DNA from: Fimbriiglobus ruber
GTDB taxonomy: Bacteria; Planctomycetota; Planctomycetia; Gemmatales; Gemmataceae
NCBI RefSeq assembly: GCF_002197845.1
Contig: NZ_NIDE01000017.1
Location: 1,100,712-1,164,711 of the forward strand
Direction of reading: 5' to 3'
Length of the DNA stretch: 64,000 bases
Both the position numbers and the translations under genes were made by a program. The notes beneath the pieces were generated by a model. That model was not told the origin of the DNA. It was given only the letters and a program-made list of their open reading frames with translations, and did no database searches. Positions within the stretch are counted from its first letter, which is position 1, and each line of letters starts with the position of its first letter. Positions 1-64,000 of the stretch are shown here, in pieces.

Positions 1-1
1 G

Positions 2-652
2 CACGAAAACCAAGTGAATCTGTTCGTGAACAGCCCCGGATTCGGCGTGATGCGGGTGTCCCTGGGACCCTCGCTGGAATCGCTCGAAAAATGGCATCGC
101 ACCGATACTCCGGTCACGATGCCGGGCGTTCTGGCGTCGCCGGCACGGGGTCAATCGCCCGAAGTCATTCCGGCGTCGCCGGCACGGGGTCAATCGCCCG
201 AAGTCATTCCGGCGGATCTGGACGAGTTGCACTTTTGGGGGGTAGTCGACTTCGTCCACTCGGGCGGGTTCGGGTATATCCGAGACCGGGGGCATGTCGC
301 CGGATTCGAGCCCCACGGTATGTCCAGAATTCCCGACCCGTCTCGACTGGGGTGGACGGTCGGAACGGTCGAGTTAATCGGCTTGCTGCGGGAAACGCCA
401 GTCGTGTACGTGTCGCCCAACCTGCCACGGATGAGTGAGCTTCGTGCCGCCCCGACGCGCCCGCTCGACCCGTTCGAAACGAACGGCGTGGCCGCTCTTA
501 TAGCCGGGAAGGACATTGTCACCGAGCCGACCGAGTCCGGGGCGCGGATGGTCGGCTCGATCCGGGCAGCCAAACAGTGTCTCGCTTGCCACGAGGGCAG
601 CCGCGGTGATTTGCTCGGGGCCTTTTCCTACTCTCTCAACCCCGCGCGATAA
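2..652 (+). CDS. Partial hypothetical protein with C-terminal CxxCH motif
   Basis: The reading frame is open from the first bases of the window, so the true start probably lies upstream; a GTG at 14 is only the first possible start seen here. The last ~30 residues contain KQCLACHEGSRGDLLGAFSY, a CxxCH signature of the type used for covalent c-type haem. The rest is hydrophilic with no membrane segment. From memory, planctomycetes have secreted or periplasmic proteins ending in a single CxxCH like this, but I cannot name the family. Residues ~41-66 are a perfect tandem duplication of a 13-residue unit (see the repeat entry). It is followed by a solitary DNA methyltransferase on the same strand after a ~107 bp gap, and I see no functional link. 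It could be a monohaem protein, or CxxCH could be a metal or disulfide motif. Confidence 0.6.
   Translation, partial: HENQVNLFVNSPGFGVMRVSLGPSLESLEKWHRTDTPVTMPGVLASPARGQSPEVIPASPARGQSPEVIPADLDELHFWGVVDFVHSGGFGYIRDRGHVAGFEPHGMSRIPDPSRLGWTVGTVELIGLLRETPVVYVSPNLPRMSELRAAPTRPLDPFETNGVAALIAGKDIVTEPTESGARMVGSIRAAKQCLACHEGSRGDLLGAFSYSLNPAR
133..210 (+). repeat. In-frame tandem duplication, 2 x 39 bp
   Basis: Two adjacent 39-bp copies (133-171 and 172-210) appear identical and encode ASPARGQSPEVIP twice. The unit is in frame, so the duplication lengthens the protein by 13 residues without breaking it. It lies in a Pro/Ala/Gly-rich linker before the conserved part of the protein. Confidence 0.9.
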
Positions 653-759
653 CCCGCGCCAAGCCCGTATTGACACCCCCAGCCGGCTCGCTACTCTTCC
701 CCGCCAAACTACCCGACCGGCCACGACGGTGCGGGCGGAACACGGCAGGGGAGTCGGAC

Positions 760-1785
760 ATGGCACAGGCGGCCGGGGCACCCGCGGCGGACCAGGACGC
801 AGACCGCGAGACCGTGCGCACGGTCTACGACGGCGCCCGCGGGCGGATGTTCCAGGCCAAGGCCGAGGACGCGCTCGCGTCCCCGACGCTCGCCCGCTGG
901 CTGGGAAAGATCCAGCTCGTATTCACGTCCCCGCCGTTTCCGCTCCAGCGAAAGAAGAAGTACGGCAACCTCTGCGGCGACGAATACACTGCCTGGCTCG
1001 CCGGGTTCGCCCCGAAACTCAAGGAGTTTCTCACGCCAGACGGGTCGATCGTGATCGAACTCGGGAACGGGTGGAACGCGAACGAGCCGACCGTGTCGAC
1101 GGCCGCGATCAAGGCGCTCATCGCCTTCCAGGAGGCGGCCGGGTTGTACTTGTGTCAAGAATTTATTTGCTTCAACCCGGCCCGCCTGCCGACCCCGATC
1201 GAGTGGGTGGCCGTGCGGCGGACGCGGGTGAAGGACGCGTTCACGCGGGTCTGGTGGATGTCCCCGACCCCGCACCCGAAGGCGGACAACCGCCGCGTCC
1301 TGACGGAATACAGCGCGAGCATGCAGCGGCTGTTGAAGAAGGGCACGTACACCGGCGGCCGTCGGCCGTCCGAACACACGATCGGCGAGCGGTCGTTCCT
1401 GTCCGACAACGGCGGGGCGATCCCGCCGAACGTGCTCATCCCGCCAGGCAGCGAGGCGGCCGCGCTCGACGCCGTGCTGCCGATCCCGAACACGGTGAGC
1501 GGAGACAAGTACCACCGTGCCTGCCGGGACAACGGGCTGGCGCGGCACCCGGCACTCATGCCCGAGGCACTGGTCGAGTTCTTCGTCCGGTTCCTGACCG
1601 AAGAAGGCGACGTGGTCCTCGACCCGTTCGCCGGCAGCAACACGACCGGGGCGGTGGCCGAGCGGCTGGGCCGCAAGTGGGTCGCGGTCGAAGCTAACGC
1701 GGCCTACGCGGACACGTCCCGCGTCCGCTTCGACCCGCCGCACCCCACCCCGGCCGGCCCGAAGCGGCGCGGGCCGAAGGCGTAA
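760..1785 (+). CDS. Site-specific DNA methyltransferase (N4-cytosine/N6-adenine, beta class)
   Basis: A 341-aa S-adenosylmethionine-dependent DNA methyltransferase that would act on double-stranded DNA. Catalytic motif IV, TSPPF (residues ~56-60), precedes motif I, DPFAGSNTTG (residues ~288-297). This order is the beta-class arrangement, and S-P-P-[YF] is typical of N4-cytosine or some N6-adenine enzymes. The variable middle (~90-280) would hold the target-recognition region. The ATG at 760 is preceded by GGGGAG at a good distance; an upstream TTG at 670 would add about 30 atypical residues. No restriction endonuclease is adjacent, so it looks like an orphan methylase, although a partner could lie elsewhere. 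A terminator-like hairpin follows directly. Confidence 0.9.
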   Translation: MAQAAGAPAADQDADRETVRTVYDGARGRMFQAKAEDALASPTLARWLGKIQLVFTSPPFPLQRKKKYGNLCGDEYTAWLAGFAPKLKEFLTPDGSIVIELGNGWNANEPTVSTAAIKALIAFQEAAGLYLCQEFICFNPARLPTPIEWVAVRRTRVKDAFTRVWWMSPTPHPKADNRRVLTEYSASMQRLLKKGTYTGGRRPSEHTIGERSFLSDNGGAIPPNVLIPPGSEAAALDAVLPIPNTVSGDKYHRACRDNGLARHPALMPEALVEFFVRFLTEEGDVVLDPFAGSNTTGAVAERLGRKWVAVEANAAYADTSRVRFDPPHPTPAGPKRRGPKA

Positions 1786-1789
1786 CGCG

Positions 1790-1822
1790 AAAGCCCCGGG
1801 CGAAGGGAGCCCGGGGTTCTTT
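1790..1822 (+). terminator. Rho-independent-type terminator after the methyltransferase
   Basis: GCCCCGGGC and GCCCGGGG form an 8-9 bp GC stem around a short loop, preceded by AAA and followed by TTCTTT, immediately after the stop codon at 1785. Confidence 0.7.
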
Positions 1823-2000
1823 GACCTGCCGATTCACAGGCTACGGCGTCTCGCACTGCCTCTCTGCATTTCTCGAATCATTCGCCTTTCGAATTGCACA
1901 TTAAATTAGATAATGAAATACGTCGTATGCTTTTGGGCCGCCGCCTGGTAAAACAGTGCGGCGCTTCAAATCCGTTGATCAGCAGGTCGGAGCTTGACTC

Positions 2001-2804
2001 ATGACCGGCCCCGAAGACGCCCGCGCGCACGACCATCAAACCCCTGATCCGTACGACAGTGGTGTGCGAGCTGCTACCCGGTCCGGAATGGCGCGGTACG
2101 TTCCGGCGCTCGGCGCGGTCGTGATGGTGGTTGTCGGTGCGATTTTGATCATGGTGGCCGGGTCTTGGGTGAATGACAAAGCCGCACTTTCGAGATCCGT
2201 GAACAACGAGAAGCAGATTGGCATCGCGTTTCAAGCGTGCCACGATACCTACGGACGCCTACCTAATTCCTATTTCCAACGGGAGGCGGATCTGACACTG
2301 CCGGCCGATTCGTCCAGGCGATTGAGTTGGCGGGTCGGCCTGCTGCCGTTCATCGAATCGACGACGATTTATGTCAAATTCAAACAAGATGAGCCTTGGG
2401 ACGGACCGACCAATGGGCCGCTCGGGGAAGTAGCGATCGATTCCTATTGCAACACAGGGCGGGGAGCCAAGCCACCGAACAACCAGACACCGTATCGCGT
2501 GTTTGTCGGTGGCGGTGCCCTGTTCGACGCCGAGAAGCCGGGGAAAAAGTTCTCGGAAATCACCTCCGGACTTTCGGACACGATCCTGTTCGTTGAAGCC
2601 GAACAAACGGTTCCCTGGACGCAACACAACGAACTCCCGTTCGATCCCGACGGACCTCTCCCGCCGCTCGGCACCCCAGGGCGCGAGGTGTTCCTGACCG
2701 GCATGGCCGACGGGTCGGTCCGAATCGTTAAAAAATCGGTCAGCCCACAGGCACTCAAGGCCGCGATCACGGCGAGCGGGGGCGGACAACTCCCGCTCGA
2801 TTGA
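2001..2804 (+). CDS. DUF1559-like pseudopilin-type protein
   Basis: 267 aa. A short hydrophilic N-terminus is followed by one membrane segment (residues ~33-53) and a conserved stretch NNEKQIGIAFQACHDTYGRLPN. This matches the 'NNLKQIGLALHNYHD' region of DUF1559 proteins, which are greatly expanded in planctomycetes. Later landmarks of that family are also present: ARRLSWR-like SSRRLSWRVGLLPFIE, a T-S-G-L-S-D-T-ILFVE region, and a C-terminal FLTGMADGSVRIVKKSV that resembles the H-x9-D-G block. The classical prepilin cleavage motif is not obvious, because extra residues precede the hydrophobic segment. It is probably an envelope protein anchored by its N-terminus with a periplasmic C-terminal domain. 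It stands alone, with a likely promoter in the AT-richer 1860-1990 stretch. Confidence 0.75.
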   Translation: MTGPEDARAHDHQTPDPYDSGVRAATRSGMARYVPALGAVVMVVVGAILIMVAGSWVNDKAALSRSVNNEKQIGIAFQACHDTYGRLPNSYFQREADLTLPADSSRRLSWRVGLLPFIESTTIYVKFKQDEPWDGPTNGPLGEVAIDSYCNTGRGAKPPNNQTPYRVFVGGGALFDAEKPGKKFSEITSGLSDTILFVEAEQTVPWTQHNELPFDPDGPLPPLGTPGREVFLTGMADGSVRIVKKSVSPQALKAAITASGGGQLPLD

Positions 2805-2902
2805 TGAGGATCGCGAGTCGTTCTTGCTGGGTCCGTGGGGCGCTCTGTGGTAAAATGCTTTAAACGGAATTTTTGCCGAGACTGACCTGTGGAGCCTCGC
2901 CG

Positions 2903-3108
2903 ATGCCCGACGACGACGACCGGCCCCGCCGGCGGCCCAGAGACGACGACGACTGATGGGACGACCGCCCGCGCGGTCCGCAGACGAACGGGATCGCGAC
3001 GGCCGCCCTGGTCCTCGGGGTACTCGCCCTGTGTGGCGGGCTGATGTCGGTCCCGGCCATCGTGTGCGGCGGGATGGGGTTATCCTTGCGGGCCCGGCCA
3101 GAAGTCGT
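2903..3108 (+). pseudogene. Truncated DUF4190-like small membrane protein gene
   Basis: From the ATG at 2903 the frame encodes an Asp/Arg-rich head (MPDDDDRPRRRPRDDDD), meets an in-frame TGA at 2954, then continues with QTNGIATAALVLGVLALCGG and a second hydrophobic stretch. That is the typical sequence of DUF4190-type planctomycete membrane proteins. The frame is lost at about 3108, where an IS630-like fragment begins on the other strand. The gene is therefore broken twice, by a nonsense codon and by a truncation next to insertion-sequence debris. The TGA may have arisen after the truncation. The family assignment rests on my recognition of the hydrophobic pattern. Confidence 0.55.
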
Positions 3109-3337
3109 GAAACAAATTCCGTGCGCATGTTTGGCGAACCACTGCCGCATTTTCGCGTTGGTCCAAGTCCACTTGAACGGGCGGGCGTAGGGCCGGTTGT
3201 ACTCCGGGCCGGAAGCCCGCACATGGTCGATGAACGCGGCCCGATCGCCCCAGGAGCCTCGCTTCAGGTAGTGACCGCCGAACGCCCCGACCAACATCTC
3301 GGCTTGGTTCAACCACGAGGCGTGAGCGGGTGTCAGC
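3106..3337 (-). pseudogene. IS630-type (DDE superfamily) transposase C-terminal fragment
   Basis: Read on the minus strand, this encodes TPAHASWLNQAEMLVGAFGG followed by HYLKRGSW and PFKWTWTNAKMRQWFAKH. This is the C-terminal catalytic segment, with the conserved W-L-N-x-[AVI]-E block, of IS630-like transposases. Everything upstream of TPAH is missing: the sequence switches at ~3337 to an IS66 fragment on the opposite strand. Both IS pieces are incomplete, so neither can move. The fragment also abuts the truncated DUF4190-like gene on its other side. Confidence 0.8.
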
Positions 3338-3725
3338 CGAGGTCGCCACCACGCCCGCCAAGCTCATTCCCAAGTCGCGGTTCGGTACCTCCGTGTGGGT
3401 GGACGTGCGGCTCGACAAATTCGCCACCGACCGACTGTTGCAGGCGTGGGGATTGCTGGACTTCGACGTGGCGGCGGGCACGATCACCGACGGCGTGCAT
3501 CGACTCCAACCCCTGTTCCAGGGCCTGTACGACGCCGTGCGCGAGCGGAACGGGCTGTCGACCCAGTTCCAGGCGGACGACACCCGCTGGAAGGTGTTCG
3601 AGGTCCACGAGGGCAACACGGGCTACGTCTGGTGGCTGTAGGTCTTCCTCGGAGCGGACACGACCGTCGCCATCTTGGATATCTCACGCTCGCGCAACGC
3701 TCCCGAGGGTCATTTGGGCGAAGCC
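3338..3725 (+). pseudogene. IS66-family transposase fragment with a nonsense codon
   Basis: The frame encodes FGTSVWVDVRLDKF, then GTITDGVHRLQPLFQGLYDA and QADDTRWKVFEVHEGNTGYV, ending WWL before a TAG at ~3639-3641. Translation in the same frame continues with VFLGADTTVAILD and SRNAPEGHLGEA, which is the expected IS66 TnpC continuation. The DDE residue in ADDTRW is present. The N-terminal leucine-zipper and zinc-finger parts and the C-terminal half are missing, and the segment around KFATDRLL looks internally shortened. It ends where the ybhB-like gene's stop codon lies on the other strand. Confidence 0.8.
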
Positions 3726-4214
3726 CTACTTCGGAGCCGCGCGACCGTAGGTGCCCATGAACTCGCCCTCGGCCAGAATGTGCCCCTCCATGGCCGCCCG
3801 GACTTCTTGGTGACTGGCCCCCGGGTCCAGGTCGAGGCGGGTGTCGAGCGCGAACAGGCGGAAGAAGTATCGGTGCGGCTTCCCGGGCGGCGGCGCCGGA
3901 CCGCCGTAGCCGGTGCGGCCGAAATCGGTCGTCGCCTGGGCCACCCCGTCGGGGAGACTGGCGGAGGTGGGGAAGGCTTCCCCGAGGCCGCGCGATCCGG
4001 CCGGCAGGTTGAACGCGACCCAGTGTGTGAACAGCCCGCGCGGGGCGTCCGGGTCTTCGCAAATCAGGACCAGACTGGCCGAGCCGTGCGGCACGTCGGC
4101 CCAGTTGAGCGGCGGCGACACGTCGCGGCCGTCCGCGGTGTACTCGGCCGGGATCGGATCGCCCGGCTGGAGGGTGGGGCTCGAGACGGAAAGAGTCGTC
4201 GGCTTGGCAACCAT
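3726..4214 (-). CDS. YbhB/YbcL family Raf-kinase-inhibitor-like (PEBP) protein
   Basis: 162 aa, the usual size of bacterial phosphatidylethanolamine-binding-protein homologues (E. coli YbhB is about 158). Hallmarks are IPAEYTADGRDVSPPLNW, the ligand-pocket motif CEDPDAPRG followed by THWVAFNLP, and GYGGPAPPPGKPHRYFFRLF. The ATG at 4214 has GAGG seven bases upstream; starting further upstream at 4415 would add an unconserved stretch. No signal peptide is visible, so it is probably cytoplasmic. The biochemical role of bacterial members is unsettled. The stop codon touches the end of the IS66 debris. Confidence 0.93.
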   Translation of the reverse strand: MVAKPTTLSVSSPTLQPGDPIPAEYTADGRDVSPPLNWADVPHGSASLVLICEDPDAPRGLFTHWVAFNLPAGSRGLGEAFPTSASLPDGVAQATTDFGRTGYGGPAPPPGKPHRYFFRLFALDTRLDLDPGASHQEVRAAMEGHILAEGEFMGTYGRAAPK

Positions 4215-4413
4215 GATAAGACCTCGTTGGGTGGTGAAGAGGTACGGCCCGAACGGTCCCAACAAGACGGGCTGTGGCTTTCTCCCTGGTAATTTGTGCA
4301 AATGCCGCGCCGCCGATCTTTCGGGGCATTCCCTTTGCGACATCGTTGAAGAGGTATGCTCGCCCGTTTCCAATGACTTTTTGCCGGCATTCCCGGCCGG
4401 CGGTGGGTGACTC

Positions 4414-4713
4414 ATGACGAAGCACGCGACCTGGAAACCTCACGAAAAGCACGGCCACCTGACTTCCCGAACCGACCTGCCGGACAGCGTGTTCGCGTTC
4501 CCCGGCCAGCGCAAAGAACCGCTCACGGATGCGGCACACGTGCGAAACGCGATCGCCCGCTTCGATCAGGTGGACGGCGTGAGCGACGCCGATCGAGACG
4601 TGGCCTTCGCCAACATTCAGAAGGCCGCCAAACATTATGAAGTCGAAATGACCGAAACCGATTGGCGGGAACTCGGGAAGAACCCGCACGCGCACCGCGC
4701 GACGAAGAAGTAA
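4414..4713 (+). CDS. DUF6582 domain protein
   Basis: 99 aa. The pattern HEKHGHLTSRTDLPDSVFAF, then QRKEPLTDAAHVRNAIARFD and GVSDADRDVAFANIQKAA, is that of small DUF6582 proteins found in many bacteria. They are charged, soluble, lack cysteines and have no known activity. The ATG at 4414 overlaps the end of the leader region shared with the divergent ybhB-like gene. No operon partner is visible on the plus strand; the next segment is a repeat element. Confidence 0.85.
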   Translation: MTKHATWKPHEKHGHLTSRTDLPDSVFAFPGQRKEPLTDAAHVRNAIARFDQVDGVSDADRDVAFANIQKAAKHYEVEMTETDWRELGKNPHAHRATKK

Positions 4714-4730
4714 AAGGAGAGGCTCATGAG

Positions 4731-4946
4731 GCGGCAGAGGTGCTTTGGCCCAACCGCAGGTCTCCCGTCCCACGGCGCTCGGCGCGGGTCTCCGACCCCG
4801 CCGCTCTTCGGACCGCAGGTCTCCCGACGCTCGCCCCCTCGGACACCGCCGCCGGCGCCAGGCTGGCGTGGGAGACCCGCGCCGAACGCCCGTACAGATT
4901 GTCGGTGCGACAGGATGGTTATGCCCTTTTCCACCTCTGCTGCCGC
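4731..4946. repeat. MITE-like intergenic element with imperfect terminal inverted repeats
   Basis: The left end GCGGCAGAGGTG (4731-4742) is matched in inverse by CACCTCTGCTGCCGC (4932-4946), with a 3-nt indel. Inside are two direct copies of ACCGCAGGTCTCCCG, and a GC-rich core (~4774-4803) nearly identical to the loop region of the palindrome at 21644-21739. A piece of the same end (CACCTCTGCC followed by CTCATGAG) recurs at ~21749, and CTCATGAG also occurs just left of this element. No open frame here looks genuine. Confidence 0.6.
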
Positions 4947-4976
4947 AAGAGATTTGGGCGAAGTCGCAGCGCTCCG

Positions 4977-6302
4977 CTATTTCTTCCCGTAACCCTTGTC
5001 GGTTTTTTCGACGATCATCCCGCCCGCCGCGGTTTGAGCCTTCTCGGCCGTGGCGAACGTCTTTTTCGTCACCCGGCCGTCGGTGCCGATCTTGCCCCAC
5101 CGTGTACACACCTCGACGCCCTCGACCCACACCTCCCAGAACTTGCTCGCCCCGTCTTCCACGCACTCGAAATAGCGCTTCCCACCCGCCGTCGGGGCGG
5201 CCGCTGTCGTGACCACTGGCGCCTTGGCTGCTGCCGGTCGGGCGACCGGGCCGGCGGGTAGAGGCGACTTCGCCGTCGTGTCGTCGGATCGCACGCGGAC
5301 GAAGCTCGGGAAGCGGGGAATGCCGCCGTCGGACAGTTCCTGGTAGCGGAACGTGATCGTCGCGCCGGGCGCGGGCGGGGCTTCACGCTCGCGGTCGCTG
5401 AATCCGGTTCCGACGGAGAATTCCTTGCCGTTGCCCAGGCGCACGACCAGCGCGCCGAGCCTCCCCTTGTGCCGGCCCTTGCCGGCTTCGTGGGCAACGA
5501 CCACCGCCTCCGCGTCGTGGAAGCTCTTCACCTTGAGGAGTGTACTCGACCGGCCGGTCTCGTACTTCGACCCCGGCTTGCGGAGCATGAGCCCCTCGCC
5601 GCCGAGCGCCTCGACCCGGGACAGTTCCCCGCGGAGGTGGTCGGTGCCCCGGCACACGGCGTGGGGGTGTAGCGCGGCGTACGCCGCTTTCCAGCCGGGG
5701 ATCGCCTGGCCCAAGAACTCCATCCGGGACTCGAACGTCCCGCGTGCGGCCGGGGCGTCGAAGATCAGGAATCGCACTTCCTTCCAGATGTCCGGCTTGT
5801 CCTGCCGGCGGACGATGCCCACGGTCCGCTGGAACGCCTTCCGGCCGACCCACAGCTCGCCGTCGAGGATCATCGGCGGCAATCCCTGAACGAACCAGTC
5901 CGGCGCGTGGTAGACGTTGCCAAGTCGCGAGAGGAACCGGCTGCCGTCCCAGTACGCGCGGACGCCGTCGAGCTTTTCGCTCATCCACCACCCGGTCAGA
6001 TCGGCCGTGGCGTCCCAGCTCTCCGCGAGCAACAGTGGCGGCCCGGCCGCGGTCGGCTCCTCGTCGCCGGTCGCATCGGTCGTTGCTGGTTTGGGTGGCG
6101 TCGCGCTGCCAATGCGCGCGTCTTCCGCCGCGTCGCCGCGGAACTTACGGAGGTGCTTGCACGTCCGCTTCTCGATCGCGATCGACTGGTTCCGCCACGC
6201 CGGGCACGAACACGAGTAAACGCCGCCGACGTTTTTCAAAATGTAGGGCTTGGACCCGGACCCTAGCATTTCCGCGGTTTTGCCGTCGTCGAGGTCGGGC
6301 AC
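4977..6302 (-). CDS. SWIM zinc finger - LigE-type ATP-dependent DNA ligase - WGR fusion
   Basis: 441 aa from a GTG at 6302, which has GAGGAC upstream; in-frame sequence further upstream is unconserved. Residues ~29-51 form a SWIM-type zinc finger (C31, C33, C48, H50; YSCSCPAWRNQS then TCKHL). Residues ~90-330 are a minimal ATP-dependent ligase: nucleotidyl lysine K110 in SEKLDGVRAYWDG, motif III ILDGELW, IIIa FLIFDAP, IV GGEGLMLRKP, V TLLKVKSFHDAE, then a short OB-fold ending GIPRFPSFVRVR. After a ~40-residue Pro/Ala linker, the C-terminus (~365-441) is a WGR domain (CTRWGKIGTDGRV). The ligase part resembles the small LigE class, but no signal peptide is present, so it probably works in the cytoplasm. 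SWIM and WGR would be DNA-binding or targeting modules. It is likely a repair ligase that seals nicks. Upstream on the same strand lies the RND pump gene, 359 bp away. Confidence 0.9.
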   Translation of the reverse strand: MPDLDDGKTAEMLGSGSKPYILKNVGGVYSCSCPAWRNQSIAIEKRTCKHLRKFRGDAAEDARIGSATPPKPATTDATGDEEPTAAGPPLLLAESWDATADLTGWWMSEKLDGVRAYWDGSRFLSRLGNVYHAPDWFVQGLPPMILDGELWVGRKAFQRTVGIVRRQDKPDIWKEVRFLIFDAPAARGTFESRMEFLGQAIPGWKAAYAALHPHAVCRGTDHLRGELSRVEALGGEGLMLRKPGSKYETGRSSTLLKVKSFHDAEAVVVAHEAGKGRHKGRLGALVVRLGNGKEFSVGTGFSDREREAPPAPGATITFRYQELSDGGIPRFPSFVRVRSDDTTAKSPLPAGPVARPAAAKAPVVTTAAAPTAGGKRYFECVEDGASKFWEVWVEGVEVCTRWGKIGTDGRVTKKTFATAEKAQTAAGGMIVEKTDKGYGKK

Positions 6303-6661
6303 GATTGCGTCCTCGTGGGGAGAGTGTTTGGTGTGGCAGATGTTGAAGAGAAAGTACCCGCGGACTCGATCGTGAGCAATCTCGGGAGGATCGTGAGCCG
6401 CTTGTTTGCGGCGGCAGGCTACTGTTTTTGAGCAGGTGTTCAACCATCGGCCTGTGGTGACAGAGTGTCGAGTTTTTTCCCTTTTTTCCCCCACAACAGG
6501 GTCTGAATGTCCACACGACAGGCAATGAAGTACGTGAACCGACAAGTACGCGAGCAGGGCTGCGAGGCCAGTGTTACGAAGTGCCAGGACCGCCGCCATT
6601 GTGTTTTATTGAATATAAGACTCTGATATCAAATGAAAGACGAGCCAGAATAACGATGTTG
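6303..6661. other. Intergenic region between the ligase and RND pump genes
   Basis: 359 bp with no recognisable gene. It lies downstream of the pump's stop and upstream of the ligase start (both minus strand), so it must contain any ligase promoter. The part near 6600-6650 is AT-rich. I could not place a convincing promoter or terminator. Confidence 0.5.
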
Positions 6662-9600
6662 TCACGGTCCGGCCACCGTTGCCGGTTCGCCGACTGTCCC
6701 CGCGCCGACCGGTTCCTCGGCCGCCGTGGCCACCGACTTGTTGCTCGCCCCACGCCGCCGCATCAGCCACCGGCCTGCGCGTCCTGCCGTGCGCTCGATG
6801 TCGTCCCAAATCGAGTACGCGACCGGGGTGATGAGGAGGGTGAGCAGGAGCGACAGGAGTTGGCCGCCGAGGATGACCTTGGCCATGCTGGCGCGGGCGC
6901 TCGCCCCGGGGCCGGCCCCCGTCGCGATCGGGATCATCGCGGCCACCAGCATCACCGTCGTCATCAGGATCGGCCGCAGGCGGGCCTCGTTCGCCGCCAG
7001 GATCGCCTCGTCGCGCGGGAGGCCCTTGGCCCGGAGGACGTTCGTGTAGTCCACCTGCAAAATCCCGTTCTTCTTCACGATCCCGAAGAGCATGAACAGG
7101 CCGATCATCGCGTACACGTCGAGCGGCGTCCGCAGGAAGAGGAGCGACACGAGCGCACACGGGATCGTGAGCGGGACGGCCGCGAGGATCGTGATCGGGT
7201 GGACCAGGCTCTCGAACTGGGCCGCCAGGATCATGTACATGAACACGAAGGCCAGGAAGAACGCGACCGCGAAGTTCGAGTTCGAGTCGGCCATCAGCTT
7301 GGCTTCGCCCAAGAACTCGTAGCGGTACTCGGGCGGCAGGTCGAGCGTCTTGACGAACGCGTCGACTTCCGGAAGGGCGGACCCGAGCGGGATGCCCGGG
7401 GCCAGGTTGCACTGGACCGTGACCTGACGCTGGCGGTTGTACCGCTCGACCGTGGCCGGGCCGCGGGCGGGGTCGAGGGTGGCCAGGTTCCGTAGCTCGA
7501 CCAGTTTCCCACCCTCGCTGGGAACCGTCAGGTCGGCGATGGCCGCCGCCCGGTCGCGGCTCGGCAGGTCGGCCCGCAGCCAGACGTCGTACTGCTCGAC
7601 GCCCTCCTTGTATTTCGTCACCGGCTCCCCGCCGACCAGCACCTGGAGCGTGGACGCTACGGCCTGGATCGACACCCCCAGGTCGGCCGCCTTGTCGCGG
7701 TCGATGAGCACCTGGAGTTCCGGCGTCCGGGCGGCCGCGTTCGTATCGGCGTCCGTCAGGTTCGGGTTTGCTTTCATCCACTTGAGGGCACGGGCGGCGT
7801 AGTCGTCGAGTTTTTCGCTGTCCGGGCCGCGGATGCTGAGTTCGAGCTGGACGTTCTTGAACGCGCTGGAGCTGAACATCTTGATTTCCTGCACGGTGGT
7901 CCGCATGTCCGGGTAGTCGGCCATGATCGTGCGGGCGTCGGCCATCGCGTCCCGCTGGTGGAACGGCCGTGCGGAGAGGTCGGTCATCCGGCAGTAGATC
8001 GACACCCGGGTTACGTCCCCCTGCCCCTTGGCCGCCTTCCCGCTCGTCTCGCCGATCGTCGTGAACACGTTGGTCACGCCGCGGACTCCGGTCAACTTGT
8101 GTTCGATTTCTTCGCAGATCCGGCTCGTCTGCTCCAGCGTGTACCCTTCCGGCGCGGTGATCGCGACCTCGAACTCGCTCTGGTCGTCCTTGGGCACGAA
8201 GTCGGACCCGACGAGGACCGCAAGCGGGACGGTCGAGAGTAGCAGGGCGAACGCGGACGCCACGACCAGCCCCCGCCGCCACCACCGGCGGAGGCACCAG
8301 GCGAGCAGGCCGACGTACCGCCGCGTCACCCACCCCCAGAACCCGGTCTGGCCGCCGCCGTGAGCGCCTTCCTTCGGCTTCCGGAGGAACCGGGCGCAGA
8401 GCATCGGCGTCAGGGTGAAGCTGACGACCATCGACAGCAGGACCGCGAACCCGACGACGAACCCGAAGCTGTTGAAGAACCGGCCGACCTGCCCGGACAT
8501 GAACGCGATCGGGGCGAAAATGACGGCCAACGACAGGGTCGTCGCGAACACGGCCAGCGCGATTTCGCGGGTGGCCAGGGAGGCCGCTTCCCACGGCGTC
8601 CGGCCGTACTCCTCCATGTGCCGGAAGACGTTCTCCAACACCACGACCGCGTCGTCGATCACGATCCCGACGGCCAGAATCAGGCCGAGCAGGGTCATGT
8701 TGTTCAGGCTGAAGCCCATCGCGTCCATGAACGCAAACGTGCCAATGATGCTGGTCGGCACGGCCAGCGCGGCGACGATCGTGGTCCGCCAGTCGCGGAT
8801 GAACAGGAGCAGTACACCGCTCACCAACAGGGCGGCCAGAACCAGGTGAAACTTGACCTCCTGAATCGATCCCTTAATGAATTTCGACTGGTCGCGGATG
8901 ACTTCCACGCGGATGTCGGCCGGGAGGGACGGGCGGATACGGGCGAGTCGTTCGTTGACCGCGTCGGCCACTTGGACGGTGTTTCCACCGGACTGCTTCT
9001 GAATGACCAGGCTGACGGCGATGTCCCCGTCCAGTCGGCTGAGCCCGCGAGGTTCCTCGACCCCGTCCTCGACCCGGGCCACGTCCTTCATCCGGAGGGG
9101 GTAGCCGCCTTTGGTGGCGATCACGACGTCTTCAAAGTCCTTCACCCGCCGGACGCGGCCGACGGTCCGCAGCCCTTCTTCCCGCGCCCCCGAATCGACG
9201 CGGCCGCCGGGCGTCTCCAGGTTCTGCCGGGAGAGTGCCCCGCGGACCTCGTCCACCGACAGACCCAACGCCCGGAGCCGGTCCGGCAGCACCGTCACGT
9301 TCACCGCGCGCGTCTGCCCGCCGACCAGTACCACCGCCCCGACGCCGCTCACGCCTTCCAGGTCTTCCTTAATCAGCTTCTTGGCGATCTCCGTCACCTC
9401 CCGCAGCGGCCGCCGACCGGACACGGCGAGGGTGACGACGGGTGCCGCGTCCAGGTTAAACTTCTCGACCTTCGGGGCGTCCGTCCCGACCGGGAGTTGG
9501 GCCGTCAGGAGGGAGACCTTGTCCCGCACTTCCTGGGCGGCCACGTCGCCGTTCTTTTCGAGCTTGAAGCCGATCACCAGTTGAGACAGCCCTTCTTTGG

Positions 9601-9847
9601 TCGTGGACCGCAATTCGTCGATTCCGGAGACCGTGTTGACGGCCTCTTCGATCGGCTTGGTGACGGCCGACTCCATCTCGTCCACGCTCGCGCCCTTGAG
9701 TGTCGTCGTGACGACCACTACAGGCACGTCCACGTTCGGGAATAGTTCCACCCCGAGCCGCGCGTACGACGCCAGTCCGAGAACGACGGGCGCGAGTACC
9801 AGCATGGTGGTGAAGACCGGACGCCGTATGCAGATGTCCCAGATCAT
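6662..9847 (-). CDS. RND multidrug efflux permease (AcrB/HAE1 family)
   Basis: 1,061 aa, a full-length inner-membrane proton-driven pump. The N-terminus MIWDICIRRPVFTTMLVLA is the standard HAE1 start and first helix, followed by the first porter-domain landmarks (ELFPNVDVPVVVVTTTLKGA, TKPIEEAVNTVSGIDELRST). The middle has TM4 with the proton-relay DDAVVVLENV and the helix FAPIAFMSGQVGRFF. The second half repeats the fold, including GLFMLFGIVKKNGILQVDY. The ATG at 9847 follows AGGA; 15 upstream in-frame codons are unconserved. It is third in an operon after tetR and the membrane-fusion gene, separated from the latter by 276 bp holding a palindromic element. No TolC-type outer-membrane gene is present, so it must use one encoded elsewhere. 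The substrate cannot be predicted, but a TetR regulator suggests induction by a toxic small molecule. Confidence 0.96.
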   Translation of the reverse strand: MIWDICIRRPVFTTMLVLAPVVLGLASYARLGVELFPNVDVPVVVVTTTLKGASVDEMESAVTKPIEEAVNTVSGIDELRSTTKEGLSQLVIGFKLEKNGDVAAQEVRDKVSLLTAQLPVGTDAPKVEKFNLDAAPVVTLAVSGRRPLREVTEIAKKLIKEDLEGVSGVGAVVLVGGQTRAVNVTVLPDRLRALGLSVDEVRGALSRQNLETPGGRVDSGAREEGLRTVGRVRRVKDFEDVVIATKGGYPLRMKDVARVEDGVEEPRGLSRLDGDIAVSLVIQKQSGGNTVQVADAVNERLARIRPSLPADIRVEVIRDQSKFIKGSIQEVKFHLVLAALLVSGVLLLFIRDWRTTIVAALAVPTSIIGTFAFMDAMGFSLNNMTLLGLILAVGIVIDDAVVVLENVFRHMEEYGRTPWEAASLATREIALAVFATTLSLAVIFAPIAFMSGQVGRFFNSFGFVVGFAVLLSMVVSFTLTPMLCARFLRKPKEGAHGGGQTGFWGWVTRRYVGLLAWCLRRWWRRGLVVASAFALLLSTVPLAVLVGSDFVPKDDQSEFEVAITAPEGYTLEQTSRICEEIEHKLTGVRGVTNVFTTIGETSGKAAKGQGDVTRVSIYCRMTDLSARPFHQRDAMADARTIMADYPDMRTTVQEIKMFSSSAFKNVQLELSIRGPDSEKLDDYAARALKWMKANPNLTDADTNAAARTPELQVLIDRDKAADLGVSIQAVASTLQVLVGGEPVTKYKEGVEQYDVWLRADLPSRDRAAAIADLTVPSEGGKLVELRNLATLDPARGPATVERYNRQRQVTVQCNLAPGIPLGSALPEVDAFVKTLDLPPEYRYEFLGEAKLMADSNSNFAVAFFLAFVFMYMILAAQFESLVHPITILAAVPLTIPCALVSLLFLRTPLDVYAMIGLFMLFGIVKKNGILQVDYTNVLRAKGLPRDEAILAANEARLRPILMTTVMLVAAMIPIATGAGPGASARASMAKVILGGQLLSLLLTLLITPVAYSIWDDIERTAGRAGRWLMRRRGASNKSVATAAEEPVGAGTVGEPATVAGP

Positions 9848-9918
9848 TGGGCAAGTTCCTGATTGTGAGTCATTTGTCCAATGCCATCCCAATGCCGTCG
9901 CCCATTCGACGGCCGCTG

Positions 9919-10020
9919 TAGGGTCCGCTGTGCGGACCGGTTATTCTCAACCACCGCCCTGGTGGTGACTGTCGCCCGCGGGAGACGGGCCCGAATAACC
10001 GGTCCGCATAGCGGACCCTA
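9919..10020. repeat. Inverted-repeat element between adaptor and pump genes
   Basis: Two 28-bp arms (9919-9946 and 9993-10020; they begin TAGGGTCCGCTGTGCGG and its inverse) with a single mismatch surround ~46 bp that contains further short palindromes. It sits in the untranslated gap inside the tetR-adaptor-pump operon and could form a large RNA hairpin there. Typical of planctomycete dispersed palindromes, though no second copy is seen here. Confidence 0.75.
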
Positions 10021-10123
10021 CGGCCGACTTGAGAAGCGCTGTCTTTGCCAAATTCATACGTGATCGCGTTGGCACGATGGAGCGTCGGTCTCTGGTGTCA
10101 ACGGGGGCGAACTCCGCAAACAA

Positions 10124-11380
10124 TCACGGCCTGACACGCACGGCCGAACCGTCCACCAACTGCGTCTGGCCACTGGTTACGACGGTCGCGCCGTTGGTGA
10201 CATCGCCGATCACCTCGATCCAATCCTTGTCTCTCGTGCCCACGTCCACGACGACGGCTTTGGCCTTCTCGTTCGCGACCACGAACACCTTGTTCACGCC
10301 GGCGAAATTCACGATCGCCTGCGGGGGGACGGACTTCACGGCCGCGTCGGTGCGGGTCAGGATGGCGGCCCGGGCGAACCCGCCGGCTTTCAGGCGGCCG
10401 TCCAGGTTCGGCACCTCGATCTCGACCATAAACGTCCGCGTGGCCGTGTCGACCGTCGGGTTCACCCGGGCAACGCGGCCGTGGAAGACGTGATCCGAGT
10501 AAGCGTCGACACGGACATCCGCCGGTTGGCCGACCTTGACGTCGGGCGTGAACCGTTCGGGGACGGCGGCTCGCAGTTTCAGGGCGTGGTCGATGACCAG
10601 CTTGAATGCGTTCGTGACGGGCATGCTGCGGACCATCTCGCCCTCGGACAGCATCCTCTGGGCGACCGAATACCGCAGGGGCGAGAACCCCGGACCGACC
10701 ATCGCCGCCCACGCTTCCCAGCCGGCCGGGACGGGAGCCCGGAGCACGGTGTCGTGGAGCCGTTGCTCGGCCTGCTCCAGTTCACTCTTCTTCAGCCAAG
10801 CCGTGGCGAGCCCGGCGTTCGCCTCGCTGATCGCCACGTTCCTGGACGCGGCCGCCACGCTCAATTCGGTCTCGGCCGCGCGGAATTCGCGGTCGGATAC
10901 GCCGCCCAGACTCTTCACCCGGTTGAACTCGCGCTCGGCACTGGTGAGCGTGAATTGTGCCCGGCGGACGGCCGGCACGTCCGCCGCCTTGAACTGTTCC
11001 TTGGTCAACAGAATCTGCAGGTCGAGCCTGGCGAGTTCGAGCTCCATCGCCTTTTGGGCACGGTCGACCTCTTTCTGGCAGTCGACCGGATCCAGTTCGA
11101 GCAGGACCGACCCGGGCACCACCATGTCGCCCACGTCGGCGTGGATCGCGATGACACGGCCGTCCACTTTCGGCGAGAGCGTCGCTTCCTCGTAGCCGTA
11201 CAGCGTGCCCACAGCCGGGACGGTCCGCGGGACGAGCCGCGTCGTCAACGGCGCGGTCGTCACGGTAACGGGTGCATCCTTCCCGGCGCCGGTGGCCGAG
11301 GTGCCGTCTTTCGGGCCACCGCACCCGGTTCCGAAGGCGAGGGTCGCGGCCAGCAAGAGTGGGCGATTCCAGCGGGTCAT
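10124..11380 (-). CDS. RND efflux periplasmic adaptor (membrane fusion lipoprotein)
   Basis: 418 aa. The N-terminal signal RPLLLAATLAFGTGC is a lipoprotein signal with Cys20 as the predicted acylated residue, so the protein would be lipid-anchored in the periplasm. Domains follow the HlyD/AcrA order: a biotinyl-lipoyl-like half (EATLSPKVDGRVIAIHADVG), a coiled-coil hairpin (~residues 90-190, rich in Glu/Lys/Leu), the second lipoyl half, a beta-barrel (LRAAVPERFTPDVKVGQPAD), and a membrane-proximal domain ending in a V-T-SGQTQLVDGSAVRV pattern. It would link the RND permease encoded next to an outer-membrane channel. Its ATG overlaps the tetR stop by 4 bp (ATGA), which points to translational coupling. 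Confidence 0.95.
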   Translation of the reverse strand: MTRWNRPLLLAATLAFGTGCGGPKDGTSATGAGKDAPVTVTTAPLTTRLVPRTVPAVGTLYGYEEATLSPKVDGRVIAIHADVGDMVVPGSVLLELDPVDCQKEVDRAQKAMELELARLDLQILLTKEQFKAADVPAVRRAQFTLTSAEREFNRVKSLGGVSDREFRAAETELSVAAASRNVAISEANAGLATAWLKKSELEQAEQRLHDTVLRAPVPAGWEAWAAMVGPGFSPLRYSVAQRMLSEGEMVRSMPVTNAFKLVIDHALKLRAAVPERFTPDVKVGQPADVRVDAYSDHVFHGRVARVNPTVDTATRTFMVEIEVPNLDGRLKAGGFARAAILTRTDAAVKSVPPQAIVNFAGVNKVFVVANEKAKAVVVDVGTRDKDWIEVIGDVTNGATVVTSGQTQLVDGSAVRVRP

Positions 11381-12057
11381 GACTCTTTTCCCTTCGCCGC
11401 GCGGGCGTGGCGTTTCCGCTCGGCGTCACTCACGATGCCGAGCAGGATCACGTCGAGTATTTCTTTGGCCTGGGCGTCCGGGTCCACGGGTCGACCGGAC
11501 AGGTAGTTGGTCATCATCGTGCCGTACAGCAGATCACCGAGGACTGTCATGAGTTGCTGGGGCGGCACCGCCCGGAGGCGGCCGCTCGCGTAGAGTTCGC
11601 CGAGGAACGCGACCTCGGAGGACCCGCAAGGGTCTTTTTCCTTGGTCGCGAAGTAGAGGGGCTGGTGGCGGTCGCGGAACGCCGCCCGCTCCTGGATGAA
11701 GAGTTCGGTCATCTCGGGCCGGCGGGCGAAGAACGCGAGGTATGTCCGCACGGCCGCGGCGATGCGGTCGAACGGATCAGTGGTCGGGTTGGTGATGACG
11801 GCGTCGATTTCGGCGGACAGTTGCTGCAGGCCGCTGTCGACTGCCGCCAGGAACAGATCTTTTTTCGTCGGGAAGTACCGATAGACCGTCGCCTTCCCGA
11901 CCCCGGCCCCGTCGGCGATGACCTGGACGTCCGTCTCGGCGTACCCCGTCTTGGCGAACACCACGGCCGCGACCGCGAGGATCTCCGCGCGGCGCCGGGC
12001 TTCGAGTTCGGGGTCTTTCGGCCGCCCCGGCTTGCGGGGGTTCTCAACGGGACACAT
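11377..12057 (-). CDS. TetR/AcrR family transcriptional regulator of the efflux operon
   Basis: 226 aa. Residues ~20-70 are a TetR DNA-binding domain with the helix-turn-helix DVQVIADGAGVGKATVYRYF followed by the usual PTKKDLF. The C-terminal ligand-binding half is variable but contains the AcrR-like blocks DPFDRIAAAVRTYLAFF and PEMTELFIQER. It is first in the operon and its stop overlaps the adaptor start. A perfect ACGGAC-N2-GTCCGT palindrome lies just upstream inside the predicted promoter, so it most likely represses its own operon and is released by a pump substrate. Confidence 0.95.
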   Translation of the reverse strand: MCPVENPRKPGRPKDPELEARRRAEILAVAAVVFAKTGYAETDVQVIADGAGVGKATVYRYFPTKKDLFLAAVDSGLQQLSAEIDAVITNPTTDPFDRIAAAVRTYLAFFARRPEMTELFIQERAAFRDRHQPLYFATKEKDPCGSSEVAFLGELYASGRLRAVPPQQLMTVLGDLLYGTMMTNYLSGRPVDPDAQAKEILDVILLGIVSDAERKRHARAAKGKES

Positions 12058-12070
12058 ACGGCACCGCAGA

Positions 12071-12099
12071 ATTATTAAACGGACTCGTCCGTCGGTTAA
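12071..12099 (-). promoter_or_regulatory. Predicted promoter of the tetR-adaptor-RND operon
   Basis: On the minus strand, TTAACC (12099-12094; 4 of 6 to the -35 consensus) and AATAAT (12076-12071; 5 of 6 to the -10) are separated by exactly 17 bp. The start codon at 12057 is 13 bp further on, so the leader would be very short. The 17-bp spacer is largely the TetR palindrome. Confidence 0.6.
12079..12092. promoter_or_regulatory. Probable TetR operator palindrome
   Basis: ACGGACTCGTCCGT is a perfect 6-2-6 palindrome placed between the -35 and -10 boxes of the tetR operon. Binding there would block RNA polymerase. Size, symmetry and position fit TetR-family autoregulation; the binding itself is inference. 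Confidence 0.65.
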
Positions 12100-12163
12100 T
12101 TGTAATAGCAGCCCGGCCGACTAAGAGCAAGACGAATTAATGTGATTTGCGAGCGCGAAAAAG

Positions 12164-12224
12164 CCCGGGGCGGGCTGGCGTGTTGCACGTGGGTCGTCCC
12201 GTGCAACAGCCAGCCCGCCCCGGG
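12164..12224. repeat. Long hairpin in the gene-poor segment upstream of tetR
   Basis: Arms of 25-26 bp (12164-12189 and 12200-12224) starting CCCGGGGCGGGCTGGC pair except for one bulged G, around a 10-nt loop. Immediately followed by a second hairpin (12236-12263). Confidence 0.8.
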
Positions 12225-12235
12225 AGCAATGAAAA

Positions 12236-12271
12236 GGGCCGGGCGGTATCAACCGCCCGGCCCTTTCTTTT
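12236..12271. terminator. Bidirectional terminator-like hairpin
   Basis: A perfect 12-bp stem (GGGCCGGGCGGT / ACCGCCCGGCCC) with loop ATCA is flanked by AAAA on the left and TTTCTTTT on the right. It could therefore end transcription on either strand. No gene obviously needs it: tetR reads away from it and the glucan synthase starts 780 bp downstream. Confidence 0.65.
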
Positions 12272-13049
12272 CAGCAATAATATGGTCGCACGATTCGAAT
12301 TCGTGTCGTCGAACCGTGAGAAGCGGAGAGGTCAGCGGTTGTAATCGGGACCGGTGTTCCGTCGTCGCCGAAAAAACTCGGCTTAAAAGACCGGAACCTG
12401 ACCCCGAACGAACCGGCGATTGTGCAGACAACTCACCGGTAACATGCTCGAAGAAATTAGGCCCTGAAGTTTCTTCTGAACACATTCCACCGGGCGCAAG
12501 TCGTCGCGTTCGTCCGAAATATATTCCTCGATTTCACAGAACTGGAGAGGATTGCCTGTACCTTGTTGAACAGTCGTATCGTGTTGCAGAGTCTCGAACA
12601 TGCTGACCCCCTCAAACAGGTATAAGCGACCCGCAAGTCATTAGGCATTTGTGGTGCCATCAAGAAATGTAAATAGCAAAATCCGCAGTCCTTCGCGTGC
12701 TGATGCCCGTCAAACTCTCCGGACTTGCGCGAAATGATGTGAAAAAGCCGCGGAAAAATTGCTTTCGGCAGCCGGCTTCTCGTAATACGGCATGCCGTTG
12801 CCGCAAAATATCCGGTGATTTTTATTGAAATAAAATAGTCGCCTAAAGATTGAGCATTTTAGTGACGGTGAATTCGTCCGAGATTTGAGCAGGTTGTTAC
12901 GCAGTTGTGTGCCCAACTTCTCAATGTTTATTCATGACCTTACGTCGCGTTGCGGCAAAGTTGTTGAGAAGCCCGTTTCCTCCCGTTGCGAGTGATCGGC
13001 ACATTCATTGCTACTCATTGCAGGGAAACATTCTAATTGGGATAACAGT
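12272..13049. other. Gene-poor, AT-richer segment upstream of the glucan synthase
   Basis: About 780 bp clearly lower in GC than its surroundings. It holds one weak small reading frame (12383-12601, minus) and otherwise no supported gene. It must contain the promoter of the large gene at 13050, but I could not choose one with confidence. A tRNA-like T-loop near 12297 was examined and rejected. Confidence 0.5.
12383..12601 (-). CDS. Possible small hypothetical protein
   Basis: 72 codons from an ATG at 12601 with a strong GAGGGGG Shine-Dalgarno seven bases upstream. The product contains QFCEIEEYISDERDDLRPVE, then KKLQGLISSSMLPVSCLHN, with three cysteines and no membrane segment. I recognise no family. 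The ribosome site is the main argument for it; the AT-richer surroundings and short length argue against. Confidence 0.3.
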   Translation of the reverse strand: MFETLQHDTTVQQGTGNPLQFCEIEEYISDERDDLRPVECVQKKLQGLISSSMLPVSCLHNRRFVRGQVPVF

Positions 13050-16000
13050 ATGGCGGACTTGTCGACCGACTCGGCGGTATCCGGCGTTCACAGTATTTAC
13101 CAGTGCCCGTCCCCACTACGGCTCGAAGTCGCCGGCCAAGCCGTTCTCCTGCAGGTGATGCGCGAACTCGCGGACGCGAGCCGGGCGGCCACCCCGCCGG
13201 GAACGGCCAACCTGCTCCGGCGGTTCCGCGACAACGCCCGGCGCCTGGAATTCGCGTACCGCACGCTTTCGCTCCGGTCCGCGCGCGGCGAGCCCGTTCC
13301 CGCGGACGCCGAATGGCTTCTGGACAATTACTACGTGATCGGCGATGTGGTGCGGGAGGTGGAAGTCGACCTGCCGGGCGGCTACTACCGCGAACTTCCC
13401 GCGCTGGCCGGCGGACCGTTCGGCGGACTGCCGCGGGTGTACCCGCTCGCGCTCGCGCTGTTGGTCTACACCGATTCCGGGCCGACCGAAGAAACGGTCC
13501 GCGAGGCCGTGCGGACGTACCAGGAAGTCGCCCCGCTCTCGACCGGTGAACTCTGGGCCGTCCCGACGATGCTACGGCTCGGGTTGCTCGAAAATCTCCG
13601 CCGGCTCGCCGACCAGATCGTCGACACCGTCACGCACCACGAGACGGCCAAGACCGCCATCGCGCACGCGCACGGCGGTCGTCACCACCGATTGCCGGAA
13701 CCGCCGGCCGACGCCATCGCCGTCGCCGTCTGGGAGCAATTGCGCGACCACGAACCGCCCCCCGGCCCCGGGGCTGACGCCCTCCACGGCTGGACCGCCC
13801 GCCACCTCGCCGACCCGGCCCAGGTTCAGCACCGCGAGTTCATCCGGCAGGCGGCGAACCAGGTCTCGATCGGCAACTCGATCACCAGTCTACGGCTACT
13901 CGGTGTCATTGACTGGCCGGCCTTCTTCGAGGCCACCAGTCTGGTCGAAGCCCAACTCCGCACCGACCCGGCCGGCATCTACCAGCGGCAGAATTTCGCC
14001 ACGCGAGACCGGTGCCGGCGGGCCGTCGAATCGCTCGCCCGCGGGAGTCGGAAGTCCGAGGTCGACGTCGCCCGCGCGGCCCTCCGGGAGGCCGAGGGGC
14101 ATTCGGACGACCCGGTCCGCGGGCAGGCCGGGTGGGTGCTGATTGGCGACGGACGTCGGGAATTTGAACGACAGGTCAACTACCGGGCGCCGTGGCGGAC
14201 CGCGTACCGCGAATGGGTACTCGCGCACCCGAACACCACTTACTTCACCCTGATGACCGTGATGACGCTCGCGCTGGCCGCGGTGGCTCTGCTCGCCGGC
14301 GGTGGGTGGCTCGCAATCGTGGCGTTCGGGGCCGTCTTCCTGCCCGCGAGCGAATTGGCCGTCGCGCTGACCAACTTCGTGGTCTGTCGGCTGGTGCCGC
14401 CGCGGGTGTTGCCGAAGATGGATTTCAAGGCCGGCATTCCCGAGGAGTGCGAGACCGTCGTGGTCATGCCAACCCTGTTGATTCGCCCGTCACAGGGGGG
14501 CGACCTGGCCGCGCGGCTGGAACTTCATTACCTGTCCTGCTCGGACCCGCGGCTGATTTTCGCGCTCCTGACCGACTTCGCCGACGCCCCGACGGAGACG
14601 ACGCCCGACGACGACGCCTGCGTCCAGGCGGCCCTCGACGCCATCCAAACGTTGAATGAACAATACGCGGCGGTCGGATCGCCCCGCTTCTTCCTGTTCC
14701 ACCGCCGCCGACAGTTCAACGAAGCGGAAGGGTGCTGGATGGGGTGGGAGCGGAAGCGGGGGAAGCTCGATGAGTTCAACCGCCTGCTCCGCGGCGCCAC
14801 CGACACCAGCTACGCGGTCGTCTCGCACCCGGCGGACGAACTACCGCACGTCCGCTTCGTCCTCACGCTCGACGCCGACACCGTCCTCCCGCGGGACGCG
14901 GCCCGGCAGATGATCGCCACCCTCGCGCACCCGCTCAACCGCCCGCGGTTGTCGGCCGACGGTCGGCGCGTCGAGGCCGGGTACGCGATCCTCCAACCGC
15001 GTGTTAGTTTCCTGTACCAGACCGGTTTCCGCTCGTGGTTCGCGCGGCTGTTCGCCGGGTCCGCCGGAGTCGACCCGTACTCGGCCGCCGTCTCGGACAC
15101 GTACATGGACCTGTTCGGCCGCGGCACATTCACCGGCAAAGGTCTGTACGACGTGGACGCGTTCGACGCGACCGCCGGCCGGGCCTTCCCGGACAACCAC
15201 ATTCTCAGCCACGACCTGATCGAATCGAACCACGCCCGCTGCGCGCTCGCCACGGACATCGAGGTGTTCGACGAGTTCCCGGCCCGGTACCACGCCTTCG
15301 CCCGCCGCGAACACCGGTGGGTCCGCGGCGACTGGCAGTTGCTACCGTGGCTCGGGCCAACCGTGCCCGTGCCCGGTGGCGGCCGGGCGAAAAACGTCCT
15401 GCCCCTCCTGGAACGGTGGAAGGTCGTCGACAACCTGCGGCGGAGCGTCGTCCCGCTCGGGGCCATCCTGCTGTTGGTGCTGGGGTGGGCGGTACTCCCC
15501 GGGCCGGCCTGGGCGTGGACGGTCGCCGCGCTCGCCCCGTTCCTGTTCCCGGCAGTCATGTTCTCGGTCGAAGCGGCCTTGCACACCCTCGGCGGGGGAG
15601 GCGTCCGGGCGCTGTTCGCGCGGAGCAGGTTTTACCTCGGCAACACGCTCGGGCAGGCCGCGCTCCAGATCGTGTTCCTGGCGAACCAGGCGTGGACCGC
15701 GGCCGACGCGATTGTCCGGACGCTGTACCGGCTCGCCGTCTCGCGCCGCCACCTGCTCGAATGGGAGACGGCCGCCGCGACCGAATCGCGGCTGGGGACG
15801 GGCGTCCTCCCGTTCGTCTGGGCGATGGCCCCGGCGTGCGTCTTCGCGGTCATCGTCGCGGTCGTCGTCGCCTGGGTCGCGCCGGAGAACCTGTCCGCCG
15901 CCGGCCCGGTGTTGCTGGCGTGGTTCATCTCACCACTCGTCGCGTACGTCGTCAGCCGGCCCCGCGACGTGTCCGACAAGCCGCTCGCGGCCGCCGACCG

Positions 16001-19000
16001 CACGGCCCTCCGCCGGGTCGCGCGGAAGACCTGGGATTTCTTCGAGACGTTCGTCGGGCCCGACGACAACTGGCTCCCGCCGGACAATTACCAGGAAGCT
16101 CCGCTCGGCGTCGTCGCCCACCGCACGTCGCCGACGAACATCGGCCTTTACATGCTCGCCGTCGTGGCCGCCCACGACATGGGGTACGTCACCCTCCGGG
16201 AAATCGTTGACCGGCTCGAACGCACGTTCGACACCCTGGACAAGCTGGAAAAACACCAGGGCCACTTCCTGAACTGGTATGAAACGAACACCCGGGCGAC
16301 CCTCCACCCGGCTTACGTCTCGACCGTGGACAGCGGCAACTTCCTGGCGTGCCTGCTCGCTCTGAAGCACGCGCTGGTGGAACTGGCTGTCACCCCTCCG
16401 GTGCCGGCCGTCGCGTTCGACGGCCTGACGGACACACTCGCTCTTGTCAAGGAAAAGTGGGCCAAGGTCGGGCCGAGTGCGGCCGACGGGGCGCGGAAAA
16501 AGGTCGACGTCGCGCTCGCCGACGCGGACGCCGCGGTCCTGGCGGGGACCGACCTCATGCGCGTATTCACCCCCCCACCCCCCCCTTCGCAAGGGGGGGC
16601 TCCTCGATCTTCCCCCCTTGCGAAGGGGGGACACAGGGGGGTTCTCATGCGCGTCAAGAAGTTGGCCGAAGTTCTCGCGGTCGCCGTGCGGGCCGCCGTC
16701 GAGCCGGAGGATCCGACGGGCCGCTGGGCCGACCGATTCGAAACGCTGGCCAACCGGCACCACGACGCGGCGACCGCCGGCGAAGAGACCGCCAGCGCGT
16801 TGAGGCGGATCGCCGAGCGGGCCGAGCGGTACGCGGCCGACATGGATTTCCGGTTCCTGTACAACACCACCCGCGACCTCTTCTCCATCGGCTTCAACGC
16901 CACCACCGGACGGCTCGACACGGCCCACTACGACCTCCTCGCGTCCGAGGCCGCGATCGCCAGTTTCCTCGCGGTCGCCCGCGGCCAGGTTCCCCGGCGG
17001 CACTGGTTCCAACTCGCCCGGCTCACCACCCGCGCAGCCGGCGAGATCGCCCTCGTGTCGTGGGGCGGGACGATGTTCGAATACCTGATGCCCCGGCTCC
17101 TGCTCCCGGGGCCGAAGGGCGTGCTGCTCGACCAGGCCCAGCGGGCAGCCGTCGCCCGGCAGATCGAGTACGGCCACGAGATCGGCCTCCCGTGGGGTAT
17201 TTCGGAGTCCGGGTTCGCGCTCTTCGACGCCGGCCAGGTCTACCAGTACCAGTCGTTCGGTGTGCCCGGACTCGGCCTGAAACGCGGGCTGGAGAAGGAC
17301 CGCGTCGTCGCTCCTTACGCCACGTTGCTCGCTGTCGATGTCGACCCGACGGCCGCCCTGGCCAACATGGCGCACCTCCGGCTCGACGGGGGCGAGGGGC
17401 CTTACGGGTTCTACGAGGCCCTCGACTACACGCCGGCCCGGGTGCCGGCCAACGCCCGCTGTCAGGTCGTCCGGTCGTACATGGCGCACCACCAGGGGAT
17501 GGGGTTCGTCGCGATCGTGAATCGTCTGACCGGCGGAATCATGCGGCGGCGCCTCCGCGCCGAGCCGGCGGTCCGGGCGGCCGAACTCCTGTTGGAAGAG
17601 CGCGTGCCTTACGACGCCCCGGTCGTCCCGATGGAAGGCCCCGCGCCGGAGACCGCGCGCGTGGTCGCCCCCGAGTACCCGTCCCGCCGGCGGATCACCA
17701 CCCCCGACACAGTCGTCCCCCGCGCGCACTTGCTATCGAACGGGAACTACACGGTCGCGATCACGAACGCCGGGGGCGGATTCTCCCGCCGCGGCGACCT
17801 GGACGTGACCCGGTGGCGGGCCGACCTGACGACCGACCAGTACGGCCAGTTCATTTACGTCCGCGACCGGAAGACGGGCGCGACGTGGTCCGCCGGGTAC
17901 CAACCGACGCGGCGGCGGCCGGAGGCGTATGAAGTCACATTCGGGCTCGACAAAGCAGACATCCGTCGCGTGGACGACGGGATCGAAACGCTGCTCGAAG
18001 TGACTGTGGTCCCGGACCAGGATATCGAAATCCGCAAGGTGACGCTGACCAACTTGGGTATCCGTCCCCGCGAACTGGACGTGACGAGCTACGCGGAAAT
18101 TGTGCTTCAAACGCACGCGGCTGATGTCGCACACCCGGCGTTCGGCAAGCTATTCCTGGAAACCGAATGGCTCCCGGACCACACGGCCCTGCTCTGCCGG
18201 TGGCGTCCCCGCTCGCCCTCGCAAAGCCCCGTCTGGGCGGTCCACGCCCTGGCGACTGACGCCCGCGATGGCGTGGTGACCTGGGAAACGGATCGCGCGC
18301 GATTCCTGGGGCGACGGCGAACACCGGCCGACCCGGTCGCCCTCGCGGACCGGGGTGCGGAACTGTCGGGCACGACCGGGGCCGTCCTCGACCCGGCATT
18401 CGCAATCCGGAAGCAGCTCACGCTCGCGCCCGGCGAGAAGGCGACCGTGACCTTTTCGACCGGCGTGGTGGCGACCCGCGAGGCGGCCGTCTCCCTGGCC
18501 GATCAGTACCACGCCCCGCAAGCCGTCGCGCGGGCGTTCGAGTTGGCGTGGGCTCACGCCCGGATCGAACTCCAGCACACCCACGTCCGGCCGGAAGACG
18601 TCCACCTCTTCCAACGTCTGGCCGGTTACTTACTGTTCCCGGTGGGGCCGCTGCGCGCCCCCGCGGCCACGCTCGCCGCGAACACCCTCGGGCAGTCCGG
18701 GCTGTGGAAGTTCGGGATCTCGGGCGACCTGCCGATCCTGGTTCTCCAGGTGCATGGGCCGAACGGGATGCTCCACTTCCGGCAGCTTCTGGAAGCCCAC
18801 TCGTACTGGCGGTCCAAGGGATTGAAGGTCGATCTGGTCGCCCTGTTGGAAAACGCGGGCGGGTACCACGACGAACTCCAGGCCGAGGCCGTCAACCTCG
18901 TGCGAGCGAGTGGGTGGCCGGACCGAATCGACCAGCCGGGCGGCGTGTTCCTTCGCAAGGGCTGGCAGATGGAGGCGCCCGACCGGACCCTCCTGCTCGC

Positions 19001-21599
19001 CGCCGCCCGGGTCGTCGTCGACGACCGTAAGGGGGCACTTGGGACCCAAGCCGAGACGGCCACCCCCCCCCGCGCCCTACCCACCCGGCGGGTCGCCCAG
19101 GTGCCCGTAGCCATTCGTGCTGAGGCGCCCGCGCGGCCGGACGACCTCAAGTTCCGCAACGGGCTCGGCGGGTTCTCGCGCGACGGCCGCGAGTACGTCA
19201 TCGCGCCCGACCGGCCCGACGCGGCCCCGCCCGCACCCTGGTCGAACGTCATGGCCAATCCGGCCGCCGGCTTCCTGGTGACCGACAGCGGGGGCGGGTT
19301 TACGTGGGCCGGGAACAGTCAGTCGAACCGGCTCACCCCCTGGAGCAACGACCCACTCGCGGACCCGCCCGGGGACGCGATCTACCTCCAGGACGATGCG
19401 AGCGGCGGTCTCTGGTGCCCGACGCCCTTACCCGTTCGCGACCGCAACCCGTTCGTGGTGCGCCACGGGCAGGGGTATTCGGTGTTCGAGCGCGTCGTCC
19501 AGGGCGTCGAACACGAGCTGACTGTGTTCGTCCCGCCGACCGACCCGGTCAAAGTGTCGATTCTGAGACTGCGGAACACCGGGTCGAAGCCCCGCAAGTT
19601 CGTCGTCGCGTACTACGCCGAGTGGGTACTCGGGACGAGCCGTGAGGTGACGGCTCAACACATCGTCACCGAAGCGGACACCGGGACCAGCGCGATCTTC
19701 GCCCGCAACCCGTTCAACCCCGATTTCCCCACGCACGTCGGGTTCGCGGCGACCAGCCTACACGGGGTCACGGTCACGGGCGACCGCACCGAGTTCCTCG
19801 GCCGCAACTCCTCGCTGGCCGCCCCTGCGTCGTTCGACCGGATCGCACTGTCCGGGCGCGTGGGGCCGGGGTTGGACCCGTGCGCCGCCATACGGGGCAC
19901 CGTCACGATCGCGCCCGGGGCGGAAGAGGTGATCGTGTTCGCCCTCGGGCAGACGCCGGACGTCGAAGCGGCCCGCCGGCTGATTCGTACTTACACCGCG
20001 CCCGCGATGGCGACCGCCTCGTTAAAAGAAGTCATCGCCCGGTGGGACGCGATCTGCGGCGCCGTCCGCGTGCGCACGCCGGACCCGGCCTTCGACATGC
20101 TCATGAACCGCTGGCTGGTCTACCAGACGCTCGCCTGTAGGGTCTGGGGACGGTCGGCGTTCTACCAGTCCGGCGGCGCGTACGGGTTCCGCGACCAGTT
20201 GCAGGACGTGGCCGCGCTCGTTCACGCCGCTCCCGGCGAGGCCCGCGCGCACCTGCTCCGCGCGGCCCGCCGGCAGTTCCTCGAAGGCGACGTCCAACAC
20301 TGGTGGCACGAGCCGGCCGGCAACGGCGTCCGGACGCGGTTCAGTGACGACTTCCTTTGGCTGCCTTACGTCGTTTGCCACTACATCGACGTGACCGGCG
20401 ACACGGGCGTTCTCGCCGAGGTGCTGCCGTTCCTGTCTGCCCCGGTGCTGGGGCCGGACGAACACGAGCGGTACGCCGTCCCGGCCATTTCGGAGCAGAC
20501 GGGCACGCTGTTCGAACACTGCGTCCGGGCGTTGAACCACGGGTGGCAACTCGGCCAACACGGGCTGCCGCTCATGGGCATCGGCGACTGGAACGACGGG
20601 ATGAGCGCCGTCGGCGTCGGCGGCCGCGGGGAGAGCGTCTGGGTGGCGTGGTTCCAGATCGTCTGCCTGACGGGCTTCGCCAAACTGGCCGACCGTAAAC
20701 CTGACACAGATCTCGCCCACACCTTACGCAGTCGCGCGGAGCAACTTCGTGAGGCGGTCGAAGCTCAGGCTTACGACGGCGAGTGGTACCGCCGGGCGTA
20801 CTTCGACGACGGCACGCCGCTCGGGTCGAAGGTCAACGACGAGTGCCGGATCGACTCGATCGTCCAGACGTGGGCCGTCATCTCGGGGGTAGCCGACCCC
20901 GCGCGGGCGGCGTCCGGCATGGCGGAGGTCATGAAACAGCTCGTGAAGCCGGCAGAGCGGTTGGTTCTGCTCTTCGACCCGCCGTTCGACACCGGCCCGC
21001 TCCAACCGGGTTACATCAAGGGCTACGTCCCCGGCGTCCGCGAGAACGGCGGCCAGTACACGCACGCGGCGACCTGGGTGGTCAAAGCCCTTGCGGAACT
21101 CGGGCGGGGCGCGGACGCCGTCGCCGTGTACGACATGCTGAACCCGGTCCGTCTGACCGACTCGGAAGTCGCGGTCGCCCGCTACCGGGGCGAACCCTAC
21201 GTCCTCGCCGGCGACGTCTACGGCCGCCCGCCGCACGTGGGCCGGGCGGGGTGGACGTGGTACACCGGCTCGGCCGCCTGGATGTACCGCGTCGGGCTGG
21301 AAGACATCCTGGGCCTGCACCGCACCGGCGACCGCCTGCGAATCGAGCCCTCGATCCCGCCGTCTTGGCCCGAGTTCCAGATCGACTACCGCTTCGGGCA
21401 AACCACCTACCAGATCCGGGTCGAGAACGGGATGGGCCTGGGTCGAGGCGCCACGCGGGTTCTGCACAACGGCGTCGAACTTCCGGACGGCTGTGTGCTC
21501 TTGAAGGACGATGGCGGGGTCCACGACGTGGTCGTCGCGGCCGACGGCGAGCATGCCCGTGGTGGCGAACGGAAGCCGACCGCGACTGTGGGTTCGTGA
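13050..21599 (+). CDS. ndvB: Cyclic beta-1,2-glucan synthase-like protein (GT84-glycoamylase-GH94)
   Basis: 2,849 aa, about the length of rhizobial/Brucella NdvB/Cgs (~2,830-2,870). The N-terminal ~390 residues precede a membrane helix pair (~397-446). A GT84 glycosyltransferase domain follows (~465-790) with LTLDADTVLP (~604), GRGTFTGKGLYDVDAF (~690) and REHRWVRGDWQ (~757). More helices lie at ~805-850 and ~925-970. Then come a glycoamylase-type domain (~1330-1510; PWGISESGFALFD, YMAHHQGMGFVAI) and GH94 beta-sandwich and (alpha/alpha)6 domains (~1555-2780), including catalytic-loop GIGDWNDGMSAVG (~2510). In known homologues the first part primes, elongates and cyclises UDP-glucose-derived beta-1,2-glucan at the inner membrane and the GH94 part trims chain length by phosphorolysis. 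ATG 13050 is preferred over TTG 13008. A 90-bp in-frame palindromic insertion lies at residues ~1172-1202. Confidence 0.9.
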   Translation: MADLSTDSAVSGVHSIYQCPSPLRLEVAGQAVLLQVMRELADASRAATPPGTANLLRRFRDNARRLEFAYRTLSLRSARGEPVPADAEWLLDNYYVIGDVVREVEVDLPGGYYRELPALAGGPFGGLPRVYPLALALLVYTDSGPTEETVREAVRTYQEVAPLSTGELWAVPTMLRLGLLENLRRLADQIVDTVTHHETAKTAIAHAHGGRHHRLPEPPADAIAVAVWEQLRDHEPPPGPGADALHGWTARHLADPAQVQHREFIRQAANQVSIGNSITSLRLLGVIDWPAFFEATSLVEAQLRTDPAGIYQRQNFATRDRCRRAVESLARGSRKSEVDVARAALREAEGHSDDPVRGQAGWVLIGDGRREFERQVNYRAPWRTAYREWVLAHPNTTYFTLMTVMTLALAAVALLAGGGWLAIVAFGAVFLPASELAVALTNFVVCRLVPPRVLPKMDFKAGIPEECETVVVMPTLLIRPSQGGDLAARLELHYLSCSDPRLIFALLTDFADAPTETTPDDDACVQAALDAIQTLNEQYAAVGSPRFFLFHRRRQFNEAEGCWMGWERKRGKLDEFNRLLRGATDTSYAVVSHPADELPHVRFVLTLDADTVLPRDAARQMIATLAHPLNRPRLSADGRRVEAGYAILQPRVSFLYQTGFRSWFARLFAGSAGVDPYSAAVSDTYMDLFGRGTFTGKGLYDVDAFDATAGRAFPDNHILSHDLIESNHARCALATDIEVFDEFPARYHAFARREHRWVRGDWQLLPWLGPTVPVPGGGRAKNVLPLLERWKVVDNLRRSVVPLGAILLLVLGWAVLPGPAWAWTVAALAPFLFPAVMFSVEAALHTLGGGGVRALFARSRFYLGNTLGQAALQIVFLANQAWTAADAIVRTLYRLAVSRRHLLEWETAAATESRLGTGVLPFVWAMAPACVFAVIVAVVVAWVAPENLSAAGPVLLAWFISPLVAYVVSRPRDVSDKPLAAADRTALRRVARKTWDFFETFVGPDDNWLPPDNYQEAPLGVVAHRTSPTNIGLYMLAVVAAHDMGYVTLREIVDRLERTFDTLDKLEKHQGHFLNWYETNTRATLHPAYVSTVDSGNFLACLLALKHALVELAVTPPVPAVAFDGLTDTLALVKEKWAKVGPSAADGARKKVDVALADADAAVLAGTDLMRVFTPPPPPSQGGAPRSSPLAKGGHRGVLMRVKKLAEVLAVAVRAAVEPEDPTGRWADRFETLANRHHDAATAGEETASALRRIAERAERYAADMDFRFLYNTTRDLFSIGFNATTGRLDTAHYDLLASEAAIASFLAVARGQVPRRHWFQLARLTTRAAGEIALVSWGGTMFEYLMPRLLLPGPKGVLLDQAQRAAVARQIEYGHEIGLPWGISESGFALFDAGQVYQYQSFGVPGLGLKRGLEKDRVVAPYATLLAVDVDPTAALANMAHLRLDGGEGPYGFYEALDYTPARVPANARCQVVRSYMAHHQGMGFVAIVNRLTGGIMRRRLRAEPAVRAAELLLEERVPYDAPVVPMEGPAPETARVVAPEYPSRRRITTPDTVVPRAHLLSNGNYTVAITNAGGGFSRRGDLDVTRWRADLTTDQYGQFIYVRDRKTGATWSAGYQPTRRRPEAYEVTFGLDKADIRRVDDGIETLLEVTVVPDQDIEIRKVTLTNLGIRPRELDVTSYAEIVLQTHAADVAHPAFGKLFLETEWLPDHTALLCRWRPRSPSQSPVWAVHALATDARDGVVTWETDRARFLGRRRTPADPVALADRGAELSGTTGAVLDPAFAIRKQLTLAPGEKATVTFSTGVVATREAAVSLADQYHAPQAVARAFELAWAHARIELQHTHVRPEDVHLFQRLAGYLLFPVGPLRAPAATLAANTLGQSGLWKFGISGDLPILVLQVHGPNGMLHFRQLLEAHSYWRSKGLKVDLVALLENAGGYHDELQAEAVNLVRASGWPDRIDQPGGVFLRKGWQMEAPDRTLLLAAARVVVDDRKGALGTQAETATPPRALPTRRVAQVPVAIRAEAPARPDDLKFRNGLGGFSRDGREYVIAPDRPDAAPPAPWSNVMANPAAGFLVTDSGGGFTWAGNSQSNRLTPWSNDPLADPPGDAIYLQDDASGGLWCPTPLPVRDRNPFVVRHGQGYSVFERVVQGVEHELTVFVPPTDPVKVSILRLRNTGSKPRKFVVAYYAEWVLGTSREVTAQHIVTEADTGTSAIFARNPFNPDFPTHVGFAATSLHGVTVTGDRTEFLGRNSSLAAPASFDRIALSGRVGPGLDPCAAIRGTVTIAPGAEEVIVFALGQTPDVEAARRLIRTYTAPAMATASLKEVIARWDAICGAVRVRTPDPAFDMLMNRWLVYQTLACRVWGRSAFYQSGGAYGFRDQLQDVAALVHAAPGEARAHLLRAARRQFLEGDVQHWWHEPAGNGVRTRFSDDFLWLPYVVCHYIDVTGDTGVLAEVLPFLSAPVLGPDEHERYAVPAISEQTGTLFEHCVRALNHGWQLGQHGLPLMGIGDWNDGMSAVGVGGRGESVWVAWFQIVCLTGFAKLADRKPDTDLAHTLRSRAEQLREAVEAQAYDGEWYRRAYFDDGTPLGSKVNDECRIDSIVQTWAVISGVADPARAASGMAEVMKQLVKPAERLVLLFDPPFDTGPLQPGYIKGYVPGVRENGGQYTHAATWVVKALAELGRGADAVAVYDMLNPVRLTDSEVAVARYRGEPYVLAGDVYGRPPHVGRAGWTWYTGSAAWMYRVGLEDILGLHRTGDRLRIEPSIPPSWPEFQIDYRFGQTTYQIRVENGMGLGRGATRVLHNGVELPDGCVLLKDDGGVHDVVVAADGEHARGGERKPTATVGS
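16554..16654. mobile_element. 90-bp palindromic insertion with 11-bp direct flanks inside ndvB-like gene
   Basis: CTCATGCGCGT occurs at 16554-16564 and again at 16644-16654, exactly 90 bp apart. Between the copies is an inverted repeat of C- and G-runs built on CCCCCTTCGCAAGGGG and its inverse CCCCCTTGCGAAGGGG. This is the signature of a REP/MITE-like miniature element with a target-site duplication. 90 bp is 30 codons, so the glucan synthase stays in frame and gains a Pro/Gly-rich loop (MRVFTPPPPPSQGG... to MRV again). Confidence 0.8.
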
Positions 21600-21643
21600 C
21601 GGGCTCCAATCCAACACGAGCCCAACGTCAGACAGCCCGAAGT

Positions 21644-21739
21644 AAATATCCCGCCGCAATCGCCCCCTGCCTGGGCGCTCGGCGCGGGTCTCCGACCCCG
21701 CCGAGCGCCCAGGCAGGGGGCGATTGCGGCGGGATATTT
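21644..21739. repeat. Near-perfect 96-bp palindrome after the glucan synthase
   Basis: AAATATCCCGCCGCAATCGC at the left is mirrored by the inverse ending GGGATATTT at the right. The arms are ~46 bp each, with a single bulged C and a three-base loop. The core is shared with the element at 4731-4946. It starts 44 bp after the ndvB-like stop and could act as a transcript terminus or stabiliser. Confidence 0.85.
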
Positions 21740-21945
21740 ACGCCCTTCCACCTCTGCCCTCATGAGCCTTGTTTCCAATCCGTGGCTGAAGTCGGAGTCG
21801 GTGCCTTGGGTGGTCGAAATTTCGGTTCCGTGCAGGACGAGAGAAGCAAAAACTGCGTAGTGCGAATTTTAATTGGCATTCGTTTTCCTTGCACCTTCGT
21901 CTCTGTGGTCTTTCCCGAATTCGCCCGGTCCTGAGGAGAACAGTC
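21740..21945. other. Leader region of the small basic protein gene
   Basis: Begins with a fragment (CACCTCTGCC, then CTCATGAG at ~21750-21767) shared with the repeat at ~4725-4946. The rest has an AT-rich stretch around 21850-21890 that could hold the promoter for the gene at 21946. No coding sequence is seen. Confidence 0.4.
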
Positions 21946-22251
21946 ATGCCTCGCGGAGACAAATCGAAATACACGGACAAACAGAAGCGGCAGGCCGAAC
22001 ACATCGAAGAAGGCTACGAGCAGCGCGGGGTGCCGGAAGAGGAAGCAGCCCGCCGTGCGTGGGCGACCGTTAACAACGAGTCCGGCGGCGGTAAGCTCTC
22101 GGGCAGCGGACGCGGTCAGCCCGAATCGCACGCCTCAAGTGAGAAGGGTGGCAAGAAGGGCGGGGCCGCGTCCGCTGCCCGGAGCCCGGAAGCTCGGTCG
22201 GCGTCCGCCAAGAAGGCCGCCGCGACCCGCAAGCGCAACCAGGCGAGTTAG
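21946..22251 (+). CDS. Small basic 'plasmid stabilization'-type protein
   Basis: 101 aa. The N-terminal half PRGDKSKYTDKQKRQAEHIE followed by EGYEQRGVPEEEAARRAWATVN matches a small family often labelled plasmid stabilization or ChaB-region protein in databases, without proven function. The C-terminal half is a low-complexity Gly/Ser/Ala/Lys tail (EKGGKKGGAASAARSP, SAKKAAATRKRNQ), similar to histone-H1-like tails, and could bind nucleic acid. GAGGAG lies nine bases before the ATG at 21946. It stands alone, convergent with the esterase gene, with only 7 bp between the two stop codons. Confidence 0.8.
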   Translation: MPRGDKSKYTDKQKRQAEHIEEGYEQRGVPEEEAARRAWATVNNESGGGKLSGSGRGQPESHASSEKGGKKGGAASAARSPEARSASAKKAAATRKRNQAS

Positions 22252-22258
22252 CCGGAAT

Positions 22259-23242
22259 TCATCGGAGAGAGGCAAAAAAGCTCCACACCTCGGCCGGACC
22301 GTTAATGGCGGATGACACTTTGCCGAGGATGCGTTGCGGCCGGTAGACGGGTTGGGGAATAACGTGACCACCACCGTGGACCGCAACGAGTACCACTTCG
22401 GCTTTGCCCGGCACGTGCCACCGGGTTTTCTCGACCCACGTTCCGTCCGTCTGACCCTCGGCTGGAATGCTCGACTCTTCGGGCGTGGGTGAGCCCGCGA
22501 GACCCGCGAAGTATTCAGCACTCGCGCGCGAGGAACGCACCGTCCCCCGGTTCCCGAAGCCGGCAATCGTGACGGTGCCGCCCCCGAACGGATTAATCGG
22601 GTCTTTGGTCCCGTTAACGATCATCACAGGTACGGGCTTCCTCGTGAGCCGGCAGTCGCAGTTGTCGTCGGTCGGTAGGCTGGCGGCGAAGACGGCGATG
22701 GCGGAGACGCGGTCCGGATGTTCCAGTGCCATGCGGTACGCGAAATGGCCGCCGTTCGAATACCCGACGGCGAACACGCGGGCGGGGTCGGTGCCGATTG
22801 TCTCTCGTAGGCGGTCGGTCAGCGCGGTGCAGAACCCGATATCGTCGACGTTGAGTTGTCTAGCCGGGTAGCTGGCCGTTTTGCGGCAGTCGTTCCAATT
22901 CTTCTCAAACCCGTTCGGGTAGACCACCACGAAGCCGTGTTCGTCCGCGAGGCGATCGAACTCGTAGCCCGTGGCGACGCGGATGTCGGCCCCGGTTTGA
23001 CTCGAACCGTGGAAGACGAGAACGAGTGGGGGCGATGGGGGGACGTGCGCGGGCACGTAGAGCAGGTAACTGCGGTCGAGGGCGCCCACCCGGATCGTTC
23101 CCAATTGAACCGTCGAACTCAAAGGCGGAGGAGGAGGCGTCGGGGCGTAGAGCAGGTAAACCGCCGCGATCAAAATTAGCGCGAAAAAGCAAACAACGAC
23201 CAGCAACAGGTTCCGCGGCCAACGTCTGGCGAACAACTTCAT
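22259..23242 (-). CDS. CE1/LpqC-type esterase (PHB depolymerase-like alpha/beta hydrolase)
   Basis: 327 aa. One N-terminal membrane helix (NLLLVVVCFFALILIAAVY) is followed by a Pro-rich linker and an extracytoplasmic alpha/beta-hydrolase domain. The oxyanion motif LVLVFHGSSQTG and the nucleophile elbow GYSNGG (serine ~165) are clear, as is NDCRKTASYPARQLNVDDIGF, typical of LpqC/feruloyl-esterase-like poly(3-hydroxybutyrate) depolymerase family members. A late Asp in NGTKDPINPF and His in AVHGGGHVIPQP complete the likely triad. It would hydrolyse an ester outside the cytoplasm, perhaps on a plant-derived polymer, but the substrate is not determined by sequence. The ATG at 23242 immediately precedes a positively charged MKLFARRWPR. 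Confidence 0.9.
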   Translation of the reverse strand: MKLFARRWPRNLLLVVVCFFALILIAAVYLLYAPTPPPPPLSSTVQLGTIRVGALDRSYLLYVPAHVPPSPPLVLVFHGSSQTGADIRVATGYEFDRLADEHGFVVVYPNGFEKNWNDCRKTASYPARQLNVDDIGFCTALTDRLRETIGTDPARVFAVGYSNGGHFAYRMALEHPDRVSAIAVFAASLPTDDNCDCRLTRKPVPVMIVNGTKDPINPFGGGTVTIAGFGNRGTVRSSRASAEYFAGLAGSPTPEESSIPAEGQTDGTWVEKTRWHVPGKAEVVLVAVHGGGHVIPQPVYRPQRILGKVSSAINGPAEVWSFFASLR

Positions 23243-23477
23243 CTGGCATTTCTCCTCGAAACTCCCGCCCGACGCCAGTCGCAGTTGTGAATTCGTTTGA
23301 AACCTTCAGGCATTTTTGCGCGGCCGGTGCGCGACGTGTGAGAACTGCTGCGGCCGTGCCCCATTGTTGGAAAGTCACTGTCTTCGGCAACGAACCTGCT
23401 CGCGGTGGTGGATTCCGGATAAACTCGATTTACGAGGTTCCTCGCCCGTCTTCCGATACTTTCGAGACGCACCAATC

Positions 23478-24272
23478 ATGGCTGGCAAAACCGGGAAGCG
23501 CTCGTCTCGCGCGGCCGAACCGACCACCCTCTCCCTGTTCCCGGACGAACCCGCCCTGGACCCGGCGGCCGCCCTCGCCGCTGCCCCGCCGGGCGTGCCG
23601 GACTCGTGGGCGCGGGCGTTGGGGTCGGAGTTCATCGCTCCGTACTTCGCCGACCTGCAGAAATTCGTCGCCGGGGAGCGCCAGGAGTACGACATCTACC
23701 CGCCCGAAGAGGACGTGTACAACGCCTTCCGGTACACGCCGCTCGACGACGTGCGGGTCGTCATCCTCGGGCAAGACCCGTACCCGAACCCGGGTCAGGG
23801 GCACGGGCTCTGCTTCTCCGTCAAGCCCGGCGTCGTCCTGCCGGGGTCGCTGCGCAATATTTACCGCGAACTGCAAAGCGACCTCAGCATCCCGCCCGCC
23901 AAGCACGGCTACCTCGTTTCGTGGGCCAAGCAGGGCGTACTGCTGCTCAACACCGTCCTCACCGTCCGCGCCGGCAAGCCGGCCTCACACGCAAACAAGG
24001 GTTGGGAGACGTTCACCCACGCCGCCTTGCGGGCAGTCGATATGTTGCCGCGGAAGGTGGTGTTCGTACTCTGGGGCAGCCACGCCCAGAAGAAAACGGC
24101 CATCATCGACACCAGCCGGCACACCATCATCACGTCCGCACACCCGTCGCCGCTGTCCGCGAGCAACGGCTTCTTCGGCAGCAAGCCGTTCTCGAAGGTG
24201 AACGCCGCGCTGGAAGGGGCCGGCGAGCCGACGATCGACTGGAAGTTGCCGGAGAAGGTGGTGGAAGAGTAA
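23478..24272 (+). CDS. ung: Uracil-DNA glycosylase (family 1)
   Basis: 264 aa; removes uracil from DNA and starts base-excision repair. Family-1 signatures are complete: the water-activating motif [17 protein letters not shown] (Asp ~101), the pocket stretch [25 protein letters not shown] and the leucine-loop motif [18 protein letters not shown] with catalytic His (~222). It has a ~45-residue N-terminal extension starting with the basic [15 protein letters not shown], longer than in E. coli. The ATG at 23478 is the first that gives a sensible start. Its end is separated from the convergent histidine kinase gene only by a palindromic element. Confidence 0.97.
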
Positions 24273-24280
24273 CGGCCGCC

Positions 24281-24436
24281 GTCCCGGGATACTTCGCGAA
24301 CCCCGGGCTCTGTTCTGCAACGCTTTCAGCGTAAAAACCAGAACCGCACCCCTCAACAGACCCGATCATACCAGGTCTTGGTACGCTGAAAGCGTTACAC
24401 AATACAGCCCGGGGTTCGCGTAGCGTACCCCGGGAC
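24281..24436. repeat. Long-arm palindromic element, copy 1 of 2
   Basis: Begins GTCCCGGG and ends CCCGGGAC. Inside, AACCCCGGGCT and AACGCTTTCAGCGT on the left are mirrored by ACGCTGAAAGCGTT and AGCCCGGGGTTCGCG on the right, with several mismatches. The same ordered blocks occur in the element at 46544-46724, so this is a dispersed family. Here it fills the gap between the convergent ung and histidine-kinase genes. Confidence 0.85.
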
Positions 24437-24438
24437 AG

Positions 24439-26139
24439 TCACTCGCCCGCCGCGGGGAAGCGGATGCGGAACACCGCCCCCTTGTGTGGGGCGGACTCGA
24501 TTTCCAGGGCGGCCTGGTGGTGTTCGAGGACCATGGCGACGAACGACAGGCCGAGGCCCATGCCGGCGCTGTAGCCCTCGTAGAGGGCGTTGTCCCGCTT
24601 GGTGGTGAAGTGCGTCCGCAGGCAGTTCGCGCGGACCTCGTCCGTCATCCCGATCCCGTTGTCCCGCACCTCCAACACCACCCGGTCGCCCTCCCGCCGG
24701 AGGGAGAGCGACACCTCGCCGCGCCAACCTGCTGCCTCGATCAGTCGCTGCTTGCGGGCGGCCGGGTTCTGGGCTCCGTCCTTCCGGGCCTCTTCGCGGA
24801 GGAAGTTCCGCATCTCGAACGTGGCGTCCCGTGCGTTGAACACCAGGTTTTCGATCCCTTGTTGTAAGTGCGAGAGGTCGCCGTTGACCCAGTGCGGGCC
24901 GGGTTGGACGTCCGCGGTCACGCGGAGCTTCCACTTGTCCCGGCCCATCTCGTCCCACGTCCGCGCCGTATCGCGGACGAGGTTGCTCAGGTTCACCCGC
25001 GTCACCTCGGACTTGTTCGGGTCGCGGCGGATGGTACGGAGGATCTGCTGCAGCCGTTCGGTCACCGTCCCGAGCGTGGCTCGGACTTCGAGGAGCATGC
25101 TTTCCTGGTCGTGCGTCATCCCGTCGGCTTCCAGGCAGCGGGAGAGCAGGTCGTTCGGCCGGACGAGGAGGTTCTTGATGTTGTGGGCGTACGACCCGGC
25201 CATGATGCCGATGCTGGCGTAGAGCTGCGACTTCATTTCCAGGGCCGTCTTCTCGGCCTCGTCCGCCCGCTTTTCGAGGTTGGCTGCGTCGAGTTGCTGT
25301 TCGAGCAACTTGCGATCGAGTTCGTCCCGGGCCCGCTCGGCCTGCTGCTGCCGGAGGCGGGTCTTGAGCAGTTCCCGCTCGCGGTACTCGGCCGCGGTCA
25401 GGGCGGCCATCCGCTGGGTCTCGCGCTTCCGCTCGCGCATCAGGAACCGGGCGACGAACAGGACGGCGAGCAGCGCGGCCGCGACCAAGACCGCCTCGGC
25501 GACGAGCGAGATGCGGTGCCGCTCGTCCTCCTGCCGCTGTAGTTTGTTAAAAGCGTGGAGTTGGTATTCGCAGCGGATGACGGCCCGCGGGTCGTTCGGC
25601 CCGAGCGGGCGCGTCTCCAGCACGTGGACGCGGACGCGGCTCTGCTGCCGCGGCCGCGGGAGGGTCGAGTCCCAGACGATCTCCTCGGGCGTCTCGGGGC
25701 CGCCGGGGGTCGGGGCGAACACGACTTCCAGGCGGTAAATGACCGGGAAGCCGGGGAGCTGGTTCAGGTACGCGCGGGTCGGCTCGGCCAACCCGTGCAT
25801 GAGTTCTTCCATCTCGCTCCGCTTGTCCCGCAGGCGGAGCGGAGCGGCGGTCCCGGTCGGGTCTTCCTCGCGGAGTCGCTCGTACTCGCGGACGAGTTCG
25901 GGCAGCGTCTTGCGGAAATTCCGCGTCTCTTCCAGCCACTCGCGGACGAGGGCCTCGTCCGCCTCTTCGGACCAGTTCGCGCGGTTGTACAGCATGGTGG
26001 CGAGCCACCCGCCCATCACGAGCCAGACGAAAATCGCGGGCGCCGCCCCGAGCGCGAACGTCCAGAGCGCGCGGGGCTTGGGCGGGGGCGGCGGCGGGGC
26101 CGCGTCGGAAAGCGCCGGACGGGCGGGCGGGTCGGTCAT
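24439..26139 (-). CDS. Membrane sensor histidine kinase
   Basis: 566 aa. A Pro-rich cytoplasmic start is followed by TM1 (~residues 25-48), a periplasmic domain of ~150 residues, TM2 (~205-225), and a long coiled coil rich in Arg/Glu/Leu/Gln. The kinase core has its H-box at SYAHNIKNLL (phosphorylatable His ~320), N-box NLVFNARDA, G1 VLEVRDNGIGM and G2 GMGLGLSFV. The ATG at 26139 overlaps the stop of the upstream periplasmic-binding-like gene (ATGA), so the two are translationally coupled and probably form one sensing unit. No response regulator is encoded nearby. The frame is open further upstream to 26673, but that part shadows the upstream gene and is not used. Confidence 0.93.
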   Translation of the reverse strand: MTDPPARPALSDAAPPPPPPKPRALWTFALGAAPAIFVWLVMGGWLATMLYNRANWSEEADEALVREWLEETRNFRKTLPELVREYERLREEDPTGTAAPLRLRDKRSEMEELMHGLAEPTRAYLNQLPGFPVIYRLEVVFAPTPGGPETPEEIVWDSTLPRPRQQSRVRVHVLETRPLGPNDPRAVIRCEYQLHAFNKLQRQEDERHRISLVAEAVLVAAALLAVLFVARFLMRERKRETQRMAALTAAEYRERELLKTRLRQQQAERARDELDRKLLEQQLDAANLEKRADEAEKTALEMKSQLYASIGIMAGSYAHNIKNLLVRPNDLLSRCLEADGMTHDQESMLLEVRATLGTVTERLQQILRTIRRDPNKSEVTRVNLSNLVRDTARTWDEMGRDKWKLRVTADVQPGPHWVNGDLSHLQQGIENLVFNARDATFEMRNFLREEARKDGAQNPAARKQRLIEAAGWRGEVSLSLRREGDRVVLEVRDNGIGMTDEVRANCLRTHFTTKRDNALYEGYSAGMGLGLSFVAMVLEHHQAALEIESAPHKGAVFRIRFPAAGE

Positions 26140-27845
26140 CCGCGGCGCCCCCGAGGCAGGGTCGCGGGCGCGGTGGTGCGGGGCGGGCGGGCCGGGTCGG
26201 CCGGGTTCGCCGACGTCTGCCGGCGGGGCAGGATCTCCACGGTTTTGACGTGCTGCCAGAGGTGATCGACGCCCCGGCGGTAGACTTCCATCGTGGCGTC
26301 CGGGCGCCCGGGCGCCCCTGCTTCGTCTTCGACCTGCGGCCAGACGACGACAATGTACTCGTTGGTCCCGCTGAGCCGGTCCCCGTTCGCGTCGAAGAAC
26401 GGGACGGTGCGCCCGTGGAAGCGGGCGGCGAGGTCGTTCGCCCGGGAGACCAGGCCGTCCCGGGTCGGGACCTCCGGCCCGTCCCCGGGGCGCGGGTAAC
26501 ACGCTTCGGCCACCACCCGGGTCAGTCTGGAGAAGTGCAGCACTTCCTCCGTGCTGTTCGGCGGGTAGAGTTCGTACCCCGGGGGCGGGGGCGCCTTGTT
26601 GGGGCCGTCCCAGCCGACCGGGCTGTTGTGGGTGAACAGCACGAGCGGGACGGACAGTTCCCGAACCGGCCACGCGAACTCCCCGTCCCGGTAGATCGCG
26701 TTCACCGGGATGCCGTCCCCCGTGACGGCGACGAGCCGGTTACCGATCCGCGGGGCGGCATCGGTCAGCGCCCGCAGGAACCGCCGGGCCGGCTGGGTGA
26801 CGGTCGGCAGGACGAGCAGCGACCGTTGCGGGGGAAGCTTGTTGAGTTCATGCAACAAGGATTCGACGGCCTGCGCCTCGTACAAGTTCGGGCGGGAAAA
26901 TCCGCCCACACTGTACCGCAGCTCCCAGCTCGAAAACTCCACCGGCGACTCGTTGATCACGCGCATTGGGTTGGTGCCGGGGGGGCCGAGTTGCTTGGAT
27001 AACGCCTGGCGGAACTGCCAGTACAAGTCGGTCGAGTACGGGTCGTCCTGCCAGAAGACGCCGAACACGTGCTGCGGGGGCGGGGCCAGGGACGTGCGGA
27101 TTGGCCGGGCGGCCGCGGCCGCGGAACAGATCGCCAGCGGGGCCACGTCGGAGGCGATTTGGGGCCGGAGGGCCGGGTTCGCCCAGACGAAATCGAGCAC
27201 CGATTCGGCCATCTGGCGGTTCGTGAAACAGAACCGGAACGACCGGTCGTCGTACACGTCGAGCAGGTTTTTGGTCCGCGGGCGGAGGTCGTCGCCCCCG
27301 TCGTCGGTGTCGGCCAGCACCTCGTCGGCGGTCGCGGTGGTGATGAGCAGCAGCGGGCGGTCGCCGTGCCACTCGGTCTGGGCTTCGAGCGCGCGGGCCA
27401 GGTCGACCACCCGGTCGCTCGACCCGCCCCCGATCAGGGCGAGCGGCGGCGTCTCACGTTTCGCGAGGGCCTTGACCCAGTGGGCCGTCGACGCCCCCGC
27501 GGTGAGCTTGTACCACCGGATGCGCAGCTTACCCGGGCGGCCGTCCATCGACACCACGACCTCGGGGGCCGTCGTCGTCTGGTCCACGAACGCGCCCGAG
27601 TCGTCGACGCGGAGCCCGGGAATGGCAGTCTGGGCCCGCTCGACCCCGCAGACGAACCGTTCCCAGGTCATCCCGCTCGTGGACGTGTGCAGCCAGGCCA
27701 TTTCCTGGTCCCCGTCCGGAACCGGGAGCGGGACGGGCAGCCCCTGCGGGCTGTCCAGGAACGGGATCGGCACGCCGAACGCCAAGAGGGCTACCCCCAG
27801 GCAGATCGCCAAGACTGTGAGTGGCCAGAGGACTTTGCGGTACAT
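26136..27845 (-). CDS. Periplasmic-binding-like protein paired with a histidine kinase
   Basis: 569 aa from ATG 27845. An N-terminal signal/anchor helix (LWPLTVLAICLGVALLAFG) is followed by a large extracytoplasmic region. Alternating hydrophobic strands such as PPLALIGGGSSDRVVDLA, RPLLLITTATADEVL and QHVFGVFWQDDPYSTDLYWQ, then RSLLVLPTVTQPARRFL, suggest a Rossmann-like two-lobe fold akin to type-1 periplasmic binding proteins; this is inference from pattern. The C-terminal ~40 residues are a Pro/Arg/Ala-rich tail. Coupling to the kinase gene by a 4-bp overlap suggests it senses a ligand and passes the signal to the kinase. I do not recognise a named family. A classical ABC binding protein is unlikely because no permease or ATPase is nearby. 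Confidence 0.75.
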   Translation of the reverse strand: MYRKVLWPLTVLAICLGVALLAFGVPIPFLDSPQGLPVPLPVPDGDQEMAWLHTSTSGMTWERFVCGVERAQTAIPGLRVDDSGAFVDQTTTAPEVVVSMDGRPGKLRIRWYKLTAGASTAHWVKALAKRETPPLALIGGGSSDRVVDLARALEAQTEWHGDRPLLLITTATADEVLADTDDGGDDLRPRTKNLLDVYDDRSFRFCFTNRQMAESVLDFVWANPALRPQIASDVAPLAICSAAAAARPIRTSLAPPPQHVFGVFWQDDPYSTDLYWQFRQALSKQLGPPGTNPMRVINESPVEFSSWELRYSVGGFSRPNLYEAQAVESLLHELNKLPPQRSLLVLPTVTQPARRFLRALTDAAPRIGNRLVAVTGDGIPVNAIYRDGEFAWPVRELSVPLVLFTHNSPVGWDGPNKAPPPPGYELYPPNSTEEVLHFSRLTRVVAEACYPRPGDGPEVPTRDGLVSRANDLAARFHGRTVPFFDANGDRLSGTNEYIVVVWPQVEDEAGAPGRPDATMEVYRRGVDHLWQHVKTVEILPRRQTSANPADPARPPRTTAPATLPRGRRG

Positions 27846-27928
27846 CGTGGCCTCCCTGTTCGCGGGCACGTATCTGGTCGTGCGCCTGTTCTCAGTTTAC
27901 AGCTGCGGTCGGGTCGGTCGCCTGCCCG

Positions 27929-29410
27929 TTAAAACTGAATGTAAATAAACGTCTTCGACACCCCGGGGGCGAACGCCAGGATCGCGCAGATGGTCGCCGC
28001 CACGGCCGCCATCCGGATCGGGTCGGGCAGGCGTTCCGGGAGCGGGACGCCGGCCTCCTTCATCAGCCCGACCACGTGTCCTGCCAACCCGAGGGCGATC
28101 AGCACGGGAACGAGGAGCGGCGCGCCGGCGACCCACGGGACGAACGGCGGCGGGTGGGCGGCAGCCGTAAGCGGCTCCCAGTCCGCGCCGGTGAGTGACC
28201 GGGTCATGAGCCACCCGTTCGCCCAACTGGTCATCCGCACCAGGATCAGCATGACCAGGAACTGGTACGTAGTGCAGGCCCAGGCGAACACCTTCCAGCC
28301 CCAGTTCGCGCGGAGGGCGTCGACCCAAACGATTCCCGTCACCGCCCGGTCGTACGCGCGGTGGAGGCACATCAACACGCCGTTGAACGCCCCGTACGCC
28401 AGCCAGTTCCACGCCGCCCCGTGCCACAGGCCGCAGAGGACGAAGAGGAACATCAGGTTGAAGTACGTCCGCGGCGCGCTGCCGCGGCTGCCGCCCATCG
28501 GGAAATAAAAGTAGTCCCGCAGCCACGTCGACAACGTCAGGTGCCAGCGTCGCCAGAAGTCGGTAATGCTCGTCGCCAGGTACGGGCAGCGGAAGTTCGA
28601 CGGCAGTTCAAACCCGAACCACTTCGCGGTCCCGATCGCCATGTCGGTGTAGCCGGAGAAGTCGCAGTAAATCTGCACCGCCCACGCGACGACGGCCCAC
28701 CGGTGGGTGGCGGCGTCGAACGCGGCTGGGTCGGCGAACACCGGGTTGACGAACAGCGCGTCGAGATTGTCCGCGATCACCAACTTCTTGAACAGCCCGA
28801 ACGCGAACAGGGCGATCCCGTCCGACACCTGCGCGGCCGTGACCCGCGGGGGCGCCACCATCTGCGGCAGGAACTCGATTGCCCGGACGATCGGCCCGGC
28901 CGCCAGTTGCGGGAAGAACGCGACGAAGAGGGCGTAATCGACGAAGTTGGGCACCGCCCGGATCTGCCGACGGTAGACGTCGACCGTGTAGCTGATGCCC
29001 TGGAACGTGTGGAAGCTGATCCCGAGGGGGAGCAGGATGGTCCACGCCCGGTCCGGGACCGGCGTGCCGAGGAAGCCGGTGAAGAAAACGTAATTGTCGT
29101 AAGCGAACGGCGTGTACTTGAACCCGACGAGCAGAGCCAGGTTCGACACGACGCTGGCCGCGAGCCACGCTTTTCGCGCCCGGTCGGTCGTGGCCCGCTC
29201 GATCCGCAATCCGACGAAATAATCCACGACGGTCAGGAAGAAGATGACGCCGAAGTACCACGGGCTGCCCCAGCGGGCGCTCACCCAGGCGTAAAGTGCC
29301 CAACTCGCCGCGAGCAGGAACGTGTACTTTTGCCCGCGCCGGGGCAGGAGGTGATACGTCGTCAGGACGACCACGAGGAAAACGAAGAACGCCTTACTGG
29401 CGAAAATCAC
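27929..29410 (-). CDS. MBOAT O-acyltransferase (AlgI-like)
   Basis: 493 aa integral membrane protein with about ten helices. MBOAT landmarks are clear: LPLGISFHTFQGISYTVDVY, FFPQLAAGPIVRA, AVQIYCDFSGYTDMAIG, then FWRRWHLTLSTWLRDYFYFP, and the catalytic histidine in LCGLWHGAAWNW (~residue 333). AlgI-type members move acetyl groups across the inner membrane onto polysaccharides in the periplasm. It is next to a membrane-anchored SGNH-like protein (45-bp gap, same strand), the classic two-protein O-acetylation arrangement. The acceptor glycan is unknown; a surface polysaccharide is likely. Confidence 0.95.
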   Translation of the reverse strand: MIFASKAFFVFLVVVLTTYHLLPRRGQKYTFLLAASWALYAWVSARWGSPWYFGVIFFLTVVDYFVGLRIERATTDRARKAWLAASVVSNLALLVGFKYTPFAYDNYVFFTGFLGTPVPDRAWTILLPLGISFHTFQGISYTVDVYRRQIRAVPNFVDYALFVAFFPQLAAGPIVRAIEFLPQMVAPPRVTAAQVSDGIALFAFGLFKKLVIADNLDALFVNPVFADPAAFDAATHRWAVVAWAVQIYCDFSGYTDMAIGTAKWFGFELPSNFRCPYLATSITDFWRRWHLTLSTWLRDYFYFPMGGSRGSAPRTYFNLMFLFVLCGLWHGAAWNWLAYGAFNGVLMCLHRAYDRAVTGIVWVDALRANWGWKVFAWACTTYQFLVMLILVRMTSWANGWLMTRSLTGADWEPLTAAAHPPPFVPWVAGAPLLVPVLIALGLAGHVVGLMKEAGVPLPERLPDPIRMAAVAATICAILAFAPGVSKTFIYIQF

Positions 29411-29455
29411 GGCTCCGTGCCCCCTCCGCGTTCGCCCCCAGGATTCCGGGGGCCG

Positions 29456-30517
29456 TCACTTCCCGTCCCCGGCCAACCGCGCCCGCAGCCAGCCCGACAG
29501 TCGCGCCGCCCCGCTGCCGTTTAAGTGAATAATGTCGGCGAACTGCGTGTCGTCCAACCCGACCGCCTGCCGGCTCGCCCGCCACACGACTATCTTCCGT
29601 TCCGCCTCCAACTCGTCCAGGCGGCGGTGATATTCGGCGAGAACGGCCGGGTACCGCGTCTCCAGGTCTTCCGTCACCGGCATGTCGAGCAAGATGAGGG
29701 TCGTCCCGCGTTCGGCACACCACTCGGCGAGCCGGGGCAGGTACTTCAGGTGGTTCCCGGTGCGGTATTTGTCCAGGAACTCGAAGGGCGGCGCTTCCCA
29801 CCCGGCCCGCTTCCGGTCGTCATATTGGAACCCCACAAACCACTCCGCCGGTGCGTAGCCGTTGCCGCCGCGCAGGGCGTCGGAGTAGTTGCGATTCGTC
29901 CGCGCCTCCTTGGCCGCCTCTGGGCAAGAACCAGGGAATCGGGCGTCGAGTTCGGCCGCGGCCCAGGTGCGGATACCGTACCGATACCGATACGCCGCCC
30001 AGCACCGCGACAGCCGCCCCTGAACGAAGTGCCGCGTCACCCACTCGGCCGACTCGGGGTGGCCGCCGACCCACTCGGACCAGTCGCCCCAGGTCATGAG
30101 CGAGTACGGGCCGTGCGGTTCGAGCCGGCTGTCGTTGAGGTCGCTCGCGGCGATGCCGTACACGATCACCTTGGGCAGCGTCGGGCAGGCGTGGCGGACC
30201 GCGTAAAACACGTCCGCCGCGGTGCCGCCGGGCAGCCCGACCGCGTACCCGTCGGACAGTACCTGCCCCCGCCACGTGACCCCGGCGACGACCGCGGGGT
30301 TCAATCCCTCGCTGACCGGCGACCCGCCCACGAGGACGAAATCGCGCGGCCGCTGCTGACACCCGCGGACGCGCTCGGCGTAGTCGTCCGGCGAGTACCG
30401 TTCCCAGGTGTCGCGAAACGACACGAGGGCGCCGTCGATCAGCAACAAAGCCAAAAGCAGTAGTAAGGGCGGCAGGAACCGCCTGGCGTTTCGGGGCGTC
30501 GTGGCTGCGTCCGTCAT
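29456..30517 (-). CDS. Membrane-anchored SGNH-hydrolase-like protein, partner of the MBOAT
   Basis: 353 aa. One N-terminal helix (RRFLPPLLLLLALLLIDGA) anchors an extracytoplasmic domain. Block I reads FVLVGGSPVSEGLNP, with Gly-Gly-Ser where SGNH enzymes usually have Gly-Asp-Ser. The C-terminal catalytic block is present as FADIIHLNGSGAARLS (Asp-x-x-His). This resembles DltD/AlgX/AlgJ-type proteins that finish transfer of an acyl group supplied by an MBOAT. It is first of the pair on the minus strand and would be co-transcribed with the AlgI-like gene. Whether the altered block I keeps catalysis is open. Confidence 0.8.
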   Translation of the reverse strand: MTDAATTPRNARRFLPPLLLLLALLLIDGALVSFRDTWERYSPDDYAERVRGCQQRPRDFVLVGGSPVSEGLNPAVVAGVTWRGQVLSDGYAVGLPGGTAADVFYAVRHACPTLPKVIVYGIAASDLNDSRLEPHGPYSLMTWGDWSEWVGGHPESAEWVTRHFVQGRLSRCWAAYRYRYGIRTWAAAELDARFPGSCPEAAKEARTNRNYSDALRGGNGYAPAEWFVGFQYDDRKRAGWEAPPFEFLDKYRTGNHLKYLPRLAEWCAERGTTLILLDMPVTEDLETRYPAVLAEYHRRLDELEAERKIVVWRASRQAVGLDDTQFADIIHLNGSGAARLSGWLRARLAGDGK

Positions 30518-30714
30518 GAACGAATCGGGCGGCGGGTGAAAAGTTTAAAGCGGGATGTTACACGGCGGGGAGCCCTGTCTGGAAGGCGAGATTGGCCGGG
30601 TGCGGGACGGTCGCCTCCCCGTCGCGTTTTCCGGGCCACTCGGGTAAGCTGGAATCGTGTCGCACATCTTTCCGGGGCTATCCGCGGCCGCCCGCCGCGC
30701 TTGAGGGTTCCGTC

Positions 30715-32187
30715 ATGCCCGCACTTCCGCGCAAAACTTTGGTAGTAGCGCTCGTCGCTCTGGGCGTCTTTTCGTGGGCGGTGCTGCCCGGCGCCGTCCC
30801 GCCCGTAGTGGTGACGTCGGCCGCGGCAGCCCCGACAAAAGTGTCGGGGTATGACATTACCGGGCCGTTTACCCACGACAACCTGACGATCTTCCTGCTC
30901 CACGGCCCGGACACCCTGCCCGAACGGCCGATCGCGATGCTCGATGAAGCTCTCGCAAAGAAGACGTTCGTCGTTCACGAGACCGGGACCGTTAACGAAC
31001 TTCAGGTCGAGAACTTGTCGACCGACGAGGACGTGCTGATCCAACCCGGGGACATCGTCAAGGGCGGCCGGCAGGACCGGCTCATCGCCGCGGCGGTCCT
31101 CGTGCCGGCAAAGTCCGGGAAACTCGCGGTTCCGTCGTTCTGCGTGGAACAAGGGCGCTGGCAGCAGCGCGGGGTGGAACAGGCCGGGTCATTTGCTGCG
31201 AACTTGAACCTGGCCGCCGGGAAAGACCTTCGCAACGCGGCACTGGTGAATGGACGACAAACCGAAGTGTGGGCCAACGTGCAGACGTTGCAAGCCAAGC
31301 TGAGCGCGAACGTGGCCAAACCGGTGGCGAACGCCCAGTCGCCGACCAGCCTGCAACTCGCGCTCGAAGACACCAGCGTTCTGGAGCGATTGAAAGCCTA
31401 CGAGTCGGTACTCGCGCCCGTGGTCCGGGCCGAACGACCGCCCGTCGGGTACGTCGTCGCCGTGAACGGTAAAGTCACGGGGGCGGAGGTGTACGGCTCG
31501 TCGGTCGTGATGGCGAAGGCGTGGCCGAAGGCGCTGAAGGCGGCAGCCGTGGAAGCGCTGGCCGAGTGGGAAGCCGGGGTCGCGTCGCGGGTGCCCGGGG
31601 CGGTTGTCGCCCGGGCGTTCCTGGCCGACACGGAGCGCGGGGCGGACGAGCGGCAAGCGGACGAGCGACAATTGGCAACTGTGAGTGACTTAGCTTGGAT
31701 GCTCAACACAGGATCTGTAGTTGGCGATGCGACAGTCGCCTACCGGGACAATGTGGTTGCCGAAGGGCAGGCACTTCGGCAAAGCTTGCCACTGCTCTCG
31801 GAATTTCAACGAGACGAGTTGCTCGTTCCCAATCGGAACGTGGGTACTGCGATCGCTCAAACCGCGGCGAATCAGGTGAACACCCCTGTCCTGAATCGAG
31901 CGGAGCAGACGTTTCTAGCAGGCGTTTATTACGAACGACGCGATGCCGTGCTGCAACGGCCCATTCAATCCCAGGTGAATCCCGAGCGGAACCCTGTGAT
32001 GAACTCGACAATAGTGTATCACACCCGACTGGCAGGTAGGGCTAATGTAAATTTGAACAACGCCTCAGTCACCGCTCCCGCCCCGGTCAGTGTGAACCGG
32101 GTTCAGGGCAAGGGCGGCGTGATGGTCGAGTCGCGCGACCGGAACAACCCGAGCGTCGTCATCCACCGCAGCTTCATCGCGAAGTGA
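30715..32187 (+). CDS. Secreted ARPP-1 (DUF6569-type) domain protein
   Basis: 490 aa with a cleavable-looking signal peptide (KTLVVALVALGVFSWAVLPG, Ala-rich end). The following ~300 residues contain ENLSTDEDVLIQPGDIVKGG then RQDRLIAAAVLVPAKSG, the defining stretch of the ARPP-1 domain, whose function is unknown. The start ATG at 30715 follows GAGGG at 8 bases. The last ~160 codons (from ~31,690) are poorer in G/C at third positions than the first part, a sign that the C-terminal end has a different history. It is divergent from the MBOAT/SGNH pair and convergent with the dehydratase. Confidence 0.7.
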   Translation: MPALPRKTLVVALVALGVFSWAVLPGAVPPVVVTSAAAAPTKVSGYDITGPFTHDNLTIFLLHGPDTLPERPIAMLDEALAKKTFVVHETGTVNELQVENLSTDEDVLIQPGDIVKGGRQDRLIAAAVLVPAKSGKLAVPSFCVEQGRWQQRGVEQAGSFAANLNLAAGKDLRNAALVNGRQTEVWANVQTLQAKLSANVAKPVANAQSPTSLQLALEDTSVLERLKAYESVLAPVVRAERPPVGYVVAVNGKVTGAEVYGSSVVMAKAWPKALKAAAVEALAEWEAGVASRVPGAVVARAFLADTERGADERQADERQLATVSDLAWMLNTGSVVGDATVAYRDNVVAEGQALRQSLPLLSEFQRDELLVPNRNVGTAIAQTAANQVNTPVLNRAEQTFLAGVYYERRDAVLQRPIQSQVNPERNPVMNSTIVYHTRLAGRANVNLNNASVTAPAPVSVNRVQGKGGVMVESRDRNNPSVVIHRSFIAK

Positions 32188-32276
32188 AGATGCTTTGGGT
32201 GGGCGGTGCGATTTCGGGCAAGTGTCCCCGGGTTTCCGGGGGCACCGGGCGCCGACCCTAACTCGTATCAATCGCC

Positions 32277-34235
32277 CTACCTGAGCCGCGCCGCGATCGC
32301 GTCCACATCGTACACGCAGCCGCCCCAGACGCCGCCGCTCGCGTTCTGGAGCAGCGCCCAGAGGCGGGTGTCGGCCGGGAGTTGCGGGTCGGGCGCGAGG
32401 TCGGGGCGAGGGGCGCGGCGCATGAGTTCGGCTGTGCCCCACTCGGCGTCGTGGGTACCTGTCTCGTCGCCGATCAGGTCGATCGTCCCGACCAGGTTCA
32501 CGCGATCGATGACGAGTTGCACGCGGTCGCCGTCTCGCAGCTTACCGATCGGCCCGCCGGCCAGCGCTTCGGGCGAAACGTGCCCGACGCACGCCCCGGT
32601 ACTCACGCCGCTGAACCGCGCGTCCGTCAGTACGGCCACCTGCTTGCCCCACTTCAGGAACTTGAGCGCGGACGTAAGTTGGTACGTCTCCTCCATCCCG
32701 GAGCCCATCGGCCCGCGGCAGCAGAGAACGAGGATATCGCCCGCGACGACGGTCTTGGCCCCCTCGCCCTTGATCGCGGCGATGGCCGCCTTCTCGGTGG
32801 TGAACACCTTGGCCGGGCCGGTCTTCCGGTAGACGCCGTCCGCGTCCACGACGGCCGGGTCGATGGCCGTCGACTTGATGACGGCCCCGGCCGGGCAGAG
32901 GTTGCCGCGCGGGAACGTGATCGTGCTGGTCAACCCCCGTGCCTTGGCAGCGGTCGGGGACATGATGACGGCGTCCGGGTCCACACCGTCGCGCGTCCGC
33001 AGCAGATCGCGGAGTCGTTGCCGCCGTTCGGAGGCGGCCCACCAGTCGAGGACTTTACCCAGCGACTCGCCCGAGACCGTGATGGCGGTGAGGTCGAGCA
33101 AACCGAGGTCGCGGAGGTGGAGCATCACTTCCGGCACGCCGCCGGCTAGGAAGACGCGGATCGTCGGGTGGCCGACCGGGCCGTTCGGCAGCGCGTCGAC
33201 CAAACGGGGAACCTTGCGGTTGAAGTACGTCCAGTCGTCGATCGTGGGCCGCTTGACGCCGGCCATGAAAGCGATGGCGGGCGTGTGCAGGAGCAGGTTC
33301 GTGCTGCCGCCGAACGCGGCGAACACGGCCAGCGCGTTGCGGAACGCGGCGTCGGTGAGGACGTGCTTCGTCGTGATGCCCTTCTGCGACATACTCACGA
33401 GCGCCTTGGCCGACCGCCGGGCCATGTCGAGCCAGATCGGCTGCCCGGACGGGGCCAGCGCCGAGTGCGGCAGAGCCAACCCGAGCGCCTCGCCGATCAC
33501 CTGCGAGGTGGCCGCGGTGCCGAGGAACTGACACCCGCCACCGGGCGACGCGCAGGCGTGACACCCCGCCTCGGCCGCCTGCTCCAGGGTGATCTCGCCG
33601 TGGGCGTACCGGGCACCAATCGTCTGGACCTTCCCGGTGTCTTCCTCGCCGGCCTCGCCCGCGAGCATGACGCCACCGGGGACGAGAACCGTCGGGTAAT
33701 TGTGCTGGGACGCCAGCGCCATCATCATCGCCGGCAGTCCCTTGTCGCAGGTGGCCACGCCGAGGACGCCGCTGCGCGTGGGGAGCGAGCGCATCAGTCG
33801 GCGGAGGACCATTGAGGCGTCGTTGCGGAACGGCAGGCTGTCGTACATCCCGGCCGTGCCCTGCGTCCGGCCGTCGCACGGGTCGGTCACCGCGCCGGCG
33901 AACGGGATGCACTTCTGTCGTTGCAACTCCTCGGCCGCCGCCTTGACGAGCAACCCGACTTCCCAGTGCCCCGAGTGGAAGCCGAGGGCGACGGGCGAGC
34001 CGTCGTCGGCCCGCATGCCGCCGTGGGTCGAGAGGATGAGGAACTCTTTGCGGCCGAGCAGCGCCGGGTTGAGCCCCATGCCGACGTTCTGCGACCAGCC
34101 GAACAGGTCGCCGCTCGGCGCGTGGCGGAGCAGGTCGTCCGTCAGCGGCAACTGGCCGGTCGGGCCTTTCTTGGTGGAAACGAAGTCGTAAACGGCGGGG
34201 TCGCGGGTTTCGAGAACGTCGGAAACGGCGGGCAT
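32277..34235 (-). CDS. IlvD/Edd-family sugar-acid dehydratase, YjhG/YagF type
   Basis: 652 aa, matching the ~655 aa of the E. coli YjhG/YagF D-xylonate dehydratases rather than the ~560-615 aa of IlvD/Edd. The iron-sulfur-cluster cysteines are visible in [10 protein letters not shown] and [15 protein letters not shown], and other family blocks include [37 protein letters not shown] and [11 protein letters not shown], then [22 protein letters not shown]. It would remove water from an aldonic acid to give a 2-keto-3-deoxy acid. ATG 34235 ([13 protein letters not shown]) matches the family's length. It is divergent from aldose 1-epimerase, with 162 bp between the starts, consistent with a shared sugar-utilisation locus. 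Confidence 0.92.
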
Positions 34236-34397
34236 GTTGGCGGCTCGTAGGCTCGGTGGGAGTACACGGGTATTGTAGAAATCCGATCTCGAAACCGAGG
34301 TGTCGGCCGCGTCGGAACCGGCATAGATGCTCGCCATTCGAGCATTTCGCGGATACGATGTCCCGCGTTCGACCCCTCATCTCCGAGGAATTTGACG

Positions 34398-35531
34398 ATG
34401 CGCCGGACCCTCTCTGCCCTCGCTCTCTTTACCCTGTTCGCGGCCCCGACCCTCGCCGCGAAACCCGAGGACGCCAAGATGCCCGTGGAAACTCCGTTCG
34501 GCAAGACGGCCGACGGCACGCCGGTCTCCGCCTTCACGTTGACGAACAAGAACGGCGTGAAGGTGAAAATCATCACCTACGGCGGCATCGTGGCCGAGTG
34601 GCACGCGCCGGACAAGGACGGGAAATTCGCCGACATCGTTTGCGGGTTCGACGACCTCAAGGGCTACCTCGACGGCCACCCGTACTTCGGCGCGATCATC
34701 GGGCGGGTGGGCAACCGCGTCGGGAACGCGAAGTTCACCCTGGACGGCAAGGAATACACCCTCGCCGCGAACAACGGCAAGCACAGCCTGCACGGCGGCA
34801 AGGAAGGCTTTGACAAGAAGGTGTGGAAAGGCGAAGCGGTCAGCACCCCAGCCGGCCCCGCGGTCAAGCTCACGTACACGAGCAAGGACGGCGAGGAAGG
34901 CTACCCGGGCACGCTCGTCAGCACCGTGACCTACACCCTGACCGACGACAACGCCCTGCGGATCGACTACCACGCCACCACCGACAAGGCGACGCCCGTC
35001 AACCTGACCAACCACAGCTACTTCAACCTGAGCGGGCACAACGCCGGCGACATCCTCAACCACGTCCTCGAACTCAAGGCCGACAAGTACACCCCCGGCG
35101 ACGACACCCTGATCCCGACCGGCAAGGTCGAGCCGGTCAAGGGGACGCCCTACGACTTCACCAAGCCGACCCGCATCGGCGATCGTATCAAGGAGATCAA
35201 GGCCGACCCGGTCGGCTACGACCTGAACTTCGTCCACGGCGCGAAGCGCGAGGCCGCCCCGCAGTCCGTCGCCAAAGTCACGGACCCGAAGTCCGGCCGG
35301 ACACTCGAAGTGCTGACGACCGAGCCGGGCATCCAGTTCTACACGGGCAACTTCCTGGACGGGAAAGTCAAAGGCAAGGGCGGCGCGGTGTACAACCAGT
35401 ACGGCGCGTTCTGCCTCGAAGCCCAGTTCTTCCCGGACTCGCCGAACAAGTCCGAGTTCCCGTCCATCATCCTGAAGCCGGGTGAGCAGTACACCCAGAC
35501 CACGATCTACAAGCTGGGTGTGACGAAGTAA
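34398..35531 (+). CDS. galM: Secreted aldose 1-epimerase (galactose mutarotase)
   Basis: 377 aa. A signal peptide (MRRTLSALALFTLFAAPTLAA) sends the enzyme out of the cytoplasm. The mutarotase fold is complete: ITYGGIVAEWHAPDKDG, GAIIGRVGNRVGNAKF, the active-site LHGGKEGFDKKVW, LTNHSYFNLSGH (catalytic His) and the late catalytic Glu in YGAFCLEAQFFPDSPN. It interconverts alpha and beta anomers of aldoses. ATG at 34398 has GAGGAA seven bases before it. It lies between a YjhG-type dehydratase and an acetylxylan-esterase-like hydrolase, which suggests pentose or hemicellulose use. Confidence 0.95.
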   Translation: MRRTLSALALFTLFAAPTLAAKPEDAKMPVETPFGKTADGTPVSAFTLTNKNGVKVKIITYGGIVAEWHAPDKDGKFADIVCGFDDLKGYLDGHPYFGAIIGRVGNRVGNAKFTLDGKEYTLAANNGKHSLHGGKEGFDKKVWKGEAVSTPAGPAVKLTYTSKDGEEGYPGTLVSTVTYTLTDDNALRIDYHATTDKATPVNLTNHSYFNLSGHNAGDILNHVLELKADKYTPGDDTLIPTGKVEPVKGTPYDFTKPTRIGDRIKEIKADPVGYDLNFVHGAKREAAPQSVAKVTDPKSGRTLEVLTTEPGIQFYTGNFLDGKVKGKGGAVYNQYGAFCLEAQFFPDSPNKSEFPSIILKPGEQYTQTTIYKLGVTK

Positions 35532-35552
35532 CGCGTTGCGAGAAAGCCCGGG

Positions 35553-35655
35553 ATGGCGGCCGCTCCCGTTCTTGCCGCCGATCCGCCAGTGATTCGTTCC
35601 GCCGCCAGCGGTCGCTGATCCGACCCCACAACGTGGGCCGGCGGCCAGGTTCCGC
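35553..35655 (+). pseudogene. Fragment of a G8-domain protein gene
   Basis: Reading in one frame gives VLAADPPVIRSAASGR, a TGA, then SDPTTWAGGQVP. This matches the start of the mature G8 protein encoded at 42776-45082 (VLAADPPVIRSASGGRWSDT then ATWAGGQVP). By eye about ten of ~87 bases differ. The TGA replaces the TGG tryptophan codon. Only this ~100-bp 5' piece survives, downstream of galM. Confidence 0.8.
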
Positions 35656-35970
35656 CGGTTCCCTCCCGTCGCGACGAGAGGGGACCGGCGGGGCTTCGAA
35701 ACCTGGCCCGAGGGGGATTTCTGCGCTTTTTGCGCCTTGCAGCGCGTTTTCTGACAGTGGACGAACAACGATATCACTGCCGGGAAAAATGTCGGCGCCG
35801 TGGACCGCGTTTCGTCGACGTGCATCGACTTGCACGCGCGGGCCGGGCGGGTTTTTGCGCGGTCGTGCGCTCGGCTCGACCGAACGAGACGTTCCCCGGA
35901 CGCGAGGCCGAAGAATATTCCCGACAGGTCTTCCACTCCCTGAATCGGGATGTGATCCGTCGAGTCGTCC
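35656..35970. other. Intergenic segment without a supported gene
   Basis: Between the G8 remnant and the hydrolase stop. It contains GCGCTTTTTGCGCC (~35727) in a context that recurs at ~46,885 (TTTTTGCGCTTTTTGCGCC), so it holds part of a short dispersed repeat. Nothing else recognised. Confidence 0.4.
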
Positions 35971-38142
35971 TTATCCCTTGACGAGCCAATCCGTCACCAC
36001 CGTCGGGTCGAGTCGGGATTCGGCCCGGGTCAATTTGTCCGCCGCGCCGGCCGCCGCGTAAGCGGCCTTCGACAGTTTGCCGGTCGCCGTCCCCTTGTGG
36101 TTGTGGGCGAGGACTTCGCCCGGGGCGCAGAGGGCCAGGAACGCCGGCAGGCCGCCGTACTTCCCGGCCCCGGGCAGCATCATCGGGTCGGCCGGGTCGG
36201 TGAGCGTCTCGAACCGGAACTGGTTCAGGTCGGCGGCAAGCTTGGTCACCACCGGCCCGGCCAGCGCCCGCGCGAGGACCGCAGCCGGCCCGAACGCCCC
36301 CCAGCCGACGACGTGAATCGCCTTCGCCTTGATGACGTCGCGCAGGAAGGCGATGGCCGTGAGCGCGTCGCGGACCTGGTTCGCCAGGACCGATCGGTTG
36401 TACCCGTAGGTGAAGCCGGCGTAGGTCGCGTTCACCGGGAACGGCTTCGGCCCAACCTGTTCCCCGGTCTGGAAGGCGTCGATCCCGAGGACCGCGATCT
36501 TTTTCTGGTGAAGCGCCTTCACCGGGGCCGCCCAGTCGCCGTTTTCTACGAGGCTCGCTTTACCTTGCGGGTGCAGCCAGAGGACGGCCACGTTCCCGTC
36601 GAACCCGGCCGGCGGGCAGCCGATCGCCGGCACCGCGTCGGTTGACCCTTTCCGCCCGAGCAGCGCCTTGTGGACCTTGAGCCCGCCGGGGCCGGTGTCC
36701 TCCTTGAGCCCGTGGACCTCGATCGTACCCGCGACCGGGAGGGTGTCGTTGACCATGACCCGCAAGGCGGTGCCGACCACCCGGCGGAACTCGGCCAACG
36801 ACTTCTCGTCGGTCGGGGCGAGGGCGGCCATCTTGGTGTCGGACGCCTTGGTCATCGCCTCGCGGAGTTTGACCGAGCCGACTTCGTCGGCCGGCCGCGC
36901 GTGCTTGGCGTCGAACACGGTTAGGTCTTTCGGCGGGACCGGGGTGAACGGCTTCTCCGCGATCTTGTCGTCCTTGCCGAGCAGGTGCTTGCTGAACCAC
37001 GAGTACATGAACTCGCGGGCCACCTGGTTGTAGTTGTGCGGGAACTGAGTCCACGCTTGCGCGGCCACGTTCTCCGGCGCACCGGCGAGGGCGTAGAGCT
37101 TTTTCAGCTCCGGGAAGCCCTTGGTCATGATCTCCTTGGTCCAGTCGTCCGCGCCGGACATGGCCAGCGGCTTGGGGGCGAACAGGGCGGCGAGTTCGAC
37201 GTTCCCGGTCCCGACCCGCAAGTACGAGCAGTTCTCGCACACGCACCCTCCCTGCATCGCGGTCGACACCATGACGGCCGGGAACGCGGCCGCCGGCCGA
37301 TCGTCGACCGCGCAGAGGACGAACGTCTGCGTTCCCCCGCCGCTCGCCCCGGTGACACCGATCTTCTTCGCGTCGACGTCCGGCAGGCTTTCGATGAAAT
37401 CGAGGGCACGGACGCTGTTCCACGTCTGCAGGCCCATAAGCGATTGCAGGCGGAGTTCGCCGTTGGCGTCCGCGAACCCCTCGGGGTGCGGGACGCCGGA
37501 CCGGGCGATATGCTTGATGGCGGTACTGTCGGCGTACCCGACCATATCGTAGTGGAACACGACGAACCCGAGCCGGGCGAGCATCGCGCAGCGGGCCTGG
37601 AGCGGGTACTTCGCGCCTTCCTTGGTGGCTTCCGCCCCGGACTTCATCTGCTTGGCGACCTCGGCGTCCGGCGCCTCGTAGAATCGGCCGTTCAGCCAGT
37701 GCCCGTGCGGGGAGAGGATGGCGGGCCACTTCCCGGTCGCCGGCTTGCCCGCCGGCTTGTACAGGTTCCCGCAGACGTAGTGCCCCGGCATCGACGCGAA
37801 GAAGACCTTCTCGACCGTGTACCCGTCCCGCTCGATCGCGCCGTGGACCACCGGGTTGAGCGGCGTCTTATCGGGCAGCGGCCAAAGCCCGGTGGCGACG
37901 AGCACCTGCTCGCGCACGGCCTGCCGCCGCGCGGCCCACTCGGCGGCCGTCTGGGGGACGGGGAACGGGAAGTAGTCGTTGAGCGTCTTGGGCGGCCCGA
38001 GTCGAGCGTCGGTCGGCTTTTGCCCGGCGGCTAGCACGTTCGTGGTGAACGCCGCGTCGGCGGCCCAAGTGGTAGACGGGCGGACGCAAACGGGGGCCAT
38101 CGACAGGGCAGACCATTTGAGAACGTCGCGGCGCGAGAACAT
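35971..38142 (-). CDS. Tat-exported acetylxylan-esterase-like alpha/beta hydrolase
   Basis: 723 aa. The N-terminus MFSRRDVLKWSALSMAPV is a twin-arginine (SRRDVLK) signal, typical of planctomycete exported enzymes. Two hydrolase-like halves follow. The first has LSPHGHWLNGRF, LGFVVFHYDMVGYADS and the nucleophile elbow GVTGASGGGTQT (serine ~264), as in acetylxylan-esterase/DLH-like hydrolases. The second (~500-723) has strand patterns VAVLWLHPQGKASL and IAVLGIDAFQTGEQ, then FTYGYNRSVLANQVRD, a degenerate hydrolase fold. It would remove ester groups from carbohydrates in the periplasm. Its location near epimerase and dehydratase genes supports a hemicellulose role. The stop lies next to intergenic repeat sequence; no partner is directly adjacent. 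Confidence 0.85.
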   Translation of the reverse strand: MFSRRDVLKWSALSMAPVCVRPSTTWAADAAFTTNVLAAGQKPTDARLGPPKTLNDYFPFPVPQTAAEWAARRQAVREQVLVATGLWPLPDKTPLNPVVHGAIERDGYTVEKVFFASMPGHYVCGNLYKPAGKPATGKWPAILSPHGHWLNGRFYEAPDAEVAKQMKSGAEATKEGAKYPLQARCAMLARLGFVVFHYDMVGYADSTAIKHIARSGVPHPEGFADANGELRLQSLMGLQTWNSVRALDFIESLPDVDAKKIGVTGASGGGTQTFVLCAVDDRPAAAFPAVMVSTAMQGGCVCENCSYLRVGTGNVELAALFAPKPLAMSGADDWTKEIMTKGFPELKKLYALAGAPENVAAQAWTQFPHNYNQVAREFMYSWFSKHLLGKDDKIAEKPFTPVPPKDLTVFDAKHARPADEVGSVKLREAMTKASDTKMAALAPTDEKSLAEFRRVVGTALRVMVNDTLPVAGTIEVHGLKEDTGPGGLKVHKALLGRKGSTDAVPAIGCPPAGFDGNVAVLWLHPQGKASLVENGDWAAPVKALHQKKIAVLGIDAFQTGEQVGPKPFPVNATYAGFTYGYNRSVLANQVRDALTAIAFLRDVIKAKAIHVVGWGAFGPAAVLARALAGPVVTKLAADLNQFRFETLTDPADPMMLPGAGKYGGLPAFLALCAPGEVLAHNHKGTATGKLSKAAYAAAGAADKLTRAESRLDPTVVTDWLVKG

Positions 38143-38812
38143 GACACGGGCCTCCGGGCCGGGGGATGAGCAAATCGAGCAGTGGCACGAAGGTAAGCGG
38201 GCAAGTGAGCCACGTCAACCGCTTCGCCAGAATCGTGTGGTCGACGTCGGCTGCCGGCGCCTGGTCTTCGGGAGGGTTTTTGTGGGGTGACGTCTTGGGG
38301 CTCGGCCCCAAACCCCACCGGAGGGGTTGGACCCCTCCGGACCTCCCCACTTGCTCCCGATCAGTGGGTCGATCCCAAAGCGGATCGACCCACTGATCGC
38401 TCGCGGAGCCGTTTGTTGCTCAAACTCGAATCGAGCGAACAGTCGATGTCTTCTCAGCTCGCGAGGAGTCGATGTCTTCCCGCCGCAGTCAACCCAGGCC
38501 CCTGCGAGCGACCCGCGGACTCATCCGCTCTGGGATGAGTCCGCGGGTCGGGAGCAAGTGGGGAGGTCCGGAGGGGTCCAACCCCTCCGGCGGGGTTTGG
38601 GGCCGAGCCCCAAGACGCCCTCCCGTCGGGACGCTCTGAAATAGTCGCCGTTCACACCCCGATGCGGACCACGCCTTGCGCTTGAATTCGACACCGGCAC
38701 CAGTAATTTGGCTGTAAACAAATCCGCCGCGTTCGCGTTCTTGACCCACGCTTCCTCTTCCTCGTGGCGTCGAGGATTCTGGTTTTTGTTCCGCCCCGAC
38801 GAGGAGACGACG
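38143..38812. other. Intergenic region between the hydrolase and PEP carboxykinase genes
   Basis: 670 bp dominated by a composite palindromic element (38291-38617). The remaining ~195 bp before the carboxykinase start are AT-richer and should hold its promoter. I see no credible coding sequence. Confidence 0.6.
38291..38617. repeat. Composite inverted-repeat element with nested hairpins
   Basis: The outer arms (38291-~38356 and ~38550-38617) start CGTCTTGGGGCTCGGCCCCA and are inverse copies of about 65-68 bp. Each arm itself contains smaller palindromes (GGAGGGG...CCCCTCC). Just inside them are two different hairpins: GATCAGTGGGTCGA with its inverse (38358-38398) and GACCCGCGGACTCATCC with its inverse (38511-38550). 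The ~110 bp centre includes GTCGATGTCTTC twice. This could be two palindromic elements in opposite orientation, or one MITE. Confidence 0.8.
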
Positions 38813-40393
38813 GTGCCCACGTTTTCGTTGAAGGATTACGACATCACCGTGGCGGACGTCCGCCGGAACGCGTCCCCGGCCGAGTTGTACGAGGAGGCGA
38901 TCCGGTCCGACGGGGCCCGCGTCGCCCACCAGGGCGCGCTCGTCGCCTATTCCGGGGACAAGACCGGGCGGTCGCCCAAGGACAAGCGGATCGTGCGGCA
39001 CGGGGAATCGGAAGGGCAGGTGTGGTGGGGGCCGGTCAACATCCCGCTCGAACCGAGCAGCTTCCTGATCAACCGCGAGCGGGCCCGCGACTACCTGAAC
39101 ACCCGCCCCCGCCTGTACGTCGTCGACGGCTTCGCCGGATGGGCGCCGGACCACCGGCTCAAGGTCCGGGTCGTCTGCTCCCGCCCGTACCACGCGCTGT
39201 TCATGCACGTCATGCTCATCCGCCCGACCGCGGACGAACTCGCGTCGTTCGGGACGCCGGACTTCGTCATCTACAACGCGGGCGAGTTCCCGGCCAACCG
39301 GCTGACCACCGGGATGACCTCGAAGACCAGCATCGACCTCAGCTTCGAGGACAAGGAACTCGTCATCCTCGGGTCGGAATACGCCGGCGAGATGAAGAAG
39401 GGCGTGTTCACGATCATGAACTACCTGATGCCCAAACAGGGCATCCTCTCGATGCACTGCTCGGCCACCGCAGATCGTAAAACCGGCCGCTCGTCCGTCC
39501 TGTTCGGCTTGTCCGGAACCGGGAAGACGACCCTCTCCGCGGACCCGAAGCGGATGCTGATCGGGGACGACGAACACTGCTGGTCGGACGCGGGGATCTT
39601 CAACATCGAGGGCGGGTGTTATGCCAAGACGATCGACCTGTCGGCCGAATCCGAACCGGACATTTATAAGGCCCTGACCTACGGATCGGTCCTGGAAAAC
39701 GTCGTCCTCCTCAACGGGAACTTCGTCGACTTCAACGACGCGAGCATCACCCAGAACACCCGCGGAGCGTACCCGATCGAGTACATCGCGAACGCCAAGA
39801 TCCCGTGCGTGGCTGACCACCCGGCGGACGCGATCTTCCTGGCCTGCGACGCGTTCGGCGTCCTCCCGCCGGTCAGCAAGCTGACGCCCGAGCAGGCGAT
39901 GTACCACTTCATCAGCGGGTACACGGCCCGGGTCGCCGGGACGGAGGTGGGCGTGACCGAGCCGCAGGCGACGTTCTCCCCCTGCTTCGGCGGGCCGTTC
40001 CTGGTGTGGCACCCGGCCAAGTACGCCGAATTGCTGTCGGCCAAGTTGAAGCAGCACGGGACGAGCGTGTGGCTGGTGAACACCGGCTGGAGTGGCGGCG
40101 GCCACGGCGTCGGCAAGCGGATGAAACTCTCGGTGACCCGGGCCGTCCTTGACGCGATCCACTCCGGCGAGTTGCAGACGGCCCCGACGACGACGGACCC
40201 TGTGTTCGGGTTCGAGGTGGTGACGGCGTGCCCGAACGTGCCGCCAGACGTTCTCATCCCCCGCGGAGCATGGGCGGACAAGCAGGCTTACGACGCGACT
40301 GCGAAGAAACTCGCCGGGCTGTTCCGGAACAACTTTGTGCAGTACGCCGGGATTGCCGGCCCGGGCGTGGTCGCGGCTGGGCCGAAGGCGTGA
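38813..40393 (+). CDS. pckA: Phosphoenolpyruvate carboxykinase (ATP)
   Basis: 526 aa, normal for the ATP-dependent enzyme. It converts oxaloacetate and ATP to phosphoenolpyruvate and CO2 at the entry to gluconeogenesis. Signatures include YSGDKTGRSPKDKR, FPANRLTTGMTSKTSIDLSF, the P-loop (kinase-1a) GLSGTGKTTLS, the metal-binding LIGDDEHCW, EGGCYAKTIDLS and FISGYTARVAGTEVG. GTG at 38813 is chosen because GAGGAG lies six bases upstream and the protein begins at the usual place; the in-frame sequence before it is Ser/Trp/Phe-rich and unlike the family. The last four codons lie in a direct repeat that recurs at 41235. Confidence 0.97.
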   Translation: MPTFSLKDYDITVADVRRNASPAELYEEAIRSDGARVAHQGALVAYSGDKTGRSPKDKRIVRHGESEGQVWWGPVNIPLEPSSFLINRERARDYLNTRPRLYVVDGFAGWAPDHRLKVRVVCSRPYHALFMHVMLIRPTADELASFGTPDFVIYNAGEFPANRLTTGMTSKTSIDLSFEDKELVILGSEYAGEMKKGVFTIMNYLMPKQGILSMHCSATADRKTGRSSVLFGLSGTGKTTLSADPKRMLIGDDEHCWSDAGIFNIEGGCYAKTIDLSAESEPDIYKALTYGSVLENVVLLNGNFVDFNDASITQNTRGAYPIEYIANAKIPCVADHPADAIFLACDAFGVLPPVSKLTPEQAMYHFISGYTARVAGTEVGVTEPQATFSPCFGGPFLVWHPAKYAELLSAKLKQHGTSVWLVNTGWSGGGHGVGKRMKLSVTRAVLDAIHSGELQTAPTTTDPVFGFEVVTACPNVPPDVLIPRGAWADKQAYDATAKKLAGLFRNNFVQYAGIAGPGVVAAGPKA

Positions 40394-40435
40394 GCCGACG
40401 GATTTCGGTGTAGGGGCGGGGGCAAACCGTGAATG
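40384..40435 (+). repeat. Imperfect direct repeat, left copy (overlaps pckA 3' end)
   Basis: GAAGGCGTGAGCCGACGG, then ATTTCGGTGTA, recurs as GAAGGTGTGAGCCGGTGG, ATTTCGGTGTA at 41235-41287. Both end in CCGYGAATG. The copies flank the low-GC lipoprotein gene. Confidence 0.7.
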
Positions 40436-40471
40436 AGGATGTTGAAGACGGAATGCCATCACCTGTTCCGG

Positions 40472-41056
40472 TCAGTCCAACTTTAACGAATTTAAAAAGC
40501 CTCCGATCGCTGGGTTTTCCTCACTCACCTCTCCCGGCATGAGGACAGAGAGAGATACTGTACGTTTGACAGGATGCATCACACGGACAACAGCATGCAT
40601 GTCGCCGGCCGCAAAGTGTGCTTGCGCGCACGGGTAGCCGCTAATCCACAACCGTTCAGATAGACCATCGCGGACGTAACCACTTGATTCCGCAAAATTG
40701 TTGAGAAATATCTCGAAATGCTCGGCCGGTTTGTAAGATCCTTGAACTTGGGGCAGATCATTGAAAACACCGACAGAATAGAGGACGCCGTCATGCTCGG
40801 CGCGAAGCATCAATGTGCCGGGCACTGGTTGCTGTCGGAATTCAACCGGGGCTGATACACGAATTCCATCACCTGAATCCCAAACAAACCAACCGCGGGG
40901 CGAGGGTTGAGACACAATCTTCCGCCCGACCCAATCAGGCTCGGATACATGGGCTCGTTCCTTCGGTGTTGCGTCTCGGTCGTTAGTGCGGTTACAAGCT
41001 ACTCCGGATATCGCCCAGAGGATAGCGGCCACAGCTGTTACCAGACAACGAACCAT
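40472..41056 (-). CDS. Hypothetical lipoprotein
   Basis: 194 aa. The N-terminus MVRCLVTAVAAILWAISGVAC ends in a lipobox (S-G-V-A-C) with Cys21 as the acylated residue, so a membrane-anchored periplasmic or outer-membrane lipoprotein is expected. The mature part is a single ~150-residue domain with alternating strands (GDGIRVSAPVEFRQQPVP, GVLYSVGVFNDLPQVQGS, HAVVRVMHPVKRTVSLSVLM), possibly a small beta-sandwich. I recognise no family. The gene is clearly poorer in GC than pckA and its other neighbours and is flanked by imperfect ~52-bp direct repeats, so it may be a recent arrival. Confidence 0.7.
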   Translation of the reverse strand: MVRCLVTAVAAILWAISGVACNRTNDRDATPKERAHVSEPDWVGRKIVSQPSPRGWFVWDSGDGIRVSAPVEFRQQPVPGTLMLRAEHDGVLYSVGVFNDLPQVQGSYKPAEHFEIFLNNFAESSGYVRDGLSERLWISGYPCAQAHFAAGDMHAVVRVMHPVKRTVSLSVLMPGEVSEENPAIGGFLNSLKLD

Positions 41057-41234
41057 CTGTTTTATCTCCGATGCTTAACGACCAAGATCGCTATTTTGCC
41101 CCGAGTGGCGAGCGGGTACAAAGTTTGACGCTCTGCTGCATATTTTCTAACAATCTGCTATTCGTATTGTCTTCGGCTTCCTGTCGTGCTTTATCACCAG
41201 GTGGCCTCGGTTACGTGCCGCAACACTGCTACGT

Positions 41235-41287
41235 GAAGGTGTGAGCCGGTGGATTTCGGTGTAAGCGCGCGGGGCCGGCCGCGAATG
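41235..41287 (+). repeat. Imperfect direct repeat, right copy
   Basis: Second copy of the repeat at 40384-40435, ~850 bp downstream in the same orientation and ending 52 bp before the DinB gene start. Confidence 0.7.
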
Positions 41288-41339
41288 TTAATTGCGGGAC
41301 CGCCCGCGCCTGACTGCTATTCTTCCGGAGCCCCGACCC

Positions 41340-41834
41340 ATGCTCGCGACGCCGGCCGACGCCATCGTGTACTCCCTGCGGACGAGCCAGAAGCTCTTCC
41401 ACCGCATCCTCGGCGACCTGAAGCCGGCCGACTACGAGCACCAGCCGACGCCCGGCGCGAACTGCGCGGCCTGGATCATCGGCCACCTCGCGCTGTCCGA
41501 CCGCCGGTCGCTCGGCCGGCTCGGGGTGACCGACCTGCCGGCCCTGCCGGACGGCTTCGAGGCGCGGTTCACGGCGACAAAGACCCGTGCCGACGAGCAG
41601 ACCGGGTACGGCGACCCGACGGCCCTGGTGGCGCTCTTCGACGCCCACCGGAACAAGTTGATCGAAGCCGTTCAGGCGATCGACCCGACCAAGCTGCAAG
41701 AACCGCTCGAAACGCCGCACCCACTGTTCGCCTCGAAGGACGAACTACTCGTTTTCGTGGGCTTCCACACCGCGACCCACACGGGCCAAATCTCGACCAT
41801 TCGCCGCAACCTCGGCTACCCGCCTCTGATGTGA
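41340..41834 (+). CDS. DinB family protein
   Basis: 164 aa. A four-helix DinB-like fold with the three metal-ligand histidines expected of the superfamily: NCAAWIIGHLALSDRR (first His), then a late FHTATHTGQISTIRRNLGYP (second and third). DinB-like proteins include bacillithiol-linked thiol transferases and uncharacterised stress proteins; sequence alone does not choose between them. The ATG at 41340 has GGAG ten bases upstream and fits the usual family start (MLATPADAIVYSLRTSQKLF). It stands alone. Confidence 0.85.
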   Translation: MLATPADAIVYSLRTSQKLFHRILGDLKPADYEHQPTPGANCAAWIIGHLALSDRRSLGRLGVTDLPALPDGFEARFTATKTRADEQTGYGDPTALVALFDAHRNKLIEAVQAIDPTKLQEPLETPHPLFASKDELLVFVGFHTATHTGQISTIRRNLGYPPLM

Positions 41835-41939
41835 GCGCGCGTTTACTCTTCCGGAACAGCGCGTCGAACGAGACCTCTCGTTCGACGCGACCGATCGCGT
41901 GTGGGGTGTTTCGGGAGCGGGAACGCGAGAGGCGCCGGC

Positions 41940-42422
41940 CTACACCGCCTCCGCCTTCACCGGTGCGGATAACGTCGCGCACCACGCGATCACCACATCC
42001 AGTTCGCACGCCGCCGCAGCCAGATCCTCGCCAGACCCGCGAGACACCGGCCCGGCTTCCATCCGTGCCGCGATCCGGTCCGCCAAGCGGTAGACCTTTG
42101 CCATGACCTGCACCGGATTGCCGCCGGTCGCCCCCCGGAAGACGGCTCGCAGGGTTCTGCACCAGATGGCCAGCCGGTCGGGCACGCTCTGCGTGGTCTC
42201 CGGGAAGGACGTCGTCCGGTGTTTCTTGGTGTAGTCGTTCCAGGCCGCCTGAAATTGTTCGTGTGCCCGCTGTCGCGCTCGCAGATCGCCGATCGTGTCC
42301 GGACGACTGTCCGGATCGCTGCAGTGGTTTTCCCACCGGGCCTGGAGATCCAATATCTGCACCAGTTCGGTGGCCTGCTCGGGAGTCAGTGCTTCGGCGG
42401 CGCGTTCGGTCATCGGCAACAT
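41940..42422 (-). CDS. Hypothetical protein
   Basis: 160 aa (or 157 from the second methionine, MTERAAEAL). It is a mostly helical, soluble protein with TPEQATELVQILDLQARWEN then LRARQRAHEQFQAAWNDYTK, followed by PDRLAIWCRTLRAVF and a C-terminal LAAAACELDVVIAWCATLS. No signal peptide and no catalytic motif. The codon pattern fits the surrounding genome, and I believe it is a planctomycete family but cannot name it. Convergent with the DinB gene. Confidence 0.6.
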   Translation of the reverse strand: MLPMTERAAEALTPEQATELVQILDLQARWENHCSDPDSRPDTIGDLRARQRAHEQFQAAWNDYTKKHRTTSFPETTQSVPDRLAIWCRTLRAVFRGATGGNPVQVMAKVYRLADRIAARMEAGPVSRGSGEDLAAAACELDVVIAWCATLSAPVKAEAV

Positions 42423-42775
42423 GGTGGCCTACGATCTGAAAAGAAGCGTCACAGACAATTCCACAAGGCGGATGGTGCCCCAGACTGGCCAGCGAGTCCA
42501 TAGCGAAATGCGGGAAGTGGGAAAGGCGGGCCATCGGCACCGGCACACCGGGAAGTAAAAGTTACAATCGCAGTGCGATCCGCCGCGTGCCGTTTGCGCG
42601 TAGAATGCCTGCGATTTGCTGACATCCCGCACATGACCCCGGAATAGTCGCTCACGGCGTTGTCCGTCGTCGCTGGAGTCCCGGCTTGAGCCGGTCCGGG
42701 CGCACACCGGCAAAAGCCGGGACTCCAACGCCACCCTGACGAGGTTTCCCACCCGCCCCGGGGTTGCCCAAAGGT
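42423..42775. other. Intergenic region with one palindrome
   Basis: 353 bp. Contains the hairpin at 42674-42727 and otherwise AT-richer sequence upstream of the gene ending at 41940. No coding sequence is supported. Confidence 0.5.
42674..42727. repeat. Palindromic element downstream of the G8 gene
   Basis: TGGAGTCCCGGCTT (42674-42687) is mirrored by AAGCCGGGACTCCA (42714-42727), with an inner CCGGT...ACCGG pair. It begins about 50 bp after the stop of the G8 gene and could act as its transcript end. Confidence 0.75.
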
Positions 42776-45082
42776 TCACTTCACCGTCACCCGCATCGGC
42801 GTCTGCTCCACGTTGCCGGCCACGTCTTCCGACACGGCGGCCAGTTGCACGGGCCCAGACGGGGCGTCGAGCGTGACTTCCCACTCGGCGAAGTTCGCGG
42901 CCGTCGCTTTCGCCTCCTGGCCGTTGACCCGCACGTGCCTCACCTGGCCATCGTCGACGGTCGTGCCGCGGACCGTCAGCTTTCCGTTGGACCTGACGAC
43001 TCGTGTGACGACCGTGGCCGGCGGCAGGTCGTCGACCACTTCGGGCGGTTGCGGGAATGGGATACCCGTCACCTCGGCGACCCGCGATTCGTCGCCCGTC
43101 AGGGGAGCCTCCTTCCGGAATCTGGTCGGCTCGGTCTTGAACTCCGGGGAGCGGATGCTGACCACGAGGGCGGCCCGCCCCGGGCCGAACCAGTCGTGGA
43201 GGTAAACGGGCACGCCCTTGGCGAACTTCGGCTGGGGTCGCGGGCCGCCGCCCAGGTTGACGACCGCCTTCTCCCGGCTCGTGTCGCTCCAGTTCACGGT
43301 CTTAACGTTCCGCAGGTGCGTTTCGCCCGCGCCGGTCGGGTTGTCGTCGCTGATCTGGATCAACGGCATACCGCCGGACCGGCATCCGTCGAACGTCAGC
43401 ACGTCCACCACCAGGAGTCCGTATTGCACGCTGAGGTCGTCGTGCCCGCGGTTGAAGGGCTCTGTGTTCGTCTGGCTGATGAGGACGTTCTTGTAGTAGT
43501 GGGCGTCGTAGTTGGGGTGGTAGACGCCGTAAGCCACGCGGTGGAGCGTCAGGTTCTCGACCCGCAGGTTCGGAACCTGGGGCCGGAAGCCGTAGTGGAC
43601 ATCCCAGATTTTGAGATTCTTCACGACGAACGGGTGCCGGGCGTCTGGGCCGACGCGGTTCACGCCTTCGCCCAAATTTACGCCGTACAAGCCGTGGCTG
43701 GTGTGGACTTCGTTGTCCTCGAACCGGACGAACGGCAACGTCCGTGGGTCGGTCTCTTTCCGGGTTCCGTCAGCCCGGCGGATCGGGAACGAGAGCTTGA
43801 GGGCGCTCGTCGGCGTCGCCTCGAAACGGAAGCCGTATTGGTCGCACTCCGCGGCCACGTTGCGGGTGAACGCATTCAGGCTGCACGTCCACCAGAACCC
43901 AGCTCCCTCGTTCGCGTCGAATGGCAGGACTTGTTTGGGCAGTCGTTTCCCGGCGCGAGCGCCGATGGCGAGGTTGCGGTCGAGGACGTTGTACACTTCC
44001 GTCCCGTCTTCGAGGAAGAAGCCGTGGCCGATCGACTTGTACCCGACGTTGTCGCGGGCGACAAGGTAGTCGGTGCCGTGGATGGTGAGCCAGCGGTTGT
44101 CGCTGTCCCAGATCGAGTTGCCGACCACGGACGAGCCGCGCATCGTGTCCCGGCAGAGGTGAAAGTGAATGGCGTACTTACCAAGGATGTTCTTCTTACC
44201 GAGGTGGCGAAACTCGGCATACGTCAGGCTGCCCGCGCTGCCCTTGTGGTACATCGTGTGCCCGCGGACGCCCGCCGGGTCAGCGGACTCGACGACCACG
44301 TTCCGGGACAGGTTGGCCACTTCGCCGCGGTGATCGCCGGTGCCCGCGTGGGCCATTTTTAGCGGGGTATCGAGGGTGAGCGTCGTACCGTCGAGGGCGG
44401 TAATCGTCCGCTCCTCGGTCAGCGATTCCGTCTTGGCCGGGCCGTGGGCCTGCGTGCCGGTCACAATGACCCGGTCCCCGACCTTCCAGCCCGTAACCGA
44501 CTCGGCGAGTGTCACCGCCGTGTCACCGACTTTCGCGGCCGCCCCGAGCTTGAGCCATGTCCGGCTCAGGGGCTGTCCGTGCATCTCCATCCGCCCGCCG
44601 CAGCAGACGATAGCCGGGCAAGTCTCCTTGTTCATGCCCGGCACGTAATGCAGCCGGATGACGGCCGATTTGCCCGAGGCGACCGGCGCGTCGGGCGTCC
44701 CTACGAGCAATTCCGGGCGTGCGAGAGTCGCTCCACCGCCGCCGGGCATGGCGTGTTCATCGCAATCGAAGCCGTCCTCGCTGTACGCATCGCCGGGTTG
44801 GATCTTGATGAGGCCGACGTTTAGCAAGGTGTCCCGATCGGTCGCGAACGCCAGTGTGCCGGCGATGTTCAGCCCGCGTACCACGGCATCGGACTTGACG
44901 TCGTACTCGACGCGGTGCCCGTCGCGGATGAGTACCCGCGAGCCAGCGCCCGGAACTTGGCCACCGGCCCACGTTGCGGTGTCGGACCAGCGACCGCCAC
45001 TGGCGGAACGAATCACCGGCGGATCGGCGGCAAGAACAGGAGAGGCCGCCAAAGTGAGCGATACGAATACAGCGAGACGCAC
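42776..45082 (-). CDS. Secreted G8-domain / right-handed beta-helix protein
   Basis: 768 aa from GTG 45082, which has GGAG eight bases upstream and begins exactly at a signal peptide (VRLAVFVSLTLAASPVLA); an ATG at 45139 would add 19 residues. The mature N-terminus has a G8-type domain (DTATWAGGQVPGAGSRVLIR then LNIAGTLAFATDRDTLLNVG and LKMAHAGTGDHRGEVANLSR). It is followed by parallel beta-helix repeats (~300-600: GNSIWDSDNRWLTIHGTDYL, GFFLEDGTEVYNVLDRNLAI) and a C-terminal ~80-residue beta domain (VVRSNGKLTVRGTTVDDGQ). G8 proteins include animal CEMIP hyaluronan-binding proteins; bacterial ones are uncharacterised, exported and probably bind or cut polysaccharides. A fragment of a close paralogue lies at 35553. 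Confidence 0.85.
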   Translation of the reverse strand: MRLAVFVSLTLAASPVLAADPPVIRSASGGRWSDTATWAGGQVPGAGSRVLIRDGHRVEYDVKSDAVVRGLNIAGTLAFATDRDTLLNVGLIKIQPGDAYSEDGFDCDEHAMPGGGGATLARPELLVGTPDAPVASGKSAVIRLHYVPGMNKETCPAIVCCGGRMEMHGQPLSRTWLKLGAAAKVGDTAVTLAESVTGWKVGDRVIVTGTQAHGPAKTESLTEERTITALDGTTLTLDTPLKMAHAGTGDHRGEVANLSRNVVVESADPAGVRGHTMYHKGSAGSLTYAEFRHLGKKNILGKYAIHFHLCRDTMRGSSVVGNSIWDSDNRWLTIHGTDYLVARDNVGYKSIGHGFFLEDGTEVYNVLDRNLAIGARAGKRLPKQVLPFDANEGAGFWWTCSLNAFTRNVAAECDQYGFRFEATPTSALKLSFPIRRADGTRKETDPRTLPFVRFEDNEVHTSHGLYGVNLGEGVNRVGPDARHPFVVKNLKIWDVHYGFRPQVPNLRVENLTLHRVAYGVYHPNYDAHYYKNVLISQTNTEPFNRGHDDLSVQYGLLVVDVLTFDGCRSGGMPLIQISDDNPTGAGETHLRNVKTVNWSDTSREKAVVNLGGGPRPQPKFAKGVPVYLHDWFGPGRAALVVSIRSPEFKTEPTRFRKEAPLTGDESRVAEVTGIPFPQPPEVVDDLPPATVVTRVVRSNGKLTVRGTTVDDGQVRHVRVNGQEAKATAANFAEWEVTLDAPSGPVQLAAVSEDVAGNVEQTPMRVTVK

Positions 45083-45435
45083 GAGAGGTCTCCGGGGAAG
45101 GGAGTGTGAGGCGGGGTGGTCGGGGGTAGGGCGAACCATTGTCGCCGTTGCCCGGCATCCGCAAATCGGCAGGTCTGACTTGTGACAGTCTCCACCCGCT
45201 CGTACCCCCCGGTCAACTACTTTTTCACTATCCCGCTTTGGCGGCACCAACCGTTACCCGGAAACGAATCCGAATCATATTTGAGAGAAAGAACGAGTAA
45301 GCTGTGGGAACGGGCCTTCCCATTTATTGGACGTGGTATTTAGCGAGCAAACCGGCGTTGCTTTGCAGAGAAATCGAATCCAACTCGTTCGGGTATAGAA
45401 AATTACGATTTGTTTAGATAAGCAGCGGATTGCCC

Positions 45436-45514
45436 AAATTTAGTGGGCGGCGCTTGACCGCCGCTTTGGTTTTTAAAAAGCAAAAGCGGCGGTCAAGCGC
45501 CGCACTCCAAATTT
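45436..45514. repeat. Inverted repeat flanked by AAATTT
   Basis: Arms CGGCGCTTGACCGCCGCTTT and its inverse, with a 2-nt indel, surround a short A/T-rich loop. The whole is bordered by AAATTT at both ends (45436-45441 and 45509-45514). Confidence 0.8.
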
Positions 45515-45566
45515 GCGCACCGATCGGAGTGGCTCGAACTGTTTTATCGCATCAATTAAAAGGCAG

Positions 45567-45616
45567 ACGGGCTGGGCGCGGACGACCTAATTGTCGTCCG
45601 CGCCCAGCCCGCCCGT
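45567..45616. repeat. GC-rich hairpin
   Basis: GGCTGGGCGCGGACGAC pairs with GTCGTCCGCGCCCAGCC around the loop CTAATT, with a 4-nt bulge near the base. It lies 68 bp from the 3' end of the gene at 45684 and could end its transcript. Confidence 0.75.
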
Positions 45617-45683
45617 GAGCGAACCTTAAACCAATAAAGAGTCTAATCCCGCAGTAATAAATCGAATCGACCTGTCAAAACAA

Positions 45684-45905
45684 TTAGATTCCACTCTTAT
45701 CTTTGATGTGCTGACCCGCGGTCTCGACCGCGTCGCCGGCTTTCTCGGTGGCTTGTCCGGCCTTTTCCCCGACCTTATGGGCCTTTTCTTTCACCCAGTC
45801 CGCTGCCTGCTCGACCCCGCCGGCCACCTTGTGGCCGACTTTCTTGGCGGCCTCGGCGGCAGCGTGCCCGGCGTCTTCGATCTTGCCTTTGATTCCTTCG
45901 GACAT
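45684..45905 (-). CDS. LEA-like/CsbD-like small amphipathic stress protein
   Basis: 73 aa, almost all Lys/Ala/Glu/Gly with heptad-like spacing (KGKIEDAGHAAAEAAKKVGH, AADWVKEKAHKVGEKAG, then ATEKAGDAVETAGQ). It should form a long amphipathic helix in the manner of late-embryogenesis-abundant or CsbD-like proteins, which protect cells against osmotic or desiccation stress. This is a family-level guess from composition, with no catalytic motif. The ATG at 45905 has AGGGAG eight bases upstream, which decides it over the longer frame that starts at 46043. Confidence 0.75.
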   Translation of the reverse strand: MSEGIKGKIEDAGHAAAEAAKKVGHKVAGGVEQAADWVKEKAHKVGEKAGQATEKAGDAVETAGQHIKDKSGI

Positions 45906-46043
45906 GCTAATACTCCCTGCTTGCGGCAATGGTGAGCGGCTGTAACCGCGGCCGAACGATTGTGTCCGGTGCGAAGAAAGTGAATTGCAATCGCCGTGCC
46001 ACGGGCCGATTCGGTGAACGAGTGGGCGATATCGGCACGCCAA

Positions 46044-46238
46044 CTACTCGTTCAACGATTTTTTCTGCGTCAGTCGCCATTTTTCGAGGAGCGATTCGTA
46101 CTTTGCAGGCAAATACTCATGACTGACGACGGGAAATGGAGCCGGGGCGCCGGCAACCAACCGGGCGTCGAGATTGATGGACACGGTGGGACGAGGCGGG
46201 TACTCAGTCTGTGAGCCAATCGATGTCGAACGCCGCAC
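46044..46238 (-). CDS. Possible small protein or gene fragment
   Basis: 64 codons from a GTG at 46238. The product reads PRPTVSINLDARLVAGAPAP, then FPVVSHEYLPAKYESLLEKW. Codon use looks coding-like (C/G-rich third positions), which is unusual for a chance frame. I recognise no family. It overlaps the start of the sigma-factor remnant on the opposite strand by ~16 bp, so it may itself be the end of a damaged gene. Confidence 0.3.
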   Translation of the reverse strand: MRRSTSIGSQTEYPPRPTVSINLDARLVAGAPAPFPVVSHEYLPAKYESLLEKWRLTQKKSLNE

Positions 46239-46543
46239 AAGTGCAAATCCTCAATCTCCGGACGGGCTCGCACGTCAGCGACTCTGATTCGCATTTGCTC
46301 GCGCGCTTTCTGACCGAGCGCGACGAAGACGCGTTCGGCGACACGGCTCCCTCGTATACGGAACCTGCCAACGGATTCTCGGAAATCGAGCCGACGCCGA
46401 CGACGCCTTCCAGGCGGTCTTCTTCGTCCTCGCTCGACGGGCGCACACGCTGAAGCTGGATCGCGGCGCCGGTCCGTGGCTGCACGGCGTGGCCATTCGG
46501 GTTGCGATGAAACTTCGAGGATTGCGTCGTTGGGGTTTGCAAC
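46223..46543 (+). pseudogene. Decayed ECF sigma factor gene, 5' part
   Basis: From ATG 46223 the frame encodes [20 protein letters not shown], the usual beginning of planctomycete ECF sigma factors. The region-2 core (normally ALVRRHGPMV...) is missing. After a short unrelated stretch another frame carries [20 protein letters not shown] followed by [17 protein letters not shown], the sigma region 2.3-2.4 sequence. A deletion plus frameshift therefore joins the two pieces. The remnant ends at 46543, exactly where a 181-bp palindromic element begins, and region 4 is not found beyond it. Confidence 0.8.
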
Positions 46544-46724
46544 GCCCTTTTGCCCGGGGTACGCTTCGCGAACCCCCGGGCTGAGCGGTGTAACGCTTTC
46601 AGCGTATCCAACCCCGTGACGCCGAATGGGCCGACAAGCCGGGCTGTGTGAGGTGGGATTTTACGCTGAAAGCGTTACACCGCTCAGCCCGGGGGTTCGC
46701 GAAGCGTACCCCGGGCAAAAGGGC
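46544..46724. mobile_element. Long-arm palindromic element, copy 2 of 2, ending a sigma gene remnant
   Basis: Two 63-bp arms (46544-46606 and 46662-46724) are perfectly inverse by my reading: GCCCTTTTGCCCGGGG...TTTCAGCGTA and its complement. They surround a 55-bp centre. The arms share the ordered blocks CCCGGGG, TTCGCGAACCCC, CGGGCT and ACGCTTTCAGCGTA with the element at 24281-24436. No transposase is inside, so it is a non-autonomous MITE/REP-like element. The near identity of its arms suggests recent activity or gene-conversion upkeep. Confidence 0.85.
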
Positions 46725-46977
46725 TACCTGGCGTTCCCGCGGCCGGGAAGATGCTGCGTTCACTTCTCCCACTCGCAGGCGGAAGGAATATTTCCCCTAC
46801 TGACGGCTAGCACCTTCTGAATCAAAACTAACCCGATACAGAGACTGCACCGAACCACGACGAGAGCCCCTGATGAGAGTTTTTGCGCTTTTTGCGCCGT
46901 CCACCGTGTTTCCTGAGAAAGCATGGACAAGGATAAGCGCGCAGGAGAGCAATTTGTCACTCCTCTTCCTTCACGGC

Positions 46978-47643
46978 TTACTCCTTCCCGAGCAGGAGAT
47001 CGATCACCCAGCAACCTCTCATGTGGACCGTTTCAGAGCGGCAGTGGTTCAAGAGTTCAGAGTTATCGCAGGAAGCTTCTTCCAAGGCGTCAGCGAGGAT
47101 CGGGAGGCGGTCGAATGCACTATCGGTGTAAATGCCCTGGGCGAGAGAAAGGACGGTGGGGGTTTGCCAGCAGTGGTCAAGGGATACGGGCCGAAAAGGG
47201 TTGCCGAGGATGTCTCGCATGATGTCAGCGATTCGTGCGGCCCGTTCGTGAGGATCGCCCCAATCGCTCAAGCCACGGAGGAGGTACGCGATGTCTGTTC
47301 CTGGATGACCGGCACCGTAGACAAGGTCAGCGGCTAGCATTTGCAGTTCCGGCGTCCCATCCTCGGGGTGTTCCGCAGCCATTTTCGCACCCCACGTTAT
47401 TTCCTCAGTTTGCTCTACCGAGATAGGTTCGTCGAATTGTCGTTCCAATAATTCGACCGACTTTCGGCACCGCTCGTCAACGACGATAAGAGGCCACACG
47501 AGACGGCAACAGGCTGCCCCAAATAGTGCTCGTTTCCGTGCCGTCCGTTGAGCATCTGGCCACTCGGCCCGAAACGGCCCTTGAGAAACAACTGCGTACA
47601 TTCCCTCGGGATCGGTAGAGGATAGCCATTCTTCCTCGGTCAT
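46978..47643 (-). CDS. Gemmataceae-type hypothetical protein (MTEEEWL family)
   Basis: 221 aa. It begins MTEEEWLSSTDPEGMYAVVS, passes through RKRALFGAACCRLVWPLIVV and ILGNPFRPVSLDHCWQTPTV, and ends in DRLPILADALEEASCDN then LLNHCRSETVHMRGCWVIDL and LLGKE. I recall a family with this layout as very numerous in Gemmata and relatives; its function is unknown. Soluble, mostly helical, Cys/Trp-rich, without signal peptide. It stands between a palindromic element and the membrane protein gene, so it may be part of an accessory patch. Its codon use is somewhat less GC-biased than that of the ribosomal genes. Confidence 0.75.
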   Translation of the reverse strand: MTEEEWLSSTDPEGMYAVVSQGPFRAEWPDAQRTARKRALFGAACCRLVWPLIVVDERCRKSVELLERQFDEPISVEQTEEITWGAKMAAEHPEDGTPELQMLAADLVYGAGHPGTDIAYLLRGLSDWGDPHERAARIADIMRDILGNPFRPVSLDHCWQTPTVLSLAQGIYTDSAFDRLPILADALEEASCDNSELLNHCRSETVHMRGCWVIDLLLGKE

Positions 47644-47752
47644 CGGGTATTTCCTAGAGGGGAAACTGACCCCAAACCTGATCTCCTGAAGACTGTCGCC
47701 CGACGCAGATCGGCTTACGCAGACCCCGGCGACGGAAAGATGAACGAGGTGA

Positions 47753-48187
47753 TCAGTTCCCGCGGCTTCGCGGGCCGCCGATCAAACCGCGGAGGCTCGC
47801 GACGAACCCGCTGGCTTCATCGGCGGGGTCGGGGCAGGATATGCGGATCGGCTCGCCGCGGGACATAACGACGACCGTATCTTCCCGGGCACTGAGCAGA
47901 CCGAACAAGCCGAGGAGCATTGCGGAAATGTACAAGAAGACGGTCAACAAGTTGTATTCGGAAACGTAGTACCCGACGGCAGCGAACCCGCCGGCCAACG
48001 CCACGAATACGCCGCAGAAGGGATTGAACGGACGACGGAATTCGATCGCCTCGATGTCGTCGAGCGGAATCCGCATGGTGACGCCGCCGGCGTCGTTCCG
48101 ACGGACGAGTTCGCCGTCCTCGACGGCGAGGCGCGTCTTCGTCAATTCGAGTACGCTCGGCGGTCGCGCGGGGACGTCGTCGCTCAC
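47753..48187 (-). CDS. Small membrane protein of unknown function
   Basis: 144 aa from a GTG at 48187 with AGGGAG about seven bases before it. The first ~65 residues (LELTKTRLAVEDGELVRRND then IPLDDIEAIEFRRPF) look like a PH-like or bacterial-PH strand-rich segment. Two adjacent membrane helices follow (FCGVFVALAGGFAAVGYYV and LLTVFLYISAMLLGLFGLLS), then a short VVVMSRGEPIRISC and DEASGFVASLRGLIGG. The shape resembles bPH-type membrane proteins, but I cannot name a family. It starts 11 bp after the map stop on the same strand, so it is probably co-transcribed with map. Confidence 0.65.
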   Translation of the reverse strand: MSDDVPARPPSVLELTKTRLAVEDGELVRRNDAGGVTMRIPLDDIEAIEFRRPFNPFCGVFVALAGGFAAVGYYVSEYNLLTVFLYISAMLLGLFGLLSAREDTVVVMSRGEPIRISCPDPADEASGFVASLRGLIGGPRSRGN

Positions 48188-48198
48188 GGACGGCTCCC

Positions 48199-49101
48199 TT
48201 ATGCGGGCGACAAACCGCTTTCGGGCGGGTGGGGCACCGGCGCGACAATCGGCGGGTCCGGATCGAACGCCCCCTCGTCGGACGTGATGATCATGACGCC
48301 TTCCGTCGTCAGAGCCAGGGTGTGCTCGACGTGGACGCTGGGCAGCCCGTCCCGCGTGACGACCGTCCAGTGGTCGCGCAACGTGGTCACGTCCGCTTTG
48401 CCCATGTTGACCATCGGTTCGACCGCGAGGACCAGGCCGGGTTCGAGTTTGAAATCGTGTTTGCGGGTTTCGCGGTTGACGAAGTTCGGCACCTGCGGGT
48501 TCTCGTGCATCGCCCGGCCGATCCCGTGGCCGACGTAAGACGTGACCACGCTGAACCCGTTCGACTCCGCGTGCTTCTGCATCCGGCTCGCGACCTCGCT
48601 CCACCACTTGCGCCGCGGCAGCTCGTCGACGGCGATCTGGAGCACTTCTTCGGACACGCGGATCAATCGCAACCGCTCGGCCCGGACGGTGCCGATCGGG
48701 ATCGTAATCGCGCGGTCCGCACACCACCCGTTAAGGCGGCAGGCCGTGTCGACCTTGAGCATGTCGCCGTCCTTCAACACCCGCTGGCCCGGGATGCCGT
48801 GAACGACTTCCTCGTTGAGGCTCAGGCAGGTGACGGCCGGGAACGGGACGCGGCCCGGGTAGCCTTTAAAGAGCGGGGTGGCGCCGTGGGCGGCGTAGAA
48901 CTTCTCGACTTCCTGGTCGATCTCGATGGTCCGGACACCCGGCCTGGCCATGTCGCGGCAGATTTTATGCGCGCGGGCCACCAGAATCCCCGCCTGGCGC
49001 ATGAGGGCCAGGTCGTGGGCGGATTTCAGTTCCGGCGGGCGGTAATTCGAAGGACGGATCATGTTTAAAAGGGCACGCGCGGCGCGCCGAAAAATAGTCA
49101 T
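48199..49101 (-). CDS. map: Methionine aminopeptidase, type I
   Basis: 300 aa; removes the initiator methionine from nascent proteins. All five metal ligands are recognisable: the two Asp of KVDTACRLNGWCADRAITI, His in YVGHGIGRAMHENPQVP, Glu in LAVEPMVNMG and Glu in SVHVEHTLAL. It carries ~40 extra N-terminal residues before LALMRQAGILVARAH. The start is uncertain: neither 49101 nor 49062 (MIRPSNYRPP) has a clear ribosome site. Following secY and adk it is in its classical spc-operon position, but a tRNA gene is inserted between adk and map. Confidence 0.95.
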   Translation of the reverse strand: MTIFRRAARALLNMIRPSNYRPPELKSAHDLALMRQAGILVARAHKICRDMARPGVRTIEIDQEVEKFYAAHGATPLFKGYPGRVPFPAVTCLSLNEEVVHGIPGQRVLKDGDMLKVDTACRLNGWCADRAITIPIGTVRAERLRLIRVSEEVLQIAVDELPRRKWWSEVASRMQKHAESNGFSVVTSYVGHGIGRAMHENPQVPNFVNRETRKHDFKLEPGLVLAVEPMVNMGKADVTTLRDHWTVVTRDGLPSVHVEHTLALTTEGVMIITSDEGAFDPDPPIVAPVPHPPESGLSPA

Positions 49102-49140
49102 GGCGGGCGGTAGGAGTCGCGACCGGGTGCCGCCGGGAAG

Positions 49141-49213
49141 TCCTCCCGGCCGGATTCGAACCGGCGCGCTCCGGCTTATAAGGCCGGCGCTCTGCCGACT
49201 GAGCTACGGGAGG
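49141..49213 (-). tRNA. tRNA-Ile, anticodon UAU
   Basis: 73 nt folding as a full cloverleaf. The acceptor CCTCCCG/CGGGAGG has seven pairs and the discriminator is A73. The D arm is GCTC...GAGC, and the anticodon stem CCGGC/GCCGG encloses loop CTTATAA, so the anticodon is TAT (UAU). The T arm is GCCGG TTCGAAT CCGGC. The 3' CCA is not encoded. UAU would read the rare isoleucine codon AUA directly. It lies between adk and map on the same strand. Confidence 0.93.
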
Positions 49214-49302
49214 GGCGGTGGGTCGGCGGTCGTATGCCGTCGCGTATCATCGCGGTCCTCCTGTGTTCGGGTCAGCGGAGCGCAGAGAGACTTACTATCA
49301 TA

Positions 49303-49956
49303 TCACTTAACGCCGGTCGATCTCACGATGTTCGCGAAAGTCGTCTCCGCCGGGTCGAGGGCGGAAACCGTGCGGAGCAACCCCTGACGGTCGTAGTGTT
49401 CCAGCAGCGAGTCGGTACACCTGTGGAACTCGTTTAGCCGCCGACGGACCGTTTCTTCCCGGTCGTCTTCCCGGAGTACCAGGGCCGCCCCGCACCGCTC
49501 ACAGATACCAGCCTTCTTGGGCGGGCGCGTCAGGAGATTATACGACGCACCACAGGTCGGGTTCGGGCACGACCGGCGGTTGCCGATGCGGCGGACCACC
49601 TCGTCGTCACCGATAGCCAGGTTGACGACCGCGTCGAGCTGAAGAAACTGCTGCCGCAAGAGGGCGTCGAACGCCACCGCCTGGGCCAGCGTGCGGGGGT
49701 AGCCGTCCGTCACGAAATTGTCCGGCCGCTGCGCCCCGCGGAACAACTCCGCCACCAAATCGTTGACGACCGAATCGGGGGCGAGAAGTCCCTGGTTGAT
49801 GAGCGGGCCGACCGCTTGGCCGATCGGGGTGTTCTGGCGGACCGCCGCGCGGAGGATCTCGCCCGTCCCGACGGACGTCAAATTGAGCCGCGCACCCAAT
49901 AACCCGGCTTGCGTCCCCTTGCCACTGCCCGGCGGCCCGATCAAAACCACGCGCAT
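49303..49956 (-). CDS. adk: Adenylate kinase
   Basis: 217 aa; interconverts AMP + ATP and 2 ADP in the cytoplasm. P-loop IGPPGSGKGTQ at residues ~6-16, the NMP region GTGEILRAAVRQNTPIG, and TDGYPRTLAQA are intact. The LID carries a four-cysteine zinc site (CPNPTCGASYN...GICERCGA), as in zinc-containing long-form adenylate kinases. A small difference is GTGE where most have STGD. Located directly after secY on the same strand, the usual spc-operon neighbour. Confidence 0.96.
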   Translation of the reverse strand: MRVVLIGPPGSGKGTQAGLLGARLNLTSVGTGEILRAAVRQNTPIGQAVGPLINQGLLAPDSVVNDLVAELFRGAQRPDNFVTDGYPRTLAQAVAFDALLRQQFLQLDAVVNLAIGDDEVVRRIGNRRSCPNPTCGASYNLLTRPPKKAGICERCGAALVLREDDREETVRRRLNEFHRCTDSLLEHYDRQGLLRTVSALDPAETTFANIVRSTGVK

Positions 49957-50104
49957 GAACCGGCCCTACCCGCGGCCGGTACCCCCGGCGTGTCCGAACC
50001 ATTCCCGTGACGCAGTCATTCTCCGCCCCGGCCCCCATCCCCGCAAGAGGGGGAGCGGGCTGAAGTGCCCCGGGGGAGCGAGCCGAGCCGGTAGCCCGGC
50101 CCCG

Positions 50105-51508
<1,404 letters not shown>

Positions 51509-51621
51509 CGGCGCCTCCGGCGTAAAAACGTATTCACGAAAAACGGCAAGCCGAAAACCGGAGGCCCGAGGGGGGCGTCCGACTTCCGACTTGCGGTTAG
51601 ATCAACAGTGTGTGAACCGGG

Positions 51622-52137
51622 TCACTGGGGCTTCTTCTTGGCCGAGTTCTTCCCCTGGCCCATCTTGGACCGGACCGGCGGCTTCGGCTGCGGGAGAACG
51701 TCACACGTCCCGCCCTTGGCCTCGATCTTCTGCTTGGCCGACGCACTGAAGTGGTCGGCCTTGACCGTGATCTTCTTCGTCAGTTCGCCGTTGCCGAGGA
51801 CGCGGATGCCGTCGTGCGAGCCGTTCACGATCCGCTTGGCCCGGAGGGATTCCGCGTCCACGACCGCCCCGTCGTCGAAGGCGCTGAGGTCGCCGACGTT
51901 CACGATCGCGAAGTTCTTGGAGAACGTCGCGTTCGAGAACCCGCGCTTCGGGAACCGCCGGTGGATCGGGGTCTGGCCGCCGGTGAACAGCGCGCCGGGC
52001 AGACCGGCCCCCGCGCTGCTGTACTGGCCCTTGTGCCCGCGGCTGGCGGTCTTGCCGTGCCCGGACCCGATCCCGCGGCCGACACGCTTTTTGAGCTTCC
52101 GCTTTTTAATGCCGGTCGAAACTTCGGTCAGGTCCAT
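51622..52137 (-). CDS. rplO: 50S ribosomal protein L15
   Basis: 171 aa, about 25 longer than E. coli L15 because of a basic C-terminal tail (PPVRSKMGQGKNSAKKKP). The N-terminal KRVGRGIGSGHGKTASRGHK and the FEGGQTP-like ALFTGGQTPIHRRFPKRGF are typical. Its ATG overlaps the rpsE stop by one base (TAATG), indicating coupled translation. L30 (rpmD), often found between rpsE and rplO, is absent here. Confidence 0.97.
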   Translation of the reverse strand: MDLTEVSTGIKKRKLKKRVGRGIGSGHGKTASRGHKGQYSSAGAGLPGALFTGGQTPIHRRFPKRGFSNATFSKNFAIVNVGDLSAFDDGAVVDAESLRAKRIVNGSHDGIRVLGNGELTKKITVKADHFSASAKQKIEAKGGTCDVLPQPKPPVRSKMGQGKNSAKKKPQ

Positions 52138-52655
52138 TAGATCGCCACTCCCCGGAGCCGAGCCACTTCCTCGCGGGTCCGCAGTTTCTGCAGCCCGTCG
52201 ATGGTGGCTTTCACGAGGTTAATCGGGTTCGTGCTGCCGTGCGTCTTGGTCAGGATGTTTTGAATGCCGGCGGCCTGGAGTACCTCACGGACCCCCGGGC
52301 CGGCCTTCACCCCGGTCCCCGGACCGGCCGGGACCATGACGACCTTGCTCGCGCCGTACCGGCCGATGACCCGGTGCGGGATCGTGGTGCCGCGGAGCTG
52401 GATTTTCTTGGTCCGGCGGGCGCTCTGCTCGCCTTCCTTGATCGCCTTCTCGACGGCCGGCGGAACTTCGTTCGCCTTGCCGTACCCGAAGGAGACCTTC
52501 CCGGTCTTGTCGCCGACGACGACGAGCGCGTTGAAGCTGAACCGGCGCCCGCCCTTCACGACGCAGGCGCTGCGGCTGATTCGGACCACGAAATCGACCA
52601 TCCCCTGGTCGCGCGAATCGCGGTCCCCGCGGTCGCCTCCCCGTTCTCGTGCCAT
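52137..52655 (-). CDS. rpsE: 30S ribosomal protein S5
   Basis: 172 aa. Double-stranded-RNA-binding S5 domain: VDFVVRISRSACVVKGGRRF, SFNALVVVGDKTGKVSFGYG and KAIKEGEQSARRTKKIQLRG, then C-terminal half GTGVKAGPGVREVLQAAGIQ. Needed for decoding accuracy and small-subunit assembly. An Arg/Asp/Gly-rich extra N-terminus (ARERGGDRGDRDSRDQG) precedes the domain. ATG 52655 has AAGGGGA upstream; the frame further upstream is unconserved. Confidence 0.97.
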   Translation of the reverse strand: MARERGGDRGDRDSRDQGMVDFVVRISRSACVVKGGRRFSFNALVVVGDKTGKVSFGYGKANEVPPAVEKAIKEGEQSARRTKKIQLRGTTIPHRVIGRYGASKVVMVPAGPGTGVKAGPGVREVLQAAGIQNILTKTHGSTNPINLVKATIDGLQKLRTREEVARLRGVAI

Positions 52656-52757
52656 CGTTCGTTCCCCTTCCGGGGACTGCCCCCGGTGTCCTCGCCTCAC
52701 AGTGATCGGACACGAATGTTCAATGATCTCGTTGCGCCGTTTCCGGCCCAACCGGTG

Positions 52758-53237
52758 TTACGCCTTGGCCTTTTCCGGCTTTTTGCCTTCGCCCTTGACC
52801 TTGGGAGCCTTGGCGGCTTTGGGAGCCGGTGCCGCGTCCGAGGACGCCTTTTTCTTCGGCACGTCCTCTAGGCCGGTACACACCAGTCCGCCTTCGGTCG
52901 CGGCCCGGGCGAGCGCCTTGACCCGGCCGTGGAACCGGTACGCCCCGCGGTCGAACGCGGCGGACTTGATGCCCTTCGCCTTCGCCTGCTCGGCGAGTTT
53001 CTTACCGATCGCGGCCGCGCCGGCGATGTTGCCGCCGTGTTTGAGGTCGGTGTCCTTGTCGTTGCTCGACGCGGCGGCCAGGGTGACCTGGGCGTCGTCG
53101 TCGATCAACTGGGCGTAAATGTGGTGGTTGCTGCGGTGTACGGACAACCGGGGGTGGTCGGCCGTGCCCCGAATGGTCTTCCGGACCCGGTGCTTCCGCC
53201 GCTCCGCCCGCCGGTGTTTGAGTTTTTGTGCGTCCAT
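52758..53237 (-). CDS. rplR: 50S ribosomal protein L18 with extended tail
   Basis: 159 aa against ~117 in E. coli. Residues 1-~118 are the normal 5S-rRNA-binding protein ([50 protein letters not shown]). The last ~40 residues are a Lys/Ala/Pro tail ([20 protein letters not shown]), probably disordered and RNA-binding. It is separated from rplF by 119 bp that can fold into a large hairpin. Confidence 0.96.
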
Positions 53238-53252
53238 TGTATTACCTGAGCT

Positions 53253-53338
53253 TCAGCGATCGGCTTTCGACCGGTCACGTCGCCAAGTCCCGTAAGTATT
53301 TCGCCACAGACCTAACAACGCTGAAAGCCAATCGCTGA
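53253..53338. repeat. Large hairpin between rplF and rplR
   Basis: TCAGCGATCGGCTTTC (53253-53268) and GAAAGCCAATCGCTGA (53323-53338) pair with one mismatch around a ~54-nt loop, in the spacer of the ribosomal operon. It could modulate message stability or be a palindromic repeat remnant. Confidence 0.6.
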
Positions 53339-53356
53339 CAGCTGACAACGACCGAA

Positions 53357-53902
53357 TTACTTGCTCGCCGCGAAGGACTTCCCTTCCTTGCGCCGGACGG
53401 TTTCCTTCTCGTACCGGATGCCCTTGCCCTTATACGGCTCGGGCTTCTTGCTGGCCCGGATCTCGGCGGCGAACTGGCCGACCTTCTGCTTGTCCGAGCC
53501 GGTCACGACGATCGTCGTCGGGTCGGGCACGGCCACCGTCACGCCTTCCGGCGGGGTGTGCAGGATGCGGTTGGCGAAGCCGACGGTCAGTTCGACCGCC
53601 TTCCCCTTCATCGCCGCCTGGTAGCCGACCCCTTCGATCTTGAGCCGCTTCTCGTACCCGGTGGTGACGCCGACGACCATGTTGTTAATCAGGGCCCGCG
53701 TCAGCCCGTGCAGGGCACGGTTTTGCCGGTCGTCGTTCGGCCGCTCGACCGTGATCTGCTTGGCGTCCGCCTTCACGATCATGTTCGGGTGGTAAACGAC
53801 TTCGAGTTTGCCTTTCGGCCCCTCGACCTTTACCAGGCGGTCTTTGATCGACACCTTGACGGCGGCCGGCAGAACGACCGGCTGTTTTCCGATCCGCGAC
53901 AT
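53357..53902 (-). CDS. rplF: 50S ribosomal protein L6
   Basis: 181 aa. MSRIGKQPVVLPAAVKVSI is the standard start (ATG 53902). The two L6 domains and the signature PEPYKGKGIRYEKETVRRKE near the C-terminus are complete. Binds 23S rRNA near the factor-binding site. Its position after rpsH and before rplR follows the spc order. Confidence 0.97.
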   Translation of the reverse strand: MSRIGKQPVVLPAAVKVSIKDRLVKVEGPKGKLEVVYHPNMIVKADAKQITVERPNDDRQNRALHGLTRALINNMVVGVTTGYEKRLKIEGVGYQAAMKGKAVELTVGFANRILHTPPEGVTVAVPDPTTIVVTGSDKQKVGQFAAEIRASKKPEPYKGKGIRYEKETVRRKEGKSFAASK

Positions 53903-54001
53903 CTCAAGTCCTCCGGGCTTTACCGTGATCGCACACCGCGTCACCGGATCGCAGCCCACCGTTAAACCGATTCTCTCGTCCACCGTCTGCGGTCAGTTTG
54001 C

Positions 54002-54448
54002 TCACCACACGGTCGCGAGGATTTCCCCGCCGACCTTGGCTTTCTTCGCCTGGCGGTCGCTGAGTACACCACGGCTGGTGCTGAGGATCGCGATCCCCAA
54101 CCCGTCTAGCACGCGGCGGACTTCTTTGTAGCCTTGGTACACGCGGCGGCCCGGCTTCGAGTACCGCGTGATGTTCCGGATCACCTTCTCGCCGTCCGGC
54201 CCGTATTTCAGGTGAACGATGAGGAGAATGTGCGGCAGCCCGAGGTCGGTGGCTTCTTCAAAGCTCTTGACACCTTCGTCGTTCGTGACGTACTTGCCGG
54301 TCTGGTAGCCGAGGACGAATCCTTCCTCGACCAGAACTTTGGCGATGGCCACCTTCACCTTGGTGGCGGGCATTTCTACGTGCGGGCGCTCGACGTTGCT
54401 GGCGTTCCGGATGCGGGTCAGCATGTCGGCAATCGGGTCGGTCATCAT
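54002..54448 (-). CDS. rpsH: 30S ribosomal protein S8
   Basis: 148 aa, slightly longer than the ~130 of E. coli. TDPIADMLTRIRNASNVERP at the start and STSRGVLSDRQAKKAKVGGE, ILATVW at the end are diagnostic. In E. coli S8 also represses the spc operon by binding its own message near rplE; whether that applies here is not visible. Two consecutive ATG codons (54448 and 54445) could serve as the start. Confidence 0.97.
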   Translation of the reverse strand: MMTDPIADMLTRIRNASNVERPHVEMPATKVKVAIAKVLVEEGFVLGYQTGKYVTNDEGVKSFEEATDLGLPHILLIVHLKYGPDGEKVIRNITRYSKPGRRVYQGYKEVRRVLDGLGIAILSTSRGVLSDRQAKKAKVGGEILATVW

Positions 54449-54468
54449 GGCAGGGTGTCTCCGATTGC

Positions 54469-54729
54469 TTACCAGGAGGCTTTACGGACGCCCGGGATCA
54501 ACCCGTCGCTGGCCATCGAGCGGAAGTGGATGCGGCAGACGCCGAACTTCCGGTACACGGCCCGCGACCGCCCGCAGATCTTGCAGCGGAGGCGTATCTT
54601 GATGCGGTCCCGCGGTTCCATCACCTTGGCGGGGTTCCGCTGGGCTTCCGGCTTGGCCATTTCGGCCCGGTGCGCGTCGAGCGCGGCCATCTGTACGCGG
54701 AACTGCGCCGCTTTCGCGTCGGTCGACAT
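54469..54729 (-). CDS. rpsN: 30S ribosomal protein S14 (zinc-type, variant)
   Basis: 86 aa. The C-terminal half carries [20 protein letters not shown] followed by [20 protein letters not shown], the usual S14 ending. The zinc ribbon is C49-x2-C52-x12-C65-x2-H68: the fourth ligand, normally Cys, is His. An N-terminal helical extension of ~35 residues makes it longer than typical zinc-type S14 (61 aa) and closer to the long form. Located between rplE and rpsH as expected. Confidence 0.95.
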
Positions 54730-54872
54730 TGATGGTCTCTCCCGTGCGGCGTACCGATTCGGTACGCGACAGATGTCGCGTGGAACCGGCCGTTCCGGCC
54801 TGGGTTTTGGTGCATGGCGGACGAATGCGTCCGCCGGTCAGTCTCGTCGCTTAAACTCGTCCGTCAATCAAG

Positions 54873-55412
54873 CTATTCGCGGAACGGCATGCCGAACTGC
54901 TTGAGTAGTTCACGGGCTTCGTCGTCGTTCCGGGTGCTGGTACAGATGGTGATGTCCATCCCTTGGGTGAAGTTCACCTTGTCGGGATCGATTTCCGCAA
55001 ACACCATCTGTTCCGACAGACCCATGTTGTAGTTGCCGTTGCCGTCGAAGCTCTTCGGGTTCACCCCGCGGAAGTCGCGAATCCGCGGCAACGCCAGGTT
55101 GATGAGCCGGTCGAGGAATTCGTACATCCGCTTGCCGCGGAGCGTCACGCGGCAACCGATTTCCTGTCCTTCGCGGAGGCGGAAGCTGCTCACCGACGTC
55201 TTCGCCCGGGTGATCTGCGGCCGCTGGCCGGCGATCTGCCCGAGGTGTTCGACGGCCTCGCCGAGGCGGTTCTTGTCCTGGAGCGCCTTGCCGACGCCCA
55301 TGTTGATGACGACCTTTTGCACCTTCGGGAGGCTCAGCCGGTTCTTGCGGCCGAACTTCTCACCGAGGGCGGTCACGATCTCACTGTTGTATCGATCCAA
55401 CAACCGGGCCAT
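54873..55412 (-). CDS. rplE: 50S ribosomal protein L5
   Basis: 179 aa, normal length. Binds 5S rRNA and the P-site tRNA region. Landmarks: LPKVQKVVINMGVGKALQDK, GQRPQITRAKTSVSSFRLRE, MYEFLDRLINLALPRIRDFR and the C-terminal GMDITICTSTRNDDEARELL. Located between rplX and rpsN, in the standard order. Confidence 0.97.
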   Translation of the reverse strand: MARLLDRYNSEIVTALGEKFGRKNRLSLPKVQKVVINMGVGKALQDKNRLGEAVEHLGQIAGQRPQITRAKTSVSSFRLREGQEIGCRVTLRGKRMYEFLDRLINLALPRIRDFRGVNPKSFDGNGNYNMGLSEQMVFAEIDPDKVNFTQGMDITICTSTRNDDEARELLKQFGMPFRE

Positions 55413-55469
55413 AACCAGCGCACCTCGTGTGACCCCATGTCCGACGGGATCGGGGTGGAATGTCTCGTG

Positions 55470-55820
55470 TTAGCTCTTCTTGGCGTACTTCGGGTTCGGC
55501 TTCGAGAGGACGCGGATGCGGGCACCGCTCTTTTTCGCGTACAACTCTTTCGAGCCGTCGTCCAGGTAACGCACGCCGACGCGGGTCGGGGTGTTGGTGG
55601 ACGGGTCGATCATCGCGGCGTTCGAGGCGTCGATCGCCATCTCCTTGGAGAGGCGGCCACCCTGCGGGTTCCGGCGGGACGGCTTCAGGTGCTTGTAGAC
55701 CCGATTCACGCCCTCGACAACGATCTTACCCTCGGAGCGAACGACGCGCAGCACCTTGCCGCGCTTGCCCTTGTCGTCGCCGGCGAGAATGATAACGATG
55801 TCGTCTTTGCGAATGTTCAT
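55470..55820 (-). CDS. rplX: 50S ribosomal protein L24
   Basis: 116 aa. KOW domain IRKDDIVIILAGDDKGKRGK and the conserved VEGVNRVYKHLKPSRRNPQG identify this assembly-initiating protein. ATG 55820 gives the expected start; an upstream open frame belongs to rplN in another reading phase. The C-terminus is slightly extended and basic. Confidence 0.97.
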   Translation of the reverse strand: MNIRKDDIVIILAGDDKGKRGKVLRVVRSEGKIVVEGVNRVYKHLKPSRRNPQGGRLSKEMAIDASNAAMIDPSTNTPTRVGVRYLDDGSKELYAKKSGARIRVLSKPNPKYAKKS

Positions 55821-55857
55821 GACTGACGGTTCCGTGCGGTCCTCGCCGCGGGTGGTT

Positions 55858-56223
55858 TCAGACGACCTCAGCGGCCAGACTAATGATCTTATTGAACTTG
55901 GCACGCAGTTCACGGGGCACGGCCCCGAAAATCCGCGTCCCGCGCGGGTTGTTGTCGTTGTCCAGTAGGACCAGGGCGTTCCGGTCGAAGCGGACGTAGC
56001 TGCCGTCTTCGCGGCGGGTGGCAACCCGGGTGCGGACGACGACGCCTTTGACCACGTCGCCGGCCTTCACGTCGCCGCCCGAGATGGCCTTCTTGACGCT
56101 CGCGCGGATGACGTCGCCCAAGTACGCGACCCGGCGCTTGCTCCCGCCGAGCACCTGGATGCACATCACTTCTTTGGCCCCGGTGTTGTCGGCCACATCG
56201 AGGTACGTGTACATCTGAATCAT
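55858..56223 (-). CDS. rplN: 50S ribosomal protein L14
   Basis: 121 aa, normal. [20 protein letters not shown] and the signature [20 protein letters not shown] are conserved. Contacts the L19 and inter-subunit bridge region. ATG 56223, 55 bp after rpsQ; the open frame continues upstream without conservation. Confidence 0.97.
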
Positions 56224-56278
56224 GGGTCGACCTGTCGTGGAAACGCCCGCGCGGCGGGCGGTGTGTTCGGGTGAACCT

Positions 56279-56686
56279 TTACGCGCCGGCCGCCGGGGCC
56301 GCAGGTTGAGTCGGGGCGGCGGGCGGGCTCGCGGGGGCCGGGGCGGCCGCGGTGCTGCCGGCCACGGCACCTTCGAGGTTGGACAGCGTGCGGCTCGGGG
56401 CCTTGGTCACGATCTTGACCAGGTTCCACCGCTTCGTGCGGGAGAGCGGCCGGGACTCGATGATCTCGACGGTATCACCGAGGTGCGACTCGTTCTTCTC
56501 GTCGTGGACGTAGCAGACCGTCCGCCGCTTGACGAACTTCCCGTACATCGGGTGGCGGACCAGCCGGTCGATCTCGACGCGGCGGGTCTTGGCCGACTTG
56601 TCCGAGGTCACGATCCCGGTCACGACGCGGCCGTCACCGTGTTCGCTGCCCTTTTCGGGGGCCGTCGTGGTCTTTACGTCCGCCAT
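56279..56686 (-). CDS. rpsQ: 30S ribosomal protein S17 with extended tail
   Basis: 135 aa compared with ~84 in E. coli. The OB-fold core spans ~20-105: [40 protein letters not shown] and the signature [20 protein letters not shown]. The ~30-residue tail is almost only Ala/Pro ([20 protein letters not shown]). It starts 3 bp after rpmC ends, so the two are likely coupled. Confidence 0.96.
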
Positions 56687-56689
56687 CGC

Positions 56690-57061
56690 TTACTTCCCCT
56701 TCGCCGGCTGGGCCGTTTTCGCGGTCTTGGCCAGTTTCGCTTCCCGGGCCGCCTTCTCGGCTCCCAGGCGGACGAGGGACCGCTTGATCCGGCGCTTCCC
56801 GGGGCCTTCGACCTTTTGTTCGAGGTCGGCAATCGACTTGGCGATCTGCTCGTCCGGGGCGACCGGGAGCTTCGCCAGTTGCCGCTGCCGCTGGACCGTT
56901 TTGATCCGGGCAATGTCTTTCTTGGCCTTCTTGATCTCGCTCGGCGTTTCCAGGCGGTCGGTGGCCGACTGGAAGCGGAGCTGGAACAAGTGCTTTTCGG
57001 TGTCCGCCAGGGTCATCGCGACTTGCTCGTCGCTCATCCCCGTGATTTCTTTCGACTTCAT
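56690..57061 (-). CDS. rpmC: 50S ribosomal protein L29 with extended C-terminus
   Basis: 123 aa, nearly double the usual 60-70. The first ~65 residues are L29 (LADTEKHLFQLRFQSATDRL, then IKKAKKDIARIKTVQRQRQL), which sits at the polypeptide exit. The remainder is a second helical, Lys/Ala-rich segment (IAKSIADLEQKVEGPGKRRI and AREAKLAKTAKTAQPAKGK) whose role is unknown. A terminator-like hairpin precedes it. Confidence 0.95.
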   Translation of the reverse strand: MKSKEITGMSDEQVAMTLADTEKHLFQLRFQSATDRLETPSEIKKAKKDIARIKTVQRQRQLAKLPVAPDEQIAKSIADLEQKVEGPGKRRIKRSLVRLGAEKAAREAKLAKTAKTAQPAKGK

Positions 57062-57129
57062 CGCGTCGACCCCGTCGTAGTCGGTGCCCGCAGACCGGTC
57101 CAGTCGACCGGGTAACCATTCACAATATG

Positions 57130-57165
57130 AAAAAACGACAACCGAGCACCTCTCGGTGCTCAGTT
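57130..57165 (-). terminator. Terminator-like hairpin between rplP and rpmC
   Basis: On the minus strand AACTGAGCACC pairs with GGTGCTCGGTT (11 pairs, one wobble) around loop GAGA, then GTCG and TTTTTT. It begins 24 bp after the rplP stop. It could attenuate transcription into rpmC-rpsQ and beyond, or be a processing site. Confidence 0.6.
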
Positions 57166-57188
57166 TTGTGCCGCGTCGTTCGTACCGT

Positions 57189-57608
57189 TTAGACGTTCGG
57201 CCGCCGGTTTATGAACCGGCATTTGAACGGCATCTTGTACGCGACCCGAGCCATACATTCCTTGGCCGCCGCCTCGGGTATCCCGCCGATTTCGAACAGG
57301 ATCGTCCCCGGCTTGACCACGGCCGCCCAGAATTCCGGCTCGCCCTTGCCCTTACCCATCCGGGTTTCGGCCGGGATCGCGGTCACGGACTTGTGCGGGA
57401 AGACGCGGATGTAATACCGGCCTTCGCCGGACACGACCCGCGTCATGGTCACGCGGGCGGCCTCGATCGATTCGGCCGACAGCCACCCGCCCTCGAGCGT
57501 CTGGAGACCGAAGTCCCCGTACGCGACGTAGTTCCCGCGGGTCGCGTTACCCCTTACGACGCCGCGCTGGCTTTTTCTGTACTTGACCCGCTTGGGCATC
57601 AGTGGCAT
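57189..57608 (-). CDS. rplP: 50S ribosomal protein L16
   Basis: 139 aa. PKRVKYRKSQRGVVRGNATR, FGLQTLEGGWLSAESIEAAR and RVFPHKSVTAIPAETRMGKG are diagnostic of this peptidyl-transferase-centre protein. The start MPLMPKR at 57608 follows GGGGAG by seven bases; this makes it overlap the 3' end of rpsC by 62 bp in another frame. From the second methionine the overlap would be 53 bp. Confidence 0.96.
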   Translation of the reverse strand: MPLMPKRVKYRKSQRGVVRGNATRGNYVAYGDFGLQTLEGGWLSAESIEAARVTMTRVVSGEGRYYIRVFPHKSVTAIPAETRMGKGKGEPEFWAAVVKPGTILFEIGGIPEAAAKECMARVAYKMPFKCRFINRRPNV

Positions 57609-58272
57609 CGTTGATCTCCCCGCTCAGGAAGTCGCCGTTGTTAATCCAGACCTTGACCCCAATGTTCCCCTGGGGGGTAGAGGCCTCGGCGAACCCGTAG
57701 TCGACTTTGGCGCGGAGTGTGGACAGCGGAATGCTGCCGTCCATCCCCTTCTCGCACCGGGCCATTTCCGCGCCGCCGAGGCGCCCGGACAGTTGCAGCT
57801 TGACACCCTTCGCGCCATTTTCCATGGCCCGCTGGATCGCCTGCTTCATCGTCCGCCGGAAACTGGCCCGCTTTTCCAGTTGCTCGCAGATGTCTTCGGC
57901 CACCAGTTGCGGCTCGATCTCGGGCCGGGTCACTTCGATGGTCTTGACATCAATGTGTCGGCGGGTGAGCTTTTCGAGAGCCTTGGTCAGCTTCTCGATC
58001 TTCTCGCCCTTCTTCCCGATGATCGCCCCGATCCGGCTCGAACTAATCGTCACGATGACCCGCTCGCGGGTCCGCTCGATCTTGATTTTCGAGATCGCCG
58101 GCCGCTGCTCTTTCCGGTCCTTGGACCGGGTCAGGTATTTCTGCACGAACTTGCGGATCTTCCAGTCTTCGATCAGCAACTCGCCGAAGTCACGCTTGTT
58201 CGCGTACCAAGAACTAGCCCAGGGCTGCATGATTCCGGTACGGAAGCCCGTGGGACGAACTTTCTGGCCCAT
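57547..58272 (-). CDS. rpsC: 30S ribosomal protein S3
   Basis: 241 aa. MGQKVRPTGFRTGIMQPWAS start, KH domain stretch VIVTISSSRIGAIIGKKGEK and the C-terminal domain signature GAKGVKLQLSGRLGGAEMAR followed by VKVWINNGDF are complete. S3 lines the mRNA entry tunnel. The last ~20 residues (NDATDAQAGQVQKKPARRRK) are encoded in the overlap with rplP. ATG 58272 matches the family start. Confidence 0.97.
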   Translation of the reverse strand: MGQKVRPTGFRTGIMQPWASSWYANKRDFGELLIEDWKIRKFVQKYLTRSKDRKEQRPAISKIKIERTRERVIVTISSSRIGAIIGKKGEKIEKLTKALEKLTRRHIDVKTIEVTRPEIEPQLVAEDICEQLEKRASFRRTMKQAIQRAMENGAKGVKLQLSGRLGGAEMARCEKGMDGSIPLSTLRAKVDYGFAEASTPQGNIGVKVWINNGDFLSGEINDATDAQAGQVQKKPARRRKG

Positions 58273-58392
58273 GCGTGTGCCCTTCACTCGCCTTGGGGCG
58301 TCGCTCTCGCGACGCCGAGGACTCGGTCAAATCCGTCCCGGTCAAGCCATTCGTGCCGGCCGTTCTCGCGGCCGGCGTGTTTCAAATAACCG

Positions 58393-58430
58393 GGCCGGCC
58401 ATAATCCGGCCGGCCATAATCCGGCCGGCC
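58393..58430. repeat. Tandem 15-mer array between rplV and rpsC
   Basis: GGCCGGCCATAATCC is repeated directly at 58393-58407 and 58408-58422, then continues with GGCCGGCC. Each GGCCGGCC is itself a palindrome, so several alternative hairpins can form. Two other small hairpins lie in the same 178-bp spacer (near 58303 and 58355). Confidence 0.75.
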
Positions 58431-58450
58431 CGACTCGCCGTCCGCGTTCG

Positions 58451-58963
58451 TTACCCCTGCGCGGGCGGTATCCCTTCGGGAGTCGCCGGAGCGGGCGGCG
58501 TTTCGGTCGCCGGAGTCGTTGCGGCGGGCGTCGGCGTGTGCGAAGCCGGCGGGAGGGCCGGTGTCGAAGCCGCCGCGGCCTCGTCGGCCAACTCGCGGGT
58601 GGCTTCGGCTTCGATCGCCGTCTCCATCGCCTCGATGTCCGTCAGCGTCACAATAATGTGCGCCAGCCGTCGCTTGATGCCGAACGCCGTACCGCGGGCC
58701 CGCGGGCGAATCCGCTTGAACATCGGGCCGCCGTCGATCCGGCATTCCGTGACCACGAGTTCTTCGAGGTCGCGGCAGCCTTGGTCTTCGGCGTTGCCGA
58801 TGGCGCTCTTCACGACGGCTTCGATGAGCCGGGCGCCGCGGTTCGGGTAGAACCGGAGGGCCTCGATCGCCTCGTCCACGTTTTTACCGCGGATCAGTTG
58901 GGCGAACGGCCGCATCTTCCGGGGCGACACGTCGGCGAATCGGTGTTTGGCTTTGTAAAACAT
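58451..58963 (-). CDS. rplV: 50S ribosomal protein L22 with extended tail
   Basis: 170 aa against ~110 in E. coli. The core (1-~115) has YKAKHRFADVSPRKMRPFAQ, LRFYPNRGARLIEAVVKSAI and the exit-tunnel loop end GGPMFKRIRPRARGTAFGIK, then RRLAHIIVTLTD. About 50 residues follow, first an Ala/Glu helix and then an Ala/Thr/Pro tail (TPTPAATTPATETPPAPATP). Position between rpsS and rpsC is canonical. Confidence 0.96.
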   Translation of the reverse strand: MFYKAKHRFADVSPRKMRPFAQLIRGKNVDEAIEALRFYPNRGARLIEAVVKSAIGNAEDQGCRDLEELVVTECRIDGGPMFKRIRPRARGTAFGIKRRLAHIIVTLTDIEAMETAIEAEATRELADEAAAASTPALPPASHTPTPAATTPATETPPAPATPEGIPPAQG

Positions 58964-59092
58964 ATCAGTGGTCGGTGCGGTCAGCTGCGGTCAGGGTACT
59001 TCCTCGCGGGACGGTCCCGCATGACTTCACGTCACGCGGGTGGTGGCACACTGACCCCTGGCCACCGCCCGTCGACCACACGTTACGCCACA

Positions 59093-59371
59093 CTACTTGC
59101 CGGGCGCGGATTTCGCCTTGCCGCCGGAGTGTCCTTTGAACACCCGGGTCAGCGAAAACTCGCCGAGTTTGTGACCGACCATCTCTTCGGTCACGTAGAC
59201 TTTCTGGAACGCCTTCCCGTTATGCACGAGGAACGTCGCGCCGATGAACTCGGGGACGATCGTGCAGTCCCGGGACCACGTTTTGATCGGTTCCTTGTTC
59301 TGGCCCTGCTTTTCGACCTTGGCCAGAAGCCGCAGGTCGACGTGCGGGCCTTTTTTTAGCGAACGGCCCAT
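59093..59371 (-). CDS. rpsS: 30S ribosomal protein S19
   Basis: 92 aa, normal. [40 protein letters not shown] and [20 protein letters not shown] identify this head protein that forms a complex with S13. Follows rplB as in the standard S10 operon. Confidence 0.97.
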
Positions 59372-59497
59372 GCCGGCAACCCCATTCCCGTTGGTCTAGT
59401 TCTACTACCGGAACCGGACTGTCTCACACTGTTCCCCGGTTCCGGCCGACCGGGGACGACTTTTGTCTCTGCCGACCGCGGCCGCAACACGCGAGTG

Positions 59498-60358
59498 TTA
59501 CGACACGCCGGTCTGGAACGGTCCGGCCGGGCGGCGGCGGACGATCGACTTGTTGCCCGGCTTCCGCTTCTTCCGGGTCTTGCCGCCCTTGGCCAGCACG
59601 CCCGTCTTGGAACACGGGTCACGACCCCCGGCCGTCCGACCTTCGCCGCCGCCCATCGGGTGGTCAACGGGGTTCTGGGACGTCCCGCGGTTGTGGGGCT
59701 TGCGGCCCTTCCACCGCATCCGCCCGGCCTTGCCCATGCTGATGTTCATGTGGTCCGGGTTGGACACACTGCCGATCGTCGCGCGGCACTTGGTCGAAAC
59801 CTTCCGCACTTCGCCGCTCGGCATCGTCAACAACGCCAGCCCTTTATCCCGGGCCCCGAGCGTCGCCGAACAACCGGCCGACCGGCAAATCTGGCCGCCC
59901 CGACCCGGCGTCAATTCGACGCAATGGACCGCCATGCCCAGCGGAATCTTCGAGAGCGGCATACACATACCGAGCCGCGGCTCGCAGTCTTCGCCGCTCG
60001 CCACCTTGTCGCCGGCTTTCAGGCCGTCCGGGGCGAGGATGTATCGCTTTTCGCCGTCGGTGTATTGCACGAGGGCAATCCGGGCCGACCGACACGGGTC
60101 GTACTCGATCGACACGACGGTCGCTTCGATCCCGTCTTTCTTTCGCTTGAAGTCGACCAACCGCAGCATCTGCTTGTGGCCGCCACCCCGGAAGCGGGTG
60201 GTGACGATGCCGTGGTGGTTTCGGCCGCCCTTCTTTTTCCGCGGGACGAGCAACGACTTCTCGGGCGCGTTCACCTTCGGTGACGTACACTCGGCGAAGT
60301 CGGAGACCGACCCGGCCCTGCGGCCCGCGGAAGTCGGTTTGTATTGACGAATTCCCAT
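59498..60358 (-). CDS. rplB: 50S ribosomal protein L2
   Basis: 286 aa, close to E. coli's 273. Complete L2 with GGRNHHGIVTTRFRGGGHKQ in the N-terminal domain and the conserved peptidyl-transferase-proximal block NPVDHPMGGGEGRTAGGRDP containing the key histidine. ATG 60358 (MGIRQYKPTSAGRRAG) is the family start. Located between rplW and rpsS. Confidence 0.97.
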   Translation of the reverse strand: MGIRQYKPTSAGRRAGSVSDFAECTSPKVNAPEKSLLVPRKKKGGRNHHGIVTTRFRGGGHKQMLRLVDFKRKKDGIEATVVSIEYDPCRSARIALVQYTDGEKRYILAPDGLKAGDKVASGEDCEPRLGMCMPLSKIPLGMAVHCVELTPGRGGQICRSAGCSATLGARDKGLALLTMPSGEVRKVSTKCRATIGSVSNPDHMNISMGKAGRMRWKGRKPHNRGTSQNPVDHPMGGGEGRTAGGRDPCSKTGVLAKGGKTRKKRKPGNKSIVRRRPAGPFQTGVS

Positions 60359-60415
60359 TTTAAGCTCTCGTCTATCGGCTGCCCGAACCCCGCACGAACT
60401 ACCCGCCACCGCCCG

Positions 60416-60781
60416 TTAGAAGAATTCGATTCGGTCTTCGCTGTTCAGCGTCACGATCGCCTTTTTCCACGTCGCCTGCTGGCTCATGATGTTCCGGAAC
60501 CGCACCTTCTTGCCCTTGCGGTTCTGCGTGCGAACCTTGTCGACCCGCACGTTGAACAGCTCTTCGACCGCGACCTTGATCTGTTCTTTGTTGGCCAGCG
60601 GGTTCACCATAAAGGTGTAGCTGTTGTACCGCGTGGACTGGTGAGTCCCTTTTTCGGTCACCAGCGGCCGCAGGACAACCTGGTGCGGGCGGAGTTCGAT
60701 GCCGGTCGCCCCGTGAACGCACGGCTTCCGTGCGGCCAGCTTCCGCATGTATCGTTTCGGCCTTGGTCGCGTGCGTGGCAT
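60416..60781 (-). CDS. rplW: 50S ribosomal protein L23
   Basis: 121 aa. The core L23 (ELRPHQVVLRPLVTEKGTHQ, YTFMVNPLANKEQIKVAVEE, LFNVRVDKVRTQNRKGKKVR) is preceded by ~28 basic residues (PRTRPRPKRYMRKLAARKP), which is unusual. L23 docks the signal recognition particle and trigger factor at the exit. ATG 60781 has GGAGAG eight bases upstream, so the extension appears genuine. Confidence 0.95.
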   Translation of the reverse strand: MPRTRPRPKRYMRKLAARKPCVHGATGIELRPHQVVLRPLVTEKGTHQSTRYNSYTFMVNPLANKEQIKVAVEELFNVRVDKVRTQNRKGKKVRFRNIMSQQATWKKAIVTLNSEDRIEFF

Positions 60782-60836
60782 GACTCGAACTCTCCAGCTC
60801 ATCCCCTAACGGGGCGGCATTGAACGCACCAAATAC

Positions 60837-61613
60837 TTACTTGCTCTCGCCCGCGGCTTCGGGTTCTTTTTTCAGCAGCACGTCGAGAGCCGCCCGCGTC
60901 AGCACCAACCGTTTTTGTTTCAGAACCGTGTAAGCGTTCAACTCGGTCGCCGGTAGGATCTTCACCCCGTCGATATTCCGCCCGGACTTGTACACGTTCT
61001 CGTCGTAGGCCGCGGTGGTGATCAGCACGCTCGTGTCAAAGAGCGTCACGTCCTTTTCGACCGACTGCTCCTGGCCGTCTTTCACCGTCTTGACCGTCTT
61101 CTTGCCGACCTTGATCGCCTTCAAGACGCCCGTGATTTCTTTCGTCTTCGGGGCACCGATGGCGAGTTCGTCCAGAATCACCACTTCGCCGTCGCGGAAT
61201 TTGCTCAGGATCGCCATCCGCGTGGCGGCCCGAACGGCCTTCTTCGGCAGGTGGTATTCGTAGTCGCGGGGTTTCGGCCCTTTCGCCGTACCGCCGCCGC
61301 GACGTTTGTTCGTCCGCTTCGTCCCAGCCCGGGCGTTGCCCGTGCCTTTTTGCCGGAAGAGCTTTTTCGTACTCCCGGCCACCTCGCCGCGCCGCAGCGT
61401 GTGGTGAGTACCGGCCCGCTGGTTGGCGAGGTACATCAGAACCACGTCGTGCAGCAGTTGTTTGCTGATCTTCCCGCCGAACTCGGCCGGGTCGACGTCC
61501 ACGGTCCCAACTTGCACGCCGGCTTTGCTAACGACGGGGACGCTAATAGTCCCGGTCACAGCAACGGAGCGTTCTTGCGTGCGGTTGCTTTCAATAGAAC
61601 CAATGGAAGCCAC
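60837..61613 (-). CDS. rplD: 50S ribosomal protein L4
   Basis: 258 aa, ~55 longer than E. coli L4. The tunnel-loop signature RQKGTGNARAGTKRTNKRRG, GGTAKGPKPRDYEYHLPKKA and C-terminal LNAYTVLKQKRLVLTRAALD are clear. Extra length comes from ~22 N-terminal residues and an internal Lys/Gln-rich insertion (GKKTVKTVKDGQEQSVEKD). In E. coli L4 also autoregulates the S10 operon. Upstream lies rpsJ with a 201-bp gap; rplC, normally between them, is missing. Confidence 0.95.
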   Translation of the reverse strand: MASIGSIESNRTQERSVAVTGTISVPVVSKAGVQVGTVDVDPAEFGGKISKQLLHDVVLMYLANQRAGTHHTLRRGEVAGSTKKLFRQKGTGNARAGTKRTNKRRGGGTAKGPKPRDYEYHLPKKAVRAATRMAILSKFRDGEVVILDELAIGAPKTKEITGVLKAIKVGKKTVKTVKDGQEQSVEKDVTLFDTSVLITTAAYDENVYKSGRNIDGVKILPATELNAYTVLKQKRLVLTRAALDVLLKKEPEAAGESK

Positions 61614-61734
61614 TGCTTCACCTCGCTCGGGCCAGCCGCTTGGCAGCGGTTGGGTCGTATTGCCGAAGGGCGACCCCGTGAGGAGAAAGCCCGAAACCGG
61701 CGACCCGAAGCCCGTTGACGTTCAACCGTGTTTT

Positions 61735-61777
61735 AAAAATCAACCGCCGCGGTTCCAGTGTTTTGGACACCGCGGCG
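61735..61777 (-). terminator. Terminator-like hairpin after rpsJ
   Basis: On the minus strand CGCCGCGGT pairs with ACCGCGGCG (9 perfect pairs); an inner GTGT/ACAC can extend the fold. It is followed by GTTGATTTTTAAAA. It starts 38 bp after the rpsJ stop and precedes rplD, in the place where rplC would be. Confidence 0.6.
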
Positions 61778-61814
61778 ATGTGAGACAATCTTCTTATCGC
61801 ATTTCACCGACTCG

Positions 61815-62150
61815 TCAAGCCCCGGCGCCGAGAACCCGAATTTTGATATCCACACCCGGCGGCAGGCTGAGGCCCTTGTTGAGCGCCTCGATGGTCTTGC
61901 CGGTCGGCTGAAGGATGTCGATCAGCCGCTTGTGGGTCCGGATCTCGAACTGTTCCCGCGACTTCCGGTCGATGTGCGGGCTACGGAGAACCGTATACCG
62001 TTCGATCCGGGTCGGCAGCGGGATCGGGCCGTGAACTTCGGCCCCAGTCCGTTGCGCCGTGTCCACGATTTCCTGGGCGGTCCGGTCCAGGACTTCGTGG
62101 TCGTAGCCTTCCATCCGAATGCGGATGCGCTCGTTCGCGAAGCCCGCCAC
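61815..62150 (-). CDS. rpsJ: 30S ribosomal protein S10
   Basis: 111 aa. [40 protein letters not shown] and [20 protein letters not shown] are the S10/NusE hallmarks; the protein also serves transcription antitermination as NusE. GTG start at 62150 with GAGGAG six bases upstream. It is first in the cluster. Its C-terminus ([11 protein letters not shown]) is normal for the family. Confidence 0.97.
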
Positions 62151-62210
62151 GCCCTACTCCTCGGTCAGCAGTTCGTTTCTTCGTGCCCCGTACTTGGGGT
62201 GGAAAGAATA

Positions 62211-62239
62211 AAGTTAGGGACGACCAACAATGTGGTCAA
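62211..62239 (-). promoter_or_regulatory. Possible promoter of the ribosomal gene cluster
   Basis: TTGACC (62239-62234) lies 17 bp before TAACTT (62216-62211), about 60 bp upstream of the rpsJ GTG. The -35 box is good (5 of 6) but the -10 box is weak (3 of 6). Confidence 0.35.
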
Positions 62240-62374
62240 GGCGCTTTCAAAATTCGGGCCGAGATTTTCCACACCGTTTTCGCACCTGCGAAGACCGCGA
62301 ACGCTGTGAACGATACGACTCGACCCGGCCTCTCGGATCGTGACCGCAGCGCCACGCCAGTGCCAATCTGAACG

Positions 62375-63493
62375 CTAACAACGCGAACCACCCGATCGTA
62401 TCGTCGGGGTCATCTGGCCAACACGGCCGGCCGCAAGGTGGGAGAAACGGCGTTGAAACTCGGGTGAAGGGGGCGAGGAATAATCGCACGGACTCTTGCG
62501 AAGACGACAGCATCTTATTAGTTTACCGATATTCATAGCAAATGAATCGGTGCATTTTGCCGGGAAGTCGTGTGTTCGCCACTGGCGACCCAAACCAGAC
62601 AAGAAAGGCAGGCTTCCATGAACATCATCTGGACTATCGTAAGCACGGTCGGTCTCGCCGGTCTGATTATTGCCGGTCTCATAGTGTTTGAAGTTACCAT
62701 CCATCCAGGTGCCCGGCAGCAACAGACGGCCGGGAATGTCGCCTTCGTCACGTTTGCTCTGCTGACTTTGGCGCTTTGGGTATGGCACTTCACTTCGGGC
62801 AGGCCGAAGAAAAACCGGGAAAAGAAAGTGTGATCCGTCGAATTCGCGCTCCCGGGATTGGCTTGTTGAGAGCCTATAGCCGAGCCCGCTTTTACGTCCC
62901 CACGACGTCTCGATGAGTAATCGCCGACCCATCTCCGATTTGACCGGGTATAACCGCTCCGGCGGCAAGTGCCGCCTCGCTTTGTCCGCCTGCCCGTCTT
63001 GCAAGAAGTCATAAATCTTGCGGACCCGCGGCGTGTAATCTTCGATTCGCACCACCCACTCGTCCACGTATTCGCGAATGACGTGCCGGCTCAGTCCGAC
63101 CTGGATGCTGTAATACGGCAGTCCGGCTCCGCGCAGGGTCCGTTCAGGATCCCACTGCAAATGGACCTGAGCCGCCGCGAACTGCTCGGCCCATTCTTCG
63201 GGCGATGCGAATAGTCCCGGCTCGAACGAGGTCAATACGGCCAACGACAGGGCTTTCTCCCACCCCGACTGCTTGATCCGCACGGCCAAAATTCGTTCCT
63301 GGCCACTCTTCTGGCCCCAGTTGCTGCGGTGCATGAGCCAGAGGAACGAAGGCTTGATCCAGGTCATCCGGTGGAACGAGAACGGCGAGACAAACCGCCC
63401 GGCCGACAGCGCCGCCTCCGCGATAGTCGGCGAATACGCCTGGTAAATCGTGATCGTATCCCGGTCGTAGTCCGCGCGAATCTCGCGTTCCAT
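62375..63493 (-). CDS. DUF4291 family protein with an extended C-terminus
   Basis: 372 codons from ATG 63493. Residues 1-~190 are a clear DUF4291 domain: MEREIRADYDRDTITIYQAY, the central MTWIKPSFLWLMHRSNWGQK, and QWDPERTLRGAGLPYYSIQV, then the end RLYPVKSEMGRR. DUF4291 proteins are ~190-220 aa, with unknown function. Here the frame runs on ~180 residues with no recognised sequence, crossing the plus-strand gene at 62618. The original stop was probably lost through a substitution or frameshift near 62900. The conserved part alone would end near 62920. Confidence 0.7.
   Translation of the reverse strand: MEREIRADYDRDTITIYQAYSPTIAEAALSAGRFVSPFSFHRMTWIKPSFLWLMHRSNWGQKSGQERILAVRIKQSGWEKALSLAVLTSFEPGLFASPEEWAEQFAAAQVHLQWDPERTLRGAGLPYYSIQVGLSRHVIREYVDEWVVRIEDYTPRVRKIYDFLQDGQADKARRHLPPERLYPVKSEMGRRLLIETSWGRKSGLGYRLSTSQSREREFDGSHFLFPVFLRPARSEVPYPKRQSQQSKRDEGDIPGRLLLPGTWMDGNFKHYETGNNQTGETDRAYDSPDDVHGSLPFLSGLGRQWRTHDFPAKCTDSFAMNIGKLIRCCRLRKSPCDYSSPPSPEFQRRFSHLAAGRVGQMTPTIRSGGSRC
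62618..62833 (+). CDS. Small two-helix membrane protein
   Basis: 71 aa from ATG 62618, preceded by AAAGGCAGG. Two membrane helices (WTIVSTVGLAGLIIAGLIVF and GNVAFVTFALLTLALWVWHF) and a basic C-terminus (RPKKNREKKV) give a compact, plausible topology. No family recognised. It lies antisense to the unconserved extension of the DUF4291 frame, which argues that this is the real gene in that stretch. Confidence 0.5.
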   Translation: MNIIWTIVSTVGLAGLIIAGLIVFEVTIHPGARQQQTAGNVAFVTFALLTLALWVWHFTSGRPKKNREKKV

Positions 63494-63805
63494 AGGCAGG
63501 GTGTCTCCCAACCTCTGATATTTACGTTCACTTATTCGTATGCGCTGAAATGAAGCTTCTGCCCACGCCACTGCGTCGTCAACGACGATGCGATGAGCGT
63601 CGCGGCAACAATCCGACACGAAAACGCGCTCCCGGGTTCACGACACACGTCGAACCGGCTGAAGGATCAAGGCCATTGGGGCCAAACCGTTTTCCGCGAG
63701 CCTGGCCCCTTGACAAGCCGCCCGTTTTCCTCGAAATAGGAGTCGCCTTCCCTGCCTCGCGGTCGCCTTCCAAACCCTCCCGCCTTGTCTGCCAGGAGAT
63801 TTCCC
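63494..63805. other. Intergenic region between divergent genes
   Basis: 312 bp between the DUF4291 start and the oxidoreductase start. An AT-rich patch near 63515-63545 may hold a promoter for the minus-strand gene. I see no supported coding sequence. Confidence 0.5.
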
Positions 63806-64000
63806 TTGCTCTCCCGCCGTACTTTTCTCGGGGCCGCCGCTGCTGCCCCGATCGTCCTCTCACGGGCGTCGGCCGCGGACAAGCCGTCCGACCGCATCGC
63901 CCTCGGCTTCATCGGCATCGGCATCCAGGGCCGCGGCCACCTGGGCGGCTTCCTGGGCGACCCGGCCGTCGAGGTCGTCGCCCTGTGCGACGTGGTCAAG
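63806..64000 (+). CDS. Gfo/Idh/MocA family oxidoreductase, 5' part (runs off window)
   Basis: 65 codons are visible from a TTG at 63806, preceded by AGGAG at 8 bases. The product begins with a twin-arginine signal (LSRRTFLGAAAAAPIVLSRA) and continues with the Rossmann dinucleotide motif IALGFIGIGIQGRGHLGGFL, then DPAVEVVALCDVV. This is the usual start of planctomycete Tat-exported Gfo/Idh/MocA oxidoreductases, which act on sugars or cyclitols with NAD(P). The gene is open at the window's end. Confidence 0.9.
   Translation, partial: MLSRRTFLGAAAAAPIVLSRASAADKPSDRIALGFIGIGIQGRGHLGGFLGDPAVEVVALCDVVK

Follow-up and report, generated by a model that had tools for sequence, protein, structure and literature searches.

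An in-frame palindromic insertion in a glucan synthase-like gene of Fimbriiglobus ruber, with DUF559 nucleases as candidate mobilisers

Results

An inverted palindromic dimer within a glucan synthase-like gene

The window analysed here, a 64-kb stretch of the 12.4-Mb genome of Fimbriiglobus ruber (G000), carries a long gene that contains a short palindromic element between two copies of an 11-bp direct repeat:

13050..21599, plus strand: host gene, cyclic glucan synthase-like protein, 2,849 codons from the ATG (Pfam)
16554..16564, plus strand: 11-bp direct repeat CTCATGCGCGT, left copy (target duplication)
16565..16643, plus strand: palindromic element, 79 bp, encoding FTPPPPPSQGGAPRSSPLAKGGHRGV plus the duplicated LMRV
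16569..16600, plus strand: left end of the element, C-run tail and hairpin ACCCCCCCACCCCCCCCTTCGCAAGGGGGGGC
16580..16598, plus strand: left palindrome CCCCCCTTCGCAAGGGGGG
16611..16642, minus strand: right end of the element, tail and hairpin like the left end, with reverse complement ACCCCCCTGTGTCCCCCCTTCGCAAGGGGGGA
16612..16630, plus strand: right palindrome CCCCCCTTGCGAAGGGGGG, inverted relative to the left one
16644..16654, plus strand: 11-bp direct repeat CTCATGCGCGT, right copy

The Pfam domains of the host protein (Glyco_trans_2_3, Glycoamylase, two GH94 supersandwich stretches and the GH94 catalytic domain) mark it as a predicted cyclic glucan synthase. Its open reading frame (13008-21599, the ATG being residue 15) runs through the insert uninterrupted, in keeping with the original prediction that 30 codons were added without breaking the gene. 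Pfam places the site in a linker after the glycosyltransferase part (617-842) and before the Glycoamylase domain (1307-1513). The inserted peptide, FTPPPPPSQGGAPRSSPLAKGGHRGV with LMRV on either side, may form a loop there, and might affect the protein.

The two copies of CTCATGCGCGT lie precisely where they had been predicted, start to start exactly 90 bp apart, such that 79 bp of element and 11 bp of duplication together add 30 codons in frame. The 11-mer has no third exact occurrence within the window, and an exact repeat of 11 bp would arise by chance at the element ends with a probability of about 1.6e-5. The anticipated palindrome between the copies resolves into two inverted ones, CCCCCCTTCGCAAGGGGGG and CCCCCCTTGCGAAGGGGGG, of 19 bp each, 100% complementary and separated by a 13-nt spacer, both enclosed by outer C-run and G-run arms that give the element its terminal inverted repeats (ACCCCCC...GGGGGGT). 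Because the left end ACCCCCCCACCCCCCCCTTCGCAAGGGGGGGC is matched by the reversed right end ACCCCCCTGTGTCCCCCCTTCGCAAGGGGGGA, the element is an inverted dimer of a single tail-plus-hairpin unit. Within the window, CCCCCTTCGCAAGGGGG has four matches at up to three mismatches, all inside the element, against 0.59 expected from shuffles; the RNA fold of the element reaches -71 kcal/mol (z = -7.6 relative to shuffles). The 79-bp element contains no stop codon in its three forward frames, and the tail-plus-hairpin unit none across all six.

An orthologue search over 59 genomes, F. ruber included, matched ten. After two had been left out as wrong-frame or truncated ORF choices (G053 and G055), all six usable orthologues lacked the window element, G013 among them, and in five (G003, G012, G014, G057 and G011) the 30 residues align to a gap at the protein level. 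Orthologues without the segment are 50-62% identical to the host protein. The expectation that orthologues would lack the segment thus holds at the protein level; at the nucleotide level the linker is too indel-rich and diverged for an empty site with one CTCATGCGCGT to be demonstrated base by base. The best reading remains the one first proposed, an inserted palindromic element, in frame and with an 11-bp duplication: orthologues are without it, and the palindrome recurs elsewhere. In the G013 orthologue (L045, G013:C158) this linker holds an in-frame palindrome of its own, AAGCCCACCGGTTGCAACCGGTGGGCTT, unrelated to the window element; the two genes represent independent palindromic insertions at one tolerant linker position.

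Related palindromes in other genes and genomes

A genome search for the palindrome, as the original prediction had suggested, recovered further copies in F. ruber and many intragenic ones in a relative, G006. In F. ruber three element loci contain the CCCCCTTCGCAAGGGGG palindrome (the window, C2:993413 and C17:1623072-1623178), with no match to a reversed-pattern control in the exact scan, and a near variant, CCCCCCTTTGGAAGGGGGcaGGGGGGTT with inverted AACCCCCTgCCCCCCTTCGAAAGGTGGG, flanks a DUF559 gene (G000:C8:121222). The CCCCCTTCGCAAGGGGG palindrome is confined to F. ruber and G006 among 95 genomes of the host's family, and among 392 genomes of the phylum it is found in nine, all but one from family f50, which we take to be the anammox bacteria. 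The exact double palindrome was absent from the 98 relatives searched and present in one Planctomycetaceae contig among GTDB contigs. In JAFAHT010000429.1 (L073:1635-1696), a window-type double palindrome is enclosed by a further, longer inverted repeat whose ends resemble AGAGCGGTTTTCA. What is apparently the same gene carries the CCCCCTTCGCAAGGGGG element at a shared position in two genera of a single family (L108 and L112), so an intragenic copy can persist.

A second family in F. ruber, CCCCTCTCCGNNNCGGAGAGGGG, counts 29 palindromes genome-wide, against none in the control, and matches the repeats beside the DUF559 gene on C14 of the same genome. It occupies about 16-18 loci (for instance C1:120778-120867 and C11:15150-15240), about half of them inverted dimers, roughly 50-85 bp apart and with GACCTCACCCCC ends, like the window element. 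The window element is a member of a family of C/G-run palindromes, best read as selfish DNA akin to REP or Rickettsia palindromic elements (RPEs).

In-frame insertion is not peculiar to the window gene. G006 has 34 forward matches at up to two mismatches, versus five in a reversed-pattern control. Elements of the family occupy about 16 loci there, and at least 14 of these are in-frame insertions into genes whose domains Pfam recognises; nearly all G006 sites examined fall in long open frames. Same-frame domains span the element in DUF1501, HD, Cys_Met_Meta_PP, PSD1, SGL, RecQ_Zn_bind and the HAD domain of KdpB, and other copies lie between or beside domains (ADH, FG-GAP/UnbV, PSCyt1/PSCyt2, WD40, sulfatase, hydrolase). 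At L125 (G006:C147), KdpA and KdpB domains share a single open frame, with the palindromic element in the KdpB HAD domain. With all six frames of the unit free of stops, retention in frame is easy, and frameshifting insertions have presumably been purged.

Is target duplication a trait of the family? Direct repeats longer than 6 bp beside the ends were found at none of 45 other family copies, the level being that of permuted pairs, and the 16 loci of the CCCCTCTCCGNNNCGGAGAGGGG family examined gave no convincing duplication, the two longest matches being family-end sequence. These two results rule out target duplication as a family trait. The 11-bp duplication is real, yet peculiar to the window copy, and hence unusable for assigning a transposase family; it may have arisen by fill-in of a staggered break.

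Palindromes beside stand-alone DUF559 genes

Both stand-alone DUF559 genes of F. ruber adjoin C-run palindromes, of two different types. We therefore considered 71 DUF559 loci from Planctomycetota, 50 stand-alone and 21 multidomain, scoring C-run hairpins with an arm of at least 7 nt containing CCCC within 300 bp of the gene. Such hairpins accompany 49 of the 50 stand-alone genes versus 3 of the 21 multidomain ones (p = 8e-13), and stand on both sides of 25 of the 50; their density is 2.99 per kb near DUF559 genes versus 0.46 per kb far from them. When a 9-nt minimum is set for the arm, C-run hairpins near DUF559 genes almost vanish; the signal shows at 7 nt, with an explicit control. The loci are phylogenetically non-independent, most coming from family f50; at 70% identity the 50 stand-alone genes form 12 clusters, all 12 with hairpins. 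The presence of DUF559 does not discriminate palindrome-positive genomes, most f50 genomes having DUF559.

The type of repeat follows the nuclease. The repeats were sorted into six types on their own features before the DUF559 tree was built; on that tree the types require five changes, the fewest possible (mean of 28 over shuffles, with none of 200 as low), and one genome, G277, holds several repeat types, each beside its own nuclease clade. The C-terminal tail of one F. ruber DUF559 protein (CPPSKGG; L084:1471-1875) is encoded by the flanking palindrome itself.

Outside the phylum, 15 of 16 DUF559 genes on plasmids of Deinococcus, cyanobacteria and proteobacteria have such hairpins, 8 of them on both sides, a count made under a relaxed criterion and with no matched control. 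Plasmids of two Deinococcus species (L202 and L206) carry a palindrome-ended DUF559 cassette in the hpa operon, each at another junction, which suggests that the cassette is mobile. The inverted ends of the L206 cassette run about 15 bp further.

The DUF559 profile matches an endonuclease-like structure (PDB 3hrl, 1.5e-35) and a mobile-intron endonuclease (PDB 3r3p, 8e-5), and its invariant residues include E25, D54, E65, D67, G68, H71 and D80; PADLOC matches were weak. DUF559 has been placed in the EDxHD homing endonuclease family (PMC9403480), and VsrA, a DUF559 protein of Caulobacter, damages DNA in vivo (PMC12907096). Neither paper, nor the titles and abstracts of other DUF559 papers, in a search that left subscription journals largely uncovered, links DUF559 to palindromes.

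Discussion

What moves the repeat? We consider it probable, if well short of certain, that the window element is a mobile C/G-run inverted dimer inserted in the linker, with a stand-alone DUF559 endonuclease as its most likely mobiliser. A double copy of the palindromic repeat would have entered the glucan synthase linker at a staggered break, whose 11-nt ends, once filled in, would have yielded the duplication of CTCATGCGCGT; the gene would have survived with 30 extra residues because an addition of 79 plus 11 bp preserves the reading frame and none of the repeat's three forward frames contains a stop. The DUF559 nuclease, of the Vsr/EDxHD type, may cut DNA, the palindrome being copied or captured during repair, and cognate palindromes bound DUF559 genes much as REPs bound RAYT genes. 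A palindrome of the window type beside a stand-alone DUF559 gene of F. ruber itself (G000:C8:121222) fits the DUF559-linked group that we propose. The strongest fact against a DUF559 mobiliser comes from G006, the genome richest in intragenic copies, in which, at 79% completeness, a DUF559 gene was not detected.

The element works like two known systems and is a member of neither, since GTAG and CGTC tags are both absent and its association with RAYT genes is slight. With RPEs it shares a palindrome translated in frame within unrelated protein-coding genes (PMC10969869, PMC3733652), as in the window gene and, with Pfam support, in at least 14 G006 genes. RPEs, however, measure about 150 bp (according to a review) and include CGTC-tagged families (RPE-4, RPE-6), whereas the units here are C/G-run sequences of about 20-45 bp, untagged, from Planctomycetota and linked to DUF559; the window element is 79 bp long, with no CGTC or GACG. 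With REP, BIME and REPIN sequences and their RAYT genes (REPtrons), it shares small dispersed palindromes, single or as inverted dimers, and cognate palindromes bordering a nuclease gene (PMC8266576), but the nuclease is of the DUF559 (Vsr/EDxHD-like) kind rather than a Y1 HUH transposase, and the window copy has an 11-bp duplication. The profile match to 3r3p ties DUF559 to EDxHD homing endonucleases such as I-Bth0305I; unlike these, the genes described here are stand-alone, of about 100-200 aa, bounded by palindromes and outside introns and inteins.

The dimeric architecture, so like that of BIMEs and REPINs, and the presence of RAYT genes in F. ruber and G006 could mean that the repeats are REPs or REPINs moved by a RAYT, the Y1/HUH TnpA-REP transposase, and that DUF559 genes merely insert nearby. 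We judge this improbable. Among 21 Y1_Tnp loci of eight genomes, C-run hairpins lie near six, mostly of other types, with the CCCCCTT type at one, and no cognate RAYT flanked by the same palindrome was found; a RAYT gene of G006 (L224, G006:C115) has cognate-looking repeats of its own, AGCCCCGTTCACGGGGCT, distinct from the C-run palindromes. Neither GTAG nor CTAC occurs in the 79-bp element, and IS200/IS605-type chemistry would not be expected to leave an 11-bp duplication. With few and mostly other-type hairpins near Y1 genes, RAYT finds little support as mobiliser. That duplication, together with the terminal inverted repeats and lack of genes, would fit a classical MITE of a DDE transposase making 11-bp duplications (IS4-like), unrelated to DUF559; yet a MITE should have a target duplication of constant length, whereas 11 bp is seen in the window copy only and at none of the 45 other copies, and no parental DDE transposon or insertion sequence with the element's ends was found in the F. 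ruber genome. We give a MITE origin correspondingly small weight.

The direction of the association could also be reversed, DUF559 genes inserting into pre-existing palindromes, as targets or terminators, that something else has spread. Free-standing homing endonucleases insert where they cut, the ends of the nuclease genes could be favoured target sites, and two tail orientations occur among DUF559 cassettes. We regard this as unlikely, though worth keeping in view, because repeat type tracks nuclease clade, with different types beside different nucleases in one genome, and because the Deinococcus cassettes occupy operon junctions that differ between the two species and carry their inverted ends in both. 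The long C and G runs, and an insert known from assembled sequence, might even suggest low-complexity slippage or an assembly artefact rather than an insertion, but an exact 11-bp duplication enclosing 79 bp of structured sequence, from a family with further copies elsewhere, makes this barely credible.

A mobile, probably DUF559-driven repeat remains our preferred reading. Whether stand-alone DUF559 nucleases and their cognate C-run palindromes further constitute a widespread, undescribed selfish class, mechanistically unrelated to RAYT/REP, whose gene-less copies seed genes with in-frame Pro/Gly-rich peptides, is a proposal on which we find the balance even.

Rickettsia is the best-known source of translated in-frame palindromes, and what mobilises those of the CGTC type has been an open question (PMC3733652). 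With a candidate nuclease found beside such repeats in several phyla, this type of question becomes directly testable. The repeat family would also suggest a function for DUF559, a large family of 'unknown function', and it offers many natural cases of selfish DNA turned into protein sequence. Palindromes flanking a small nuclease gene in many bacteria point to a mobile system undescribed in the searched literature, probably spread by a DUF559 nuclease and analogous, but unrelated, to RAYT/REPtrons.
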